Shown here piece by piece: positions 1 to 64,000 of a stretch of 64,000 nucleotides of DNA (within the stretch, counting starts at the first letter, position 1; the number at the start of each line of letters is the position of its first letter). Origin of the DNA: Flavivirga algicola. Lineage in GTDB: Bacteria > Bacteroidota > Bacteroidia > Flavobacteriales > Flavobacteriaceae. The stretch spans positions 124,001-188,000 of the forward strand of contig NZ_JABBHF010000010.1 in the NCBI RefSeq assembly GCF_012910715.1, read 5' to 3'. The notes below the pieces were generated by a model. That model was not told the origin of the DNA. It saw only the letters and a list, made by a program, of their open reading frames with translations, and searched no databases. A program made the position numbers and the translations under genes.

Positions 1-25
1 GTATTCAAAAATCAATCAGGATATT

Positions 26-1489
26 TTAAAGCGCAACCAGATCACCACTCATATTCTTAGATGGTAAGTTCGATTTACCCATTAAATATATATCTACTTG
101 GCGCGCAGCTTCTCTACCTTCGGAAATGGCCCAAACAATAAGTGATTGTCCGCGGCGCATATCTCCAGCAGTAAAGATATTTGGAATATTGGTTTGGTAC
201 TTTCCATACTCTGCTTTGTAATTAGAACGCGCATCTTTTTCAATGCCTAATTTATCGGCCAGAGTACTTTCAGGACCCGTAAATCCAAGTGCTAATAATG
301 CTAAATCGCAAGGCCATATCTTTTCGGTACCTTCAATCTCTATAAGTTGAGGGCGCTCACCTGGAACCATTTTCCATTCTACATTCACCGTTTTTAAAGC
401 GGTTAATTTACCGTTTTCATCTTTTATGAATTCTTTGGTATTGATTAACCAGTTTCTTTCAACACCTTCTTCGTGCGAAGAGGATGTTTTTAACTGTAAT
501 GGCCAAAATGGCCAAGGTGTTGTTGGTGAACGGTGCCCTGGAGGCTTTGGCATAATTTCGAAGTTTACTACCGATTTTGCACCTTGACGATTCGAGGTTC
601 CTACACAATCTGACCCTGTATCACCACCACCTATCACAATAACATTTTTATCGGTTGCCAATACCTGATCTTTCACCTCTTTGCCAAATACAACTTTAGT
701 CTGTTGTGTTAAGAAATCCATAGCTTGTACCACACCATCGGCATCAATACCAGGTGTTGGTAAGCTTCTTCTTTCTGTTGCACCTCCACAGAGAACAACC
801 GAGTCGAACGCTTTCAATTCCTTAACATCATAATTAACACCAACGTTTACATTCGTTTTAAAAGTGATGCCTTCGGCTTCTAAAATGGCGATACGACGGT
901 CTATAATTTCTTTTTCCATCTTAAAGTTAGGAATACCATAACGCAATAACCCGCCTATTTCATCATCTCTTTCAAAAACGGTTACGATATGTCCTGCTCT
1001 GTTTAGTTGTTGGGCAGCTGCCAAACCAGCAGGCCCAGAACCTACAATAGCAATGGTTTTTTCTGTACGTTTTTTAGGTGGCTGTGGTTTAATCCAACCC
1101 TCTTTAAAGGCACGTTCTACAATATTCTTTTCTATATTTTCAATAGACACTGGGTCTTCAATAATACCTAGCACGCATGATTTTTCGCATGGTGCTGGAC
1201 ATAGCCTGCCCGTAAATTCAGGGAAGTTATTGGTGGAGTGCAATAACCAAGAGGCTTTTTGCCATTCTCCCTGGTGTACCATGTGATTAAAATCCGGTAT
1301 TAAGTTTCCTAGTGGGCAACCACTATGACAAAATGGGATGCCACAATCCATACAACGTGATCCTTGTTTTGTCAACTCAGACTCGCTTAAAGGCACTGTA
1401 AATTCTTTATAATGTTTTACACGCTCTTCTACAGGTGTGTATTTTTCATCTTGTCTTTCAAATTCTTTAAATCCTGTTACTTTTCCCAT
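26..1489 (-). CDS. gltD: Glutamate synthase small (beta) subunit
   Basis: A 487-aa protein that passes NAD(P)H electrons to the large subunit for 2-oxoglutarate + glutamine to glutamate. The N-terminus carries the Cys clusters CMDCGIPFCHSGCP (from about residue 46) and CPAPCEKSC (from about 97), which bind the 4Fe-4S centres of this family. A first dinucleotide fold has GSGPAG near residue 150 and a second has GGGDTGSDC near 287. A conserved C-terminal GD motif (TAGDMRRGQS) completes the FAD site. Length is normal for GltD. It starts 4 nt after the gltB stop, so gltB-gltD form one operon. The function is clear; NADH versus NADPH preference cannot be read here. Confidence 0.97.
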   Translation of the reverse strand: MGKVTGFKEFERQDEKYTPVEERVKHYKEFTVPLSESELTKQGSRCMDCGIPFCHSGCPLGNLIPDFNHMVHQGEWQKASWLLHSTNNFPEFTGRLCPAPCEKSCVLGIIEDPVSIENIEKNIVERAFKEGWIKPQPPKKRTEKTIAIVGSGPAGLAAAQQLNRAGHIVTVFERDDEIGGLLRYGIPNFKMEKEIIDRRIAILEAEGITFKTNVNVGVNYDVKELKAFDSVVLCGGATERRSLPTPGIDADGVVQAMDFLTQQTKVVFGKEVKDQVLATDKNVIVIGGGDTGSDCVGTSNRQGAKSVVNFEIMPKPPGHRSPTTPWPFWPLQLKTSSSHEEGVERNWLINTKEFIKDENGKLTALKTVNVEWKMVPGERPQLIEIEGTEKIWPCDLALLALGFTGPESTLADKLGIEKDARSNYKAEYGKYQTNIPNIFTAGDMRRGQSLIVWAISEGREAARQVDIYLMGKSNLPSKNMSGDLVAL

Positions 1490-1493
1490 GACA

Positions 1494-4400
1494 CTATGCT
1501 GTTGTTAGTTCTTCTACCATTTGTTCTTCAGTCTCTAAACGTATTAAGGCACGTTTGTATTCTATTGGCATAACTTTTACAAAGTTACCCAGACTGGTAT
1601 CCCAATCTGCCAATAGATCTTTACCCCGCTTACTATTCGTATAAAGGACGTGTTTTTCTATGGATGCTTTTAAATCTGCTGCATCTTCTGCCGAAATATC
1701 TTCAAATTCAATAGTCTCTGTATTGCATAAACCATTTACGAATTTATTTTCAGGATCATAAACATAAGCAATACCACCACTCATACCAGCGGCAAAGTTT
1801 CTTCCAGTATTACCTAAAACAATGACTTGTCCTCCAGTCATATATTCACAACAATGATCACCTACGCCTTCTACAACTGCTTTTGCCCCAGAATTACGCA
1901 CGGCAAAACGTTCACCAGCAATTCCGTTAATATACGCTTCACCTTCTACGGCACCGAACAAGCAGACATTACCAACTATAATATTATTTTCTGCTATGAA
2001 ATCTGCTTTTGCAGGTTTTTTGATGATTAATTTGGCTCCAGACAAACCTTTACCTAAATAATCGTTCGTATTTCCTTCTACGGTAAATGTTAGTCCGTGT
2101 GCCCCAAATGCACCAAAACTTTGACCAGCAGAACCCGTGAAGTTTATATTTAATGTGTCTTCAGGTAAACCTAAATGACCATAAATTTTTGATATTTCAT
2201 TACTAACAATAGCACCAACGGTTCTATTAATATTTTTTATTGGGTATGCTAAGTTCGTTTTCTCTTTTCTATATAAAGCTCTATGAGAGTCTTTTAATAT
2301 TTTGTGATCTAAAACACCATCTAAATTATGATCCTGCGTTTCTGTATTTCTAATGGTAAGCTGGTTGTAAACAGAAGGTCTGTGTAAAATACTAGATAGA
2401 TCTAAACCTTTTGCTTTATAATGCTTAATGGCTTTGTTGGCATTAATCTTATGTGTTTGACCAACCATTTCTGCTACAGTTCTAAAACCTAATTGTGCCA
2501 TGATGCCTCTTAATTCTTCAGCAATGTAGAAGAAGAAGTTAATAACGTGCTCAGGTGTTCCTTTAAAGTTTTTACGCAACTCTTTATCTTGTGTTGCGAT
2601 ACCAACAGGGCAGGTGTTTAAGTGACACTTGCGCATCATAATACAACCAGAAGCCACTAAAGGCGCTGTAGCAAATCCAAATTCTTCAGCACCCAGCAAC
2701 GCAGCTACGGCTACATCACGTCCTGTTTTTAATTGGCCGTCACATTCTACAACAATTCGACTTCTTAGTTTATTTAAAACCAGGGTTTGTTGCGCTTCAG
2801 CTAAACCAAGCTCCCATGGTAACCCAGCGTGTTTTAACGATGTTAAAGGAGAAGCTCCTGTACCACCATCATAACCAGAAATTAAGACCACATCGGCTTT
2901 GGCTTTTGAAACCCCAGCGGCAATGGTGCCTACACCAACTTCTGACACTAACTTAACATTAACTCTGGCGTCTCGATTGGCATTTTTTAAATCGAAAATT
3001 AATTGTGCTAAATCTTCAATAGAATAAATATCGTGATGTGGTGGTGGCGAAATTAAACCTACAAAAGGTGTTGAGTTTCTGGCAGCAGCAATCCATGGCA
3101 ATACTTTTTCACCAGGTAATTGTCCGCCTTCTCCAGGCTTTGCACCTTGTGCCATTTTAATTTGAATTTCTTTCGCATTAGTCAAATAATGTGAAGTCAC
3201 GCCAAAACGACCTGATGCCACTTGTTTTATGGCTGAGTTACGGCTATCGCCATTGATATCTTTTTGAAAACGTTTTCTGTCTTCTCCACCTTCACCAGAA
3301 TTTGATTTACCACCAATTCGGTTCATGGCAATTGCTAAATTTTCGTGCGCCTCTCTGGAAATGGAACCATAAGACATGGCCCCTGTTTTAAAACGCTTAA
3401 CAATTTCTGTCCAAGGCTCAACCTCTTCCAATGGAATCGGGTTTAAATTGTCAAACTCAAATAAGCCACGAATGGTCATTAAGTTTTCCGATTGCTCGTT
3501 GATAGCTTTTGAGTAAACATCGTAACTTGCTTGGTCGCTCAACCTAACGGCTTGTTGTAGTTTAGCAACAGTAGTCGGGTTAAATAGGTGTCTTTCACCA
3601 TTACGTCTCCATCGGTAATCACCACCAATGTTTAAACCTAAACGCTTATCAATGGTATTGTCTGGATAAGCTTGCTTGTAACGCTCGTTAATTTCTTTTT
3701 CAATTTCATATAAGCCAATACCTTCAATTCTGGAAGCTGTATAAGGGAAATATTTTTCTACAAATTGAGAATTGAAACCAACAATTTCGAAGATTTGAGA
3801 ACCTCTATAAGAATGTAATGTAGAGATTCCTATTTTGTTCATAATTTTTAAAATCCCTTTTCCAATAGCTTTATTGAAATTATCAACTGCTTTTTGCTCG
3901 TCCATACCAGTAATGAAGCCTTCTTTTACTTGCATTCTGATAATTTCGTTTACCATATATGGATTGATGGCACTAGCGCCATAACCAAATAAGGTAGCAA
4001 AATGATGAGGTTCGCGAGGTTCTGCAGATTCAATAATAATATCGAAATAAGAACGCTTACGCAGACGATTCAATTGATGGTTTACATAAGAACATGCTAA
4101 TAAAGCGGGGATAGGTGCAAAATCTTGGTTAACACCTCTATCTGAAAGAATTATGATATTCGTTTTTCTTTCTAATGCTTTTTCAACTTGTTTGATGATA
4201 TCTTCTAAAGCATCTTCCAAACCATTTAATCCTTGTGCTTTAGGGTAAAGCATTTGAATGGTCTCTGCTTTAAAACTTTCAATTTGAATGGTTCTTATTT
4301 TTTCTAAATCGGCATTAGAGATAACAGGGTTTTGAATTCTAAGTTTTCTACACTGTCTTTCTGTAATGCTGAAAATATTCCTGTCTTTACCAAGATTTAA

Positions 4401-6008
4401 ACTAATATCGGTTACAATCTCTTCACGAATACCATCTAATGGCGGATTGGTAACTTGTGCAAATAATTGTTTAAAGTAGTTTGAGATAAGCTGAGGTCTG
4501 TCTGATAAAACGGCTAAAGGCGTATCAATTCCCATAGAGCCTAAGGCTTCTTTGCCTACAATAGCCATAGGGGTGATAACTTCTTGGATATCTTCAAACG
4601 TATAATTAAATAAACGTTGACGTGTTTTAATATCTATGGTTTCAATAGGACAGGTTTCGTTTGTATAAGGAACGTCTTTTAAGTGTAACCTTGTTTTGTC
4701 CAACCATGCTTTATAAGGTCTTTCCGAAACAATTTTGCTCTTAATTTCTTCGTCTTCGATAATACGTCCCTCGTTCATATCTACCAAGAACATTTTTCCT
4801 GGTTCCAATCGGCCATGTCTTTCTACATCTTCGGCATCTATTTCTACAACACCAATTTCTGATGACATGATTAATTTACCACTTTTGGTAACGGTATATC
4901 TAGAAGGTCTTAAGCCATTTCTATCCAATAAGGCACCAATATAGTCACCATCTGTAAAAGGAACAGATGCAGGGCCGTCCCATGGTTCCATAATACAACC
5001 ATTATACTCATAAAATGCCTTTTTGTCGTTAGACATGGTCTCGTGCTTTTCCCAAGCTTCAGGAATCATCATCATCATGATTTCTGGTAAAGACCTGTCG
5101 GTATGAGTTAGTAGCTCGACTACCATATCCATAGAGGCAGAATCTGACTTTCCTGGTAATATAATAGGGAATAACTTATCTATTTGAGGTCCGAAAACAT
5201 CACTTTTCATGATTTCTTCACGAACACGCATTCTACTAACATTACCCCGAAGCGTATTGATTTCACCATTCTGACACATAAAACGGAATGGTTGTGCTAA
5301 CTCCCAGGTAGGCATGGTATTGGTAGAAAAACGTTGGTGTACCAATGCCAGACGCGTTACTAAATCTTGTTGTTGTAAGTCAGTATAATAAGGACCAATG
5401 TCTTCGGGCATTATTATACCTTTATATATTAAGGTTGTAGTCGATAAACTAGGCACATAAAAATAGGCGCTTTCGGAAATTTTCGATTTTCTGATGGTAT
5501 GCTCTGTGATTTTACGTGCAGCATATAATTTAGCTTTAAAATCAGCTTCGCTAATGGCTTCGGTTTTACCGACAAAAAGCTGCTCAATATTAGGTTCTGA
5601 AGCTAAAGCTATTTGACCTAATTGTGTAGAATCTACAGGTACTTCTCGCCATCCTAAAATAGAAAGCCCTTGTGCTTTTATTTCCTTTTCAAATGTGTCT
5701 TTACAGTATTGGTATTGGTTAGATACTTTTGGTAAAAATACCATACCTACAGCATATTCTCTTTGAGCTGGGATATTAAAACCGCAAACTCTCTTAAAAT
5801 AGTCATGAGGGATATCAATTAATAAACCAGCCCCGTCACCAGTTTTCCCATCGGCACTTACACCCCCACGGTGTTCTAACTTTACGAGAATTTCTAGGGC
5901 GTCATGAATGATTTGATTTGTTTTTTCTCCATTAAGATTACAAATAAAACCTGCGCCACAATTTTCGTGTTCAAATTCGGGTAAATACAGTCCTTGTTTC
6001 TTCAGCAT
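1494..6008 (-). CDS. gltB: Glutamate synthase large (alpha) subunit
   Basis: A 1504-aa GOGAT large subunit. I chose ATG at 6008 rather than the TTG at 6017 because it gives a 16-residue propeptide before the catalytic Cys17 (ENCGAGF), the N-terminal nucleophile of the class II glutamine amidotransferase domain. The central domain, the FMN synthase barrel ([24 protein letters not shown]) and the 3Fe-4S cysteines ([12 protein letters not shown]) are all present. The C-terminal GXGXG beta-helix runs to about residue 1430. Length matches bacterial GltB. It diverges from the porin-glnK-amt operon, so ammonium uptake and assimilation share one 460-bp control region. Confidence 0.97.
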
Positions 6009-6045
6009 AATCAACAAATTTTGGTTTAAAACTTGAGTTGGAGAG

Positions 6046-6075
6046 CTAAGATATGCACTAAGATTCGAATAACAA
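6046..6075 (-). promoter_or_regulatory. Putative gltBD promoter
   Basis: On the minus strand TTG (6073-6075) is followed by exactly 19 nt and then TATCTTAG (6046-6053). This fits the Flavobacterium pattern TTG-N17-23-TAnnTTTG with one mismatch. It lies 37 nt before the gltB ATG. Inferred from pattern only. Confidence 0.55.
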
Positions 6076-6078
6076 TAA

Positions 6079-6418
6079 GGGGTATTTCATTATTCCGATT
6101 ATAGAAACGAAGTCTTGATAAAAATAATTATATATCAATATTAAAGGCGTTTTTTAATAAATATTCAATCTATAAATTTTTAGTAATAAATACAGATATC
6201 TGAATTAATACTAACAAATAATCAAATAAATGAAAATAACAGCATTAAAATTTAGAAAATACTGACAATCATTCAAATAACTGAGTTGTTAAAAATTCAA
6301 AAAACGCCATTATAAACAAAATACATATAAAAAAATGGGGTAAAAAATGAAATATCTATAAAATTAAACCAATTACCCCTATTTTTTATGGGGTATATAT
6401 CTTTTTTATATAGTTTAG
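6079..6418. promoter_or_regulatory. Divergent glt/amt control region with GGGGTA motifs
   Basis: The 463-bp AT-rich spacer between gltB and the porin gene has GGGGTA at 6079-6084, 6337-6342 and 6390-6395 and its complement TACCCC at 6374-6379. The last two form an inverted pair. A porin -7-like box TAGTTTAG is at 6411-6418, and the GGGGTA at 6390 sits about where a -33 box would be. The 6079 copy abuts the gltB -33. This suggests a shared regulator site, but no known nitrogen-control motif was recognised and no sigma-54 promoter was seen. Confidence 0.4.
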
Positions 6419-6471
6419 CCGCATTAATTGGAAATAAACACAAAGATCAATAACTTAAAAATTAAACAATT

Positions 6472-7482
6472 ATGAAAAAACTAATTACTCTTTCAATGCT
6501 TTTTATGGCCACAGCTTTATTTGCTCAAGAAGAAGAAGCTACAAAGAAAAAAGTGTCAATAAGCGGAACAGTTGATACGTATTACAAAACAAATTTAACG
6601 TCTACCGATGCAACTAACCCAGTATTCAATGGTGGAGATGGAGGTTTTCAATCTTTTGGAACTTCATTTGCAGATGAAACAGGTTTTGCTTTAGGTATGG
6701 CTAACATTGTTGCTTCATACGAAGGAGAAAAAACAGGAGTAGTTGCAGATGTGGTTTTTGGGCCAAGAGGGAACTCTGCAATTACTGGAAACAATATTAA
6801 TCAATTATATGCTTACTGGAATGTATCTGAAGGAACGACATTGACTTTAGGTCGTTTTAATACGTATTTAGGATATGAAGTTATTTCTCCAGCGGCGAAC
6901 TTTAACTACAGTACCTCTTATTTATTCTCTAACGGACCATTTTCTCATGTAGGGTTAAAAGCTGATTTTGCTTTATCTGATGACTTTAGCTTAATGTTAG
7001 CTGTAATGAATGCTACAGATATAGATAGCAATACTACTGGAGATTACGCTCTTGGAGCTCAATTAGGTTATGCAGGTCAGTTTTTAAATTTCTATTACGA
7101 TTCTGGAATCAAATTAGGATTTGAAATTGATTATACTGGTGGTTTTGATTTATCTGACGATTTCTTCTTAGGAATTAATGGAGCTTATGCAGATAACGAT
7201 GGAAACGGATTCTATGGTGCTGCTTTATACCCGCAATTAGCAACTTCTGATGATTTCTCTATTGGTTTAAGAGGGGAGTATTTTAACTGGATGATTGATG
7301 GTGCAACTAATGAGCCAAATGTATTTGCAGTAACTTTAACAGGAAGTTATACATTAGAAAATTTAATAATTAAGCCTGAATTACGTTTAGACAGCAATTC
7401 TGAAGAAGTTTATTTTAATTCAGATTTAGAGCCTACAAAAAGCTTAGCTGCTTTTACATTGGCTGCTATATATTCTTTCTAA
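6472..7482 (+). CDS. Outer-membrane beta-barrel porin in the ammonium operon
   Basis: A 336-aa protein with a signal peptide (MKKLITLSMLFMATALFA, cut after AQ). Alternating hydrophobic/polar strands follow and it ends in YSF, the aromatic C-terminus typical of outer-membrane barrels. Strands rich in Gly, Tyr and Asp suggest a small-solute porin-like channel. It is the first gene of the run porin-glnK-amt, so a role in passing ammonium or small nitrogen compounds through the outer membrane is likely but inferred from context. A terminator-like hairpin follows, so the porin may be expressed at a higher level than glnK-amt. Confidence 0.75.
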   Translation: MKKLITLSMLFMATALFAQEEEATKKKVSISGTVDTYYKTNLTSTDATNPVFNGGDGGFQSFGTSFADETGFALGMANIVASYEGEKTGVVADVVFGPRGNSAITGNNINQLYAYWNVSEGTTLTLGRFNTYLGYEVISPAANFNYSTSYLFSNGPFSHVGLKADFALSDDFSLMLAVMNATDIDSNTTGDYALGAQLGYAGQFLNFYYDSGIKLGFEIDYTGGFDLSDDFFLGINGAYADNDGNGFYGAALYPQLATSDDFSIGLRGEYFNWMIDGATNEPNVFAVTLTGSYTLENLIIKPELRLDSNSEEVYFNSDLEPTKSLAAFTLAAIYSF

Positions 7483-7499
7483 AAAATAATATAATACCT

Positions 7500-7537
7500 A
7501 GTATTCCTAAGAGTACTTCTTAGGAATACTACTTTTT
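7500..7537 (+). terminator. Hairpin between porin and glnK (terminator or attenuator)
   Basis: A perfect 13-bp stem (7500-7512 with 7518-7530), a 5-nt loop, then a run of T at 7533-7537. It is placed inside the operon, so it probably gives partial termination after the porin gene. Confidence 0.6.
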
Positions 7538-7573
7538 AAAATTAATTAACCAATCAATTAAACCATATATCAT

Positions 7574-7912
7574 ATGAAAAAAATTGAAGCAATTATCAGA
7601 AAATCAAAATATCGTGTTGTTAAAGAGGCATTACACGATGTTGGTGTGAACTTTTTCTCTTACTGGGATGTTACCGGTTTAGGAAATGAAAAAGAAGGAC
7701 ATGTATACAGAGGGGTATCATATAGTACGAGTGATATTCAACGTAGACATATATCGATTGTTGTAAATGATGATTTTGAAGAAGTAACAATTCAGGCCAT
7801 TCTTAATTCGGCCGCAACAGGTGAAGTTGGAGATGGAAAAATATTCGTATCGGATATTAATGAATGTTACAGAATAAGAACTGGGGAAAAAGGTGGAGAC
7901 ACTTTAAAATAA
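7574..7912 (+). CDS. glnK: P-II family nitrogen regulatory protein
   Basis: A 112-aa P-II protein, a trimer that senses ATP/ADP and 2-oxoglutarate and blocks or frees the ammonium channel. The T-loop holds HVYRGVSY, with Tyr46 at about the position of the uridylylated Tyr51 in enterobacterial proteins. The B-loop TGEVGDGKIF and the C-loop RTGEKGGD are conserved. The T-loop differs from the usual Gln-Lys-Gly-His form. It lies 24 nt before amt, the classic glnK-amt pairing, hence GlnK rather than GlnB. Confidence 0.93.
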   Translation: MKKIEAIIRKSKYRVVKEALHDVGVNFFSYWDVTGLGNEKEGHVYRGVSYSTSDIQRRHISIVVNDDFEEVTIQAILNSAATGEVGDGKIFVSDINECYRIRTGEKGGDTLK

Positions 7913-7936
7913 TCATCATCTAAAAAATATATAATT

Positions 7937-9172
7937 ATGGAATTACTTACAACTAACAATGTATGGATGATGATCTGTACAGCACTCGTTTTCTTTATGC
8001 ATACAGGATTTGCATTTTTGGAAATTGGGTTAACGAGACAAAAAAATACAATCAACATTTTATTTAAGAATATTTTTATCATCACAGTTGGTCTTTTATT
8101 ATACTACATCTTAGGATTCAACTTAATGTATCCAGGATTTGAAGAAGGTTCTGCTGGATTTTTCGAATTCGCAGGATTTGGTATTGCACCTCCTGAAAAT
8201 GGAATGACTCCAGAATATGCCGATGGTGGGTATACTTGGTGGACCGATTTCTTGTTCCAAGGGATGTTTGCTGCTACAGCTGCAACAATTGTTTCTGGTG
8301 CCGTTGCCGAGCGTATTAAAATTGGACCATTCATGATCTTCACAGTCATATATGTAGGTCTTGTTTATCCTTTAGCTGGTTCATGGAAATGGGGTGGAGG
8401 TTTCTTAGATATGAGAGAAACACCATTCTACGATTTCGCAGGTTCTACACTAGTACACTCTGTTGGTGGATGGGCTGCTTTAGTAGCGGTTTGGTTACTA
8501 GGTTCTAGAATAGGTAAATTTAAAGATGGTAAACCACAAGCGATACCAGGACATAATATTCCATTAGCAACAGCAGGTGTATTAATCCTTTGGTTAGGGT
8601 GGTTTGGATTTAATGGTGGTTCTGTACTTTCTGCAGATCCTGAGTTAACTTCTTTAACTTTAGTAACAACATGTTTGGCTGCTGCTGCAGGTGGTGTGAT
8701 TGCTGCTTTAGTATCGTTCTTAAGATATAAGAATTTAGATTTAACGATGTTCTTAAATGGTATATTAGGTGGTTTAGTTGGTATTACTGCTGGAGCAGAC
8801 CAAATGAGCCCTGAGGATGCCATCATCATTGGTGCTATTGCTGGTGCATTAATCGTATTTGCTGTAAGCTTTATTGATAGAATTAAATTAGATGATCCTG
8901 TTGGAGCTATTGCCGTTCACTTAATTTGTGGTATCTGGGGTACATTAGCAGTTGGGATTTTTGGCGCATTAGCTGGTGTAGATCAGTTAATTAGTCAATT
9001 AATAGGCATTTTATCTTATGCAGCTATTTGTGTGCCTTCTGCATTTATAATATTCTTTGTAATGAAGAAAACAGTTGGAATAAGAGTTTCTGAAAAAGAA
9101 GAATTGGAAGGATTAGATGGGCACGAACATGGTATGAGTGCTTACGCTGATTTTAGAATGAATGAGCATTAA
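7937..9172 (+). CDS. amt: Ammonium transporter
   Basis: A 411-aa Amt/MEP/Rh channel with about 11 membrane segments. Family signatures are visible: DFAGSTLVHSVGGWAALV with the first pore His near residue 176, the GWFGFNGGS segment near 220, and the AIAVHLICGIWGT stretch with the second pore His near 330. The N-terminus (WMMICTALVFFMHTGFAFLEIG) starts directly in membrane segment 1. The cytoplasmic tail is short and His/Glu-rich. GlnK encoded just upstream is its expected gate. Confidence 0.96.
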   Translation: MELLTTNNVWMMICTALVFFMHTGFAFLEIGLTRQKNTINILFKNIFIITVGLLLYYILGFNLMYPGFEEGSAGFFEFAGFGIAPPENGMTPEYADGGYTWWTDFLFQGMFAATAATIVSGAVAERIKIGPFMIFTVIYVGLVYPLAGSWKWGGGFLDMRETPFYDFAGSTLVHSVGGWAALVAVWLLGSRIGKFKDGKPQAIPGHNIPLATAGVLILWLGWFGFNGGSVLSADPELTSLTLVTTCLAAAAGGVIAALVSFLRYKNLDLTMFLNGILGGLVGITAGADQMSPEDAIIIGAIAGALIVFAVSFIDRIKLDDPVGAIAVHLICGIWGTLAVGIFGALAGVDQLISQLIGILSYAAICVPSAFIIFFVMKKTVGIRVSEKEELEGLDGHEHGMSAYADFRMNEH

Positions 9173-9192
9173 ATAAATTTTTAGTTAGTGTT

Positions 9193-9226
9193 AAAAAAAG
9201 GATGTCTGTTAGGGCATCCTTTTTTA
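9193..9226 (+). terminator. Terminator of the porin-glnK-amt operon
   Basis: A stem formed by AAAAAGGATG and CATCCTTTTT around a short loop, with a following T-run, lies 20 nt after the amt stop. The remaining 175 nt up to the next gene show nothing recognisable. Confidence 0.85.
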
Positions 9227-9401
9227 TTGTAATAGTTTTTAGAACAAGCAGTAAGGCTTAGAACCTGATGATTATGTCTTTTATGTCTTATATTTCAGAA
9301 GGTATTTTGTGATATTTAGATATAAATTGTTGTTATCCTCGACACGGATAAGAGCCAGCTAGAGCGAAGAGAGCTAAGGAAAGGAAAGTTCTTTTGTTGT
9401 T

Positions 9402-10094
9402 TTATGCAGAGTATAATTGAATGAAATTTAAGATTCCAGAAATCATTAATTTAACTTCAGCTTCTCTGAATTGGTCGTATTTTCCGTGTGCGGCATTATT
9501 TCTTAAATCAAGCCATGCGGTAACCTGTTTTTGAAATGTTTTATTATATACTTCTTTTTTTGCAAGTTCGATATTCATAGAATCCGCTTTTTTGAAAACG
9601 ATTTTGCCTTTAGGATTTTCATACTCTACCTGAATATCATATTTAATACATAGATTCCTTAAATGATTTTCAAGAGTTGAACCAGTTAAAACTGCCGCAG
9701 GGTCTTTATATCCTTTCTCTAGCAAGTGAGTAGCCATATCAATATAACCCGAAAACAGATTACTATGTATTATTTCAGAAAGAGATTTTAGATAATCATT
9801 TTCTAAATCATGTTTTAAGGCTTCAATAATACCAATAATATGTTTTAAAATTAATCCAGTATGAGGGTATTGACGCGCATTTTTAGGGTCATATGCCATT
9901 TGGATTAATTTATAATATTCAGATTTATTACTTGTAATTCTTTCAATTGTTGAAATTGATTTGGAGATAAGAACCCCCATTTCGACTGTATTCTTTTTGT
10001 CCGAAAGGTCTTCATATTGGCAATGGTTCTCAAAAGTTTGATATTCTGAAAGTATATATTCTAGTTGTTTTATAAAGAAATCTTTATTGTTCAT
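9402..10094 (-). CDS. HEPN-like helical protein
   Basis: A 230-aa, almost fully helical, soluble protein. Near residue 199 it has RNNAAHG, matching the R-x4-H signature of HEPN domains, many of which are RNases in toxin-antitoxin, abortive-infection and CRISPR-linked systems. The preceding segment (TWLDL-type helix) fits the HEPN C-terminal helix. It lies 45 nt downstream of an XRE regulator on the same strand. A toxin-like or defence role is inferred from this pairing; related HEPN proteins are also simple binding domains, so activity is uncertain. Confidence 0.6.
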   Translation of the reverse strand: MNNKDFFIKQLEYILSEYQTFENHCQYEDLSDKKNTVEMGVLISKSISTIERITSNKSEYYKLIQMAYDPKNARQYPHTGLILKHIIGIIEALKHDLENDYLKSLSEIIHSNLFSGYIDMATHLLEKGYKDPAAVLTGSTLENHLRNLCIKYDIQVEYENPKGKIVFKKADSMNIELAKKEVYNKTFQKQVTAWLDLRNNAAHGKYDQFREAEVKLMISGILNFIQLYSA

Positions 10095-10139
10095 TTTTTA
10101 GTATTATTACGATCAGCGATAACTCAACGGAAGGGATAA

Positions 10140-10367
10140 TTATTTATCAAAATCAAATAACTCTGTAATATGAATATTTAAAGCTTTGGAAATTGCTCGC
10201 ATTGTAGAAAGCGTAGTATTAATTTCTGCCCTTTCTATTCTACCTATTTGATTAATAGGAATATCTGCATCATTAGCTAAATCTTCCTGAGATAAGTTGT
10301 TTTCCTTTCTTAATTTCCTCAAATGCTTACCAAAAGCTTTTATGTATTTATGGTCTTTAGATTTCAC
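10140..10367 (-). CDS. XRE-family HTH regulator
   Basis: A 75-aa DNA-binding protein, basically one HTH_3 domain: RKLRKENNLSQEDLANDADI then QIGRIERAEINTTLSTMRAI. I start it at the GTG at 10367, because the open frame upstream (to 10544) codes for an AT-rich hydrophobic stretch that overlaps the divergent promoter and has no family match. It precedes the HEPN gene, and a 16-bp palindrome lies 35 bp upstream of its start, consistent with self-regulation. Confidence 0.7.
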   Translation of the reverse strand: MKSKDHKYIKAFGKHLRKLRKENNLSQEDLANDADIPINQIGRIERAEINTTLSTMRAISKALNIHITELFDFDK

Positions 10368-10401
10368 GAATCTAAATTCAGCTTTAACAATCAATATAAT
10401 A

Positions 10402-10417
10402 AACACATATATGTGTT
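10402..10417. promoter_or_regulatory. 16-bp perfect palindrome, likely XRE operator
   Basis: AACACATATATGTGTT is a perfect dyad midway between the divergent XRE/HEPN genes and the small gene at 10479. Its position in the shared promoter region makes it the best operator candidate for the XRE protein. Confidence 0.6.
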
Positions 10418-10426
10418 GTTTTTTGT

Positions 10427-10434
10427 TATATTTG
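10427..10434 (+). promoter_or_regulatory. -7 box of the 10479 gene
   Basis: TATATTTG is an exact match to the Bacteroidetes -7 consensus TAnnTTTG, 44 nt before the ATG. No TTG at the usual spacing is visible; the XRE palindrome occupies that place. Confidence 0.5.
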
Positions 10435-10478
10435 AATTCATTAATCAAATAAAAGTAGCTAAACCTAAAAACTATAAA

Positions 10479-10790
10479 ATGAAACCAAACGAATTTACCA
10501 TAAGTCATAGACATACACTGCAAACAGATCCTGAAACTAGGCAAGTGTATATAAAACTGCCCATTGCAGACTTAAATGAACTCAGTTATATGCAGGAATC
10601 ATTGCTTGAATGTACGTTGACGTTGCTCTTGTCTCAATTAGAAAAAAGGCAATATAAAAACGAACAAATGCAAAGTATCATGTATTTGCTTAGTAAGTTG
10701 CTTTTGGTTAGTTATCCACATGCTGAACTTAATGGGCTATCTGAATGGTTAAAATCTGATGCAAAGCTAAATCAGAATAATGTGACATAA
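10479..10790 (+). CDS. Uncharacterised 103-aa protein
   Basis: The frame is open from 10323, but the first 52 codons are AT-rich upstream sequence containing the promoter, so I start at ATG 10479. The product has no signal peptide or membrane segment. The middle is leucine-rich and helical (LLECTLTLLLSQLEKRQ, then MYLLSKLLLV). I do not recognise the family. It is divergent from the XRE/HEPN pair and shares the palindrome with it, so the three may be one regulatory unit. Confidence 0.6.
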   Translation: MKPNEFTISHRHTLQTDPETRQVYIKLPIADLNELSYMQESLLECTLTLLLSQLEKRQYKNEQMQSIMYLLSKLLLVSYPHAELNGLSEWLKSDAKLNQNNVT

Positions 10791-10819
10791 ACGATGCTGG
10801 TGCTTTATATAGACAAAAG

Positions 10820-10852
10820 AGACCTGACAGGTTTAAAAAACCTGTCAGGTCT
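10820..10852. repeat. Palindromic intergenic repeat
   Basis: A perfect 15-bp inverted repeat (10820-10834 with 10838-10852; arm AGACCTGACAGGTTT) around a 3-nt loop. It lacks a T-run and is separate from the ppc terminator 40 bp away. It resembles short dispersed REP-like palindromes of flavobacterial intergenic regions. Confidence 0.65.
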
Positions 10853-10889
10853 GATCCCCTATGATGTTTTATTTTGATTCAGCTATACA

Positions 10890-10920
10890 AAAATAAAGCC
10901 TTCGATTAACCGAAGGCTTC
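10890..10920 (-). terminator. ppc terminator
   Basis: A 9-bp stem AAGCCTTCG/CGAAGGCTT (10896-10904, 10911-10919). On the minus strand it is followed by TTTATTTTTG. It lies 44 nt after the ppc stop. Confidence 0.8.
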
Positions 10921-10963
10921 ATTATAGCATTTTATTTTACCTAATATTATTTATGATGTGTAT

Positions 10964-13552
10964 TTACGCCGAATTTCGACTCGCATTAATATTACCAAAT
11001 AAAGAACGCGTAACTATCTTCTCAAAAATTCTTAACTGTTCTTCGTCTTTTACATCTGCTTTTTGTAATTCTTGAATTTTTTTAAGTGCATACTGCTGTA
11101 TGGTTAATAAAGGCAATACAATAGATTCTCTAACTTCAATAGAAGCTTTTCCAGCAGGCTCGTTTTCCATTAATTCTTTATAGCCAGTTAGTTTTAGCAG
11201 TAGCCTTTTGGTTGTTAAGTACTCTTCGTAAATGATGTTCCAAAACGCACCAAACTCCTCATCTTTTGACATGTATTTTGTTAAATCGAAAAATGATTTC
11301 GATAAAGACATCATGCTGTTCTCCAATAGTGTTTTAAAGAATTTCGAATTATTATAAAGTTGCTCTACCTTATCAAATTCGCCATTGTCTTCATAGATTT
11401 TTAGGGCGGTACCAACACCAAAGAAACCAGGAACGTTCTGTTTTAATTGACTCCAGGAACCTACAAACGGAATGGCTCTTAGGTCTGAAAACACCAACTC
11501 ACTAGAATTAGATCGTTTTGATGGCCTACTACCAATATTTGTTTTGGCATAGTATTTTAAAGTACTCATGCGTTCCAAATATGGAATAAACATGGGGTGG
11601 CTTTTAAAGTTTTTATAAGTTTGATAGCTTGTTTCTGCAAGATCGCTCATGACCACTCTGTCTTCATCAGACATTTTGTTTTTCTCTCCATCTATTCTAT
11701 TCTTGATACCAGAACTTATTAATTGCTCTAAGTTGTACTGAGAAGAATCAAGTGTCCCAAAATTAGAACTCACCGTTTGACCTTGAATGGTAAGCTGTAC
11801 TTCCTTATCTTCAATAGTTGGACCTAACGAAGAGTAGAAATTATGTGTCTTACCGCCTCCTCTGGCTGGTGGTCCCCCACGACCATCAAAGAATATCGCT
11901 GTGATATCGTATTTTCTAGACATTTCTGTTAGCAATTCTTTGGCTTTGTAAATACCCCAGTTGGCCATTAAATACCCACCATCTTTTGTTCCGTCTGAGA
12001 ATCCCAGCATGATAGGTTGTTTATTGTCTCTGTTTTTTAAATGCGCTCTGTATGCAGGATTGGTGTACAGTTGTTCCATAACACTAGGGGCATTTTCTAA
12101 ATCGGTAATCGTTTCAAAAAGAGGAACAACATCTACCGTTAAATTATCTTTAAATGCAACCACTTTAAGCATCGCAAAAAGCTGCATAACATTTAAAGCA
12201 GTCTGATTGTTGCTTATAATATATCTGTTGGCACCACGTTCACCATTAAGCTCCTGTATTTCTTTAATAACCTGAATGGTTTTTAATGTATTAGAAACCA
12301 TTTCATCTTCAAAAACACTTATGTCTATAGAAGTATCTGATACTTCAGATAATATTTTAATTTGCTCTTCTTCAGATAAGTCATGATAATTTTCAGGAAA
12401 TGAACTATTACCAGATTGGATTAAATGATCTATGACCGTAGTGAAAACAGAATGATGAATCCTGCTATCCTGTCTTATATCCAGAGTTGCAAATCTATAA
12501 CCGAAAAGATGCACCCTATTTATAATATGGTTTAATTCATTAACATAAAGGGATTGATGCTCCTTAACGACCAAATTTCTTATACTTAATAATTCAAGGA
12601 TAAGCTCTTTTTCGGTAATAGCCTTTTTGTAGTTTAAATCAATACTGTACTTATAAAGTATGGTCTCAAGTTTTATAACACGCTCTTCAACACCTCTAAA
12701 TGTAAGTTTACGTCTCAATACTTTAAGATCTTGGTAATATTTCTTAAGGATAGATCGTTTAAGTTTTTTGGCAACTTTTAAAGTGGTTTCTGGTTTTACA
12801 AAAGGGTTTCCATCTCTGTCACCACCTGGCCAGAATCCAATATTTATAATATCGTTATGCTTTTTTCCATCTGCATAAATATTGGTTTGAATGTAGTTGT
12901 ATATATCACCAAAAGTTTTGTAAAATACATTTTCCAAATACCAGATTAAGCTTTTCGCTTCATCATAAGGTGTTGGTTTCTTGTGTTTAAAGAAAGGTGT
13001 TTTGCCTAATTGAGCAAACAGGTTTTGAATTTCAGAAAGATTATCTTCCTCGATAGCCTGTGTTAAATTTGTGATAATTCCTAAAACCGAACCAGGATAA
13101 AATTGTGTAGGGTGGGCTGTTAAAACAATACGAACTTTAAATTCTTCCAAAAAGTTTTTTAATTCCTCTAATTTTCCTTCAGATCTTGCAGTTCCTTTTA
13201 AGTTTCTTAGGGTACCAACACCATCCATGTTGTTTACTACGGAGTATGCAGCATCTTCAATGGCGTCAAATAAAACAACTTGTCTTTCAATATATTGTAT
13301 AAACCTAAATAATAAGTTTATCTGGCTTTCTTTATTTCTTCGCGCTTGGTATTTTTCAAAAAACGTTTCAACAATAGTAGTAGGATCATCCCCCCTTTTA
13401 AAACCTTTTTCACAGGTTTCATGAAATAAAGGGAGTAAAACCCCTGTTTTTGTTATAGAATCAAAAGGTAATGTCATAAATATACTGTTGTATATCTGGT
13501 ACTTTGACAATACTGTTTGATTAAATCTCGTTAGTTTAGGTTCTACAGACAT
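10964..13552 (-). CDS. ppc: Phosphoenolpyruvate carboxylase
   Basis: An 862-aa enzyme making oxaloacetate from PEP and bicarbonate, the main anaplerotic step. Catalytic motifs are in place: VLTAHPTQ near residue 142 (essential His), GGDRDGNPFV near 242, FFDGRGGPPARGGG near 556, and the conserved LGFSDGTKDGGYLM region. It is slightly shorter than the E. coli enzyme (883 aa) and typical for Bacteroidetes. The C-terminus ends in NINASRNSA rather than the usual NTG; the family C-terminal Gly is absent, which is unusual but seen in some Bacteroidetes forms. Monocistronic with its own terminator. Confidence 0.95.
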   Translation of the reverse strand: MSVEPKLTRFNQTVLSKYQIYNSIFMTLPFDSITKTGVLLPLFHETCEKGFKRGDDPTTIVETFFEKYQARRNKESQINLLFRFIQYIERQVVLFDAIEDAAYSVVNNMDGVGTLRNLKGTARSEGKLEELKNFLEEFKVRIVLTAHPTQFYPGSVLGIITNLTQAIEEDNLSEIQNLFAQLGKTPFFKHKKPTPYDEAKSLIWYLENVFYKTFGDIYNYIQTNIYADGKKHNDIINIGFWPGGDRDGNPFVKPETTLKVAKKLKRSILKKYYQDLKVLRRKLTFRGVEERVIKLETILYKYSIDLNYKKAITEKELILELLSIRNLVVKEHQSLYVNELNHIINRVHLFGYRFATLDIRQDSRIHHSVFTTVIDHLIQSGNSSFPENYHDLSEEEQIKILSEVSDTSIDISVFEDEMVSNTLKTIQVIKEIQELNGERGANRYIISNNQTALNVMQLFAMLKVVAFKDNLTVDVVPLFETITDLENAPSVMEQLYTNPAYRAHLKNRDNKQPIMLGFSDGTKDGGYLMANWGIYKAKELLTEMSRKYDITAIFFDGRGGPPARGGGKTHNFYSSLGPTIEDKEVQLTIQGQTVSSNFGTLDSSQYNLEQLISSGIKNRIDGEKNKMSDEDRVVMSDLAETSYQTYKNFKSHPMFIPYLERMSTLKYYAKTNIGSRPSKRSNSSELVFSDLRAIPFVGSWSQLKQNVPGFFGVGTALKIYEDNGEFDKVEQLYNNSKFFKTLLENSMMSLSKSFFDLTKYMSKDEEFGAFWNIIYEEYLTTKRLLLKLTGYKELMENEPAGKASIEVRESIVLPLLTIQQYALKKIQELQKADVKDEEQLRIFEKIVTRSLFGNINASRNSA

Positions 13553-13849
13553 AATTTCGTTCTATGAAAATTAGCTGTAAAAATAGTGAAGCTTTCATTA
13601 AGGAACACAGGCTCGATTAAGATTTATCAATTTTTTTAGTTTGATGAATTCTTATTGTGAATAATTAAATAAAACGCTTACTTAACGAGATTCTTAATAA
13701 TGAAAAAAGCCCTTTAACTTAGGATATTTTTTATAGATAAATGTTAATTCTATTAAAGAGGTATGATAAAAGTCATACTTGGTGATAAGTTTAACCAATA
13801 TCTTCGGCGTTTAATAAAATTTAAAACGAATAGAAATAAATATAGTTAG
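13553..13849. promoter_or_regulatory. Divergent spacer ppc / 602-aa gene
   Basis: About 300 bp of AT-rich sequence. The only structure I see is a dyad GTATGA (13761-13766) and TCATAC (13773-13778) with a 6-bp centre, a possible regulator site about 75 bp upstream of the plus-strand gene. Confidence 0.3.
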
Positions 13850-15658
13850 ATGAAAAAAATACATTCATTTCACATTCCCGTTATGGGTATTGGCTTTACT
13901 GTTGATACGCCTTTAAAAGTTGCCCAATATGGTATGGATTCGGTTATTTCTTTGGTAGATGATATTTTACTTGAGAAGTTAAGAAAGATGTATAGTGAGA
14001 AGTTTGAAATCCCTTATAATGAGATTACAGATAAAGTGCAGGATTTTAGAGCAAAACGAATTACATCGTATTTAAATTTGGTTCATGATATTGCCGATAA
14101 GAAATTTGAAGATTTAAAAAATATAGGGATTAAAAAGAGCGATGATTTAAAGGCTTATATAAGCATGCTTCCTAATGGAGCTTCATTAAAAACAGAATTT
14201 AAAAAACTTACAGAAAAAGGATTTAATGTTTCCGAAATAAAAAAGTGGACTATTAAAAACCTGGTCAAGGGGAGTATTGATGTTAATATCATGACTAAAG
14301 TTGATAAAGATAATTATGTTAAAGATGAAAAGTTATCTGTTGAGTATAACGATGCCCATGCTGCTTTAAGAGGTTTTGTAAATAGTAAATTAAACTCTTC
14401 TGTAGTGCTTTCTGCTGGGATGAATCCCAGATTATATAGTTATATGGGACAATTTGATGATTTTTATCCAACAGAACAAGGCGTTTTTAAAAAAACAATC
14501 ATTTTAAAAGTAAGTGACTATAAATCGGCATTAATACAAGGGAAGTTTTTGGCAAAAAAAGGTTTATGGGTTTCGGAATATAGAATAGAGTCTGGGTTAA
14601 ACTGTGGCGGTCATGCCTTTGCTACTAACGGATATCTTTTGGGGCCAGTTTTAGCCGAATTCAAAGAAAAACGTGAAGCATTAAGAAGTACCATTCAAGA
14701 TTTATTAAATCAAGAATTAATAAATCAGGGACGTGTTGTTCCTAAAACAGCATTGACTATGAAAATTTCTGCACAAGGAGGTGTTGGAACACAAGAAGAG
14801 CACACGTTTTTAATAAAAGAATACCAATTAGACTCAGTAGGTTGGGGAACGCCTTTTTTGTTAGTTCCAGAAGCAACAACCGTAGACGAAAAGACACTGG
14901 ACAAGCTAACCAATGCTAAAGAGGATGATTTATACCTAAGTGATATTTCGCCACTTGGAGTCCCATTTAACAACCTTAGGGATAACACAAAAGATCTCGA
15001 AAAAGAAGGATTTATCAACAAGGGAAGGCCTGGAAGTGCCTGTCCTAAAAGGTTTGTGGCTTTAAATAAAGAGTTTAAAGAAAAAGGTATTTGTACGGCT
15101 TCCAGGGAATATCAACACTTAAAAATAAAAGAATTAGACGAGCAAGAATTGCCATTAGAAGAGTACCAAGCTAAATTTAATAAAATAATAGAGAAATCCT
15201 GTACCTGTGTAGGTTTAGGGACTTCTGCGCTATTAGCATATAATTTAGACACAAAAGTAGAAGGAAAGGGCGTTTCTATTTGCCCTGGCCCCAATATGGC
15301 ATATTATTCTAGTATTATGAGCTTAAAAAATATAACAGACCATATTTATGGGAGAGATAATATGATTTCAAGAGATGACAGACCCCATTTTTTTATTAAG
15401 GAATTAGATATTTATATAAACTTTTTAAAGAATAAATTAAACGAAGTAAGAACATCGATAACAAAAAAAGAAGAAAAGTACTTGCTAACTTTTGCAAACA
15501 ATATGAAAGAAGGCATATCTTATTATAAAACCATGTTTTACGAGTTGAAAAATACCTTTGAAGATATTAAGGAAGTTGTCCTAAATGAATTGGATGCAAG
15601 TGAGAGAACCTTAAGTCTCATTAAAGTCGAGATTGAAAATTTACCATTAAAAAGTTAA
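13850..15658 (+). CDS. Uncharacterised 602-aa protein, possible flavin TIM-barrel with Cys cluster
   Basis: No signal peptide or membrane segment, so cytoplasmic. The N-terminus (IPVMGIGFTVDTPLKVAQYG) and a central SAQGGVGTQEEH near residue 308 resemble barrel strands and glycine loops of nitronate monooxygenase/enoyl reductase FMN barrels. In addition, cysteines occur in conserved-looking contexts: CGGHA (about 257), SACPKRF, GICTAS, SCTCVGLG and ICPGPN. This could hold an Fe-S cluster. The C-terminal 120 residues are helical and charged. I do not recognise a named family. A redox enzyme is an inference from these motifs. It stands alone between ppc and nadAB. Confidence 0.6.
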   Translation: MKKIHSFHIPVMGIGFTVDTPLKVAQYGMDSVISLVDDILLEKLRKMYSEKFEIPYNEITDKVQDFRAKRITSYLNLVHDIADKKFEDLKNIGIKKSDDLKAYISMLPNGASLKTEFKKLTEKGFNVSEIKKWTIKNLVKGSIDVNIMTKVDKDNYVKDEKLSVEYNDAHAALRGFVNSKLNSSVVLSAGMNPRLYSYMGQFDDFYPTEQGVFKKTIILKVSDYKSALIQGKFLAKKGLWVSEYRIESGLNCGGHAFATNGYLLGPVLAEFKEKREALRSTIQDLLNQELINQGRVVPKTALTMKISAQGGVGTQEEHTFLIKEYQLDSVGWGTPFLLVPEATTVDEKTLDKLTNAKEDDLYLSDISPLGVPFNNLRDNTKDLEKEGFINKGRPGSACPKRFVALNKEFKEKGICTASREYQHLKIKELDEQELPLEEYQAKFNKIIEKSCTCVGLGTSALLAYNLDTKVEGKGVSICPGPNMAYYSSIMSLKNITDHIYGRDNMISRDDRPHFFIKELDIYINFLKNKLNEVRTSITKKEEKYLLTFANNMKEGISYYKTMFYELKNTFEDIKEVVLNELDASERTLSLIKVEIENLPLKS

Positions 15659-15821
15659 AATATAGTGAAGACACATATTTTTTGAAACAATTCCATTCTG
15701 TTTTTATGAAATAATAAAGCTTTTATTTAAGTTAGGTACTTCTATCTCATGATTTTTTTGAAGATGTTTAATTTCTTCTTAATTTTTAGCGTTAGGTGAT
15801 TTTCAATACAATTTTAATTAA

Positions 15822-15857
15822 GATATTTGCAAAATAATAATGTTATAGTAACATTAT
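15822..15857 (+). promoter_or_regulatory. nadAB promoter with downstream dyad operator
   Basis: A -7-like box GATATTTG (15822-15829) is followed by a perfect 9-bp dyad: ATAATGTTA (15837-15845) and TAACATTAT (15849-15857) around 3 nt. The dyad covers the expected transcription start, the usual place for a repressor. An NAD-responsive repressor is a guess from gene context. Confidence 0.5.
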
Positions 15858-15888
15858 ATTGTTGCGTAATGCAGTGAATATTAATAAC

Positions 15889-16815
15889 ATGGATTTAGTT
15901 AAAGAAATAAAACGTCTTAAAAAAGAAAAAAATGCTGTAATTCTGGCACACTATTATCAAGTTGCAGAAATACAGGATATAGCAGATTATGTGGGAGACA
16001 GTTTGGGTTTGTCACAAAAAGCAGCCGAAACAGATGCTGATGTTATTGTGTTTGCTGGGGTTCATTTTATGGCAGAAACAGCCAAAATATTAAACCCTAC
16101 AAAAACAGTGGTGTTGCCAGATTTAAATGCGGGGTGCTCTTTGGCAGACTCATGTCCACCAGACAGCTTTGAAAAATTCACAAAAGCACACCCAGATCAT
16201 GTTGTTATTACTTATGTAAACTGTTCGGCAGAAATTAAGGCATTGAGCGATATTGTATGTACCTCTTCAAATGCTTTGAAAATTGTTGAATCGGTTCCAA
16301 AAGATACACCTATCATTTTTGCACCAGATAAGAATCTCGGGAAGTATGTCATTAAAGAAACAGGAAGGGATATGTTGCTTTGGGATGGGAGCTGTATTGT
16401 GCATGAAGCCTTTTCAATGGATAAATTGATTGAATTGCATAAAAAGTATCCAGATTACAAAATCATTGCACATCCCGAATCTGAAGAACATATTTTAAAT
16501 ACGGCAACCTATATTGGTTCTACCTCAGGGATGATAAACTATGTAAAAGAACATCAGGAAGAGAAATTTATAGTGGCTACAGAAGCAGGCATTTTACATA
16601 AAATGCAACAAGAAATGCCATATACGGAGCTTGTCCCTGCCCCAGCCGTAGAAGATAACACCTGTGCTTGTAGTGAGTGTCATTTTATGAAAATGAATAC
16701 CATGCAAAAATTGTATGATTGCTTATTAAACGAATCACCACAGATTGAAGTACCAGAACCCATTAGAAAAAAAGCCTTGCTGCCTATTGAACGTATGTTA
16801 GAACTATCTAAATAG
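15889..16815 (+). CDS. nadA: Quinolinate synthase
   Basis: A 308-aa enzyme that condenses iminoaspartate with dihydroxyacetone phosphate to quinolinate using a 4Fe-4S cluster. I start at ATG 15889 (MDLVKEI...), which matches the compact archaeal/thermotogal NadA start. The frame extends to a TTG at 15859, but that would overlap the operator dyad. The three cluster cysteines fit AGCSLADSC (about 83), [10 protein letters not shown] (about 168) and [10 protein letters not shown] (about 259). AHYYQ, the family N-terminal motif, is at about residue 20. It is followed 3 nt later by nadB. Confidence 0.96.
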
Positions 16816-16818
16816 GAT

Positions 16819-18378
16819 ATGGTTACTACAGATTATTTAGTTATTGGCTCAGGAATAGCAGGTTTAACATTTTCGGTTAAAATTGCAGAAAAATTTCCAG
16901 ATAGAAAGGTCGTTATTGTTACCAAGGCTAACGAAGACGAATCTAATACTAAATATGCCCAAGGTGGCGTGGCTGTGGTTTTAGATAAAGAACAGGATTC
17001 CTTTAAAAAACATATTAAGGATACTTTAATTGCTGGCGATGGTTTGTGTAAAGAAGATGTTGTTAAGTTGGTTATAAAAGAAGGTCCAAAACGACTGGAG
17101 GAATTATTGCTTTGGGGAGCCAATTTTGATGTTAATGCCAGTGGAGAATTCGATTTAGGAAAAGAAGGCGGTCATTCAGAGTATCGTGTGGTTCATCATA
17201 AAGATATTACGGGTTATGAGATAGAGCGAGCACTATTAGAAAGAGCACACCAGCTATCCAATATTACTATTTTACCGCACCATTTCGCTATAGATTTGGT
17301 TACCAATCACCATGTTAAAGATTATGAATATGAGCCCTTAGTGTGTTTTGGAGCCTATATATTTAATCAAAATTCAGGTGATATTTTTACCATAAAAGCA
17401 AATAGCACCCTGCTTGCTTCTGGAGGTATTGGTTGCGTTTATGGACACACCACAAATCCAGTTATTGCAACAGGAGATGGGATTGCGATGGCTTATAGGG
17501 CTAAGGCGCGGATTAAAGACATGGAGTTTGTGCAGTTTCATCCTACAGCTTTGTATGAAGAAAAAGGGGAGTCGGCATTTCTAATTTCAGAGGCTGTTAG
17601 AGGTTTTGGAGCTTATCTTCGGAATAAAAAAGGCTATCGTTTTATGCCTGATTATGATGAGCGTGCAGAACTAGCTTCCAGAGATATTGTGTCTCAAAGT
17701 ATAGATAGTGAATTGAAGAAGTCTGGAGAGCCACATGTGTATTTAGATTGTACGCATTTAGATATTGAAGCCTTTAAAAATCATTTTCCAAATATTTATA
17801 AAAAGTGTTTAGAGCGCCATATAAATATTGAAACCGATTGGATTCCCGTTATTCCGGCATCTCACTATTTATGCGGAGGTATTAAAGTTAATAAAAAAGG
17901 AAAAACAACTATCGATAACCTATTTGCTTGTGGAGAATGTACAAGAACGGGTTTACACGGTGCTAATAGGCTGGCATCAAATTCATTATTAGAAGCTTTG
18001 GTTTATGCTCATAATATCTTTAAGCACCACTCTAAAAAAGAATATAAATCTTTAGACGTTCATATTCCAGATTGGAATGATGAAGGCACGACCATTCCCG
18101 AAGAACATATTTTAATACAGCATAACCTAAAGCAATTACAGGCTTTAATGCGTAATTACGTTGGGATTGTAAGAAGTAATAAGCGTTTAAAAAGAGCTAT
18201 CAAGCATTTAGATTTAATTTATAATGAAGTTGAAGATCTTTACAAAGAATCTAAAATAACCACGTCGCTTTGCGAACTGCGTAATATGATTAATGTATCG
18301 CACTTGATCATTAGGCAATCTTTAGATAGAAAAGAGAATAAGGGTGGTTATTATAATGTCGATAATGCTAAAAAATAA
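16819..18378 (+). CDS. nadB: L-aspartate oxidase
   Basis: A 519-aa FAD enzyme of the succinate dehydrogenase/fumarate reductase family, oxidising L-aspartate to iminoaspartate for NadA. The Rossmann motif GSGIAGL is at residue 8-14, NTKYAQGGVAVV near 48, the substrate-loop HxTGxxxERALLERA near 132, and QFHPTAL near 240. The capping domain (SHYLCGGIKVN, GLHGANRLASNSLLEAL) is complete. Length is normal. Cotranscribed with nadA; nadC is not in the window. Confidence 0.96.
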   Translation: MVTTDYLVIGSGIAGLTFSVKIAEKFPDRKVVIVTKANEDESNTKYAQGGVAVVLDKEQDSFKKHIKDTLIAGDGLCKEDVVKLVIKEGPKRLEELLLWGANFDVNASGEFDLGKEGGHSEYRVVHHKDITGYEIERALLERAHQLSNITILPHHFAIDLVTNHHVKDYEYEPLVCFGAYIFNQNSGDIFTIKANSTLLASGGIGCVYGHTTNPVIATGDGIAMAYRAKARIKDMEFVQFHPTALYEEKGESAFLISEAVRGFGAYLRNKKGYRFMPDYDERAELASRDIVSQSIDSELKKSGEPHVYLDCTHLDIEAFKNHFPNIYKKCLERHINIETDWIPVIPASHYLCGGIKVNKKGKTTIDNLFACGECTRTGLHGANRLASNSLLEALVYAHNIFKHHSKKEYKSLDVHIPDWNDEGTTIPEEHILIQHNLKQLQALMRNYVGIVRSNKRLKRAIKHLDLIYNEVEDLYKESKITTSLCELRNMINVSHLIIRQSLDRKENKGGYYNVDNAKK

Positions 18379-18422
18379 TAAGGGCTCAAAAGTTATTGTG
18401 TTTACCTTTAAGCCCATCTAAA

Positions 18423-18758
18423 TTACTTGCTTCCCAACATCAATAATTCATTGCAAACAACTTCTGTGATATATCGTTTATTGCCTTCTTTATCGTCATA
18501 ACTACGTGAAGTCAATTTGCCTTCAATAGCAATTTCTTTTCCTTTGGTGATATATTTTTCAATAATTTCGGCTGTTTTGCCCCAGGCTACCACATTGTGC
18601 CATTGTGTTTCCGTAATTTTTTCACCGTTATTATTGGTATAGCTTTCATTAGTGGCGATAGCAAATTTAGCCAGTGTTTTTCCAGATTCCAGATTAATAA
18701 TTTCTGGATCGTTTCCTAAGTTACCAATCAACTGTACTTTGTTTCTAAGCGTGTTCAT
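18423..18758 (-). CDS. ssb: Single-stranded DNA-binding protein, short form
   Basis: A 111-aa OB-fold protein: LRNKVQLIGNLGNDPE at the start, then TQWHNVVAWGKTAEII and the KGKEIAIEGKLTSRSYDDKEG strand. It ends at LLMLGSK straight after the OB fold and lacks the acidic tail (DDDIPF-type) that recruits repair and replication partners. It is therefore probably a secondary SSB, not the replicative one. It converges with nadB, the stops 44 nt apart. Confidence 0.92.
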   Translation of the reverse strand: MNTLRNKVQLIGNLGNDPEIINLESGKTLAKFAIATNESYTNNNGEKITETQWHNVVAWGKTAEIIEKYITKGKEIAIEGKLTSRSYDDKEGNKRYITEVVCNELLMLGSK

Positions 18759-18865
18759 AATTTTAAGTTTTAATGTTAAACAGTTAATACTATCGAGTTC
18801 TTATGTTTCGACACTGCAAAGATGGAGCAGCTCCCAAATGTTATTCGGTACTTACTTATTTAAAA

Positions 18866-18899
18866 TCGTTTGTAAATGATTGTAGTCGTTTGCAAACGA
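18866..18899. promoter_or_regulatory. Two TCGTTTG dyads 20 bp apart upstream of ssb
   Basis: The 380-bp spacer 18759-19138 contains a perfect 14-bp palindrome TCGTTTGCAAACGA (18886-18899) and a degenerate copy TCGTTTGTAAATGA (18866-18879), exactly 20 bp apart, so on the same DNA face. The rest of the spacer shows nothing recognisable. Confidence 0.4.
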
Positions 18900-19102
18900 A
18901 TAATATTCGGGACTTATGGGGAGCTATATATCAGTTTACACAAAAAAATAAAATTGAGCTTCGCACTTAGAAATTGTGCTTTTTTGAAGTATGCAAGTTG
19001 TTCAATCTATGTTTTCGATTCCGCTAATTCAGAACCTTAACAATAAGCTCTTGCCGACTGCGAACAGTCAAATTAAGTTCTTGCCTATCAATGAACATAT
19101 TT

Positions 19103-19137
19103 AACTCATTCTAATTCTACTAACATTAGAATGAGTT
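19103..19137 (-). terminator. Hairpin after the radC-like pseudogene
   Basis: A perfect 13-bp stem AACTCATTCTAAT / ATTAGAATGAGTT with a 9-nt loop, one base beyond the stop codon. No strong T-run follows. Confidence 0.55.
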
Positions 19138-19138
19138 G

Positions 19139-19559
19139 TTAAAGCAATTCAAAAGCCTTAAAGCTGTAAAACTCTTTGCTCTCACATATTACTAGATGGT
19201 CTAAAAGTTCTATATTCAGAACATCCGCACCTTTCTTTATTTTTTGGGTAACTTGTTTATCCGCTTCGCTTGGTTTTGTATCTCCTGACGGGTGGTTATG
19301 ACAAATGATTATTCGTTTACATTTTTTGGCTACTGCAAAATTAAATACCTCTACGGGGTCAATATTATTTTGGTTCAATATCCCAATGGTAAGCAACTCT
19401 ATGTACTCTATATCGTTTTTACGCTAAGTCCTATACTCCAAAATATTCCTTTTTCCTGCGTAGCTTGTTCTGTCTTAGGAGTATCTTGCGCATGATACGC
19501 GCTATGTCTTTAGAATCTTCTATGCGTGTGTTTTCGTCTTTGGGAATACGTACGTTCAT
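19139..19559 (-). pseudogene. RadC-like JAB (JAMM) domain gene with two frameshifts
   Basis: Reading from ATG 19559 gives MNVRIPKDENTRIEDSKDI..., then QNKLRRKKEYF and a stop. One missing T in the TTTT run (19440-19443, minus strand) would restore WSIGLSVK. A missing A in the five-base run at 19416-19420 would then restore NDIEYIELLTIGILNQN and the rest to LL at 19139. The joined product is about 140 aa, typical for the short Bacteroidetes RadC-like proteins of mobile elements. The metal-binding HNHPSGDTKPSEAD motif is intact in the last segment. Both lesions are in homopolymers, so either true decay or sequencing error is possible. Confidence 0.8.
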
Positions 19560-19583
19560 TTAATTATAGTTAAGCCTTTATTA

Positions 19584-20750
19584 TTAATCTTTTTTACGGT
19601 CTCTACGTTTTTTAATGCTACTTAGACTTAAAGCAGAATTTCGTTCTTGCTTCGGGTCATAGTTTAAGCCTTGTTTTAATTTTTGATTAAAATCAGATAA
19701 AGGTTCTTCGGTTTCAATTTTTTTCTCTTGTGGTAAGTTACCTTGCTTAACCCCCTCAACCATTTTATCAAAATCAGATTTATATTCTTTATCTTGCGTA
19801 ACCCTGAATTTTTCATACTCTTTTTCAGCAAATTTCTTAGCTACATCAGCCCGCATTTTACCTGCATCTTTCAGGATATCATACTCATTAAATAATAAAA
19901 ATGCATCTAGCTTTTCAACCCAATCTTTCATATTCATTAATCTTCCTTTACTAGCTTGGTTTTCTGCATAATCTAAATACATCGTTACGATTCTATTTAG
20001 TTCAGATATTTCTTCATGGGTTAGATAGTTTTTAGCAACTCCAACATCAGACTTTAATATTTTTCCGCCTTTCTTTTCATTTTTCCAACTTGTAAGTCCC
20101 ATATTGGGTTTTTCCGAACTTGCTCTAAGTTTTATTATTTCTGATGCAGTATGATGTGTAATTGCGTATTCTAATTTATTTTGAACTGTAGCAAAAAATG
20201 TTTGGGTTATTTGTGCTTTAGAATCATAATCTACAGCTGTGGCGTATATATCAGTGATTTTTTGGTAAAAACGTCTTTCAGAAGCACGTATTTCTCTGAT
20301 ACGTTCTACTAATTCGTCAAAGTAATCTTTGTCAAACAATGTTTTACCTTGCTTCAGCCTGTCATCATCTAAGGCAAAGCCCTTAATTAAGTATTCCTTT
20401 AAAATACTTGTAGACCAAATTCTAAATCTTGTTGCACTTAAAGAGTTTACTCTATATCCAACCGAAATAATCATATCTAGGTTGTAGAAATCGAGTTCTC
20501 TATTTACATTACGAGTGCCCTCTTTTCGAACTACTCGAATTTTTCGAGTAGTTGAACTCTTAGCTAATTCTCCGTCAGAATACACATTACTTATATGATA
20601 AGTAATAGTGTTTTCTTCAACTCCAAATATTTCACTCATTGACCTTTGAGTAGCCCATACAGTATCTTCATCAATAATGACTTGAATATTAGTAGTTCCA
20701 TCGTCAGCCGTGTAGAACAAAAAATTAACTTTATCTTCTAAACCACTCAT
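19584..20750 (-). CDS. RhuM family protein
   Basis: A 388-aa protein of the RhuM (virulence_RhuM) family. The family N-terminal half is clear: DTVWATQRSMSEIFGVEENTI, then the RNVNRELDFYNLDMIISVGYRVNS block and FRIWSTSILKEYLIKGFALDD. RhuM proteins are often found in accessory islands; their function is unproven. The C-terminal 120 residues are charged and helical (DKMVEGVKQGNLPQEKK). Its ATG overlaps the TGA of the transposase gene (ATGA), so the two are translationally coupled and it looks like an insertion-sequence passenger. Confidence 0.88.
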   Translation of the reverse strand: MSGLEDKVNFLFYTADDGTTNIQVIIDEDTVWATQRSMSEIFGVEENTITYHISNVYSDGELAKSSTTRKIRVVRKEGTRNVNRELDFYNLDMIISVGYRVNSLSATRFRIWSTSILKEYLIKGFALDDDRLKQGKTLFDKDYFDELVERIREIRASERRFYQKITDIYATAVDYDSKAQITQTFFATVQNKLEYAITHHTASEIIKLRASSEKPNMGLTSWKNEKKGGKILKSDVGVAKNYLTHEEISELNRIVTMYLDYAENQASKGRLMNMKDWVEKLDAFLLFNEYDILKDAGKMRADVAKKFAEKEYEKFRVTQDKEYKSDFDKMVEGVKQGNLPQEKKIETEEPLSDFNQKLKQGLNYDPKQERNSALSLSSIKKRRDRKKD

Positions 20751-21664
20751 GCAATTAATTCTTTATAAGTTATTTTATTCTCTATATTACACAAAAGTAA
20801 GTTAAATCTATCACTTTCATTTCCATTTCTTGTATTGTATCTAAATACAAACTCATCTATATATAACTGCAAATGCTTTTTGGATGTAAAATGATAGATA
20901 CCGTAAATACCTCGCTTTAAAATAGCCCAAAAACTTTCTATTGTATTTGTACTTATTCGACCTCTTACATATTCACCCCTGCTATGCTTTATTACTTTAT
21001 GGTCATAAACACGTTCTAATTTAGAGTAGCTTTTATGTTGATCTGTATAAACTTTTGATTCTTTACTTACGTTTTCATAAATAATAGGTAATAACGCAAT
21101 TTCAGAAGCATTTTCTACATGCATTGCTCTTACTTCACCGTTTCTTTGAACCATACCAAAGACAGTAGATTTTTTGTAATGTTCTAAAGCCTCCTCTGAT
21201 TTATCACGTCTTATAGATATACTTCTGTTTTCATTCTTGCCACCCACATAAGTTTCGTCCATTTCAACTTCATCTTCTAATTGGTCGTTATTATCTAAAC
21301 CGAAACAGTTTCTTATCCTTTGAAGCATGAACCACGCTGATTTCTGGGTGATTCCTAAATCTCTACCCAATTGAAGTGATGAAATACCTTTTTTATGTGA
21401 AGTAACTATCCAGATCGCTAAAAACCATTTTTGTAGCTCCATTTTGGTGTTATCAAAAATAGTATTGGTCTTGACGTTAAAATACTTACCTGTGTTTTTG
21501 CACTTATAACGGTTATTCTTACATTTATAGACTTTAGAAGTTGAATCAAAAGGACTTACAACGTTTTCGTTCCAACGCAGTATTTCTAAATGGTCGATAC
21601 AATCCTGCTCCGTTGGAAAGGCTTTGATAAGGTCTAAAACTGATTTTACTTCTTTATTAAACAT
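20747..21664 (-). CDS. IS1595-family (ISXO2-like) transposase
   Basis: A 305-aa DDE transposase, starting at ATG 21664 (the frame extends to 21715 but the extra residues cover the upstream inverted repeat). An N-terminal Cys-containing segment (YKCKNNRYKCKNTGKYF) resembles the ISXO2 zinc ribbon. The catalytic domain has EVEMDETYVGGK (first Asp), VYTDQHKSY (second Asp) and RGRISTNTIESFWAILKRG (final Asn/Glu). It appears intact. Downstream and coupled is RhuM. Confidence 0.9.
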   Translation of the reverse strand: MFNKEVKSVLDLIKAFPTEQDCIDHLEILRWNENVVSPFDSTSKVYKCKNNRYKCKNTGKYFNVKTNTIFDNTKMELQKWFLAIWIVTSHKKGISSLQLGRDLGITQKSAWFMLQRIRNCFGLDNNDQLEDEVEMDETYVGGKNENRSISIRRDKSEEALEHYKKSTVFGMVQRNGEVRAMHVENASEIALLPIIYENVSKESKVYTDQHKSYSKLERVYDHKVIKHSRGEYVRGRISTNTIESFWAILKRGIYGIYHFTSKKHLQLYIDEFVFRYNTRNGNESDRFNLLLCNIENKITYKELIA

Positions 21665-21741
21665 ATATAAATATAGTAGTTTTTTACACTGAAAACAAAT
21701 ATTTAGTGTAAGCATATTCTAATAACATTTAAATAATTTTT

Positions 21742-22191
21742 ATGGATATTGTAACAATTGTGATAATTGGCGTTTATACCTTAATTTACCTAATCGTATT
21801 TATTATACAATACAGTCAGATAAAAAAGCAAAAAGATATTATAGATTCAATGAAAACATTCATTGACATATTTAAGGTTGATGAGGTAAAGAAGTATGCC
21901 TCAATGAGAGAGGAAAGGATTAAGGGTGATTTAAAAAACATGATTAATAATGATGAAAAAGCTCAAGAAATAATTGAAGAAGTTTCTAAAAATACGTTAG
22001 GTGAGGTTCATGAATTTTATAAAGAAAAAACTGGAGAAAAGGTAGGAGAGCTATTTAATTTCTGCGTTCTAAGTTTGAAGCAATTTTCAGAAGAAGAGCG
22101 TAAATTGGTCTTAGATAATCACTTTGTGAAATCTGCAGGCACACTTAAAAAAGCTCTTGCTGAACTTGAAGGCAATAATAATGCTCCTTAA
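21742..22191 (+). CDS. Membrane-anchored coiled-coil protein, unknown
   Basis: A 149-aa protein. Residues 2-25 form one strongly hydrophobic N-terminal segment (TIVIIGVYTLIYLIVFII). The rest is charged and helical, with likely coiled coil at 30-100, so it is a small protein anchored in the inner membrane with a cytoplasmic helical domain. No family is recognised. It sits between the IS1595 element and convergent small genes, in the accessory stretch. Confidence 0.6.
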   Translation: MDIVTIVIIGVYTLIYLIVFIIQYSQIKKQKDIIDSMKTFIDIFKVDEVKKYASMREERIKGDLKNMINNDEKAQEIIEEVSKNTLGEVHEFYKEKTGEKVGELFNFCVLSLKQFSEEERKLVLDNHFVKSAGTLKKALAELEGNNNAP

Positions 22192-22321
22192 CTTTATTAT
22201 ACATTTTTTCATTGTCTAAATCCAGCCTTAAAATAAACCCATATTTTTCATCGAATTTATCTGTTTCTTTTTTCTTATTGGGTTTGAAGAAATTTAAGAA
22301 TGTTATAAAGTGATTTTTCAT
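22145..22321 (-). CDS. Small 58-aa ORF coupled to the lipoprotein gene
   Basis: ATG at 22321 overlaps the TAA of the preceding lipoprotein gene (TAATG). The product is basic and soluble (FFKPNKKKETDKFDEKYGF, LRLDLDNEKMYNKVKEHYY) and overlaps the end of the convergent 21742 gene. The overlap start and protein-like composition support it. It may be the remains of a longer gene. Confidence 0.4.
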   Translation of the reverse strand: MKNHFITFLNFFKPNKKKETDKFDEKYGFILRLDLDNEKMYNKVKEHYYCLQVQQELF

Positions 22322-22575
22322 TAGTGTAATTTTGTATATAGATTCCCTTTTCCAACTAGATCATCTCCTTTCGGTGCAGTCAATGTTGTAGCAGAAAAAG
22401 TGCCTTTTTCCTCAGACCAATTTACTACAGGAGGTGCTGTCTCTCCCGTTTGTAAAAACGTGTTTTCCATAAGATGTTGTTCGTAAACAATTCTCAAATT
22501 ATTAGACGAATCATCACTACTACAAGAAAAGTGTAATAAAATTAATGATACAAAAATGTAAAGTATTTTTTTCAT
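22321..22575 (-). CDS. Small lipoprotein, possibly truncated
   Basis: An 84-aa protein with a lipoprotein signal: MKKILYIFVSLILLHFSC, Cys at residue 18 followed by SSDDSS, a Bacteroidetes export-type sequence after the lipid Cys. The mature part is only about 66 residues with no domain I recognise. The short length next to a mobile element and the coupled small ORF suggest a gene remnant, but it is open from start to stop. Confidence 0.6.
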   Translation of the reverse strand: MKKILYIFVSLILLHFSCSSDDSSNNLRIVYEQHLMENTFLQTGETAPPVVNWSEEKGTFSATTLTAPKGDDLVGKGNLYTKLH

Positions 22576-22591
22576 AATAATTTTAAAATAA

Positions 22592-22672
22592 AACGAGGCT
22601 GCCTAAAGAGTACTTAGGTATCTGTTCGAGTATTTCAACTTTAGTTTTCAATACTTTTTAGACGACCTCGTT
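22592..22672. repeat. Short MITE-like inverted-repeat element
   Basis: The ends are imperfect inverted repeats of about 19 bp: AACGAGGcTGcCTAAAgAG (from 22592) and, inverted, CTTTTTAGACGACCTCGTT (22654-22672). The GTCTAAAAAG end motif is shared with the element at 49609-49739. Non-coding. Confidence 0.5.
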
Positions 22673-22777
22673 TTTCCTTAATCATGGAGAAAAACTAACT
22701 TATCAAAAAGAAAATAAAATGTGAGAAGTGTGTATGTATAATCAATCCTAATGCTTATTTCTCACATTTTATTCAAA

Positions 22778-23386
22778 CTATTGAAGGTCAAAAAGGTTAG
22801 CAATTTCTTCGTACGACATTTTTTTGTAATTAGAAATGGATTTACCTGTATTGCTTTGACCTCCTGGTATTATAACGTAACGGTAGGCAGAAATCAACAC
22901 GGCGTCGGCATTTAAGTCTGTATCATCCAATTTTTTCACTTGGATTCTTATTGCCCCGTTGGAATCATCGGTTGGAGGTTGAATTCTATAACGAAACTCG
23001 ACATCTAAACTACCATAGAAAGTATAGGGTAATTGATAGAAGGTTGTCTCGATTTCACCGTCTGAAAGGACTGCTCTTCGGCCGTATATCAATACGACCC
23101 CATTATTTAGGATATCATTGGTAATTTCAGGTGCTTCAATATCAAAACCTGCTGCCGAACTTCCCACAGGACTGTTACCAAACCCATGTTCAATCCAATC
23201 AGAATAGATCACATTTGCCGTTCCTGGATCGCCTGGGGCACCAGGGTCACCTTGTAAACCTTGTTGTCCCTGGTCACCTTGCGGGCCTTGTGGGCCTTGT
23301 GGGCCAATAGCTCCGTCTTCGCCATCACAGGAGAAAATAGCTATTGATAATAATGCTATAGTTACGTACTTAATTAAATTTTTCAT
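22778..23386 (-). CDS. Lipoprotein with short collagen-like tract
   Basis: A 202-aa lipoprotein. The signal MKNLIKYVTIALLSIAIFSC gives lipid Cys20. Residues 21-54 are eleven Gly-X-Y triplets (DGEDGAIGPQGPQGPQGD and on), a collagen-like stalk. The remaining 145 residues are beta-rich with YGRRAVLSD and YYTFYGSLDVEFRY-like strands. Many Bacteroidetes surface lipoproteins have this build. Function unknown. It shares a 33-bp upstream dyad with the propeller lipoprotein at 25505, so both are probably under one regulator. Confidence 0.75.
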   Translation of the reverse strand: MKNLIKYVTIALLSIAIFSCDGEDGAIGPQGPQGPQGDQGQQGLQGDPGAPGDPGTANVIYSDWIEHGFGNSPVGSSAAGFDIEAPEITNDILNNGVVLIYGRRAVLSDGEIETTFYQLPYTFYGSLDVEFRYRIQPPTDDSNGAIRIQVKKLDDTDLNADAVLISAYRYVIIPGGQSNTGKSISNYKKMSYEEIANLFDLQ

Positions 23387-23417
23387 TGTTAAATTTTTTT
23401 AAAATTATGTTATGAAG

Positions 23418-23479
23418 CAAACTTAGACAGCAGGTGTTTTTTAGATGTCCGAAATATTTGAAATTCAAAGAATCTGGAC
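23418..23479 (-). promoter_or_regulatory. Promoter of the collagen-like lipoprotein with 33-bp dyad
   Basis: A -7 box TAAGTTTG lies at 23418-23425 (minus strand). A 33-bp imperfect dyad is at 23447-23479, with outer arms GTCC...GGAC and a central TTTGAAATTCAAA. The gap between box and dyad is 21 bp. No -33 TTG is present, so activation by a bound protein is likely. An almost identical arrangement is at 27076-27137. Confidence 0.7.
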
Positions 23480-23540
23480 GTTTTATGGGTGTTTTTCCCT
23501 GTGTTTGTTGGGTGTATAGCTAGGAAATTTACGCAATTGA

Positions 23541-24070
23541 TTAGTGCATATTTAAGGAACAACAGAATCTATCTACTACCTTTTCGAAGTTTTCAGCAAT
23601 AAATGTAATTCCAAAAACTATAGATGGTCTTTGGGTGTCGTTTCCATGCCTTCAAGAAACGAATCTTAATTATTCTACAGAGAACATTTTTTTACAAAAT
23701 ACGATCTGTCTTGGTTCGGCCCCAATTGGAATTTATCTCAAATATGAATATCGTCCTCTATCGATAAGGGATTTTGACCATGTTTATTATATTTCCGTAT
23801 GGATTTTACGAGAGGGCCATTAATTCCTCCAAGAGAAAGATAGTTGCCTTTGTACTTATAAAAAATAATTACTTGGTCTTTTGGTTTTATATCTATGTCT
23901 TAAAAACGGTTGGAGAAAGCAAACAACTCTACAGAATAGTTTTCTTTTTGGAGCATAGAAACAGTACCTAAAAAAAATCAGACTATGGGTTCGCTACAAT
24001 TACCAATAAAAGACTGTTTTTGAGGTGTTAATAGTTATATTCTACGCTAAGGGTGTCTTTTTTAGCATGT
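23541..24070 (-). pseudogene. Decayed gene remnant
   Basis: The 720-bp gap between the collagen-like and SIMPL genes holds protein-like sequence on the minus strand, broken by stops and frameshifts. Readable pieces in order are DTLSVEYNY, TPQKQSFIGNCSEPIV, then in one frame FFLGTVSMLQKENYSVEL and on. An in-frame TAA follows after NRF, then KDQVIIFYKYKGNYLSLGG and on to DDIHI and a TGA. After a further shift comes RPSIVFGITFIAENFEKVVD. No family was recognised. The pieces read as coding rather than random AT-rich DNA. Confidence 0.5.
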
Positions 24071-24106
24071 ATATTTATTAATATTATATTTTACCTTTTT
24101 GTATTT

Positions 24107-24721
24107 TCATTGAAGCGAAAATGTAACTTTTATATGATATTTTAAAGGTACTCCTCTAACACCGCTAACATTAAAGTATTCGTACTTGTAATTTGTATTT
24201 TCAATTTGGGTGATTTCTCCAACCGTTTTTCCTATTTTTGACGCAATCTGCTCGGCACTTTTTCTTGCATCGTCTATAGCCTTTTTGCTTAATTCTCCAA
24301 TTTGTTTATTCGTCATTTCTTTGGCAATAAAATCGACCCTTGTATTGTCTACGCCCTTCATTTTTTGACTAAGGATTTTTTGTACTTCTTCTAAGGATGT
24401 CGTTACATAAAAATAATAAGCAGATGATGTGTAGAGATAAGAATTTAAGTGGTAATTAACATCTTCTTTAAAGAACCCAAAATTAATATTTTCTTTACTA
24501 AGCATGGAGGCAAACTCCTTTTTTAGCTCAGAAACCGTTTTGCCTTTTATATTTTGGTAATTATCACTTATAATTTCTTTAAATTCTATATTGACTACAT
24601 ATTTTTCTATTTCAGTGGTCTTAATGGTTTCTCCTATAACGGTGATTGATTTTTTTTGCTGTGCTACTATAATATTAGTGAATAATATACATATTAGCAT
24701 TAAATTTTGGATGCGTTTCAT
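24107..24721 (-). CDS. SIMPL domain periplasmic protein
   Basis: A 204-aa secreted protein, signal peptide to about residue 20 (ILFTNIIVAQ). The SIMPL/DUF541 fold is visible: ITVIGETIKTTEIEKYVVNIEF at the start and the conserved helix KAIDDARKSAEQIASKIGKTVGEI near 145-170, then a last strand YHIKVTFSL. SIMPL proteins form oligomeric rings in the periplasm with no settled function. It starts 12 nt after the stop of the 24734 lipoprotein gene and is in the same operon. Confidence 0.85.
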   Translation of the reverse strand: MKRIQNLMLICILFTNIIVAQQKKSITVIGETIKTTEIEKYVVNIEFKEIISDNYQNIKGKTVSELKKEFASMLSKENINFGFFKEDVNYHLNSYLYTSSAYYFYVTTSLEEVQKILSQKMKGVDNTRVDFIAKEMTNKQIGELSKKAIDDARKSAEQIASKIGKTVGEITQIENTNYKYEYFNVSGVRGVPLKYHIKVTFSLQ

Positions 24722-24733
24722 AATATATTTTTA

Positions 24734-25279
24734 TTAAGGGGTTACTGTTTTTGCAATACACCAGTTTTTTGAGAAATTGGTGTGCTGTTGAACAAAATTA
24801 TTTGTCCCAAAGTTGAGTGGACAATAGGCTATTTCTTGATTATGGTTTATTTGATTGATTTGAAGTTCTGTTCTATTTCCTATACCTATAGACCCTAATA
24901 CATCACCAGCATTAATTTTATCTCCTACAGAAACTTTAATATTTAGTATATGGTCGTAAATAATAAGCCATTGGGAATTATTTGAAGGTTTTACCCAGAT
25001 TTCAAAATCATCAATGTTTGAATTCATTTGAATAGCTTCTACATAGCCCCCTGAAGCAGACTGTACCAATATGTTGGCATGGTTGGTAATATATTCAATT
25101 GTGGGGTTTAGCTGATTCTGACTCAGAGTTTCTCCAAATGCTATAAAAGAACTAATTTCGTTAATAGCTATAGGGGTGATGGAAAGAGATGGAGGAGCAG
25201 GATCTAACGTTTCATCGTTGTTATTACACCCAAAAATTAATAAGCCGAGTATTAAAAGTTTAATTCGTTTGGTTTGCAT
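24734..25279 (-). CDS. Lipoprotein with peptidase M23-like domain
   Basis: I start at ATG 25279 (MQTKRIKLLILGLLIFGC), giving 181 aa with lipid Cys18; the frame reaches 25381 but the extra residues lack a signal. A C-terminal segment VSVGDKINAGDVLGSIGIGN followed by TELQI matches the M23 LytM/biotinyl-type beta fold. The metal-binding His of active M23 peptidases (HxxxD and HxH) are not seen, so it is probably a degenerate, non-catalytic form. In operon with the SIMPL gene. Confidence 0.6.
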   Translation of the reverse strand: MQTKRIKLLILGLLIFGCNNNDETLDPAPPSLSITPIAINEISSFIAFGETLSQNQLNPTIEYITNHANILVQSASGGYVEAIQMNSNIDDFEIWVKPSNNSQWLIIYDHILNIKVSVGDKINAGDVLGSIGIGNRTELQINQINHNQEIAYCPLNFGTNNFVQQHTNFSKNWCIAKTVTP

Positions 25280-25382
25280 ATGAATTATTGTGTAAACACA
25301 TTCTTTGACAATTTTTACCGTTATAAAGCTGTTTTTGAATGGTGTTAACAAAACGGTTAATTGAATACATTTATAAATCATT

Positions 25383-25435
25383 TAAAAAAGGGTCCCCGTC
25401 ACTTTGGTTAAAATAAATCGTTAGAGGACCCACTG
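25383..25435 (-). terminator. Terminator of the propeller lipoprotein gene
   Basis: On the minus strand GGGTCC (25427-25432) pairs with GGACCC (25390-25395), directly followed by TTTTTT. The loop is long and has further imperfect pairing. Confidence 0.55.
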
Positions 25436-25504
25436 GTAAAAAAGCAACTAACATACACTTGATCGTATTATAAAGGATAGGTTTTATAATAGCCTGTAAG
25501 GTGT

Positions 25505-27058
25505 CTATTCTAGCTTAATAACCCAATAATTAAAATCTCCAAAACCTCCTCCATTTCCTGTTATATTAGTATACCAAGAGCCTGTGGTTATAAAACCACC
25601 ATCTTTAGTTTCTTCAATCGAAAACGCATAATCATTTCCTTCCCCTCCAAGGTTTTGTTGCCATACCAGATCTCCACTGGCTTGTAGTCGCAGAATCCAG
25701 AAATCTGCTCCTCCATGATTCTCTGCTACATCCAAATCATCAGAGGTTGAAGAGCCAGCTGCAATATATCCACCATCAGTAGTTTGTTTAATATCGTTGA
25801 CACCGTCTGATTTAGAACCGCCCAGTACTTTTTTCCAAATAATATTCCCTTGGTTATCTGTTTTAATAACTAGGGCATCATTGGCACCATTGTTTTTTCC
25901 AATATCTCCATCACTAGATTTGGAGTACCCACCAATAATATACCCACCGTCATTGGTTTGTTGTATCGATGCCGCTTCTTCATTTTCAGATCCTGTGTAA
26001 GTTTTATTCCATTCATGCTTCCCCTCGTTATCTAATTTAATAACCAACATATCCCTCTTGTTATCTGTAGTTTCTGTGTACCCTGCTACAATGCAACCTT
26101 GGTCTGAAGTTTCATCAACCGAAAAGGCCAAGTCTCTTTGCGAACCTCCGAAATTGGTTTCCCATAAGAGGGTCCCCGACTCATCTAGTTTTACGATCCA
26201 GGCATCAGATTGACCTTTGACGTTGAAACTATCGGAACTCGTATAACCGACAGCCACAAATTCGCCATTTGAGGTTTCAATAATGGCTTCTAAAATATCA
26301 TCTTTGCTACCCCCTAAGTTTCTTTTCCAACTTATATTTCCAGAGGCATTTAGTTTTACGATCCAGAAATCGCGCATGCCATGGTTTCCTGCTACATTGC
26401 CATCGTTGGATGATGAAAATGCCCCTATAATATACCCACCATCGTTGGTTTGTTGTACATCGTGTGCAGTTTCATTATTGGTGCCACCAATATTAGTTTC
26501 CCATTGTATAACGCCCTGGCTGTCTAATTTAACCACCCAGCAGTCTTTATTACCTTTATTTCCGCCAACGTCTCCGTTATTGGACTCTGATGCGCCTACG
26601 ACGATGTATCCCAAGTCATTTGTTTGACGTATGCTATAGGCTTCCTCGTCTAGAGTTCCTCCTAATGACTTTTGCCATGCTATAGCTATCTCGCTATTAA
26701 TCGTTTCTGTGGTTGTGAATGAAAACGTACTTTCTGATGCGCCGTTTTTTCCATCAGAAGCTACAACTTTTCCACTATAATTTGTTTCTTCAACAAGGTT
26801 TTCAAGCAAAAACTCTGTAGTTTGTAGTTGAGATTGTACCTCATTCTGCTCTAGAAATATGGTATAGGTTACCACATCTCCCTCTGGATCTGTTGCAGGA
26901 CTCCATTTAAGTAACGTACTGTTATTGGTTATCTCTGTTGCTTCTACAGAAAAGTCTTTAGGGTTTTGATTTTGTATTTGCAAATCGCCGTTATCGTCGT
27001 TGCCACACCCCGATGCCCATAAGGTCATTAGGGTGATTAGAATAAGTGTTTTGTTCAT
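25505..27058 (-). CDS. Lipoprotein with FN3-like domain and seven-repeat propeller
   Basis: A 517-aa lipoprotein. The signal ends at LWASGC (Cys18). Residues 30-115 are fibronectin-III-like (TLLKWSPATDPEGD, then YTIFLE). Residues 125-517 hold seven repeats of about 55 aa with the pattern W-x4-GG-x10-T-x-DGGYI-x3-S-x3-DGD-x4-G-x2-D-W-V-KLD. Seven copies fit a seven-bladed beta-propeller. The last copy ends at the C-terminus with YWVIKLE. It acts outside the cell or in the periplasm; the ligand is unknown. It has the 33-bp dyad promoter shared with the 22778 gene. Confidence 0.8.
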   Translation of the reverse strand: MNKTLILITLMTLWASGCGNDDNGDLQIQNQNPKDFSVEATEITNNSTLLKWSPATDPEGDVVTYTIFLEQNEVQSQLQTTEFLLENLVEETNYSGKVVASDGKNGASESTFSFTTTETINSEIAIAWQKSLGGTLDEEAYSIRQTNDLGYIVVGASESNNGDVGGNKGNKDCWVVKLDSQGVIQWETNIGGTNNETAHDVQQTNDGGYIIGAFSSSNDGNVAGNHGMRDFWIVKLNASGNISWKRNLGGSKDDILEAIIETSNGEFVAVGYTSSDSFNVKGQSDAWIVKLDESGTLLWETNFGGSQRDLAFSVDETSDQGCIVAGYTETTDNKRDMLVIKLDNEGKHEWNKTYTGSENEEAASIQQTNDGGYIIGGYSKSSDGDIGKNNGANDALVIKTDNQGNIIWKKVLGGSKSDGVNDIKQTTDGGYIAAGSSTSDDLDVAENHGGADFWILRLQASGDLVWQQNLGGEGNDYAFSIEETKDGGFITTGSWYTNITGNGGGFGDFNYWVIKLE

Positions 27059-27075
27059 TATTTACATTTTTTTTG

Positions 27076-27137
27076 AAAATGTACTGACTTAAATAACCAA
27101 TGGTATCCGAAAAGTTTGAATTTCAAAGAATCTGGAC
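27076..27137 (-). promoter_or_regulatory. Promoter of the propeller lipoprotein with 33-bp dyad
   Basis: The -7-like box TACATTTT (27076-27083) is 21 bp from a 33-bp dyad (27105-27137), the same distance as at 23418. The two dyads agree at 29 of 33 positions, including TTTGAATTTCAAA in the middle. It lies just downstream of the GAF-AraC regulator gene. Confidence 0.7.
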
Positions 27138-27141
27138 ATTT

Positions 27142-28197
27142 TCAACAAGCCTTTCTGTAAGTACTGGGAGAAATTCCCGTAATTTTTTTAAACGCACTAT
27201 AAAATGTCGATTTCGAGTTAAATCCCGATTCTAAGCCAATTCCCACGACAGTGTAGTTTGCAAAGTTGGCATTGGTTAATTTTAGTTTGACTTCTTCAAC
27301 TCTAAATGTATTTATGTAATCTGCAAAATTCTGTCCAGTTAATTTATTGACCAATTGCGATAGGTAATTACTGCTTATTTTAAGTTTTTGGGCAACACTG
27401 GAAAGGCCAAGATTGGGATCTCTATATATTTTGCCTTCTTTCATTAAGAGTTCGAGTTCTTTAAAATAGATGTTATCGTGATTGATATTGCAAACATTAC
27501 TGTTATTGTATATTTGTTTTAGTTTTTTTTCCGTCAATTTTGCTATTAAGTGAAATAAAAAAATATGATCATCGGTAAAAAAGCCTTTTTCAGAATGCTC
27601 AGAGTCCAAAACACCAATAATTTCATCGCCAATGTATATTGGTACAGATAGTTCTGATTTCCTATTGGCATCATCCACTATGTATTTGGGGTGGAGTGCC
27701 ACATCTTTCACATATTGATATTTTCCAGACTTGACCACATGGCCTACAATGCCTTCTCCAATTTTAATTTTAATTGGACTAACAATTTTTTTTTCTCCAT
27801 TGTTCTTATTTCCAAATGCAGCTTTCTGAATGAGGTACTGTTTGTCTTTATCTAGCATATAAATTACACAGTCTTCGAGCTGAAGATGTGCAATACAATT
27901 TTCTACAATGTCCCAAAGAACATCATCTGCGTTGTTGTTCTCAAACAGAGATGTGGCAAAATAGCTCAAAACAGAGATGGTTTGAATAGGTGCGCGTTCT
28001 AGATAGTCGCTGTCAAATTCTGCAAAAACTTCATCCAAATAAGGGGTTTTAGAAACGTTACTTGCCTTGGTGGATAAATCTTGTTTAGTTGGGCAAGTGT
28101 TGTATTTTTTTGATGAAATTTTAGGAGACACCTTGTCACATAAGTTAGGTTCTTGATGTAATATATTTTTACTGCGAAAGTATTTTTGAGAATCCAT
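27142..28197 (-). CDS. GAF domain-AraC type transcription regulator
   Basis: A 351-aa cytoplasmic protein. Residues 60-200 form a GAF domain (VIYMLDKDKQYLIQKAAFG, KIGEGIVGHVVKSGKYQYV, SVPIYIGDEIIGVLDSEH). Residues 250-350 are an AraC/XylS HTH pair (LGLSSVAQKLKISSNYLSQL, then VGIGLESGFNSKSTFYSAFKKITGISPSTYR). GAF domains bind small molecules, so it is probably a ligand-sensing regulator. It is next to a lipoprotein gene with a 33-bp dyad in its promoter; it is the best local candidate to bind that site, with the HTCS as alternative. Confidence 0.88.
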   Translation of the reverse strand: MDSQKYFRSKNILHQEPNLCDKVSPKISSKKYNTCPTKQDLSTKASNVSKTPYLDEVFAEFDSDYLERAPIQTISVLSYFATSLFENNNADDVLWDIVENCIAHLQLEDCVIYMLDKDKQYLIQKAAFGNKNNGEKKIVSPIKIKIGEGIVGHVVKSGKYQYVKDVALHPKYIVDDANRKSELSVPIYIGDEIIGVLDSEHSEKGFFTDDHIFLFHLIAKLTEKKLKQIYNNSNVCNINHDNIYFKELELLMKEGKIYRDPNLGLSSVAQKLKISSNYLSQLVNKLTGQNFADYINTFRVEEVKLKLTNANFANYTVVGIGLESGFNSKSTFYSAFKKITGISPSTYRKAC

Positions 28198-28386
28198 TTT
28201 AATTTTTTATCAGAATCAAAAATGATTTGAAATCTCGCTTAAAGATTAAGGGTAGATACAAATTAGATTTGAAGGCTTTTATTATATTACAAGTTTAGGG
28301 TACAAATGAAAATTTGCTTTGTACTGTAGTTACCAAAGCTTGTATTGTGGTTACATTTATTTAGAAAACCTCCGAAATAATGGTGT

Positions 28387-31300
28387 TTAGCTTTGTTTTC
28401 TAAACTCAGATGGCGGTTTTCCAAATTCCTCGACATAAACCCTGGTGAAGTAAGCGGGATCCTTAAACCCTGTTTGGTAGGCGATTTCAGATATAGAGAG
28501 CTCACTTTGAAGTAATAATTCTTGAGCTTTTTGCAAACGAATCTTTCGTATAAATTTGGTAGGCGGCAAACCTGTGAGGTTTTTAATTTTCCTGAATAAG
28601 TGTACCCGACTAATGCTTAGGTACTCTGCCAATTGGGGAACAGCAAATTCATCATTATCCAATTGTTTGTGAATAATTTGTATCACATTCTTCATAAAAT
28701 GGTCAATAGTTTTATTTTTTGAAGTGATGATCGTTTCCCCACGTTGATATTTTTCCCGTAGTTTTTGTCTGGTTTTAATCAGGTTGTCAACTCGTATTAG
28801 CAATTCGGTGCGATTAAAAGGTTTAGTAAGGTAGGCGTCGGCACCTGTTTTCAAGCCTTCTAATTGATTGGATTGTCCCGATTTTGCAGTTAATAAAATA
28901 ATAGGGATATGATTGGTTGCTATATTTTGCCGAATTTGGGAGCTTAACTGGATACCGTTCCATTTGGGCATCATTATATCGGAGATTACTAAATCTGGCA
29001 AGTGCTTTTCGCACAATTCCCATGCTACCAAACCGTTTTCAGCTTGTAGTATAGTAAAGTTTGAAGCCAGGCAAAAATGAATATAATCTCGTACTTCTTT
29101 GTGATCTTCAGCAATGAGAACAACTGGCGTATCGTTTTCTTCAAATAAAATAATCTCTTCATTTTTAATTTCTGCTGCTGGTTTGTCGTCTGGAATTATC
29201 GCAGGGATTTTTATGGTGAAAGTTGTTCCTACTCCTTTTTGACTATGTACTGCAATTTCGCCCTTCATTAATTGAACCAATTCTTTAGTAAGGGTAAGCC
29301 CCAGTCCAACACCTTGAGAATCATCGATTTTTTCTTTGGCGAAAGGATCGAACAATTTAGAAACGAACTTGTTGGACATACCAATACCTGTATCCTTAAT
29401 CTGGATAGTAAGGGCAGCTTTATTCTCTTTAAATACAATAGAAAAAAACACTTTTCCTCCTGAAGTATTGTATTTTATAGCATTGGAGATTATGTTAGTT
29501 GATATTTTTCGCCACTTATCCTCATCAAATAACAGATATAAACTGTTGTGCGAACTCGAAAAGCTTAAGGTAATATCTTTTTTTTCGGCTAAGGAAGTAA
29601 AGGAATGAAATAAATATCGTTGAAAAGCTACAAAATCACTGTTGTTGGTCCGAACCTCTAACTGGTTATCCTGCATTTTAGCAATCTCCAAAATCTGGTG
29701 TACTTGATTTGATAAGTGATTGGCCTGTTCTTCTATTTGAAATAAATGTTTATCTGTTTTTGAACCAATTTCAGAAGCGTGTTTTTCCCTTGCTTGATCG
29801 ACAGCACCAAGAATTACGGTTAATGGTGTTCTAAATTCATGTGCTATTTGATTAAACCACCGGGTTTTGGTTTGGGATAGGTCTATAATGAATTCTTTTT
29901 CGGTTTCTGCTATTTTTATTCTTAATTGAATTCTATACAGTACAAAAATTAGAGATCCTATAAATAGGATGTAAAGAGCATTTGCGAGGTTGGTTTTATA
30001 CCAGGGAGGGACTACGGTAATGGCTATTGGCTCGTATGGGATTTCCCATTGATCTTCAGAAGTAGCTTTTACCAACAATTCATATGATCCCTTGGGTAAA
30101 TAAGAGAGGGTTAGGCTTCCTTTTTCCTTCATGGGTAGCCAATCTTTATGATAACCTTGTAATTTAAAATGATACCTAACCTTTTCGGGCTTTTCGAAAG
30201 TTAAGGTTTGAAATAAAAAATTAATACTTTGGTCTTGTGGGGATATGGTTATTACATTTTCATTCGACAAACTTTTATTTGGAAATTTATAAACTATAGT
30301 GGTATCTGCTTTAAACTTGGTATATGATTCCCAAATCATATTAGGAGTTCTGGTTTTAGAAGTGGTTAGGTTATCTGGGTTAAAATATTGAATGCCTCCC
30401 TCACTACCTAACCATATAAAGTCCTCATCGTCAAGATATGCAGAACTAAGTAACATAGAGTTGTCGTATAGCCCGTCTGTTGTCATAAAATGATCGAATT
30501 TTTTGGTCTGGATATCGAAAGACAAAATACCATGGCTTATAGTGCTTAGCCATAGTTTTCCTTTAGTATCATTAATAATAGTTAAAATTTTGTCATTGGG
30601 CATTTTATCATTTCTAACATAGCGTTCAAATTTTTCTGTTTCTATATCGAGGCAATTTAGTCCACCGTCAGTCCCAATCCATAATAAACCATTGTCATCT
30701 TGTCGTATAGATTGAATAAGATTAGAGCTAATGCTATTAGGATTGAAAACATCGTGCAAAAATTGTTTGTAATTATGGTTTTCGTCTTCACTAATTTTAC
30801 TGGCATTGGAGAATTTTAATAGGCCTTCATTAATACTGCCCACCCAAATATTGTCAAAACTATCCATATATAGCTCGATAATTCCTATTCTTTTTCGGGG
30901 AAAACGAATTTTAAAATAGCTTTGGTCTTTTAAGTCGTATACTATCATGTTGTCCCATTGCGCAATCCATAACCGTTGGTTATGGTCTTCTATCACTCGC
31001 CAGCATACACCTAAAGAAAAGTCTAAGTTTGGAAAATAAATGGGTGTTTCTTTATTCGAGTTAGAGTCTATTTTTAGCAAAGCCAATTGGCCTTGGTTAT
31101 CCCTTCCCATCGTATACAAAAAACTATCGCTGGCGCAGACCATAGAAGTTACTGGCTTTTTGTTTATTTTTTTGAGCGAGTTAATTTTGGTTTTATTCCA
31201 AGTGTAAATTCCATCAGGAAGAGCAAACCAAATTTTATCTCCACGCCCCACTATTTCTCTAACTTTTCCTAGCTCTCCTAAAAAGGGATGCCTAAATGGT

Positions 31301-32331
31301 TTGTGGTGAATGAGTTGAAATACTCCTAGATTGGTGCCTAACCAATAGTTACTTTCGTTATCCTGAAACATACAATTGGCCCTTATACTAACAGAAGAAG
31401 GGTAGTTTAATAATGCTTCTATGGTAATAGCTTCTTGCTGAGTAAAATCAGAAGAGAATCTGTAAATTTTTTTTCCGCCATTTACCCATATCCAACCTTC
31501 TTTGTCCTTAAAAATAAAGGGAACATCTCTTACGGCTGTTTTGTAGGTACTTTCAAAATTTAATTTTTGTTGAGACCAAGCGCCATTAGATTTATAGGTA
31601 ATGTATAATGCCTTGTTAGTATAAACCAGTGTACTATCTTTGGAAATAGAGAAAGTATTGATGAGTTTTTGATCTTTTGGCAAAGGAATTTCTTGAATCG
31701 TATCATGCACTACTTTAAAAATACTGTGCCCTTGTTCCTGTTTTTTTGAAGTACGTTCTTGTCTTCCCAAGATAAGTTTCGAACCATTTTTTGAAATACT
31801 AATATTGGAAGAACCTCTGTTATAAAGTTCTTTTATCGTACTATCTTTAGGATGATAGCGAAAAACACCATTGGTACTCGATATCCATAAATTTTTTTCA
31901 TCATCGGGAGTGAGTTTATTAATCAATGATATGTTGTGATTGTTTGAATTGGACTTAATAAATAATTCGGTAAACTTTTCTTGGTAAGGGTCCAAAACAT
32001 TAATACCACCACCCAAAGAGCCAAAATATATTTTATGATCGTCTAGCTGTGTGATGCTCCTTATCCAATTGGCTTTGATGGCCGTGGTGTCTCCAGGTAT
32101 GTATGTAAATACTTTAAAGTTTTTACCATCAAAACGGTTTATTCCATACTGTGTTCCAAACCATAAAAAACCATCTTTGTCCTGAAAAATGTCCGAGATC
32201 CAATTATTTGAAAGTCCGTCAAAAATATCATAATGTTTTACATTATAAGACAGGTTATTTTGCGCTTGTAATGTCGAACAACCAATAAATATAAATATAC
32301 CTACTAATAAGGATGTATTGAAAAGTCTCAT
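28387..32331 (-). CDS. Hybrid two-component system regulator (HTCS)
   Basis: A 1314-aa one-protein two-component system. I start at ATG 32331, where the lipobox-like signal begins (MRLFNTSLLVGIFIF, GCSTLQAQ); a TTG lies 18 nt upstream. In order: signal, propeller sensor of about 700 aa (repeated DGFLWFGTQYGINRFDG, LLWIGTDGGLNCLD), a Y_Y_Y strand domain near 700-765, one membrane segment near 785, HisKA (FNQIAHEFRTPLTVIL), HATPase, a receiver (DLVISDIMMPKWNG) and an AraC HTH at the C-terminus. HTCSs normally sense a polysaccharide fragment and control a polysaccharide-utilisation locus (PUL), but no glycoside hydrolase or SusCD pair is in this window. Confidence 0.93.
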   Translation of the reverse strand: MRLFNTSLLVGIFIFIGCSTLQAQNNLSYNVKHYDIFDGLSNNWISDIFQDKDGFLWFGTQYGINRFDGKNFKVFTYIPGDTTAIKANWIRSITQLDDHKIYFGSLGGGINVLDPYQEKFTELFIKSNSNNHNISLINKLTPDDEKNLWISSTNGVFRYHPKDSTIKELYNRGSSNISISKNGSKLILGRQERTSKKQEQGHSIFKVVHDTIQEIPLPKDQKLINTFSISKDSTLVYTNKALYITYKSNGAWSQQKLNFESTYKTAVRDVPFIFKDKEGWIWVNGGKKIYRFSSDFTQQEAITIEALLNYPSSVSIRANCMFQDNESNYWLGTNLGVFQLIHHKPFRHPFLGELGKVREIVGRGDKIWFALPDGIYTWNKTKINSLKKINKKPVTSMVCASDSFLYTMGRDNQGQLALLKIDSNSNKETPIYFPNLDFSLGVCWRVIEDHNQRLWIAQWDNMIVYDLKDQSYFKIRFPRKRIGIIELYMDSFDNIWVGSINEGLLKFSNASKISEDENHNYKQFLHDVFNPNSISSNLIQSIRQDDNGLLWIGTDGGLNCLDIETEKFERYVRNDKMPNDKILTIINDTKGKLWLSTISHGILSFDIQTKKFDHFMTTDGLYDNSMLLSSAYLDDEDFIWLGSEGGIQYFNPDNLTTSKTRTPNMIWESYTKFKADTTIVYKFPNKSLSNENVITISPQDQSINFLFQTLTFEKPEKVRYHFKLQGYHKDWLPMKEKGSLTLSYLPKGSYELLVKATSEDQWEIPYEPIAITVVPPWYKTNLANALYILFIGSLIFVLYRIQLRIKIAETEKEFIIDLSQTKTRWFNQIAHEFRTPLTVILGAVDQAREKHASEIGSKTDKHLFQIEEQANHLSNQVHQILEIAKMQDNQLEVRTNNSDFVAFQRYLFHSFTSLAEKKDITLSFSSSHNSLYLLFDEDKWRKISTNIISNAIKYNTSGGKVFFSIVFKENKAALTIQIKDTGIGMSNKFVSKLFDPFAKEKIDDSQGVGLGLTLTKELVQLMKGEIAVHSQKGVGTTFTIKIPAIIPDDKPAAEIKNEEIILFEENDTPVVLIAEDHKEVRDYIHFCLASNFTILQAENGLVAWELCEKHLPDLVISDIMMPKWNGIQLSSQIRQNIATNHIPIILLTAKSGQSNQLEGLKTGADAYLTKPFNRTELLIRVDNLIKTRQKLREKYQRGETIITSKNKTIDHFMKNVIQIIHKQLDNDEFAVPQLAEYLSISRVHLFRKIKNLTGLPPTKFIRKIRLQKAQELLLQSELSISEIAYQTGFKDPAYFTRVYVEEFGKPPSEFRKQS

Positions 32332-32589
32332 AGGTCTTATTTGGTACAAATGGCAATTTTGATACTGCTAATATACTTTATAATATAATTTAGCTAAAAG
32401 TTTTCCTTAATTCTGGATTAATAATTTCTATGTTATCTCTAAAGGTACCAGTGAACTACACTTGATTTTTTTGGTTTTAAATTTTATTCGGAATAACCTT
32501 ATATTTGGTAAAACTATATGGCTTGCTCCCAAATTGTGTTTGAGCATGCATTGGAAATGAATTAAAATAATTTATTGTAAATAAATATA

Positions 32590-33114
32590 ATGACTTACAA
32601 TTTAGACCAAGCTTTAGAAATTTTGGAACGCACTCCGAATACACTTAATATAATGCTTTTGGGATTGTCTGATGAATGGATTTATAATAACGAGGGTGAC
32701 AATACCTGGAGTGCTTTTGATGTTGTTGGACATTTAATTCATGGCGAAAAGACCGATTGGATTGTTAGAATACAAATTATTTTGAGCGATTCTAGTAACA
32801 AAGTATTTGAATCTTTTGATAGATTTGCTCAGTTTGGAAATTCAAAAGACAAAACATTACAACAATTATTAAAAGAGTTTTCAGAATTACGTACAGAAAA
32901 CTTAAAAAAGCTCAAGGATTTTAAAATTACAGAGTCGCAATTAAAGATGAAAGCCGCGCATCCTGAATTAGGAGAGGTCAGGCTAAAAGAGCTATTGGCC
33001 TGTTGGGTAGCACATGATTTGGCGCATATTGTACAAATTGCACGAGTTATGGCAAAACAATATAAAGATGAGGTAGGTCCTTGGAAAGCCTTCATTCCTA
33101 TTTTGAATACATAG
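32590..33114 (+). CDS. DinB-family (YfiT-like) metal hydrolase-type protein
   Basis: A 174-aa four-helix-bundle DinB_2-type protein. His residues expected to bind a metal are in FDVVGHLIHGEKTDW near 48-50 and in the last-helix motif VAHDLAHIVQIAR. DinB/YfiT proteins bind Ni, Zn or Mn and include thiol transferases; the substrate is unknown. It leads a run of close, same-strand genes (aldo/keto reductase, a second DinB, GNAT) which may be one operon. Confidence 0.8.
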   Translation: MTYNLDQALEILERTPNTLNIMLLGLSDEWIYNNEGDNTWSAFDVVGHLIHGEKTDWIVRIQIILSDSSNKVFESFDRFAQFGNSKDKTLQQLLKEFSELRTENLKKLKDFKITESQLKMKAAHPELGEVRLKELLACWVAHDLAHIVQIARVMAKQYKDEVGPWKAFIPILNT

Positions 33115-33170
33115 ATATAGACATTAAATATTTAACATATAAATCTTAAAATACAAACATTAAAAAATAA

Positions 33171-34121
33171 ATGCGAACACTAAAATTTAAGAACAATGAC
33201 GAAATGCCTGCTTTTGGCCTAGGTACATGGAAATCTGAATCAGGAGACGTTTACAATGCAGTAAAAACAGCTATTAAGGAAGGCTATAGACATATTGATT
33301 GTGCAGCAGTATATGGTAACGAAAAAGAAATAGGTGAAGCATTGGCTGAATGTTTTTCAGAAGGTATTGTAACCAGAAAAGAGTTATGGATTACCTCCAA
33401 ACTTTGGTGTAATGCCCATGCAAAGGAAGATGTAATTCCAGCCTTAAAGCAAACGTTAAGCGATCTGCAACTCGATTATCTGGATTTATACCTGATTCAT
33501 TGGCCGGTAGCCTTAAAAAAAGAAGTAATGTTCGTTGGTGCTAAGGAAGATTTAATTTCATTAGATGATCTTCCTAATGCGACAACATGGGAAGTTATGG
33601 AAGAAGCTGTAGGTTTAGGTTTGGTAAGGCATATTGGGGTTTCTAATTTTGGTAAAAAAGCTTTAGAAGATTTAATATCTAAATCGAAAATAAAACCTGA
33701 AATGAATCAGGTGGAGTCGCACCCCTATTTTCAGCAAGAAGACCTACTCTCATTTTGTAAAGATCATCATATTCATTTTACGGCATATGCACCGTTGGGC
33801 TCTTCAGACAGGGCAGAGAAATTTAAGGCAGCAGATGAGCCTAAATTATTAGAAGATCCTATCATTACAGACATGGCAAAGTCTAAAAACGCCACACCAG
33901 GACAAGTCCTAATTAGTTGGGCATTGCATCGGGGCACTGCTGTTATTCCTAAGTCTGTAAACTCAGGTAGAATTGCTCAAAACCTACAGGCAGGAGCCAT
34001 TCATTTATCCGATGATGATATGAAAAAAATTGCCAGCTTAGATAAAAATTACAGGTATTTAACAGGTGGACACTGGGTGTTTGAAGGTGGTGCTTACACA
34101 TTGGAAAGTATTTGGGCTTAG
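33171..34121 (+). CDS. Aldo/keto reductase
   Basis: A 316-aa NADPH-dependent reductase of carbonyls. Motifs: MPAFGLGTWKS at the start, GYRHIDCAAVYGNEKEIG (catalytic Asp and Tyr), SKLWCNAH (catalytic Lys), DLYLIHWPVAL (catalytic His), and the cofactor end AVIPKSVNSGRI. The tetrad Asp-Tyr-Lys-His is complete. It is flanked on both sides by DinB-family genes, 56 and 40 nt away. Its physiological substrate is unknown. Confidence 0.94.
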   Translation: MRTLKFKNNDEMPAFGLGTWKSESGDVYNAVKTAIKEGYRHIDCAAVYGNEKEIGEALAECFSEGIVTRKELWITSKLWCNAHAKEDVIPALKQTLSDLQLDYLDLYLIHWPVALKKEVMFVGAKEDLISLDDLPNATTWEVMEEAVGLGLVRHIGVSNFGKKALEDLISKSKIKPEMNQVESHPYFQQEDLLSFCKDHHIHFTAYAPLGSSDRAEKFKAADEPKLLEDPIITDMAKSKNATPGQVLISWALHRGTAVIPKSVNSGRIAQNLQAGAIHLSDDDMKKIASLDKNYRYLTGGHWVFEGGAYTLESIWA

Positions 34122-34161
34122 TAGGTTTGGTGCTATTTAGTGTGTTAAATTAAGCAAGGAT

Positions 34162-34671
34162 ATGTCTATTAAAGAAATTATACAGCAATTAGAAAGCAAC
34201 CAGCAGGTTTTTAAAAGTCTTTTAGTATCTAAAATAGAGACACAATATTTATGGAGGCCCGAGCCTGAAAAATGGAACTTGCTAGAAATTGTATGTCATT
34301 TATTGGATGAAGAACGAGACGATTTTAAAGCTCGGGTGGTTCATGCACTTGAAACTCCTAAAAAACCCTTGGTGCCAATTGATCCTGAAGGCTGGGTTAA
34401 AGAAAGAGATTATAATGCTAGAGATTATAACCAAACACTTCTGGATTTTCTAGAAGAGCGGAAACAATCTGTTGTATGGTTAAAAAGTAAGTTAGATGCT
34501 AATTGGGAAAGTAAGTTATTGCACCCTGAACTGGGAGCTATGTCGGCAAGGTTGCTTTTAGCTAATTGGTTGGCACACGATTATTTGCATATAAGACAAG
34601 TTTTAAGATATGATTATAATTACTTAAAACAGAGAACTAAGCTTGATTTAGGGTATGCAGGGAACTGGTAA
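34162..34671 (+). CDS. Second DinB-family protein
   Basis: A 169-aa DinB_2 protein, related in build to the 32590 gene. KWNLLEIVCHLLDEERDDF supplies the first His, and ANWLAHDYLHIRQVLR the C-terminal pair. It starts 40 nt after the aldo/keto reductase and ends 11 nt before the GNAT gene, so it is cotranscribed. Function unknown beyond the family. Confidence 0.8.
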   Translation: MSIKEIIQQLESNQQVFKSLLVSKIETQYLWRPEPEKWNLLEIVCHLLDEERDDFKARVVHALETPKKPLVPIDPEGWVKERDYNARDYNQTLLDFLEERKQSVVWLKSKLDANWESKLLHPELGAMSARLLLANWLAHDYLHIRQVLRYDYNYLKQRTKLDLGYAGNW

Positions 34672-34682
34672 TGTAATTTAGT

Positions 34683-35207
34683 ATGACATTTAATTTAGAA
34701 ACAGAACGTCTTATTTTAAGAGACTTACGGATGTCTGATTTAGAAGGTATGTTCGAATTGGATTCGGATCCTGAAGTACATAAATATTTAGGAAACAAAC
34801 CTGTAAAAACTAAAGAAGAATCTCAAAAAATTATAGAAGCTGTTATTGATCAATATGAAAAATACGGTATAGGTCGATGGGCTCTAATCAATAAAAAAAC
34901 AGGTGAATTCATGGGGTGGTCTGGGCTAAAACTCAATACAAAAATGAATGGCATTACTAACTTTTATGATGTAGGTTACAGATTAATAAAACGTTTTTGG
35001 GGCCAAGGTTATGCAACAGAATCTGGTAAAAAAGCTGTAGATTATGGTTTTAAGGTTTTAAAGCTTCCCGAGTTGTACGGTATAACAGAAATGGAACACC
35101 AAGCTTCTCACCATGCCCTTTTAAAAATTGGCTTAAAATATATTGAAGATTTTTATTTTGAAGAGGAAAAGATAAAGCTTCGCTGGTATAAAATTGAAAA
35201 TAAGTAG
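34683..35207 (+). CDS. GNAT-family N-acetyltransferase (RimJ/RimL type)
   Basis: A 174-aa acetyltransferase with ETERLILRDLRMSDLEGMF at the start, the RimL-like hallmark. The acetyl-CoA loop is RFWGQGYATESGKKAV near residue 105, with HHALLKIGLKYI in the C-terminal helix. Substrate not predictable. Overlap-like spacing with both neighbours (11 nt upstream, 2 nt downstream). Confidence 0.88.
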   Translation: MTFNLETERLILRDLRMSDLEGMFELDSDPEVHKYLGNKPVKTKEESQKIIEAVIDQYEKYGIGRWALINKKTGEFMGWSGLKLNTKMNGITNFYDVGYRLIKRFWGQGYATESGKKAVDYGFKVLKLPELYGITEMEHQASHHALLKIGLKYIEDFYFEEEKIKLRWYKIENK

Positions 35208-35209
35208 TT

Positions 35210-35557
35210 ATGCAGAGACAATGCTTAGAGTGTGGCGATAATATAGTTGGCAGAATTGATAAAAAGTTTTGTAGCGATGGGTGTAGAAATGCGTATAACA
35301 ATCGCGTAAACAAAGATAGCAAGAATTTAATACGCAACACAAATAATCGATTACGTAAAAATTATAGGGTTTTAGAGATGCTTAATCCTGAGCAAAAAAC
35401 AAAAACATCCCGAGCCAAGCTCATAGAAGCAGGTTTCGACTTTAACTATTTTACAAGTATTTATACGACTAAAGCAGGAACTATTTATTATTTTGTTTAC
35501 GACCAAGGGTATTTACCATTAGAAGGCGATTATTATGCATTGGTAAAACGAGAATAA
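35210..35557 (+). CDS. Zinc-ribbon protein (DUF2116-like)
   Basis: A 115-aa cytoplasmic protein. The N-terminal Cys pairs QCLECGDNIVGRIDKKFCSDGCRN (C-x2-C ... C-x3-C) fit a zinc ribbon. The rest is basic and then beta-rich (FTSIYTTKAGTIYYFVYDQGY). No catalytic motif. It starts 2 nt after the GNAT gene stop. It is probably a small conserved Bacteroidetes protein of unknown function. Confidence 0.75.
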   Translation: MQRQCLECGDNIVGRIDKKFCSDGCRNAYNNRVNKDSKNLIRNTNNRLRKNYRVLEMLNPEQKTKTSRAKLIEAGFDFNYFTSIYTTKAGTIYYFVYDQGYLPLEGDYYALVKRE

Positions 35558-35618
35558 ATATTATTTTGCTGCATATTTTTAATACTCACCATTTGTTAAA
35601 TATTATATAATAACCTCG

Positions 35619-36320
35619 ATGACTGAATCCCTTATTTTTATTATACCCATTTTTATGTTTTGTCTATTTGGTGGGATTGTCTTTTTAGTGATCTATTTCA
35701 ATAAAAAAAATATTATTCTGAGAAAACTGTCCAAATTTAAGTCCAAACGCATCTCTCAATTTAGAACCAACGAACTTACAAAGGTATCAGGGAAAGTAAT
35801 GCAAGTACAAGAGCCGTTTGTTATGCCATTTAGTAAACGAAAATGTGTTGCTTATATTTTTGAAATAAGGGAAAAAATAAAATCGGGCAAGAATTCTCGA
35901 TGGAACACATTAGTCAAAAAGGAAGATGTTCAAGATTTTTTTATAGAGAAAGATGGCGAATTGGTTATGGTAAAACCCTCTCAGGAAACCAGTAACTATA
36001 GTAGTTATATGGTTAGGGATAAGCAGGTTTCTTCGGGTACGTTTAATGATCCTACACCTGAGTTTTTGAAGCTTTTGGATGCGTTCGGAATTGAAAGCGA
36101 AAATTGGTTTGGGTTTAATAAAACCTTGGAATATACTGAAAGGATTATAGAAATTGGCGAAATAATAACCGTTGGTGGTATTGCAAAGTGGAAAACATTA
36201 AAAGAGCCTATTGGAGGGTATACCTATTCTAAAATTGCAGCATTGGAAAGTACTGTGAATCAAAAAATAATCATTACAGATCATCCCAAGGCAATACAGC
36301 CAGTGAAAAGAAGGCTTTAG
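35619..36320 (+). CDS. GIDE-like membrane protein
   Basis: A 233-aa protein, one N-terminal membrane segment (residues 4-27, IFIIPIFMFCLFGGIVFLVIYF), then a basic linker. A conserved SGKVMQVQEPFVMPFSKRKC and YIFEIREK stretch follows, matching bacterial relatives of the GIDE (mitochondrial E3 ligase N-terminal) domain. The catalytic RING is absent, as in all bacterial forms. Function unknown. It converges on the CBS gene with only 1 nt between the stops. Confidence 0.6.
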   Translation: MTESLIFIIPIFMFCLFGGIVFLVIYFNKKNIILRKLSKFKSKRISQFRTNELTKVSGKVMQVQEPFVMPFSKRKCVAYIFEIREKIKSGKNSRWNTLVKKEDVQDFFIEKDGELVMVKPSQETSNYSSYMVRDKQVSSGTFNDPTPEFLKLLDAFGIESENWFGFNKTLEYTERIIEIGEIITVGGIAKWKTLKEPIGGYTYSKIAALESTVNQKIIITDHPKAIQPVKRRL

Positions 36321-36321
36321 T

Positions 36322-36795
36322 TTATTTCCAATTTTGCCCTTTTAACTTTAGGGCCGCTTTAAGAATGTCTTTCTGACTTATCTGCCCCACAAGTTTTCCG
36401 TTTTCAACAATAGGGAAACGTCTTCGCTTGGAGTTAAGAAACTTATTGGCAGCATCAAAAATATTCATATTACCATCAATGGTCTCAACATCTTTAACCA
36501 TGTGTTTTTCAACAGTAGCATTATCCATGGGCATATTGTAATATCTACTTTCACTTATTTGTTTAATACAATCACCTTCAGAGATAACACCTATTAATTC
36601 ATTCTTTTCATTTATTACGGGCGCACCTGAAATTCTATGTTTTATTATAGCATCAATAACTTGCTCAATTCTTTGATTAGATTTAAACGTAATCAGATTT
36701 GTAGTCATATAGTCACTAACCTTAATTGGGGTATTGGGCGTGTCCTTTTTTGTCTTTTTTCGCGAGGCTAGAAAACTTTTTATTCCCATGGTCAT
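36322..36795 (-). CDS. CBS-domain pair protein
   Basis: A 157-aa cytoplasmic protein consisting of two CBS motifs: VSDYMTTNLITFKSNQRIEQV to about residue 85 and KHMVKDVETIDGNMNIFDAA to about 150. A tandem CBS pair forms one module that binds adenosine nucleotides. There is no attached effector domain, so it is a stand-alone sensor with an unknown partner. The N-terminus is basic. Confidence 0.9.
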   Translation of the reverse strand: MTMGIKSFLASRKKTKKDTPNTPIKVSDYMTTNLITFKSNQRIEQVIDAIIKHRISGAPVINEKNELIGVISEGDCIKQISESRYYNMPMDNATVEKHMVKDVETIDGNMNIFDAANKFLNSKRRRFPIVENGKLVGQISQKDILKAALKLKGQNWK

Positions 36796-37004
36796 TAATT
36801 TTAAGTAATCTTAAATATAGTCATTTTTTTTAAATTTTCCTATAAATGCATTTTTTCGCTAAAAAGAGATTTGAATTAATAATAAATGGTATGTGGTTTC
36901 CCAAAAGAAGACCGTATGATCCAAATAAAAATAATTAGCATTCTTTTAAGAGTTTAAATGTTAATTTTTTATAGTTTTAGCACGTTAAAATAAATATTAG
37001 AGGA

Positions 37005-37718
37005 ATGAAAAGATTATTTGGATTGATTTTATTAGTAAGTGGCTTTATGCTAAACGCTCAAAGTAACTCAGAATTAATAAAACATTATGAAGCTTATTAT
37101 AAGCAAATGAAGGCACAAGGAGATGTTCAAGGGATAATAAATGGGATGACACATTTAAATTTGTTAGCACCATCCCAGGCAAGAAAAGACACTTTAGCTT
37201 ATTTATACATGACCGAAGGTAAATACATGCAAGCACTTAACACCATAGGCATAGAAAAAAGTGCTACCGATTCTGATATCGCCATTGAAGTTAAGGCATT
37301 GTCTTTAAAATCGGTTAAACAGCCTGAATTAGCCATTGGGTTTTTTGAGGAAATGTTTAAAAGAAAACCAAATGCCCCAATTGCCTACGAATTGGCAGAA
37401 CTTAATTTGCAAACTAAAAAACTGGCGGAAGCAGAAAAGCATATTGCTTATGGTATCGCAAATTCGAAAGACGATATGAAGAAAGCTTATTACGAGACTC
37501 AAACACCATATGAAGTATCTTTAAAAGCGGCCTTTATGTATTTAAAGGCATTGGTTGTTTACAATAAGGATACGAAAGCAAATATTGATGCAGCTGTCGA
37601 TGTTTTGGATGAAACTTTAAAAACAGCACCCAACTTTAATTTAATTCAATTAACAAAAACGGAATTGTTAAGACAAAAACAGGCTCTGCAAGCACAAGCG
37701 TCACAACCAAAAAATTAA
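37005..37718 (+). CDS. Periplasmic TPR-like protein
   Basis: A 237-aa secreted protein; signal MKRLFGLILLVSGFMLNAQ cut after residue 19. The rest is helical with TPR-like repeats (TLAYLYMTEGKYMQALNTIG, ELAIGFFEEMFKRKPNAPIAYE and on). The C-terminus is Gln/Ala-rich. Function unknown. The small gene is monocistronic, ending at a shared terminator with the convergent lipoprotein. Confidence 0.7.
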   Translation: MKRLFGLILLVSGFMLNAQSNSELIKHYEAYYKQMKAQGDVQGIINGMTHLNLLAPSQARKDTLAYLYMTEGKYMQALNTIGIEKSATDSDIAIEVKALSLKSVKQPELAIGFFEEMFKRKPNAPIAYELAELNLQTKKLAEAEKHIAYGIANSKDDMKKAYYETQTPYEVSLKAAFMYLKALVVYNKDTKANIDAAVDVLDETLKTAPNFNLIQLTKTELLRQKQALQAQASQPKN

Positions 37719-37733
37719 TTAAAAAATTAATTG

Positions 37734-37777
37734 AAAAAAGGGCCTAAAAAGCGAATGCACTTTTTAGACCCTTTTTT
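37734..37777. terminator. Bidirectional terminator
   Basis: A long near-perfect stem AAAAAAGGGcCTAAAAAG pairs with its inverse CTTTTTAGaCCCTTTTTT around an 8-nt loop, with T-runs on both strands, between the convergent 37005 and 37780 genes. Confidence 0.85.
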
Positions 37778-37779
37778 TA

Positions 37780-38301
37780 TTATTCTGGCTTTTCAATTTT
37801 TCGTGTATCGAATTCTATTTTCTTATTTATTTGTAAATTAAAACTAGAAAAGGCTACTAAAAAATCCTTAATGGTCGCTATAAGTTCTTTTTTGCTTGTA
37901 GTAGATAAATTTGATAAACTCTCTAGTTTGCGAAGTTTGGTTTCCAACGCTGTAATTCTAGAAGAAATAGAAGGTGCCTTTAATTCTTTAGGAATGCTTT
38001 TTTTTAAACCTTTTAACAGAGCGGTTATGGTTTCTTCATTATCATTAAAAAAACTTAAATCCCCTTTTTTAATAGTTGTTATAGCTTCTTGTAATTGTTG
38101 GTATTCTGCCCAGTTTTCTGTAATCCCTTCGGCTTTTGAGTCTATAAAAAACTCGATATAGTCAATTTTTGAAATATCTTTTTCCGTTATTTCATTGTTT
38201 TCAATGTCCGCTTTATTAGTTGCTACGTTGCTTTCTTGTTCTTTTTTACAAGAAAGAAATAGTATTAGCAGGCTTAAAATACTTAAGGTTTTAATACGCA
38301 T
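37780..38301 (-). CDS. Lipoprotein, unknown
   Basis: A 173-aa lipoprotein (signal MRIKTLSILSLLILFLSC, Cys18). The mature part is Lys/Glu-rich and helical, probably with a coiled coil (SSRITALETKLRKLESL). It is not recognised; it reads like a small periplasmic helical lipoprotein common in Flavobacteriaceae. Confidence 0.65.
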   Translation of the reverse strand: MRIKTLSILSLLILFLSCKKEQESNVATNKADIENNEITEKDISKIDYIEFFIDSKAEGITENWAEYQQLQEAITTIKKGDLSFFNDNEETITALLKGLKKSIPKELKAPSISSRITALETKLRKLESLSNLSTTSKKELIATIKDFLVAFSSFNLQINKKIEFDTRKIEKPE

Positions 38302-38503
38302 AGTGCTTCATTTAAAATGATACCGTACAAAGATATAGTAATAGTTTATCTTCTGTTTAAGAATTAGAAATCAAATTACTAATTTCTTATACGATATTAA
38401 TTTGTGTAAAATGAGTTGTTTTGCTCAGATAAAAAATCCGATGCCATTTTAAAACAACCTAATTAATTGTATATTTGAACGGTTCCCTAATCTTAAAATT
38501 ATT

Positions 38504-39094
38504 ATGTTTCAAAATTTTTGGTTTAACGTAGAGTATGGTATCAATCATGTATTAGATATCAACGCATACGATCATGTTTTATTTCTTATAGTCTTAACAG
38601 TTTCCTATGTGTTTAAAGATTGGAAACGTGTGTTGCTATTGGTCTCTATGTTTACTTTGGGGCATACCTTATCACTCGTTTTGGCAGCTTATAATGTGGT
38701 TCGTGTGAATGCGCAGATTGTTGAATTTTTAATTCCTATTACTATTCTAATTGTTGCGCTGTTTAATGTTTTTACTTCTGGTAAAGGTGCTCAAAGGGAA
38801 AAAGTGGGCGTGTTGTTCTTGTCAACACTATTCTTTGGATTGATACATGGTTTGGGCTTTGCACGTGAATTTCAGATGCTTTTGGGAGATTCAGATAACA
38901 AATTAGCATTATTGTTGGAGTTTGCTTTAGGAATAGAGCTTGCCCAGATTATCATTGTATTTTTAGTCTTGTTTTTAGGGTATGTGGTACAGACTATTTT
39001 TAGATTTTCTAAACGCGATTGGATTATGGTTGTGTCTGCCATCGTTGTTGGTTTGGTTATTCCCATGATATTGAACAGTGATTTCTTGTCATAA
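38504..39094 (+). CDS. HupE/UreJ-family membrane protein
   Basis: A 196-aa polytopic membrane protein with about six segments. His motifs typical of this metal-permease-like family are seen: AYDHVLFLIVLT, LGHTLSLVL and GLIHGLGFAREF. HupE/UreJ proteins are proposed nickel permeases; no hydrogenase or urease gene is in this window. In Bacteroidetes the family is often stand-alone, so nickel transport is not certain. Confidence 0.8.
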   Translation: MFQNFWFNVEYGINHVLDINAYDHVLFLIVLTVSYVFKDWKRVLLLVSMFTLGHTLSLVLAAYNVVRVNAQIVEFLIPITILIVALFNVFTSGKGAQREKVGVLFLSTLFFGLIHGLGFAREFQMLLGDSDNKLALLLEFALGIELAQIIIVFLVLFLGYVVQTIFRFSKRDWIMVVSAIVVGLVIPMILNSDFLS

Positions 39095-39278
39095 TATAAA
39101 ATTTTCATAAAACTTTAACGAACTTGCATTGCGATTAAAATACGAACAGAGTATCTTCGTTGTATTGTTTTGCGTTTGAGATTAAAGCATTTGCGAGCTA
39201 TTCTTGGTTTTTATTTTTGAAATGGCTTCTAAAAATGTATTAATCGTTTAAAAACATGTTATAATTATAAATAGAATA

Positions 39279-39710
39279 ATGCCAGAAAATAAACAGCTTA
39301 AGTACGATAAGGCTTATTTAAGAATAGCACAGGAGTGGGGAAAATTGTCTTATTGCAAACGCAGGCAAGTTGGCGCGATTATTGTGAAAGATAGAATGAT
39401 TATCTCTGATGGTTATAATGGAACGCCATCGGGGTTTGAGAATTTTTGTGAAGATGATGAAGGCTACACAAAATGGTATGTGTTACATGCAGAAGCGAAT
39501 GCTATTTTAAAAGTGGCTGCTTCTACCCAGTCGTGCAAAGGCGCTACACTGTATATCACAATGTCACCATGTAAAGAATGCAGCAAATTAATCCATCAGG
39601 CTGGGATTGTAAAGGTGGTGTATCATGAAGCATATAAAGATGATTCTGGATTGAAATTCTTGAAAAAAGCAGGTATAGAACTTAAATTAATAGAAGACTT
39701 AAAAGCATAA
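39279..39710 (+). CDS. Deoxycytidylate (dCMP) deaminase
   Basis: A 143-aa zinc deaminase making dUMP from dCMP. VLHAEANAIL (zinc His and catalytic Glu) and MSPCKECSKLI (two zinc Cys) are intact. GGY-type start: KLSYCKRRQVGAIIVKD, NGTPSGFENFCED. Its stop overlaps the start of the S41 protease (TAATG), so the two are translationally coupled. A dTMP-supply role is likely. Confidence 0.93.
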   Translation: MPENKQLKYDKAYLRIAQEWGKLSYCKRRQVGAIIVKDRMIISDGYNGTPSGFENFCEDDEGYTKWYVLHAEANAILKVAASTQSCKGATLYITMSPCKECSKLIHQAGIVKVVYHEAYKDDSGLKFLKKAGIELKLIEDLKA

Positions 39711-41308
39711 TGTCATTTCAAAAAAAATATTTGCCTTTTATTTTGGGTGTTGCGATAGCGGCAGGCATTTTTATTGGTGGAAAGCTGGATTTTACAGATT
39801 CGCCAGATAGATTGTTCTCTACTAATAGTAAAAAAGATAAACTCAATAGGCTTATCGACTATATTGATTATGATTATGTTGATGACATAAATACAGACAG
39901 TATTGTTGATGTTACGGTTAATGGTATTTTAGAAAATCTAGATCCGCATTCTGTATACATCCCTAAGGAGGCTATGGAACGTGTTGCGGAAGAGATGAAA
40001 GGTGATTTTGTGGGTATTGGAGTTAGCTTTTATCCCTACAAAGATACCATAGCGGTTATTAGGGCGATTGAAGGAGGTCCTAGTGCCAAAGCAGGTATAA
40101 AAGGAGGTGACCGTATTATTATGGCAGATAACGATACGCTTTTTGGAGATAGATTGAATGATGGTGAAATGGTTAAAAAACTAAAAGGGCCTATTCATAC
40201 TAAAGTCAATTTAAAAGTATATAGAAAAGGAGAGCCAGAACTTTTAAACTTCACAATAAAGCGGGATAATATTCCTATTAAAAGTGTCGATGCCGTTTAT
40301 ATGCTAACCGAAAAATTAGGATATATAAAAATAAACCGATTTGCAGAGTCTACTTATAAGGAATTTAAAAAAGGGTTGAATAAGCTTTTAGAATTAGGAG
40401 CTACCGAAATTGCATTGGATTTAAGAAATAACCCAGGAGGTATTTTAGGTATCTCAGAACAAATAGTAGACGAGTTTTTAGAAGATGATAAACTCATCCT
40501 ATTTACTAAAAATAAGCGCGGAAATATTGAAAAAAGCTTTGCTACTGGTAAAGGCGATTTTGAAGATGGTCATGTATACGTACTCATAGATGAGAATTCA
40601 GCATCTGCAAGTGAGATTGTTGCTGGGGCATTACAAGATAATGATAAAGGAACCATAGTAGGGCGTCGTTCTTATGGCAAAGGCTTGGTGCAGCGAGAAA
40701 TGGACCTAGGAGATGGTAGTGCCGTGCGTTTAACGGTGTCACGTTATTATACACCAACAGGACGTTCTATTCAGCGGTCATATAAAAATGGTAATAAAGA
40801 TTACTATGATGAATATTTTGATAGGCTAGATAGTGGAGAGCTTTTAGATCCCAACAAAATTAAGGTAGCAGATTCATTAAAATTTACAACACCAGCGGGG
40901 AAAACGGTGTATGGTGGTGGGGGTATTATTCCAGATGTATTTGTCCCTATAGATAATAGTATGCAAAATGAAACGCTAACCTTTTTACAAAGACGCGGAT
41001 TTATCGGTTATTTTGTATTTGAGGAGCTTGAAAAAGACAGGCATCTTTACGATAATATTTCAAGACAAGATTTTATTGATTCGTTTGAGGTGAGTGATGA
41101 TTTGGTGTTTGCTTTCCAGGACTACTTAAATGTACGTACCGATTCTAAAATTACTTTTGTAGCATACCATACTGAGGTGAAACAATATATCAAAGCAACA
41201 CTAGCAGGTCAGCTTTATGGCAGTGGTGCTTTTGAAGAAGTTTTCAATCAGCGTGATATCATGATTGATGAGGTTATTAAGTTAAGTGATAGTAAGGCTA
41301 AAGACTAA
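39710..41308 (+). CDS. C-terminal processing peptidase (S41)
   Basis: A 532-aa secreted or membrane-anchored serine protease. The N-terminus has one hydrophobic signal/anchor (PFILGVAIAAGIFIGG). The PDZ domain (near 95-185) has GPSAKAGIKGGDRI. The S41 catalytic part contains the Ser-Lys dyad: ENSASASEIVAGAL with the nucleophilic Ser near residue 300 and RRSYGKGLVQ with the Lys near 325. It cuts C-terminal tails of periplasmic proteins. Coupled to the deaminase gene by a 1-nt overlap. Confidence 0.93.
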   Translation: MSFQKKYLPFILGVAIAAGIFIGGKLDFTDSPDRLFSTNSKKDKLNRLIDYIDYDYVDDINTDSIVDVTVNGILENLDPHSVYIPKEAMERVAEEMKGDFVGIGVSFYPYKDTIAVIRAIEGGPSAKAGIKGGDRIIMADNDTLFGDRLNDGEMVKKLKGPIHTKVNLKVYRKGEPELLNFTIKRDNIPIKSVDAVYMLTEKLGYIKINRFAESTYKEFKKGLNKLLELGATEIALDLRNNPGGILGISEQIVDEFLEDDKLILFTKNKRGNIEKSFATGKGDFEDGHVYVLIDENSASASEIVAGALQDNDKGTIVGRRSYGKGLVQREMDLGDGSAVRLTVSRYYTPTGRSIQRSYKNGNKDYYDEYFDRLDSGELLDPNKIKVADSLKFTTPAGKTVYGGGGIIPDVFVPIDNSMQNETLTFLQRRGFIGYFVFEELEKDRHLYDNISRQDFIDSFEVSDDLVFAFQDYLNVRTDSKITFVAYHTEVKQYIKATLAGQLYGSGAFEEVFNQRDIMIDEVIKLSDSKAKD

Positions 41309-41913
41309 ACTTCAATTTTATCATGCACTTTAGTGTCTTTTCCATTGTTCCAAAGTGTTAAAATGTCGGTAGCTACATGTGCGCCACTACCAGAAGCTAT
41401 GGAAAATTGGCTACGCCACCCAGCAAGTGTGCCTGCAACGTATAAATTGGCTTCAATCAAATGATCTGTGTTTTTTAACCAAATCCGATTTTTTTCAATC
41501 GGGCTCCTTGGATGAGGTTCTATATAATGTTCAAGTCCTTTAATCGTCATCAAGTTGGTATAGCCAACAGCAATAACAACAGCTTTTGCTGTGTAGGTGT
41601 TTTTATTGGTTCTAATTTTTAAAAGGCCTTCAGATTTTGACAATTCCAAGGTTTTTTCTTTTTCAATCAGTTCGACATGCGGGTATAGTTCCGTTAATTG
41701 TTTTTTTCCGCTTTCCAATATTGAAGCTCCAGTAGTTTCAGGCGTTAAGCCCAGTACATTGTTGAATAAAGCAGTTTGAAGATGGGATGTTTTTTGATGG
41801 GCAATAATGCCAATATGTTTGTCTTTGGCAAAAGCTTTATTTTTAGCAGAGCCTAAAACTAGGGCGCATGACAAACCCGCAGCACCCCCGCCAATAATTA
41901 GAGCATCATACAT
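41305..41913 (-). CDS. Compact FAD-dependent oxidoreductase-like protein
   Basis: A 202-aa protein with MYDALIIGGGAAGLSCALVLG, the FAD Rossmann motif of thioredoxin reductases. It ends in YVAGTLAGWRSQFSIASGSGAHVA, the FAD end motif. The family usual length is over 300 aa; here the NADPH domain and its CxxC active site are missing, which leaves only the FAD domain halves joined together. Bacteroidetes have such short forms. The redox partner is unknown. Its last 4 nt overlap the S41 gene on the other strand. Confidence 0.75.
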   Translation of the reverse strand: MYDALIIGGGAAGLSCALVLGSAKNKAFAKDKHIGIIAHQKTSHLQTALFNNVLGLTPETTGASILESGKKQLTELYPHVELIEKEKTLELSKSEGLLKIRTNKNTYTAKAVVIAVGYTNLMTIKGLEHYIEPHPRSPIEKNRIWLKNTDHLIEANLYVAGTLAGWRSQFSIASGSGAHVATDILTLWNNGKDTKVHDKIEV

Positions 41914-42116
41914 TAGTTGCGTTCTTTGGTTTTTTGTTCAATACGCTTAGAGACCCTTAGAATAAGCATCATAAGAATAACACAAAGAGATGCTAAAATA
42001 GTGATTAAAGCGATTAAGCTATCATCTTTAAAAGGCGCACTAAAATTCACTTTTGTAAAATTGAAAATCATTAAACCTAGAGCAATAATGCTAATTATAA
42101 TAGTTAAATATTTCAT
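41913..42116 (-). CDS. Small two-helix membrane protein
   Basis: A 67-aa protein with two hydrophobic helices (ITIIISIIALGLMIFNF, SLIALITILASLCVILMMLIL) and a basic C-terminal tail. Its stop overlaps the ATG of the FAD protein by 1 nt, and it follows the MarC gene by 12 nt, so all three are one operon. Function unknown. Confidence 0.65.
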   Translation of the reverse strand: MKYLTIIISIIALGLMIFNFTKVNFSAPFKDDSLIALITILASLCVILMMLILRVSKRIEQKTKERN

Positions 42117-42128
42117 TTGTGATGGTGT

Positions 42129-42716
42129 TTATGTAATTTCAAATAAGGCTTTTATGTTATGAGCAAATAGTTTAACAGCAATAGCTAATAAGATAACTCC
42201 AAATACTTTGCGTATAATATTGATACCGTTTTGTCCAATAAGGCGTTCTATTCTAGCAGATGTTTTAAGCACGATAAAAATAATGATAACATTCATTATA
42301 ACTGCAACAATAATGTTTTCTGTTCTAAATTCAGCTCTTAGTGATAATAAAGTCGTTAAACTACCAGGGCCCGCAATGAGTGGAAACGCTAAAGGGAATA
42401 CCGCAGCTGTCATAGAGGTGCTTTCTTCCTGTTTGTATAAAGTGATTCCTAAAATCATTTCCAAAGCAATAAAAAATAAAATAAAAGCACCGGCTACAGC
42501 AAATGAATTGACATCAATACCAACAAGGTTTAAAATACTTTTTCCTAAAAACAAAAACAGAATTAATATAATGCCCGCTATAATGGAGGCTTTTTCGCTT
42601 TGTATATGTCCTGCTTTTTTTCTTAAATCGATAATTATTGGGATATTCCCGATAATATCTATAACGGCAAATAATACCATAAAGGCCGTAAAAATTTCTT
42701 TAAAGTCTAATTGCAT
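42129..42716 (-). CDS. MarC-family integral membrane protein
   Basis: A 195-aa protein, six hydrophobic segments, starting at ATG 42716 (MQLDFKEIFTAFMVLFAVID); the frame extends 27 nt upstream without a match. Family features FPLAFPLIAGPGSLTTLL and DIIGNIPI are present. MarC proteins are misnamed; no role in multidrug resistance is shown. First gene of the MarC/small membrane/FAD operon. Confidence 0.88.
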   Translation of the reverse strand: MQLDFKEIFTAFMVLFAVIDIIGNIPIIIDLRKKAGHIQSEKASIIAGIILILFLFLGKSILNLVGIDVNSFAVAGAFILFFIALEMILGITLYKQEESTSMTAAVFPLAFPLIAGPGSLTTLLSLRAEFRTENIIVAVIMNVIIIFIVLKTSARIERLIGQNGINIIRKVFGVILLAIAVKLFAHNIKALFEIT

Positions 42717-42806
42717 TGCTTTGATTATTAAGTTTGTGGGCAAAGTTCGGTATTAAATGCCAAACTATTACACAAAATAATTCTAAAGATTGTCTATTTT
42801 TGTCCG

Positions 42807-43379
42807 ATGTTTCAATTAGGAAAAACCATTGTATCCGAAGAGATCATAGAAAAAGATTTTGTATGTAATCTATCGGCTTGTAAGGGTGCGTGCTGTGTTG
42901 ATGGTGATGCAGGTGCGCCGTTAGAAGCAGATGAGACTAAAATACTTGAAAATATTTACCCTAAGGTGAAGCCCTTTTTACGTAAAGAGGGTATTGAAGC
43001 TATAGAATCCCAAGGGACGTATGTAACTACTGAAGATGGAGAACTGGAAACGCCTTTAATTGATGGGGCAGATTGCGCTTACGTTATTTTTAACGAAAAA
43101 AAAGTGGCGCTTTGCGGTATAGAAGAAGCGTATAACCAAGGCCAGATTTCCTGGAAAAAACCAGTGTCTTGCCATTTGTATCCTGTAAGAGTTCAAGATT
43201 ACAGCGAATTTTCGGCAGTGAATTATCATAAATGGCAAATTTGCGATGATGCTTGCTCTTTAGGAAAAGAACTGCAAATCCCCATCTATAAATTTGTAAA
43301 AGAAGCCTTAGTTAGAAAGTTTGGAGAAGACTGGTACATGGAGTTGGAAAAGGTTGCAAATTCTAAAAAAAACGATTAA
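42807..43379 (+). CDS. DUF3109 cysteine-rich protein
   Basis: A 190-aa cytoplasmic protein, YkgJ/DUF3109-like. It has the cluster VCNLSACKGACCVDGDAGAP near residue 20 and later Cys in ADCAYV, VALCGIE, VSCHLYPVR and ICDDACSLG, eight or more in all, a typical metal- or Fe-S-binding set. The family role is unknown. It is alone, and 294 nt of AT-rich sequence without a clear feature separate it from nrdB. Confidence 0.85.
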   Translation: MFQLGKTIVSEEIIEKDFVCNLSACKGACCVDGDAGAPLEADETKILENIYPKVKPFLRKEGIEAIESQGTYVTTEDGELETPLIDGADCAYVIFNEKKVALCGIEEAYNQGQISWKKPVSCHLYPVRVQDYSEFSAVNYHKWQICDDACSLGKELQIPIYKFVKEALVRKFGEDWYMELEKVANSKKND

Positions 43380-43673
43380 AAACTAGTTTGATTTTCTAAA
43401 ATAGATGCTCCTTTTCTTTACAATTTTTGCAAACTAAAGAACCCTTGTTTTATAAGGCTTCAGCGAAGGTTGTTGAAATTAAATTACTGATTATCAGGTT
43501 ATTGTGTTGTTGTAGGGCTTTCCTTTGAAAACCCCCATCTGCTAAGTTTTGTTAAAAACTTGTTGACAATGTTTATAACAAAGCCTTTCATTTTCAACTT
43601 CTATTTTCAATCTTTGTTATTCCCAAATCGAAAGAAATTTTCGTCCAATATTTTATAAAAATTTAAAGAAACA

Positions 43674-44654
43674 ATGTCTCAGGCTATAGAACCGATTCTA
43701 CAAGAAAACAAAGATCGCTTTGTTATTTTTCCAATTCAACACCATGATATTTGGGAGTGGTATAAAAAATCGGAGGCAAGCTTTTGGACAGCAGAAGAAA
43801 TTGATTTACATCAAGATCTTACAGATTGGAGTACAAAACTTAATGATGATGAGCGCTATTTTATAAAGCACATTTTGGCATTTTTTGCTGCCAGTGATGG
43901 TATTGTAAACGAAAATTTAGCAGAGAACTTTGTAAACGAAGTACAGTATAGTGAGGCGAAATTCTTTTATGGATTTCAAATTATGATGGAGAATATTCAT
44001 AGTGAGACCTACTCGCTTTTAATAGATACCTATGTAAAAGACGAAAAAGAAAAAGACTTGTTATTTAATGCCATTGAGAACTTTCCTGCTATTAAAAAGA
44101 AAGCAGACTGGGCTTTAAAATGGATTGAATCTCCAAGTTTTGCAGAACGTTTAATTGCATTTGCAGCTGTTGAGGGTATTTTCTTTTCAGGGGCATTTTG
44201 CTCTATTTTCTGGTTGAAGAAAAGAGGGTTAATGCCAGGTTTAACATTCTCTAATGAGTTAATATCTCGTGATGAAGGTGTACACTGCGATTTTGCAGTG
44301 CACTTACATAATAAACATTTAATAAATAAAGTACCTAAATCCCGTATTAAAGAAATATTGGTAGATGCTTTAGATATTGAACGTGAATTTATAACAGAAT
44401 CTTTACCAGCAAGTTTAATTGGCATGAATGCAGTTTTAATGGCACAATATTTAGAGTTTGTGACCGATAGGCTGTTAAATGAATTAGGTTGCGAAAAAGT
44501 ATATAATACAGCTAACCCATTTGATTTCATGGATATGATTTCATTACAAGGAAAAACAAATTTCTTTGAGAAACGTGTATCCGAATATCAAAAAGCAGGA
44601 GTCCTTAATAAAGAAGAAGAAAAGGACAAATTTAGCTTTGATGCCGATTTTTAA
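43674..44654 (+). CDS. nrdB: Ribonucleoside-diphosphate reductase small subunit
   Basis: A 326-aa class Ia R2 protein supplying the tyrosyl radical. Metal ligands and radical site: [27 protein letters not shown], then [16 protein letters not shown], where Tyr in SETYS aligns with the radical Tyr of the eukaryotic-type subunit. [13 protein letters not shown] provides the last Glu-His pair. The tail FSFDADF is the short C-terminal segment that binds the R1 subunit. It is followed by a palindrome and then nrdA 225 nt on. Confidence 0.96.
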
Positions 44655-44656
44655 TC

Positions 44657-44684
44657 AAGAAGAATTATTAATAATTCTTCTTTT
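44657..44684 (+). terminator. Palindrome between nrdB and nrdA
   Basis: A perfect 26-bp palindrome (44657-44682, arms of 13), starting 3 nt after the nrdB stop and ending in TTTT. It may be a partial terminator that gives more R2 than R1 transcript. Confidence 0.5.
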
Positions 44685-44879
44685 CAAAACTCCAATGGAG
44701 TTTCCCTATTTGAAAGAACGATTAGAATGACATTTCCATGAAAGTGGAAGATTAATAGCCTTTTATTGAATAACCCAAGCAACTGATTTTTATCTAACTA
44801 ACCATTAGAACTAAATTTTAGAATAATTGACTAACCATTTTTCTGAAGGTGTATCAGAAAACCTAAAAAGTGTAATATT

Positions 44880-47363
44880 ATGTATGTAATAAAAAGAGAC
44901 GGAAGAAAAGAGCAAATCATGTTCGACAAGATCACTGCCAGAGTGAGAAAGTTATGTTATGGATTAAACGAGTTGGTCGACCCTTTAAAAGTGGCCATGC
45001 GTGTGATTGAAGGACTGTACGATGGTGTAACAACAAGCGAACTGGATAACCTTGCTGCAGAAATTGCTGCAACAATGACAACAGTACATCCAGACTATGC
45101 GCGTTTAGCAGCACGAATTTCGGTTTCTAACTTGCATAAAAACACTAAAAAATCGTTTAGCAGTGTTATGGAAGATTTGCATAAATATGTAAACCCGAGA
45201 ACAGGTAAAGATGCACCGCTTTTATCAGACGAAGTCTATAACGTTATTATGGAGAATAAAGAACGTCTTGATTCTACTATTATATATAACCGTGATTTTG
45301 GTTATGACTATTTTGGTTTTAAAACGTTAGAACGTTCCTACCTTTTAAAGTTAAATGGTGTTATTGCCGAGCGTCCGCAACATATGCTTATGCGTGTTTC
45401 AATAGGAATTCATTTAAATGATTTAGATGCTGCTATTGAGACCTATGAGCTCATGTCTAAAAGATATTTTACGCATGCTACACCAACACTATTTAATTCA
45501 GGTACACCAAAACCGCAAATGTCGTCTTGTTTTCTTTTAACTATGAAAGAAGATAGTATAGATGGTATTTATGACACTTTAAAACAAACGGCAAAAATTT
45601 CACAATCTGCTGGAGGGATTGGTTTAGCGATGCATAATGTACGTGCTACAGGGAGTTATATTGCAGGAACCAATGGTACGAGTAACGGTATCGTACCCAT
45701 GCTTCGTGTATTTAACGACACGGCGCGTTACGTAGATCAAGGAGGTGGAAAACGTAAAGGAAGCTTTGCGATTTATCTGGAAACTTGGCATGCTGATATT
45801 TTTGATTTCTTGGATTTAAAGAAAAACCACGGTAAAGAAGAAATGCGTGCACGTGATTTGTTTTATGCAATGTGGATTTCAGATTTGTTTATGAAGCGTG
45901 TACAGGAAGATGGCGATTGGACTTTGATGTGTCCTAATGAATGCCCTGGATTACCAGAAACACATAGTGAAGAATTTGAAGCCTTATATTTAAAATATGA
46001 AGCCGAGGGTAAAGGGCGTAAAACAATTAAGGCACGTGAACTTTGGGAGAAAATATTAGAATCTCAAATAGAGACTGGGACACCATATATGCTTTATAAA
46101 GACTCGGCAAACCGTAAGTCTAATCAGCAAAATTTGGGAACCATTCGTTCTTCTAATTTATGTACAGAAATTTTAGAGTATACATCACCAGATGAGGTTG
46201 CTGTATGTAATTTAGCATCTATTGCTTTGCCAATGTTTGTTAAAAATGGAGAATTCGATCATAAAGAATTGTTCCGTATAACAAAGCGTGTTACTAAAAA
46301 CTTAAACAGAGTTATTGATAGAAATTATTATCCAGTAAAAGAAGCCGAAAATTCTAATATGCGTCATAGACCAATAGGTTTGGGGGTTCAGGGATTAGCA
46401 GATACGTTTATAAAACTACGTATGCCTTTTACGAGTGATGCTGCTAAAAAATTAAACCAGGATATTTTTGAAACACTTTACTATGCAGCGGTGACTGCGA
46501 GTATGGAAGAAGCAAAAGTGGATGGTCCTTATGAAACCTATGAAGGCTCTCCAATAAGTAAAGGGCAATTTCAACATAACTTATGGAACCTAAATAATGA
46601 CGAATTAAGTGGTAACTGGGATTGGGAGAAACTACGTAAACAAGTACTTAAAAACGGTGTGCGTAACTCGCTGTTAGTGGCACCTATGCCTACAGCCTCG
46701 ACATCTCAAATACTTGGTAATAATGAGTGTTTTGAACCCTATACATCTAACATTTATACGCGTCGTGTATTGTCTGGGGAGTTTATTGTTGTGAATAAAC
46801 ATCTATTGGAAGATTTAATTGAACTTGGACTTTGGAATGAAAGTTTAAAACAAGATATTATGAGAGCCAATGGCTCCATACAAAATATTGATGTTATTCC
46901 TCAAGATATTAAAGACCTTTACAAAACAGTTTGGGAGTTAAGTATGAAGGATATTATAGATATGTCTCGTCAAAGAGGGTACTTTATAGACCAGTCACAA
47001 TCACTTAACTTATTCTTAGAAGGTGCTACAATGGCTAAACTAACATCTATGCATTTCTACGCATGGAAAAGTGGTTTAAAAACGGGTATGTATTACTTGC
47101 GTACTAAGAGTGCTGTAGATGCTATTAAGTTTACTCTAAAAACAACCAAGAAGGAAGAACCAACAGCAGAAGTTGTAGAAGTTAATGATGTTAATTTACA
47201 GGAAGAACAGGCAAAAAAGAAAAAAGTGGCAGCCAAAAACGCGGCAAAATTTGCGCAACAAAATGTGCCAGAAGTTGAGCCCATGACTGCAGAGGAAATG
47301 AAAGCACTCATTGCTCAGGCGAAAGCTGGAGAAGGTGATGATTGCTTGATGTGTGGATCTTAA
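44880..47363 (+). CDS. nrdA: Ribonucleoside-diphosphate reductase large subunit
   Basis: An 827-aa class I R1 subunit. The N-terminal ATP-cone ([21 protein letters not shown]) is for allosteric control. The barrel has SSCFLLT (redox Cys), NLCTEILEY (thiyl radical Cys and Glu), and [20 protein letters not shown]. The C-terminal DDCLMCGS holds the CxxC shuttle that reduces the active site. The linker before it is Lys/Ala/Glu-rich. A standard class I enzyme with nrdB. Confidence 0.97.
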
Positions 47364-47403
47364 CTATATATAGATTATTAAAAATAGATTTATCAGGCAC
47401 AGG

Positions 47404-47426
47404 GCACCCTTTTTAGGGTGCTTTTT
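47404..47426 (+). terminator. nrdA terminator
   Basis: Stem GCACCCT/AGGGTGC (47404-47410, 47415-47421) with TTTTT directly after. Confidence 0.85.
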
Positions 47427-47568
47427 CTTATTAAAAGAGTATATTTATTTTTTAACAAAAATAAAAGGCTTCCAATATAGATTATCCTTTTTAAGAACAA
47501 ATAAATGGTAAAGGGTGGCATGATTCTATTTCAAAAACATATGTTGTTGATGTTAATAAATTTGAAGA

Positions 47569-48012
47569 ATGAAAGAAACGGTTCATAAATTAAAAAACTT
47601 AATAAAACAGGGGAAAGCATATATATCCCAATCTTCAGATTTTGAATTAACTCAAAAATTATCACCTGAAAAGTGGTCGAAAAAAGAAATTTTAGGACAT
47701 CTTATTGACTCTGGGATAAATAATTTGCAACGATTTACAGAAATTCAGACTGAAACGAAACCTTATCGAATTCGAAAATATAAACAGGATGAATTGGTTA
47801 AAGCAAACGATTATCAACATGCCGATTTAAAAGAAATCACTAATTTTTGGATAGCAATCAATAACAGAATTTGTTATGTTATAAATCAACAAACGGAAGA
47901 CACTCTTAATTATAAAATAGTGTTTAATAGTAATGAAATATCCGATTTAAGATTTCTGATTAAAGATTATGTAAGTCATTTAGAGCATCACCTAAATCAA
48001 ATACTTAAATAA
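47569..48012 (+). CDS. Third DinB-family protein
   Basis: A 147-aa DinB-superfamily four-helix protein. WSKKEILGHLIDSGINNLQRF holds the first His, and VSHLEHHLNQIL the last-helix pair. It is only distantly like the two copies at 32-34 kb. Function unknown. Confidence 0.75.
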   Translation: MKETVHKLKNLIKQGKAYISQSSDFELTQKLSPEKWSKKEILGHLIDSGINNLQRFTEIQTETKPYRIRKYKQDELVKANDYQHADLKEITNFWIAINNRICYVINQQTEDTLNYKIVFNSNEISDLRFLIKDYVSHLEHHLNQILK

Positions 48013-48017
48013 AAAAA

Positions 48018-48040
48018 AGCACCCAATTTGGATGCTTCTT
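48018..48040. terminator. Bidirectional terminator-like hairpin
   Basis: Imperfect AAAGCAcCCAATTTGGaTGCTT hairpin between convergent DinB and OmpA-type genes, with A/T-runs on both sides. Confidence 0.6.
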
Positions 48041-48068
48041 CTGTAATTTTTATAAACTCGGTTTATAC

Positions 48069-48938
48069 TTAATCTTCTTCTAATACTATATTTTCAGCTA
48101 CAGTATCATTATTTTCAGCCATTAAAGCAAAAAACTTGTCAATATTTGGAAGAATAATAATTCTTGTTCTTCTATTTTTTGCTCTATTTTCTTTAGAGTC
48201 ATTTTCTGCAATAGGTTGGTAGCTACTTCTACCCGAGGCAATTAATTTTTCTGGTGCTACATTATATTTTTCTTGTAGTTTACGCACAACAGATGTTGAT
48301 CTTAAAACGCTTAAATCCCAGTTGTCAGCAATATTCGGAGTGTTTATCGTTCTAGAATCCGTATGGCCTTCAACCATAACATCTAAACTAGGCTCAGAGT
48401 TAATAACATCGGCCAGTTTCTTTAAAACAGGATCTGCCTTAGGGCTTAATCTATAACTCCCCGTATTAAATAACATATTGTCTGCAATAGAAATCATAAC
48501 AACAGTTTCATTAATATTTACAGCAAAATCTTCGTTCTCGTTTATATTGCTTTCGCTAATTGTTTTTTCAAGATTGTAAGCAACTGCTAGATTCATGGAA
48601 TCTTTAAGTGTTTTTGCTTGACTTAATTTAGCGGGGTCAACATTTTTTAACGTTTTACGCATGTTTGCTTTTGTCTCGTTAGACATGACAGCTACGTTTT
48701 CTACAACTTCTAACTTAGAGTCGTTAGCCTCTTTAAGAGTTGCTATTTTAGAGTTATAAGCTTCAACTCTAGCTTGGATTTTATCAAATTTAGCTTCTAA
48801 ATCTTCTTTGGCGACTCTTGTTTTTTGTAATTCACTTTTAATTTCTCCGTTTTCTTGCTCTAGGGCCATGTATTTTTTCTTTGATACACATGAAACGGTA
48901 AAAATTGCTACTAATAGCAAAACAGAAATTTTCTTCAT
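48069..48938 (-). CDS. OmpA-family lipoprotein
   Basis: A 289-aa lipoprotein starting at ATG 48938 (MKKISVLLLVAIFTVSC, Cys17); the frame reaches 48950. Residues 25-90 are a coiled coil (ALEQENGEIKSELQKTRVAKE). The OmpA C-terminal domain (about 140-265) binds peptidoglycan, with the conserved VEGHTDSRTIN, NWDLSVLRSTSVVRKL and NRRTRIIILP. Peptidoglycan anchoring of the outer membrane is the family role. Confidence 0.9.
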   Translation of the reverse strand: MKKISVLLLVAIFTVSCVSKKKYMALEQENGEIKSELQKTRVAKEDLEAKFDKIQARVEAYNSKIATLKEANDSKLEVVENVAVMSNETKANMRKTLKNVDPAKLSQAKTLKDSMNLAVAYNLEKTISESNINENEDFAVNINETVVMISIADNMLFNTGSYRLSPKADPVLKKLADVINSEPSLDVMVEGHTDSRTINTPNIADNWDLSVLRSTSVVRKLQEKYNVAPEKLIASGRSSYQPIAENDSKENRAKNRRTRIIILPNIDKFFALMAENNDTVAENIVLEED

Positions 48939-48969
48939 AATAATAATCATTAGGTTATTTAGGCTATTT

Positions 48970-49000
48970 ACGTTGAAAGTAGAGCTTTAGACGTTGAAAG
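48970..49000. repeat. Direct repeat upstream of the OmpA lipoprotein
   Basis: ACGTTGAAAG occurs twice (48970-48979 and 48991-49000), starting points 21 bp apart, two helical turns. It is a possible regulator site. Elsewhere in the 340-bp gap there is only the 49223 terminator. Confidence 0.35.
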
Positions 49001-49222
49001 GTTGTGTTTTTTTCATACTAATGAGAAGTAAGACAATATTTACATGTTTTTGTAATTCTAATAGTTGTATTATTGGCATTTAAAAAGGATTGTTTTTCGG
49101 AATTTTTTATTTAAACTTCTGTGGAGATATGTTGTTGATAAGCCCATAATTGAAATAGAAAATGGCAAAAAAGAGATAACACAGAATTGTGGAATGAAAA
49201 TATTTAGAGATAGTTTTACTAA

Positions 49223-49260
49223 AAATAAAAGCACCTCCCTTTAAGAAAGATGCTTTTTGT
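49223..49260 (-). terminator. ppnP terminator
   Basis: On the minus strand AAAAAGCATC pairs imperfectly with GAGGTGCTTTT, followed by ATTTTTAG. It lies 20 nt after the ppnP stop. Confidence 0.65.
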
Positions 49261-49279
49261 TTTCTGTTAATAAAGCATC

Positions 49280-49561
49280 CTATTTATATTGACATAAATA
49301 AGATGTTTGCTCAGATACTTTTACTTGAAACGTTGTGTTGGCCTCAATTTGATAAGTTTCTCCAGCTTTATAGATTGTCCATTCTGATGCGCCAGGCAAT
49401 TTAACGTTCATTTCTCCTTCAATAACAATCATTGTTTCGTGAGTTGAAGTTCCGAATTCATAATCGCCCGCGTTCATAACCCCTAAAGTAGATTTTCCTG
49501 CTTTTGTAGTATAACCTAAAGATTTAACGTTTCCGTCAAAGTAGTTGTTTGTTGAAATCAT
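49280..49561 (-). CDS. ppnP: Pyrimidine/purine nucleoside phosphorylase
   Basis: A 93-aa small cupin of the PpnP (YaiE/DUF1255) family, which splits several nucleosides with phosphate. Features: NNYFDGNVKSLGYTTK at the start, TLGVMNAGDYEFGTSTHETM and the later WTIYKAGETYQIEANTTFQV. Length matches E. coli PpnP (94 aa). It stands alone. Confidence 0.93.
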   Translation of the reverse strand: MISTNNYFDGNVKSLGYTTKAGKSTLGVMNAGDYEFGTSTHETMIVIEGEMNVKLPGASEWTIYKAGETYQIEANTTFQVKVSEQTSYLCQYK

Positions 49562-49608
49562 ATTTTTTTAAAAAGGTTTAATAAAATCATTTAAATGCTT
49601 CCAAGAAA

Positions 49609-49739
49609 GAGGGTGTCTAAAAAATATGTTCTATGTCATATTGAGCTTGTCGAAATATTTTTAAAATACTGATAATCAATATTGGTTTCGACAAGCTCAA
49701 CCTGACAAATCAAATTACAAAGACTTTTTAGACACCCTC
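49609..49739. mobile_element. 131-bp MITE-like element with nested inverted repeats
   Basis: Outer ends GAGGGTGTCTAAAAA (from 49609) and its inverse TTTTTAGACACCCTC (to 49739). Inside is a second perfect 15-bp inverted pair TTGAGCTTGTCGAAA (49641-49655) and TTTCGACAAGCTCAA (49686-49700). Non-coding. It lies between ppnP and the phosphate transporter gene. No target duplication was seen. Confidence 0.7.
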
Positions 49740-49763
49740 CTTTAACGGTAAGTATATTATTTA

Positions 49764-52049
49764 TTATTCTTCTTCTGCTTCAGGGCTAGTAAGTGTAGCA
49801 GGTTCAACAGAACTATCATGGGCATTATGATATTCTTCCAAGAGATTCATAGTGGCTGTTAATAGGTCTTTTGTTTCTAAAAGAAGACCAAAATATAAGG
49901 TTGTATTTTTTGGACTGGATTCTTCCGTTCTAGTACGTTCAACTTGACTTTGTATTTTTTCAGTCACCAAATCAAAAACCTCTTTCTTGTTATTTAAAAT
50001 AGCACCAATTTGTTCAAATGATCTAGAGTCAAAAGCTTTTTTAGTTGTGTTAAATAACGACTCAAGATCCTGATCAATTTGTTTTAGCTCTTTAATTTGA
50101 TTGAATTTAAGTTTTTGATGGTTATTGTTTACATGTTTATGACTTGCCTTAGATATATATTCTAACGACTGTGTCATGTCTTGTAAATACCCTAAAATAT
50201 TAATGTAGAAATTACTTGCTCCTAAACTGGATTCGTCTAAATTTTTGATAAAGTAGAAAATATTGTCACGTAGTTCATCAATTTCAGTAGACAACTTGAC
50301 TATATTTTTCTTATTCTTTTTTAATAAAACAATATCTTGTTTCGCTAAACCACTAATAGCGCTTGAATAAATTTTATTACCACGTTTTACAACATTAGCT
50401 ATATTGTTTGCACTCTCATGAATAACACCTTGAATAGAACTACTTTCTGCCTGCGTTAAACTATCTTCATCAATAACATTTTTTGAATTCTTTTTGTGTG
50501 ATAAATAATTTCTAGCAAGTAAAATAACAGTTAACAACAACAAAATAGGTGTCATAACGCTAGGATTCCATTTAATTAAAAAGACAACAGTTCCTGCTGC
50601 TATAAAAGCACCAATAGCAGTACCAAACCATCCTCCAATAACATTTAATACACCAGCAACTCTGTAAACGGCACTTTCTCTACCCCAAGCACGATCTGCA
50701 AAAGATGTACCCATAGCAACCATAAATGTTACGTACGTTGTCGATAAAGGTAATTTCATGGATGTTGCTATCGCAATTAACACGCCTGCAACCATTAAGT
50801 TTACAGAGGCTCTAATCATATCGAAAGCAGGCGCATCGATACTTTGATCTTTAGTTAGTACAACATTAGGTTTTTCAAAACTCTTGCCTATTTTTTCCTG
50901 AGTTGATGCAGGTATAATTGCGCTTATTGCTTCAGATAACCAAGTCGATCCTTTTACGACGCTTCTCGATAATAAATTTGGCTCAAACTTTTCGTGTGTT
51001 TCTCCCTGGCGAGATAAGCTTATTTCCGTTTCGGCTACTGTTTTAGCTTTTTTAGAAAGCCATAAGGTTAATACCATAATCCCCCCAGCTATGAATAAAA
51101 GTAAAGGTTCTGCAGGGACTTTTTTGTCAAGTACTTCCATGGAAAACATAGATGGATCAACACCAGAGCTAAACCAAGCTTCGTAAGAATGGTAAGCCGC
51201 CATAGGTACACCAATAAAGTTCACTAAATCATTGCCTGAAAAGGCCAATGCCAAACCAAAAGTTCCTATCGCTATTACTACAATTAATATGGTTTTTTTA
51301 AATATTTTTTGAAATGCAAAAGAGAATAATGTCCAAAAAACAATGCTTCCAAGTATAATAAAAAGCTCATTGCCTTCTAGGAGCCCTTTAAGATCTTTAT
51401 AATAAGGCGTTCCCTTTAACCCTTTTAAAAAGATAAAATAGGTTATTGCTGCTAAAGAGATGCCACCAAAAATAGCACCGAAGTTTTTTATTTTCTTTTC
51501 GTAATGAAATGTAAAAACCAAACGAGAGACCCATTGTACGATGGCACCAACAGTAAAAGCAATAAATACCGACATGATAATACCCCGTATAATTTCGAAT
51601 GCTTTTTTAGTATTTATATATGCTCCTAAATCTGTGAAGGTTTGAGAGTCTGAAGCACTAATTTTTATTAAAGACATAACTACGGCAGCTCCCAATAAAT
51701 TAAATACAATAGAAACTGTTGTAGAGGTTGGTAAACCTAAAGTATTAAAGAAATCTAACAGTAAGATGTCTGTAATCATTACAGCCATAAAAATATACAT
51801 GATCTCTTCAAAATTAAACATGGCTGGTACGAAGATCCCTTTACGTGCAACCTCCATCATTCCACTTGAAAAAACAGCTCCAATAAAAATACCTAAACTT
51901 GCAACGATCATAATAGTTCGCATAGAAATGGCTTTAGAGCCAATAGCCGAGTTTAGGAAATTTATAGCATCATTACTTACACCAACTACAATATCAGCTA
52001 TCGCTAGAACTGTAATGGCAATTAGCATTAATAAATAAATATTGTCCAT
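49764..52049 (-). CDS. PiT-family phosphate transporter fused to PhoU-like domain
   Basis: A 761-aa protein. The PHO4 signature occurs twice: VGVSNDAINFLNSAIGSKA near residue 22 and a later NLMVAGVLIAIATSMKLPLSTTYVTFMVAMGTSFADR. There are about 12-14 membrane segments, more than the simple PiT. Residues about 555-735 are a soluble, helical PhoU-like domain (DIVLLKKNKKNIVKLSTEIDELR...SLEYISKASHKHVNN). Some PiT genes have a separate pit-accessory PhoU gene; here it is joined. The start is ATG 52049. It has two Pho-like half-sites upstream, about 13 nt from the predicted transcript start. Confidence 0.9.
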   Translation of the reverse strand: MDNIYLLMLIAITVLAIADIVVGVSNDAINFLNSAIGSKAISMRTIMIVASLGIFIGAVFSSGMMEVARKGIFVPAMFNFEEIMYIFMAVMITDILLLDFFNTLGLPTSTTVSIVFNLLGAAVVMSLIKISASDSQTFTDLGAYINTKKAFEIIRGIIMSVFIAFTVGAIVQWVSRLVFTFHYEKKIKNFGAIFGGISLAAITYFIFLKGLKGTPYYKDLKGLLEGNELFIILGSIVFWTLFSFAFQKIFKKTILIVVIAIGTFGLALAFSGNDLVNFIGVPMAAYHSYEAWFSSGVDPSMFSMEVLDKKVPAEPLLLFIAGGIMVLTLWLSKKAKTVAETEISLSRQGETHEKFEPNLLSRSVVKGSTWLSEAISAIIPASTQEKIGKSFEKPNVVLTKDQSIDAPAFDMIRASVNLMVAGVLIAIATSMKLPLSTTYVTFMVAMGTSFADRAWGRESAVYRVAGVLNVIGGWFGTAIGAFIAAGTVVFLIKWNPSVMTPILLLLTVILLARNYLSHKKNSKNVIDEDSLTQAESSSIQGVIHESANNIANVVKRGNKIYSSAISGLAKQDIVLLKKNKKNIVKLSTEIDELRDNIFYFIKNLDESSLGASNFYINILGYLQDMTQSLEYISKASHKHVNNNHQKLKFNQIKELKQIDQDLESLFNTTKKAFDSRSFEQIGAILNNKKEVFDLVTEKIQSQVERTRTEESSPKNTTLYFGLLLETKDLLTATMNLLEEYHNAHDSSVEPATLTSPEAEEE

Positions 52050-52068
52050 AATTTAATTAAAATAAGTT

Positions 52069-52114
52069 TGCAAATATCCTAAGTGTTTCCAAGTAGTGTG
52101 TTATGTTAATGTTA
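52069..52114 (-). promoter_or_regulatory. Pho-box-like promoter of the PiT gene
   Basis: Sense-strand half-sites TAACATT (52108-52114) and TAACACA (52097-52103) are 11 bp apart, with a weak third. The -7-like GATATTTG is at 52071-52078. Geometry equals that of the other arrays: half-site phase +28 and +39 from the box end at 52069. Confidence 0.6.
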
Positions 52115-52119
52115 TGTTT

Positions 52120-53310
52120 TTAAAAATGAATATCAAATTGTAATCGCCACATAAGCTCGTTATTACCATTATCCACTTCTAAATGACTAATGTCTGTTTG
52201 TACTTTTAGTTTATGACCCACTATATATTTTGAAACCCCTAATGTATATTGATTTTCTGGGTTTTTGCCAGTAATTGCCCTGTCCAATTCTATATTTGTA
52301 TATCGACCAGAAATTTCCCAATTACTTTTTAACAAATAACCGGTTTGTATATTTAAACCTTTTCCAACCTGAACTTCGTCTCCAGTTAATGTACCATCCG
52401 AGTTTTTTGCAAAAGGGTCATCAGTATCTCTATCTGCATATTCTGCCATTAATGAAAACCCTTTGTATTTAAACATGGCATCAATAAAGATAGTACTTAT
52501 ATTGGTTTCATAAAAGCCAGTATCTGTAATCATATAAGAACCTTGATTACTTCTGTTTTTAACAGCATTATTATTGAAATCGTAAGTTGCTGCAAGCGAT
52601 AGTTTAGGTGTTTTTTCACGCTTTAAATCACTTCCAGAATAATCTCCTTTACTGGAAAAATTTCCAAATGGGAATAGCTCAATACGGCCAGTATATTGGT
52701 GGCCACCTAGATTACCTGTAGTTACATTTCTTCCTTCCCCTTGAGATATAGATAACATTTCTTTAACAATAAATGTGTCCGAAAGATTAAAACGATGTCT
52801 TAATTGAACGCCCACATCACGATCTATATTAAATCTACTATTTAATAAAGAACGATCTACCTGTTGAAGATTCCCAGATGAAACAACACGCTCTCTGTTT
52901 CCAGGTAGCTTTGTTTGACCAAACCATAACTCGAAGTTTGGTGCAAAGTTCCATTTCATAACCGCATCTAAAATGTATCGAGGGGCGTTACTTGTAAATG
53001 GTGAGGCTCCTGAAATATCTCTGTTTGATAATCCGAGTTCTAATTTATATTTAAGTTTTGGTGTGAAAGCATAGCCATCAAATTTTAAACGGGCACGTCT
53101 TACTAAAAAATTAGCTTCATTGCTTTCCCCATTTTCCCAATTAGAGATTGCTAAAAATTGCATTCTTGCTCCAATTTTCATGGTCCAAGAACTATCCTTA
53201 CCTACGAGATTAAATAATCCTTTTCCAAATTTTGGGGTGTTTGTTTCTTGCGAATACAAGAAGTTAATAGCAAATAGGCAAATTGCTACTAGCGTAGTTT
53301 TAAATTTCAT
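52120..53310 (-). CDS. OprO/OprP-type phosphate-selective porin
   Basis: A 396-aa outer-membrane porin. ATG 53310 gives the signal MKFKTTLVAICLFAINFLYSQ; an upstream in-frame start would add residues ahead of it. The mature part is beta-barrel (ARLKFDGYAFTPKLKYKLELG and on) and ends FDIHF, the aromatic C-terminus. The family is OprO/P phosphate/pyrophosphate porins. It is flanked by PiT and has the clearest Pho-like promoter, so phosphate uptake fits well. A nearby RNA may pair with its translation start. Confidence 0.88.
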   Translation of the reverse strand: MKFKTTLVAICLFAINFLYSQETNTPKFGKGLFNLVGKDSSWTMKIGARMQFLAISNWENGESNEANFLVRRARLKFDGYAFTPKLKYKLELGLSNRDISGASPFTSNAPRYILDAVMKWNFAPNFELWFGQTKLPGNRERVVSSGNLQQVDRSLLNSRFNIDRDVGVQLRHRFNLSDTFIVKEMLSISQGEGRNVTTGNLGGHQYTGRIELFPFGNFSSKGDYSGSDLKREKTPKLSLAATYDFNNNAVKNRSNQGSYMITDTGFYETNISTIFIDAMFKYKGFSLMAEYADRDTDDPFAKNSDGTLTGDEVQVGKGLNIQTGYLLKSNWEISGRYTNIELDRAITGKNPENQYTLGVSKYIVGHKLKVQTDISHLEVDNGNNELMWRLQFDIHF

Positions 53311-53332
53311 TGTCAGTATTAGTTTTTGTCGC

Positions 53333-53378
53333 TGCAAAGAACCAATACTAATGTTAACTTAATGTTAACTAAGGGTTA
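53333..53378 (-). promoter_or_regulatory. Pho-box-like promoter of the porin
   Basis: Three sense half-sites at 11-bp steps: TAACCCT (53372-53378), TAACATT (53361-53367) and TAACATT (53350-53356). An 8-bp spacer and TTCTTTGCA (53333-53341, containing the TTTG of the -7) follow. On the plus strand this shows as two tandem copies of TAATGTTAACT. Confidence 0.75.
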
Positions 53379-53380
53379 AT

Positions 53381-53592
53381 ATAAAAACAAATAAAGGCTG
53401 CCTTGGCCAAGGCAGCCTCATTAGAAATCATAATAATGTAGTCGACAAAAACTAATAGATTATAATGAAATACTAATTGTGTCTAAAGACGCTGCAAATT
53501 TCTTAGTTTAAAGTAACTTAAATGTGATGGTAATATTAAGTAATTATTAAGATTTTCCAATGTTAAATCTTTGTATTTAAAACTCTTAAAAT
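53381..53592 (-). ncRNA. Candidate Pho-controlled small RNA opposite porin start
   Basis: A stretch of about 200 nt with no supportable ORF, transcribed leftward. It has a Pho-like promoter at 53593-53649 and ends at a 24-bp perfect palindrome (53395-53418) followed on the minus strand by TTATTTGTTTTT, a strong terminator in that direction only. Minus-strand positions 53457-53443 (TATTAGTTTTTGTCG) are perfectly complementary for 15 nt to the porin leader (53331-53317). Eight further nt (53471-53464) pair with the porin ATG region (53304-53311). This suggests base pairing that hides the porin start. Expression has not been shown. Confidence 0.55.
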
Positions 53593-53649
53593 CAGAAACA
53601 TACATGTTTAATGTTAAATTAATGTTATGTAAAGGTTGATTTAATGTTA
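53593..53649 (-). promoter_or_regulatory. Pho-box-like array facing no gene
   Basis: Four sense units in 11-bp steps: TAACATT (53643-53649), CAACCTT (53632-53638), TAACATT (53621-53627) and TAACATT (53610-53616). After the 8-bp spacer comes ATGTTTCTG (53593-53601), -7-like TATGTTTC. Same geometry as the other six promoters. It would drive the candidate small RNA. Confidence 0.65.
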
Positions 53650-53666
53650 GCTTATTTGTATATTTG
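53636..53666 (+). promoter_or_regulatory. Promoter of the MORN-repeat gene
   Basis: TTG (53636-53638), 20 nt, TATATTTG (53659-53666): an exact Bacteroidetes promoter. The Pho-like half-site at 53643-53649 sits between the two boxes. Confidence 0.6.
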
Positions 53667-53694
53667 GTATATAATGTTAAAAACCCCCATAATT

Positions 53695-54048
53695 ATGAAG
53701 AAATCAATTTTATTTTATTTTGCCTTTTTAATTACTGTGGTATCTTTTGCTCAGCAAAAGAGAGATTTAAAACTTAACAAAGAAACTAACTTAATTGAGG
53801 TTGTTTATTATCACGACAATGGTGTTGTAAGCCAAACAGGAACTTACACAGCAGATGGTAAATTACACGGTGAGTGGCTAAGTTTTAACACAGAAGGTAA
53901 AAAAGAAGTTTCTGCAAATTATGATAATGGTAAAAAAGTCGGCAAGTGGTTCTATTGGAAAAACGGAACTGTAAAAGAAGTAGATTATAACGCTAATGCT
54001 ATAGCAGGTTTAAAGGAGTCTGAAACTAAAGGAAAACAGAGTTTTTAA
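53695..54048 (+). CDS. Secreted MORN-repeat protein
   Basis: A 117-aa protein, started at ATG 53695 (MKKSILFYFAFLITVVSFAQ signal). The mature part has MORN-like repeats: YYHDNGVVSQTGTYTADGKLHGEW, FNTEGKKEVSANYDNGKKVGKW. It resembles the YwqK-family proteins of Bacteroidetes; the role is unknown. It is divergent from the candidate small RNA. Confidence 0.75.
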   Translation: MKKSILFYFAFLITVVSFAQQKRDLKLNKETNLIEVVYYHDNGVVSQTGTYTADGKLHGEWLSFNTEGKKEVSANYDNGKKVGKWFYWKNGTVKEVDYNANAIAGLKESETKGKQSF

Positions 54049-54073
54049 ACCTAAGAACAAAAATAGCTAACCA

Positions 54074-54115
54074 AACTAAAAAAGCATCCTAAATTTTAGG
54101 ATGCTTTTTTAGTTT
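54074..54115. terminator. Bidirectional terminator
   Basis: A perfect stem of about 20 bp, arm AAACTAAAAAAGCATCCTAA, with T-runs on both strands, between the MORN gene and the T9SS-protein gene. Confidence 0.9.
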
Positions 54116-54129
54116 GTTAAATTTACTTT

Positions 54130-55503
54130 CTATTTAATAGAAACTTTATAAGTTTTATCCTTAGACTTAATAACATATAAACCGCTAGTTAAAGATTGTA
54201 TCAGTTTGCCTTCTTCTTCTTTTGAGCTGACTTCTTTGGACAAAACTTTTCGCCCCTGGAAATTATAAATGTCGATAGGGTATGGTTTTAAAACGTTCTC
54301 AAAACTAGGTTGAGGTTGGTTTAATTTTGAATGGTTTTTATTGGTTGATGAAGAATATTTAAATTGAGTAAACTTAATATTGTCACTTTCATTTGTCTCA
54401 TCAATATCATCATTAATATCAATATCAAAAAATAATCGATAAATCGAGTTATTACTTAAGTTAGGAGATACTCCTATATTATTTCCAACAAAAATAGAAA
54501 AGGTTTTTTCTATTACTTGATTGGTACCGATATTTCCTATGTTTGCATCGGTTTCGACGCCATAGAACGGGACACTAGGATGAGGATATTCTCTAGATGT
54601 GTTATTTGTGAATATGACGTCTAACGAAACTGATTGTGCTGTAGTTTGTCCATCATTTTTCACGCCTACAATAATGTCATACCAATTATTATTGTTTAAT
54701 GTTGGCGTGTTTGTGCTGCCATTAGGGTAGTTAAAGATAACTTGGTTATTACTTTGTCTTAAAATTTTTAAACTAGACATATACAGATTTGGTTTACCAG
54801 TAGGAAGTGGACATCCGTTATTGGAAGAAGGACCAGCCTCATTAGGGCAGTTGTCTTGGCTATCAGGTACGCCATCACCATCAGTATCAGGCTCACTACA
54901 ATTAAAAGTAATTGGAGGAAATACAGTTTGATAATCTATGTCGTCTATATCAAAATCAGCGTCCCCTCTACCATTATATCTATTCAGTATTTTACAATAT
55001 CTAGTACCTAGTCCATTTCCTAAATTTATTAAATATACCTTTCCTACATCTAATAGTTGAGTGATTTTTATATTAGCTTTTGATCTTCCATCATGAGCAG
55101 TAGTTTGTCCGCAAATGTTATTCTTGGCTTTTTCTAAAGTTGTAAATGTTTCAAAACGGTGATATCTATAAAAGTTGAATTCGCAAACATCGACTTCAGA
55201 TTTAATATCTGTACTTTCTAAGTCAAAGTCGGCATCTCCAGGACCAATACCACGATTAAGCACTTTGCAATATCTAACACCCAAATTAAAATTAGTACCT
55301 AAATCTATTCTATAAAATTTATTTAGATCTAATAAATAATCAATGTTGATGTTAACTTTTACTCTATATTTCTGATTGCCTGTTTCTGTACAAGCTGCCG
55401 CAGGATTGTTAGTAGGATATGTCTCTAGGCGATGATAATTTTGTGCATCAATTATGAATGATAAGCACAATAAACAAAATAACATAAGTGATTTTTTTTT
55501 CAT
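54130..55503 (-). CDS. T9SS-secreted protein with Ca-binding repeat
   Basis: A 457-aa secreted protein; signal to about residue 20 (LLCLSFIIDAQ). Residues 21-187 contain two similar units of about 82 aa, each with YHR(L/F)ET at the start, RYCK(V/I)LNR and GDADFD near the end. A TSP3-like calcium segment DTDGDGVPDSQDNCPNEAG is near residue 203. A CARDB-like domain follows (VGVKNDGQTTAQSVSLDVIF). The end (IYNFQGRKVLSKE...GLYVIKSKDKTYKVSIK) is a type A T9SS sorting domain. The repeat function is unknown. The upstream array suggests phosphate control. Confidence 0.8.
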   Translation of the reverse strand: MKKKSLMLFCLLCLSFIIDAQNYHRLETYPTNNPAAACTETGNQKYRVKVNINIDYLLDLNKFYRIDLGTNFNLGVRYCKVLNRGIGPGDADFDLESTDIKSEVDVCEFNFYRYHRFETFTTLEKAKNNICGQTTAHDGRSKANIKITQLLDVGKVYLINLGNGLGTRYCKILNRYNGRGDADFDIDDIDYQTVFPPITFNCSEPDTDGDGVPDSQDNCPNEAGPSSNNGCPLPTGKPNLYMSSLKILRQSNNQVIFNYPNGSTNTPTLNNNNWYDIIVGVKNDGQTTAQSVSLDVIFTNNTSREYPHPSVPFYGVETDANIGNIGTNQVIEKTFSIFVGNNIGVSPNLSNNSIYRLFFDIDINDDIDETNESDNIKFTQFKYSSSTNKNHSKLNQPQPSFENVLKPYPIDIYNFQGRKVLSKEVSSKEEEGKLIQSLTSGLYVIKSKDKTYKVSIK

Positions 55504-55524
55504 AACATTTGGGGTTTAAATTTG

Positions 55525-55581
55525 AAGAAAGATAAAACACACATGTTAACGTAGGCTTTTGCTAGTGTTATTTATGAGTTA
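55525..55581 (-). promoter_or_regulatory. Pho-box-like promoter of the T9SS protein
   Basis: Sense units TAACTCA (55575-55581), TAACACT (55564-55570) and TAACATG (55542-55548), phased by 11 bp with one weak unit between. A -7-like TATCTTTC is at the constant distance (core 55525-55533). Confidence 0.5.
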
Positions 55582-55663
55582 TTTAACTTGAATTTCCTTT
55601 GTGTTTTTCATAATGAGTCGATTTTGTGTCAACTTATTTCAGGACGAGACATTTATTAACAAC

Positions 55664-55691
55664 AAAAAGCCCTGCAATTGCAAGGCTTTTT
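55664..55691 (-). terminator. Terminator of the two-repeat lipoprotein gene
   Basis: Imperfect stem AAAAAGCCcTGCA / TGCAaGGCTTTTT with the loop of zero to two nt, followed by a U-rich end on the minus strand. It lies about 25 nt after the stop. Confidence 0.65.
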
Positions 55692-55716
55692 GTCTAAAAA
55701 AATATACTATTTTATA

Positions 55717-57771
55717 TTATAGACCAGCATTTCTCCAAGTCCATCCTGAAATATCTAATGCAGCTGCATCTTTTCCTGAATTTAAAGTGTATTTGCTAGT
55801 TTCTCCAGATAGTAAAGTAGCATCAGCATCAGCACCTTCTATTTGTACGTTAGATAAAGCTCCGCCATCTTTCATATCTAAATCTACATCGTAACCAGTT
55901 AAATGTAAGCCAGTAATTGTACCACCAGACTGCTTTTTAAACTGTAAACCGGTACCACCTACACTAGAAATAGCAGTGATATTAGTGAATGTTGGGTTAC
56001 CATTGTCTTTATCTCCTTCAAAAACAGTTGAGAAACCACTAACGGTATGAGATATGTAAGCGTTAGTTACAGATCCATTCCATCCTTCAGTCCAGTCGAT
56101 AGAATCGTCGTCATTGTTTTCTAAGTATAAGTTTGTAGCAGAAACAGTTCCTCCAAAAAATTCAACGCCATCATCAGAACCATTTATTACAGATATGTTT
56201 TCTATAACAGTTTCAGAACCAACAGCGTATAAAGAAAGCCCGTTATATTGAGATTCAGAGTTAATTTGAGCACCAGTTCCTTTAAGCACTAAGTATGTTA
56301 TAGAACCAGAGTTGTCATTGTCTGTAGTACCACCATAAACAAAGCCACCTATTTCAGCTACAGCATCAACACCTGCTGTTGTAGTAGCGTTTCCACAAAT
56401 AGTTAAGCCACCCCAGTCTCCTCCTTCAGCATTTGCAGAAGCAATTACAACAGGGGCTGAAGCAGTACCTTGAATATCTATTTCTCCACCTTGAAGAACA
56501 GCTATGTAAACTCCTGTACCACCATCTCTAGCAGTAATTTTAGTTCCAGCAGGGATTGTTAATTTACCACCATCTTGAACAATATAAGAAGAGTTTAATG
56601 TATAATTTACAGAAGGGTCTAAAGTAATGTCTCCAGTAACAGCTCCTTGTAAAAGACTGCTTTCAAAAGATAAACTAGATTCAACCCATGAGAAGTCATC
56701 AACATTAACAGTAGGAACAACAGAAGTATTTAAAGAATAAAAATACTCACCAGTTTCTACTTGCTTTTCAGGAGTAGCCATAGCGACAGGAGAGTAGCCA
56801 TCAGAGAAAATTACATTAGCAGTGTCACCACCATCTTTCATATCTAAGTCAATATCATAACCACTTAAAGAAAGGCCGCTTATAGTACCACCAGATTGTA
56901 ATTTAAATTGTAAAGCCGTACCACCTACTGTAGAAATTCCTGTAATATTGGTAAAAGTTGGGTTTCCATTAGTTTTATCGCCTTCAAAAATTGTAGAAAA
57001 ACTGTTACCATCTTTATCTTTCTTTGTATTAGAAATATAAGCATTAGTCACAGATCCATTCCATCCCTCTGTCCAGTCGATGGAATCATCAAAGTTGTTT
57101 TCTAGGTATAAGTTGCTTACAGCTACAGTACCACCAAAGAACTCAACTCCATCATCTTCACCATTTATTACCGCCACATGATCTACTAATGTGCCAGAAC
57201 CAACAGCGTAAAATGAAACACCGTTATATTGAGAATCTATACTGATTTGAGCTCCAGTACCAACAATTTGTAAGTATCTTATAATTCCTGAGCTATCAGT
57301 GTCATCGTTACCTCCATAAATGAAACCACCAACTTCAGCCTGAGCATCTACACCAGCAGTCGTAGTTGCTTTACCGCATAGGGTTAAGCCACCCCAATCT
57401 CCAGGATTTCCATCCGCAGAAGACATTACAACAGGATTGCTTGCATTTCCATTGATGTTGATTTCACCACCTTTTAAGACAGCAATATAGATATCTGTTC
57501 CTTTATTATCCGCTAGAATTTTTGTACCTGCAGGAATGTTTAATGTAGCACCGTCTGCTATAATAAATTGACCTGTTAAGTTGTAAAGAGTTGAGGCATC
57601 TAGTGTATAACTTTCTTCTAAAGTACCGTTCATTACTCCAGATTCTAAGTTTTTCAAAACGTCAGATTGATCTGGTACTATTGGAGCTGGATCATCAGAG
57701 CTACAACTTGTTAAATTAATAGTAGCTATTGCTAATATTATGGTGAATAATTTTAAAGATAATTTTTTCAT
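55717..57771 (-). CDS. Two-repeat parallel-beta lipoprotein next to the TonB receptor
   Basis: A 684-aa lipoprotein (lipid Cys near residue 23, NLTSCSSDD). It consists of two tandem copies of about 310 residues (about 40-350 and 370-684), each with IPAGTKI, GGEI, GDWGGLTLCGKATTTAGVDA, YNG-(V/L)-S-(F/L)-YAVGS and GVEFFGGT...LYLENN-DDSIDWTEGWNGS. Gly/Asp-rich strands suggest a right-handed beta-helix. It follows the TonB receptor and probably is its surface partner. It has its own Pho-like promoter and both neighbours have terminators, so it is a separate transcript. No enzyme motif was seen. Confidence 0.75.
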   Translation of the reverse strand: MKKLSLKLFTIILAIATINLTSCSSDDPAPIVPDQSDVLKNLESGVMNGTLEESYTLDASTLYNLTGQFIIADGATLNIPAGTKILADNKGTDIYIAVLKGGEININGNASNPVVMSSADGNPGDWGGLTLCGKATTTAGVDAQAEVGGFIYGGNDDTDSSGIIRYLQIVGTGAQISIDSQYNGVSFYAVGSGTLVDHVAVINGEDDGVEFFGGTVAVSNLYLENNFDDSIDWTEGWNGSVTNAYISNTKKDKDGNSFSTIFEGDKTNGNPTFTNITGISTVGGTALQFKLQSGGTISGLSLSGYDIDLDMKDGGDTANVIFSDGYSPVAMATPEKQVETGEYFYSLNTSVVPTVNVDDFSWVESSLSFESSLLQGAVTGDITLDPSVNYTLNSSYIVQDGGKLTIPAGTKITARDGGTGVYIAVLQGGEIDIQGTASAPVVIASANAEGGDWGGLTICGNATTTAGVDAVAEIGGFVYGGTTDNDNSGSITYLVLKGTGAQINSESQYNGLSLYAVGSETVIENISVINGSDDGVEFFGGTVSATNLYLENNDDDSIDWTEGWNGSVTNAYISHTVSGFSTVFEGDKDNGNPTFTNITAISSVGGTGLQFKKQSGGTITGLHLTGYDVDLDMKDGGALSNVQIEGADADATLLSGETSKYTLNSGKDAAALDISGWTWRNAGL

Positions 57772-57795
57772 TTTTGTTATTAATTTTTAATGTTA

Positions 57796-57852
57796 TGCAA
57801 AGAAAAATGATTAGTGTCTCTTCATGTTTATTAGAATATTAAAACTAGGTTA
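57796..57852 (-). promoter_or_regulatory. Pho-box-like promoter of the two-repeat lipoprotein
   Basis: Sense units TAACCTA (57846-57852), TAATATT (57835-57841) and TAAACAT (57824-57830) at 11-bp steps, a weak fourth, 8 bp, then TTCTTTGCA (57796-57804), identical to the porin box. Confidence 0.55.
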
Positions 57853-57963
57853 CGTTTTTCATTCGAAACACTTGTTTTTGTTACCAAAATGTTAATTAAA
57901 AAGCGCCAAGATTTAATTATTGGCATGACCGCTTAATTCTGACAAATACTGTACTGTTTAAAC

Positions 57964-57997
57964 GAAAATATCCCAAGATTTTCTCTGGGATATTTTC
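57964..57997 (-). terminator. TonB receptor terminator
   Basis: Perfect 12-bp stem GAAAATATCCCA/TGGGATATTTTC. It lies 27 nt downstream of the receptor stop. Confidence 0.75.
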
Positions 57998-58024
57998 ATT
58001 TTTGAGATAAATTTTTGTCTAGAT

Positions 58025-60778
58025 TTAAAATGTATATTTTAAACTTAAGCTTAATAAACTTCCTTTTTTATAAGAGCTAACAACTTTGTTAGTTTCTTCA
58101 TTAGTAATAATAAAGTCTCTAACCTTTTGTGTTTGTTGTATGTCTGGATTAAGAAGGTTTCTTCCAGTAAATTTTACTAATAATTTATCGGTTATTTTTT
58201 TGCTGACTACTAAATCCATAGTAAAGAATCCCTTTTCAATAATTTCATCATTATAAAGGGTGGCACTATTGGCAAAATCTTCAGGAGATCCTAATGCAAA
58301 TATTTTATCTGATGAATAATTACCTGTTAACGTGGCGATGAATTCTTTTTCTTTTTGAGAGTTGTAGCTTAATGCTCCGTTTAAAATCAAATCTGATGCG
58401 CCTTGTAAATCTGATTCTGTAACATTTTTATATTGAAATTCTTCTAATAAATCTTGATTAAACCACATTTTAGTAATGTTGGTGTTGAAATTAAGAATAG
58501 GGTCTTCTTCCTCATTTTCAATTAAGTTTAATCGCGTTTCAAGCTCAACACCAAACACTTTAGCTTTTTCACCAGTATTTGAAAATTCAAAGATTCCTGC
58601 AGACCCTCTAGTTAAAGCCAAGTTAATTGGGTTTTTTATTTGTTTGTAAAATGTTGTAGCAGAAACAAGCTCACCTTGTTTAGGGAAAAATTCCCATTTT
58701 AAATCAACATTAAAAACATCAGATTTTTCTAAATCTGGATCTCCTCTTGTAACCCGACCTGTTGGCGAAACATATTCAAACGGTGATAACTCTTTAAACT
58801 CAGGTAGCGTTTGAGTTAAACTTGAAGCAAATCGTAAAAAGTGTTTTTCATTTAATTCATACTTTAAATTGAGACTTGGATAGATATCATTATAATCTTT
58901 TGTGATCGACCCAACACGTCCAACAAAGTTTGCAACATCCCATAAGACATTGATTTCATCTTTCTCATATCTAACTCCTACATTTCCAGAGATTTTTTCG
59001 TTTAATCTGAAATCTAAATTAGCAAAACCAGATATAATAGTTAAATCTGCATCATATCTGTCTGGATCTCTTTCTCTTAAAACTAAACCGTTATTAAAGT
59101 TGTCTTCGGTAAAAGTAAGAGAGAACTCATCAACAGAAGGCACTTGAAAACCTCTAGCTCTAACGCCAATAAATAGTGAGCTAAAGACTCTTTCTTTTTT
59201 ACGAATATTAGCTCCTACATGAAGTTTAAAAGGTTTGTTATCATCTTCATCAGCTTCTCCAAAAGTAATTTCATCTTTTAAGTAAGCATTAAACTCAGTA
59301 TCTTCAATTTTCTGCTTAGATTTTCTTTGTTGAAAATCACCAACATGCGCATATTGAGTTAAATTAGATGTATTGATATCTAAAATATTGGCTTCATTTC
59401 TAATTCTGTTAGGTTCTTCGGCCAATACAAAATTATAACCACCTGCCCATTTAAGTGTATTGTTTTCACTTATTTTGTGATTACCAATTATTTGGTTAAC
59501 AAGCAACCTGGTTTGTTTGAAATTTTGATCTCTAACAAAAGCACCGTCTTCTTGTGGGTCTTGGTCAAAAACATAACCTAAACCATTTCTGCCCTGTTCG
59601 TAAACATTATCTGTACTTCTATTAACCGATAAACTGCTTATTTTTATTCTATTTTCACTGTTTATTTTAAGTCCTAAATTTACATACCCAGTAGAATTTG
59701 TATTAGTAGTAAACGACTCAACGTCTGTAAATTCGTTATCTAATATATTAGATCTGTAGCTCCTAAATACACCTTCTTGATAACCGTAAGATTTTGAATG
59801 AGAACCAGAAGCAAAGATTGATAGCTCTTTTCCAAAAATATTAAACTTATGTCCGCCAGATAAAGATAGACTATAGTTCCCAGTACTTTTTTGATCTAAT
59901 GGATCCCAACCTTGTCTTGTAATAAGATCGACCGTAGCAAATTGTTTTTTATGGAAACCTAGCGTGACATCCTCAGAAGCAACACTTCTCTTAAAATCAC
60001 CGTCTACTCCTAAAACATTTGTGTTATATCCAGAACTAACGCTAACAGAAAATTGTTTTTTCGAATATTCTTTTGAAGAGATATCTACATTTCCAGAAGA
60101 TTGGTCTGCATAACCAGATGTAGTATAAGTTTTGCTAATCCCTACATTTTCAATCATGTTTGTTGAAAATAAATTTAAATTAATATTTTTATTATCAACA
60201 TCATCGGATGGTATAGGTAGTCCATTCATGGTTGTAGAAAGATACCTATCCCCTAGACCTCTTATATAGATTTTACCAGTTCCTTCACTTCTAGTAACCC
60301 CAGATATTTTAGTTGTTGCCGTAGCTGCGTTAGAAACACCTATTTTTCCTAATCTTTCAGCTCCAATACTTTCTTTTATTACAGCAGCTTTCTTCTGTTC
60401 TAATAAAAGTGCAGTCTCACTTTCTCTCTTAGTCGTCGTCTTAATTACAATCTCATCTAAAGATGCTGCACTTGCACCCATAGGTACATTGACTTCGGTT
60501 ACTTTACCAGCAACGATTTGTACATTTATTTCTTGAGTTTCATATCCAACAAAGCTAAATACTAGTGTATAAGCTCCTGGGGTTAAACCCTCGAAAATAT
60601 AATGTCCATCGAAGTCTGAAGTCGTCCCTTTGGTAGTCCCTTTTATTAATACATTAGCAAAAGCTAAAGGCTCATTGTTATATTCTTTGTCCGTTAGGTT
60701 ACCAACCACAGAACCAGTGCTTTGAGCTTGCGAAAATGTAGCAGTGAAGACTGCTAATAATACTAAAATTTTTTTCAT
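58025..60778 (-). CDS. TonB-dependent receptor with CarboxypepD-like N-terminus
   Basis: A 917-aa outer-membrane receptor. Signal MKKILVLLAVFTATFSQAQ. Residues 22-105 are a CarboxypepD_reg-like domain (VVGNLTDKEYNNEPLAFANV, TLVFSFVGYETQEINVQI). A plug (about 115-230, SNAATATTKISGVTRSEGTGK, LSTTMNGLPIPSDD) and a large barrel follow, ending KYTF. The substrate is unknown. The Pho-like promoter and paired lipoprotein suggest an organic-phosphate or other P-source, which is an inference. Confidence 0.92.
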   Translation of the reverse strand: MKKILVLLAVFTATFSQAQSTGSVVGNLTDKEYNNEPLAFANVLIKGTTKGTTSDFDGHYIFEGLTPGAYTLVFSFVGYETQEINVQIVAGKVTEVNVPMGASAASLDEIVIKTTTKRESETALLLEQKKAAVIKESIGAERLGKIGVSNAATATTKISGVTRSEGTGKIYIRGLGDRYLSTTMNGLPIPSDDVDNKNINLNLFSTNMIENVGISKTYTTSGYADQSSGNVDISSKEYSKKQFSVSVSSGYNTNVLGVDGDFKRSVASEDVTLGFHKKQFATVDLITRQGWDPLDQKSTGNYSLSLSGGHKFNIFGKELSIFASGSHSKSYGYQEGVFRSYRSNILDNEFTDVESFTTNTNSTGYVNLGLKINSENRIKISSLSVNRSTDNVYEQGRNGLGYVFDQDPQEDGAFVRDQNFKQTRLLVNQIIGNHKISENNTLKWAGGYNFVLAEEPNRIRNEANILDINTSNLTQYAHVGDFQQRKSKQKIEDTEFNAYLKDEITFGEADEDDNKPFKLHVGANIRKKERVFSSLFIGVRARGFQVPSVDEFSLTFTEDNFNNGLVLRERDPDRYDADLTIISGFANLDFRLNEKISGNVGVRYEKDEINVLWDVANFVGRVGSITKDYNDIYPSLNLKYELNEKHFLRFASSLTQTLPEFKELSPFEYVSPTGRVTRGDPDLEKSDVFNVDLKWEFFPKQGELVSATTFYKQIKNPINLALTRGSAGIFEFSNTGEKAKVFGVELETRLNLIENEEEDPILNFNTNITKMWFNQDLLEEFQYKNVTESDLQGASDLILNGALSYNSQKEKEFIATLTGNYSSDKIFALGSPEDFANSATLYNDEIIEKGFFTMDLVVSKKITDKLLVKFTGRNLLNPDIQQTQKVRDFIITNEETNKVVSSYKKGSLLSLSLKYTF

Positions 60779-60798
60779 TATTTCATTTTATTTCTAGC

Positions 60799-60877
60799 TG
60801 CAAAGAACGGTAGGTTATGTAAAGGGTGTGTTACCTTTAGATTAAACAACAGTAACTAAAGAGTTATCTAAATGTTA
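60799..60877 (-). promoter_or_regulatory. Pho-box-like promoter of the TonB receptor, six units
   Basis: From 60877 downward, six sense units at exact 11-bp steps begin TAACATT, TAACTCT, TTACTGT, TAATCTA, TAACACA and TTACATA (to 60816). After 8 bp comes TTCTTTGCA (60799-60807). Each unit begins T-A/T-A-C/T. Confidence 0.65.
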
Positions 60878-61548
60878 CCTAAAACAGGTCTGTTTTTTAA
60901 TTTGGAAACAATAAGTTAACATTGAAAACATCTTAAAAAGAATAGATTTTATAGAAAACAACAAAGTGAGCTGTCTAAAACGTTTGGTAAATGATGGTTT
61001 ACAGTTTGTTTTTTGACTTAAACAAAATCATTGTCTATACCTATACCTGCCTGTCTCTACTATGGTGCACCCACAAATGATCATGTGTTTATAAAATTGC
61101 AAGCACATGGATCGTAGCCAAAGGCCATGGGATTTGTAGACGAGTGTCAAATGTTTGAAGGTGTCGTTAAAAAAGAAATGCTGTTTGAGCGCAGCCAAAC
61201 AACAAAATAGCCAAGCAAAAAGTTTAGGGAATAAGGATAGCAAACCAAGAGAGCTCATTATACGAGTTTATTTCTTTTAGACACCGAAAACCAATTTGAC
61301 CGTCGAAAATCTAAGGCTAGACTTTTTTGTTTCTTTTTTGGGCAATGCAAAAAAGATATGGAAAAAAATGTTGAATTCTTCCTCTTCCAGTCCATTCAAT
61401 TTTTTACTCAAACACAACTTTTGGACATGATCCTTTTTTTAGTGATTTCAGCGTAGTGATGAAATAATTTCGTTCAATGATATTAAAAAAGAGAAGTGTG
61501 GCTAAATTAGCGTGAAAAACTGAATAATTTTTTATGCTTAATTATTGA
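60878..61548. other. 670-bp non-coding gap with weak inverted-repeat ends
   Basis: No supportable gene. A 76-codon frame at 61028-61258 (minus) has no family, signal or start signal. TGTCTAAAA (60972-60980) and TTTTAGACA (61275-61283) are inverted and resemble the ends of the 49609 element, so a degenerate element of about 315 bp is possible. The middle (61050-61210) is less AT-rich than its flanks. Confidence 0.35.
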
Positions 61549-61929
61549 TTACCGAGAAGCCGTTTTGCTACTTTTTTCGCTAAGATTAGCAATCGATGCA
61601 AGATCAGTTAAAGAAACCGTGCTGGCTCCTAAAGATGTTTTGATAAATTTAGAAGCACCAGAAATTACTTTTACTTTTAATTCCTTTGTTTCATAACCTA
61701 CAAAACTACATATTAAGGTATAGTCCCCGTCTTCTATGTTTTCAATAAAAAACAAACCTGTTTGATCTGTGGTTGATTTTATGGAAGTTCCTTTAATGGT
61801 AACATCTGCAAATACTAAAGGACTGTTGTTAAACTCTCTGTCTAACAATTTTCCAGTTATAACTCCAGTATGTTGTGCAAAACAAAATGAAGTAAAAAGT
61901 AATATAAAAAGTGTTATAAGATGTTTCAT
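61549..61929 (-). CDS. Stand-alone CarboxypepD-like protein, TonB-receptor N-terminus paralogue
   Basis: A 126-aa secreted protein. ATG 61929 gives the signal MKHLITLFILLFTSFCFAQ. The rest is one CarboxypepD_reg-like domain, close in sequence to residues 20-110 of the 58025 receptor (ITGKLLDREFNNSPLVFADV, FSFVGYE-type end). It stops where a receptor plug would begin. So it is either a receptor 5' fragment or a free partner domain. Keeping the signal and a six-unit Pho-like promoter argues that it is expressed. Confidence 0.7.
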   Translation of the reverse strand: MKHLITLFILLFTSFCFAQHTGVITGKLLDREFNNSPLVFADVTIKGTSIKSTTDQTGLFFIENIEDGDYTLICSFVGYETKELKVKVISGASKFIKTSLGASTVSLTDLASIANLSEKSSKTASR

Positions 61930-61951
61930 TAATTTATAGTAAAATAACTGA

Positions 61952-62030
61952 TGCAAAGAACTAATATTACAATTAGTTATATGTTATCAAATTATTAAAG
62001 AACGGTCACTAAAATGTTACTTTAATGTTA
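61952..62030 (-). promoter_or_regulatory. Pho-box-like promoter of the CarboxypepD protein, six units
   Basis: From 62030 downward, six sense units at exact 11-bp steps begin TAACATT, TAACATT, TGACCGT, TAATAAT, TAACATA and TAATTGT (to 61969). Then 8 bp and TTCTTTGCA (61952-61960). The same architecture as the receptor promoter at 60799. Confidence 0.7.
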
Positions 62031-62092
62031 AGAGATTTTTGAAGAGAAATTATTATTGAATTTAATTATCTTGCTAGTCTTAAATAAAAAAA

Positions 62093-63436
62093 ATGAACTG
62101 GGAACAATTACTATCCTTAAAACGCTATGGCGATACCAATAAACGCATTCGAAAAGAACAAGACGAAACCCGTTTAGGGTTTGAAGTAGACTACGATCGG
62201 GTTATTTTTTCCTCAGAATTTAGAAGTCTTCAGGATAAAACACAGGTGATTCCCCTATCACAAACAGATTTTGTACACACCCGATTAACGCATAGTTTGG
62301 AAGTGAGTGTTGTTGGACGCTCATTAGGAAGGCTTGTTGGTAAAAAATTATTAGAAAAACATCCGCATTTACAAAATGTACACGGGTATCAAGCTAACGA
62401 TTTCGGCGCTATTGTAGCAGCAGCAGCGTTAGCACACGATATAGGAAATCCACCTTTTGGGCATTCAGGAGAAAAAGCTATAGGTGAATTTTTTAAAACA
62501 GGGCACGGAAAGTTGTTTAAAGACCAGCTAACCAAAAAAGAATATCAGGACTTATGTGATTTTGAAGGCAATGCCAATGGCTTCAAAATTTTAACCGAAA
62601 GTCGAGCAGGGCGCGATGGTGGACTGCGATTGAGTTATGCTACCTTGGGTGCTTTCATGAAATATCCAAAAGAGTCCTTGCCTAAAAAACCAACAAAGCA
62701 TATTGCCGATAAAAAGTATGGTTTTTTTCAAAGTGAAAAAGAAGCCTTTACAGATGTGGCTAAAGAATTAGGTTTATTAAAAAGGAGCAATACAGATATT
62801 AGTTTTTCCAGGCATCCGCTTGCTTTTTTGGTAGAAGCGGCAGACGATATTTGCTATACCATAATCGATTTTGAAGACGGAATCAATCTAGGCTTGATCC
62901 AAGAAGCGTTTGCCTTGGAGTATTTAATTAATTTGGTAAGGGGCACTATAAACACAGAGAAGTACCATCAATTAAAAAACACAAAAGATAGAGTTAGTTA
63001 TTTACGGGCTTTGGCAATAAATACTTTGATAAATGAAGCGGTCACTATTTTTATGCAAAATGAAGAAGCCATATTAAACGGTAATTTTAATTGTGCTTTG
63101 CTGGATAAAAGTAAATATGAGGCACAGATTAACGACATTATTAAAATTAGTGTAGAACAAGTATATCAAAGCAAGGAAGTTATCGAAAAGGAAATAGCTG
63201 GTTATAGAATTTTATCTGACCTGCTGGACGTTTTCATAGCGGCCATCAATAATTCTTATGCCAATAAAGCATCAAATTACGATAAACTAGTGCTGAATCT
63301 TTTGCCAGAAAATGATATAGAAATACAAAATACGTTATACCATAGGATTTTTAAAGCCTGTAGTTTTGTCTCCAATATGTCCGATAGCAATGCGATACTA
63401 TTATATAATAAAATAAGAGGCATCAATATAAATTAA
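62093..63436 (+). CDS. dgt: Deoxyguanosinetriphosphate triphosphohydrolase
   Basis: A 447-aa HD-superfamily dNTPase that removes triphosphate from dGTP. The HD motif set is present: FVHTRLTHSLEVSVVGRSL near residue 62, ALAHDIGNPPFGHSGEKAI near 117, and EAADDICYTIIDFEDGI near 248. Start ATG 62093, with A-rich upstream leader. It is divergent from the CarboxypepD gene, and both promoters share a 160-bp spacer. Confidence 0.94.
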   Translation: MNWEQLLSLKRYGDTNKRIRKEQDETRLGFEVDYDRVIFSSEFRSLQDKTQVIPLSQTDFVHTRLTHSLEVSVVGRSLGRLVGKKLLEKHPHLQNVHGYQANDFGAIVAAAALAHDIGNPPFGHSGEKAIGEFFKTGHGKLFKDQLTKKEYQDLCDFEGNANGFKILTESRAGRDGGLRLSYATLGAFMKYPKESLPKKPTKHIADKKYGFFQSEKEAFTDVAKELGLLKRSNTDISFSRHPLAFLVEAADDICYTIIDFEDGINLGLIQEAFALEYLINLVRGTINTEKYHQLKNTKDRVSYLRALAINTLINEAVTIFMQNEEAILNGNFNCALLDKSKYEAQINDIIKISVEQVYQSKEVIEKEIAGYRILSDLLDVFIAAINNSYANKASNYDKLVLNLLPENDIEIQNTLYHRIFKACSFVSNMSDSNAILLYNKIRGININ

Positions 63437-63511
63437 CAGTTTTAATAGTTTAAAAATAGATAATCCATGTAGTTTTGTAAACTATACACCTAAATCTAGA
63501 CTACTACTTAT

Positions 63512-64000
63512 ATGAAAAAACGTATTTTTTTAGTTATTGCCTCAGTTTTTACCATTTTTGCTATTTTGTTTTTTCCGAATACGGACACTTCCAATATCGA
63601 TATACTTAGAGAGCAACACGCCTCTTTTTTAGAGTCACATCCCTATAATGAAACATTAAAACTTAGTAAAAAGGAAAGAAAAGCATTAAGAATACCTCCA
63701 AATAAATATTTCGAAGAACAATATTTACTAGAGATGAATCCCGCATTAGGGAGACCTACCCGTGAAAAAATAAGAGAATTACAGAAAAAACAGGCTAAGT
63801 TAAGAGCTTTAAATAGTTTGGCGCAAAAGGTGCCAGGCGAGAAGGTTGACAATGCTTGGGTAGAGCGAGGGCCAAACAATGTAGGCGGTAGAACCAGAGC
63901 AGTGATGTTCGATCCCAACGATGCAACGAATGAAATTGTTTTTGCAGGTGGTGTTAGTGGTGGTTTATGGAAAAACACCAGTATTTCGAATGCAAATTCC
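63512..64000 (+). CDS. Large secreted repeat protein, 5' part only
   Basis: Starts at ATG 63512 and stays open to the window end, 163 codons visible. The N-terminus MKKRIFLVIASVFTIFAILFF is a signal or anchor. Then a charged helix (LSKKERKALRIPPNKYFEEQ), and from residue 128 VERGPNNVGGRTRAVMFDP and VFAGGVSGGLWKN, the start of a BNR/Xyl-like or WD-type propeller. Such proteins in Flavobacteriaceae are often long T9SS-secreted proteins. The missing end prevents a check. Confidence 0.7.
   Translation, partial: MKKRIFLVIASVFTIFAILFFPNTDTSNIDILREQHASFLESHPYNETLKLSKKERKALRIPPNKYFEEQYLLEMNPALGRPTREKIRELQKKQAKLRALNSLAQKVPGEKVDNAWVERGPNNVGGRTRAVMFDPNDATNEIVFAGGVSGGLWKNTSISNANS

Follow-up and report, generated by a model that had tools for sequence, protein, structure and literature searches.

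The PhoB box of Escherichia coli consists of two direct repeat units of 11 nt, each with seven well-conserved (CTGTCAT) and four less conserved positions (PMC4415409). Within Bacteroidota, PhoB of Bacteroides fragilis binds a pstC promoter fragment (PMC3547664). Phosphate genes of this species are under PhoRB control, as presumed for our locus, but its clearest targets are the pst genes, which are absent here, and the parts of that report drawn on define no box sequence. Putative Pho boxes were called computationally in plcP clusters of marine heterotrophs, in a study that also covered Dokdonia sp. MED134, a flavobacterium with a phosphorus-responsive plcP; the main-text passages of that study give no box sequence and no stated call in Bacteroidota (PMC4796936). 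Flavobacterium johnsoniae shares a cluster of phoBR, OprP, TonB receptor, lipoprotein, and glycosyltransferase genes, without PstSABC, and Pi depletion strongly induces the receptor and lipoprotein of its phoBR cluster (PMC8115612). It differs in that OprP was not induced (-1.3, p 0.25) and in that no sRNA is described in the relevant passages; the words "motif" and "promoter" are absent from the text (PMC8115612). RNAs from intergenic regions that pair with mRNAs, by prediction or by experiment, are also known in the phylum, namely GibS (PMC7366714) and Rfp18 (PMC9723704), and Bacteroides lacks obvious Hfq and ProQ homologs (PMC7366714). By their descriptions, GibS and Rfp18 are set apart from the RNA reported below, as they target metabolic genes and proteases, respectively, and neither is described as phosphate-controlled. 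Among the titles, abstract openings, and cited passages of the open-access papers searched, we recognized no Bacteroidota Pho-box sequence and no phosphate or porin sRNA.

The window, i.e., the whole 64,000-nucleotide stretch of Flavivirga algicola DNA analyzed here, carries the seven arrays of TAACATT-like 7-bp units with 4-bp gaps (11-bp period) that a first-pass annotation had reported, all on the minus strand (Table 1). At all window sites, a gap of 8 bp separates the last unit from a core whose central bases are TTT. As that annotation had stated, four arrays have an identical core, and two contain six units, all in phase. Its count of seven was short by one, since it overlooked the array at 53549-53493, which precedes a predicted small RNA; our eight-site set adds this array to the seven. 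The sites share with the E. coli box the 11-bp (7 + 4) period, the direct repeats, and the position at phosphate genes, and when shifted by one base, the units here and those of E. coli have a T-N-N-C-A-T core in common (our own comparison with PMC4415409). In contrast to the E. coli box, the unit is TAACATT, a promoter may hold up to six units, and the gap to the -7 element (TTTG) is fixed at 8 bp; the identity of the binder as PhoB is inferred. With all eight sites in register at a fixed spot upstream of the core, the arrays are best read as a PhoB box linked to the -7 element of Bacteroidota, a reading that the sequence evidence supports well.

Table 1. Predicted regulatory and coding features of the window.
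Feature	Position	Strand	Remark
PhoB-type array of PiT, 3 units and -7 core ATATTTGCA	52069..52114	-	register, matrix
PiT phosphate transporter (PHO4, PF01384)	49764..52049	-	
PhoB-type array of porin, 3 units and core TTCTTTGCA	53333..53378	-	register, matrix
OprO/OprP-type porin (Porin_O_P, PF07396)	52120..53310	-	start codon 53310
sRNA target CGACAAAAACTAATA, predicted porin mRNA 5' end	53317..53331	-	predicted +1 at 53330
Predicted ~99-nt sRNA (5' hairpin, central stem, terminator hairpin)	53392..53490	-	ends inferred
sRNA loop element TATTAGTTTTTGTCG, complementary to porin leader	53443..53457	-	
GC-rich terminator-like sRNA hairpin, then T-rich stretch	53396..53419	-	
PhoB-type array of sRNA, 4 units and core AAATTTGCA	53493..53549	-	
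Distal array, 4 units	53593..53649	-	core not conserved
MORN-repeat protein, divergent from sRNA	53698..54048	+	MORN_2 28.8 bits, just below 29.6 cut-off
Weak array and core ATCTTTCTT before T9SS protein	55525..55581	-	leave-one-out 13.2
T9SS C-terminal sorting-domain protein, TSP_3 repeat	54130..55503	-	regulon membership doubtful
Array of lipoprotein, 4 units and core TTCTTTGCA	57796..57852	-	
Two-repeat lipoprotein, downstream of receptor	55717..57771	-	
Six-unit array and core TTCTTTGCA of TonB receptor	60799..60877	-	
TonB-dependent receptor (CarbopepD_reg_2 + Plug)	58025..60778	-	
Six-unit array and core TTCTTTGCA of CarboxypepD protein	61952..62030	-	
Stand-alone CarbopepD_reg_2 protein	61549..61929	-	

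Repeats of this kind might be chance matches in AT-rich intergenic sequence, and two units alone fit that view: the pattern TTAACATTNNNTTAACATT with at most 2 mismatches occurs 43 times genome-wide vs. 44 times for the reversed pattern. It was dropped as a genome scan because there was no excess. The specificity of the arrays comes from the longer array and the core, not from the two-unit repeat alone. Counting TAACATT matches over four units at each of the eight sites gave a sum of 161 for the true register, 150 for a shift of one unit upstream, and 54-109 for the 18 remaining phases. When each site was left out of its own matrix, 6 of the 8 outscored every other of the 127,882 window positions, the PiT site was equaled or beaten by one position, and the T9SS site by two. 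Matches in shuffled AT-rich sequence had been named beforehand as the outcome that would speak against the arrays; no shuffled stretch reached the matrix threshold. Together with the strand-specific conservation described below, these results contradict chance and reduce it to a negligible explanation for most sites, the T9SS site excepted.

Relatives were scored with the matrix from the window sites, and a score of at least 16 was taken as an array. Sense arrays precede nearly all porin homologs (33/34), 32 of 47 PiT homologs, 52 of 89 TonB receptor homologs (paralogs included), and 13 of 24 CarboxypepD homologs; only 16 of 80 lipoprotein homologs have one. Among other genes in the same loci, the count was 4/664, and Lutibacter L073 accounts for two of the four with its porin-like gene and its pstS. 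The 8-bp gap to the core is kept in relatives at the porin, PiT, and receptor. Some other genera have arrays at pstS: of 10 PstS genes over the PstS cut-off, 3 carry one, six score 6.7 or less, and one scores 15.9, and a porin precedes 8 of the 10; in addition, the PstS gene of L073 has an array (25.1). A whole-genome scan, as proposed in the first-pass annotation, was made with an eight-site model (R1) and yielded no further confident site among the 150 of 5311 first-look candidates scored; only the eight training sites fell below E = 0.3. Of 17 weak-match loci from that search rescored by the matrix, four had a site of at least 13, and the top one (17.7) lies upstream of a CAP-domain lipoprotein (C10:7253-7750). 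Models of PhoU, PhoA, PhoX, and PstS found nothing in this genome.

Several lines of evidence point to PhoB as the presumed binder of the arrays. PhoBR adjoins the TonB receptor in several relatives; in Maribacter, Cellulophaga, and a Psychroflexus MAG, the receptor gene and that of a PhoB ortholog (75-81% identity) are divergent. The top two NCBIfam matches of the genome's own response regulator are PhoB models, with scores below their cut-offs (218.7/296.2 and 209.6/270 bits), so the regulator is named PhoB-type by context. These low scores, the presence in this genome of further full-length regulators that match the PhoB model (C1:12938 and C4:81784), and the lack of a sense array at phoB homologs (0/22) and at the genome's own phoB region would suit binding by another OmpR-family regulator, whose envelope regulon happens to include phosphate genes. 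This alternative is improbable, given that the two-component pair beside the receptor in several relatives is PhoBR, that PiT, the porin, and pstS, some copies of which carry arrays, are phosphate genes, and that a like receptor and lipoprotein beside F. johnsoniae phoBR rise on Pi depletion (PMC8115612). The local PhoB-type regulon proposed earlier is well supported at the porin, PiT, and receptor, with arrays also at some pstS genes in other genera; inclusion of the T9SS gene and of a promoter at 53593 is not supported. The two-repeat lipoprotein has no Pfam or NCBIfam match, and a homolog follows the TonB receptor in the relatives' loci examined. Because of the array conservation, the pstS arrays, the PhoBR neighborhood, and the induction in F. 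johnsoniae (PMC8115612), the earlier suggestion that the receptor and lipoprotein serve phosphate scavenging appears likely. For the T9SS protein, the same proposed role is not supported: its site is weak, and the array is absent from the two homologs found (scores 7.2 and 0.5). As for the supposed promoter of a gene-less locus at 53593, the array is conserved in relatives, but the TTT core position is kept in 0 of 21, nor is the 8-bp gap; by this comparison, it is a distal array rather than a promoter. Its distance to the sRNA core is 97-100 bp in the window and 14 relatives and 86-87 bp in two more.

The array at 53549-53493 is predicted to drive a structured RNA of ~99 nt, previously unlisted, with a terminator-like hairpin at its end and a conserved loop of ~20 nt on the central stem. 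Rfam 15 gave no match at E ≤ 1 overlapping 53392-53490, and the matches at E ≤ 1 lie elsewhere. The fold has a z of -4.8. Covariation over 25 pairs gave 57 cells with two-sided change vs. 17.5 for shuffled and 13-28 for slid versions. The structure behind this count was set by hand from the fold of one member, and pairs present in fewer than 25 of the 40 rows were dropped; the paired percentage leans towards this structure as a result of both choices. The central stem was not recovered by RNAalifold from the MAFFT alignment, and the hand-set structure was used instead. Of the 299 family genomes, 177 have the RNA. In 90 further RNA loci, the array at the RNA start scored below 14 in 37, and 9 had an RNA identical to one already in the named rows. 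Beyond the family, the model gave four weak matches (L296-L299, E 1.9e-4 to 3.7e-4), which were rejected; none showed a target. L296 has a somewhat similar U-rich loop and a terminator, and L297-L299 are without the loop word.

The sRNA loop is complementary to the predicted 5'-terminal nucleotides of the porin mRNA, whose +1 was placed by the -7 spacing from PMC6847099. The predicted duplex reaches -19.0 kcal/mol vs. a mean of -8.9 and a best of -17.8 for 500 shuffled leaders. The pairing was evaluated in 111 RNA-porin pairs of 130 examined. Loop position -2 was paired in 105 (shuffled maximum 99 in 5000) and position -4 in 86 (shuffled maximum 81), the shuffles ignoring relatedness, and the covariation at both positions also holds in 99 distinct pairs. 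The loops of the seven A-T pairs at position -2 resemble each other, and these pairs may stem from a single lineage. One base is lost from both the RNA and the porin leader in L056, and L255 has a compensating base change within the U/A run; run lengths mismatch in four pairs (five U vs. six A in three, three vs. five in one). Complementarity is kept where the genes are unlinked: in L170, the RNA lies 15 kb away, and in L172, it is on a different contig. The partnership also seems to be kept in L237 and L255 and, less directly, in L232, where a barely related gene would have replaced the porin gene. In the Formosa genome of L040, the RNA is present, with no exact 15-mer target elsewhere. The covariation, the paired base loss, and the two unlinked genomes support a real loop-leader pairing, predicted with the start of the neighboring porin message in many related bacteria.

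A cis-antisense sRNA of the DonS type was ruled out, as a porin match was present in 80 of the 90 loci and every one of these has RNA and porin on one strand. In these loci, the porin begins a median of 80 nt past the RNA model end, and this proximity could mean that the stretch belongs to a longer porin transcript as its leader or attenuator. Against this, the strong terminator-like hairpin is followed by a separate porin array and -7 core, and the complementarity persists in L170 and L172. We regard a leader or attenuator as very unlikely and retain a separate RNA.

We consider it probable that PhoB arrays drive both a phosphate regulon and an sRNA that pairs with the porin mRNA as a brake. 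Several PhoB subunits would bind head to tail on the 11-bp units, 8 bp before the -7 element, and recruit RNA polymerase when phosphate is scarce. PiT, the OprO/P porin, the TonB receptor, the lipoprotein, the CarboxypepD protein, and the sRNA would then be transcribed, the start sites and the co-induction of sRNA and porin being presumed from the promoter sequences. The loop of the three-hairpin sRNA would pair with the ~14 nt at the start of the porin mRNA, and the duplex, 7-20 nt before the start codon, would block ribosome entry, a brake turned on together with the porin (incoherent feed-forward). Alternatively, the sRNA may cover the 5' end of the message and so protect or activate it (coherent feed-forward): pairing begins at the predicted first mRNA nucleotide, where a duplex could block 5'-end decay, and co-induction from promoters with the same kind of array fits a helper. 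However, the duplex lies within -20 to +20, where lack of structure accompanies better initiation in F. johnsoniae (PMC6847099). Such protection is possible but rather unlikely, and we lean towards repression over stabilization as the sign of the effect.

More broadly, it seems reasonably likely that Flavobacteriaceae possess a phosphate-regulated sRNA family that acts as a dedicated porin partner under a common PhoB-type switch, closing or stabilizing the 5' end of the message. The sRNA-porin pair would be old, spread over about a hundred genera, co-evolving base by base, and able to survive unlinking and porin replacement. If true, a widespread sRNA with one clear target would exist in Flavobacteriaceae, and its covarying duplex would make RNA control in this family directly testable. 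For Flavobacteriaceae, the arrays would define the sequence of the Pho box and tie it at a fixed distance to the -7 element that sets the phylum apart. Pho regulons would become readable from genomes without pst and phoA, and orphan TonB receptors and lipoproteins would be tied to phosphate scavenging in marine bacteria.

All seven arrays of the first-pass annotation were present in the window as it had described them, and an eighth that it had missed lies ahead of a stretch with a GC-rich hairpin at its end. Each array consists of direct repeats of TAACATT-like 7-bp units with an 11-bp period, ending 8 bp before a core with TTT in the middle. Summed over the eight sites, TAACATT matches numbered 161 in register and 150 exactly one unit upstream, compared with 54–109 in the other phases tried. 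Under leave-one-out scoring, six of the eight sites outscored all other window positions (127,882), while one position scored at least as high as the PiT site and two at least as high as the T9SS site; the two-unit repeat alone was not specific (43 matches versus 44 for the reversed pattern). The minus strand of this part of the genome (5.02 Mb, 37 contigs) encodes a PiT transporter, an OprO/P-type porin, a T9SS protein, a two-repeat lipoprotein, a TonB receptor and a stand-alone CarbopepD_reg_2 protein (CarbD). Among named relatives, the receptor is closest to those of Flavivirga rizhaonensis and an uncultured Flavobacteriaceae bacterium, at 91% identity in both cases.

Coordinates of the features discussed (window positions unless a contig or locus is named; G000, the Flavivirga genome; C10 and C23, its contigs; L073, a Lutibacter locus)
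Feature	Coordinates	Strand
Eighth array	53549-53493	
Distal array	53593	
Predicted sRNA	53392-53490	-
Predicted sRNA start	53490	-
Folded 101-nt piece	53392-53492	
Predicted porin mRNA start	53330	-
OprO/P-type porin gene	52120-53310	-
MORN-repeat protein gene	53698-54048	+
CAP-domain lipoprotein gene	G000:C10:7253-7750	
PhoB-like regulator gene	C23:130839-131492	
Porin-like gene beside sRNA	L073:16206-17213	

Array conservation was assessed in 78 loci with receptor homologues, some of them close kin of the window's genome, in which ORFs were called and assigned to window genes by BLASTP. A matrix built from the eight window sites only was run over 300 bp upstream plus 30 bp, taking sense-strand scores of at least 16 as matches; the first-pass annotation had proposed checking such a matrix against shuffled sequence, and no block-shuffled stretch reached 16. 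With paralogues included in the denominators, arrays stood before 33/34 porin, 32/47 PiT, 52/89 receptor, 13/24 CarbD and 16/80 lipoprotein genes, and before 4/664 unassigned genes in the same loci, two of these four being the porin-like gene and pstS of L073. The T9SS protein had been drawn into the same regulon, and its array was not conserved in the two homologues found. Among the matches listed, the core lies mostly ~30 bp upstream of the start codon and often reads TTCTTTGCA, TTATTTGCA, ATATTTGCA or ACTTTTGCA. Reverse-strand matches were few, except where genes diverge from a regulated promoter (dGTPase 23, MORN 30, PhoB 5). At receptor promoters of Marinilabiliales loci L072, L078, L080, L087 and L096, TAAT-like units likewise recur every 11 bp, in some cases with a TTTGC core, and PhoBR-like genes adjoin. 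The box may be older than the Flavobacteriaceae.

The array at 53593, earlier taken for a promoter without a gene, is kept in 21 relatives on the MORN gene flank that faces the sRNA; the promoter reading was rejected, as the middle TTT of the core is missing in all 21. In the window and 14 relatives, its core position lies 97–100 bp upstream of the sRNA core; in two more the distance is 86–87 bp, about one unit shorter, and one of these two also has a register at 98. The preferred reading is that it serves the sRNA as a distal PhoB array or belongs to the divergent MORN gene, on which it may act in reverse orientation. The MORN gene stands beside the sRNA and porin, divergent from the sRNA, in many relatives.

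The predicted sRNA is structured and widespread in the family. The 101-nt piece folds at -29.5 kcal/mol (z -4.8), and a three-hairpin structure set by hand on 40 aligned sequences has 86.4% of cells paired, with two-sided change in 19 of 25 pairs (57 cells versus 17.5 shuffled and 13–28 slid). A covariance model detected the sRNA in 177/299 family genomes and 147/236 genera at E ≤ 0.01, and below 1e-6 in 117 genomes of about a hundred genera. In an order-level set 17/246 genomes matched at E ≤ 0.001, those below 1e-7 all belonging to the same family; nothing in Rfam overlapped the sRNA at E ≤ 1. Among 90 further stretches (30 + 60 loci), which are part of all model matches in family genomes, 53 had an array of at least 14 at the sRNA start, compared with 0/90 shuffled, and 80 were closely followed by a porin homologue in the same orientation. 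In genus g127, two of the 15 genomes listed gave a weak match (E 7e-4, 8e-4) and 13 none; either the sRNA was lost genus-wide or it has a diverged form.

By the -7 spacing in Flavobacterium johnsoniae, where the source describes the G of TTTG at -5 (PMC6847099), the sRNA would start with GUCUUUAGAC and the porin mRNA with GACAAAAACUAAUA, 20 nt 5' of its AUG. The first nucleotides of that mRNA find their complement in the sRNA loop element TATTAGTTTTTGTCG, and the exact 14-mer CGACAAAAACTAAT occurs in the Flavivirga genome only in the porin leader, with its complement in the sRNA. The predicted duplex (-19.0 kcal/mol) is more stable than the best of 500 shuffled porin leaders (-17.8), and five other cluster leaders tested gave -4.5 to -7.7 kcal/mol. 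For 111 of 130 sRNAs with a readable adjacent target (from named and unnamed sets that overlap in part, since the sRNA of 9 of the 90 further, unnamed loci duplicates one of the 40 aligned sequences), loop position -2 was paired in 105 (T-A 98, A-T 7; shuffled mean 92.6, maximum 99) and position -4 in 86 (A-T 72, T-A 14; mean 67.4, maximum 81), in 5000 shuffles that ignore kinship among loci, many of them metagenome assemblies. The 99 distinct pairs behaved alike (93, maximum 88, at -2; 77, maximum 74, at -4), and no other loop position exceeded its shuffled maximum.

Individual loci add weight to the pairing. Position -1 is C-G in L062 and G-C in L244, L056 has lost one U and one A together from the two partners, L255 matches a U-to-A within the U run by A-to-U in the target, leaving a 13-nt run, and L241 and L257 have runs of 21 nt, G-U included; counter-cases are six A facing five U in three pairs and five A facing three U in one. 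The leader still matches where the porin lies 15 kb away (Urechidicola MAG L170) and, with one G-U, where it is on a separate contig (MAG UBA7954, L172). OprO/P is replaced beside some sRNAs (L073, L237, L232, L255) by another porin-like family with hardly any similarity to it, and the target site is kept; the replacing gene stands directly behind that site in L237 and L255 and after a 33-codon frame in L232. Across 227 residues the protein of L073/L237 is 23% identical to OprO/P (E 0.009), and Pfam gave no match for it.

Common arrays, their geometry, the sRNA structure, and complementarity with covariation are established by sequence comparison. PhoB would bind the arrays and co-induce porin and sRNA under phosphate starvation, and the duplex would act as a brake produced along with the porin. 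We favour repression because the duplex, with both start sites predicted, falls 7–20 nt upstream of the AUG, within a region where, in F. johnsoniae, little pairing is associated with better initiation, as described in PMC6847099. Stabilisation of the 5' end of the porin message by the sRNA is a live rival to repression.

The best genome match to TIGR02154 is followed by a histidine kinase, with a PF04101 glycosyltransferase on the opposite strand; its top two NCBIfam matches are PhoB models, both below cut-off. In Maribacter, Cellulophaga and a Psychroflexus MAG, homologues with 75–81% identity are divergent neighbours of the receptor, and in an Aquimarina the homologue lies a few genes from it. 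In loci of Marinifilum, Carboxylicivirga, Plebeiobacterium and Prolixibacteraceae, PhoBR-like pairs of lower similarity adjoin the receptor or lie one gene off. No sense array of at least 16 lay upstream of phoB (0/22 in the 78 loci). The phoBR cluster of F. johnsoniae, as described in PMC8115612, has the same gene kinds as the surroundings of the Flavivirga regulator. On Pi depletion, its receptor, lipoprotein and PhoB have fold changes of 8.0, 9.9 and 3.1 and OprP has -1.3 (non-significant), all values taken as log2 (PMC8115612). We infer that this receptor and lipoprotein are orthologues of the window's genes.

Models of PhoU, PhoA, PhoX and PstS found no match in the Flavivirga genome, so the pst genes were checked in relatives. 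PstS occurs in 13/199 family genomes, in 10 above cut-off. The expected array at pstS was found for three of these ten (at least 16; L277, L279, L282) and failed for the others (one 15.9, six at most 6.7); one further gene below cut-off scored 23.3. Eight of the ten follow a porin gene, in three cases at <25 bp, where the porin promoter would serve both. For the L073 pstS (TIGR02136, 286 bits), an array with a score of 25.1 lies 30 bp upstream of the gene start. Outside the window's cluster, the CAP-domain lipoprotein gene (L148; array 17.7, core 33 bp from the start codon) is the best candidate regulon member seen. Given the missing PhoU, PstS, PhoA and PhoX matches, the PiT/porin/TonB-receptor cluster may be the main phosphate-uptake equipment of the Flavivirga genome.
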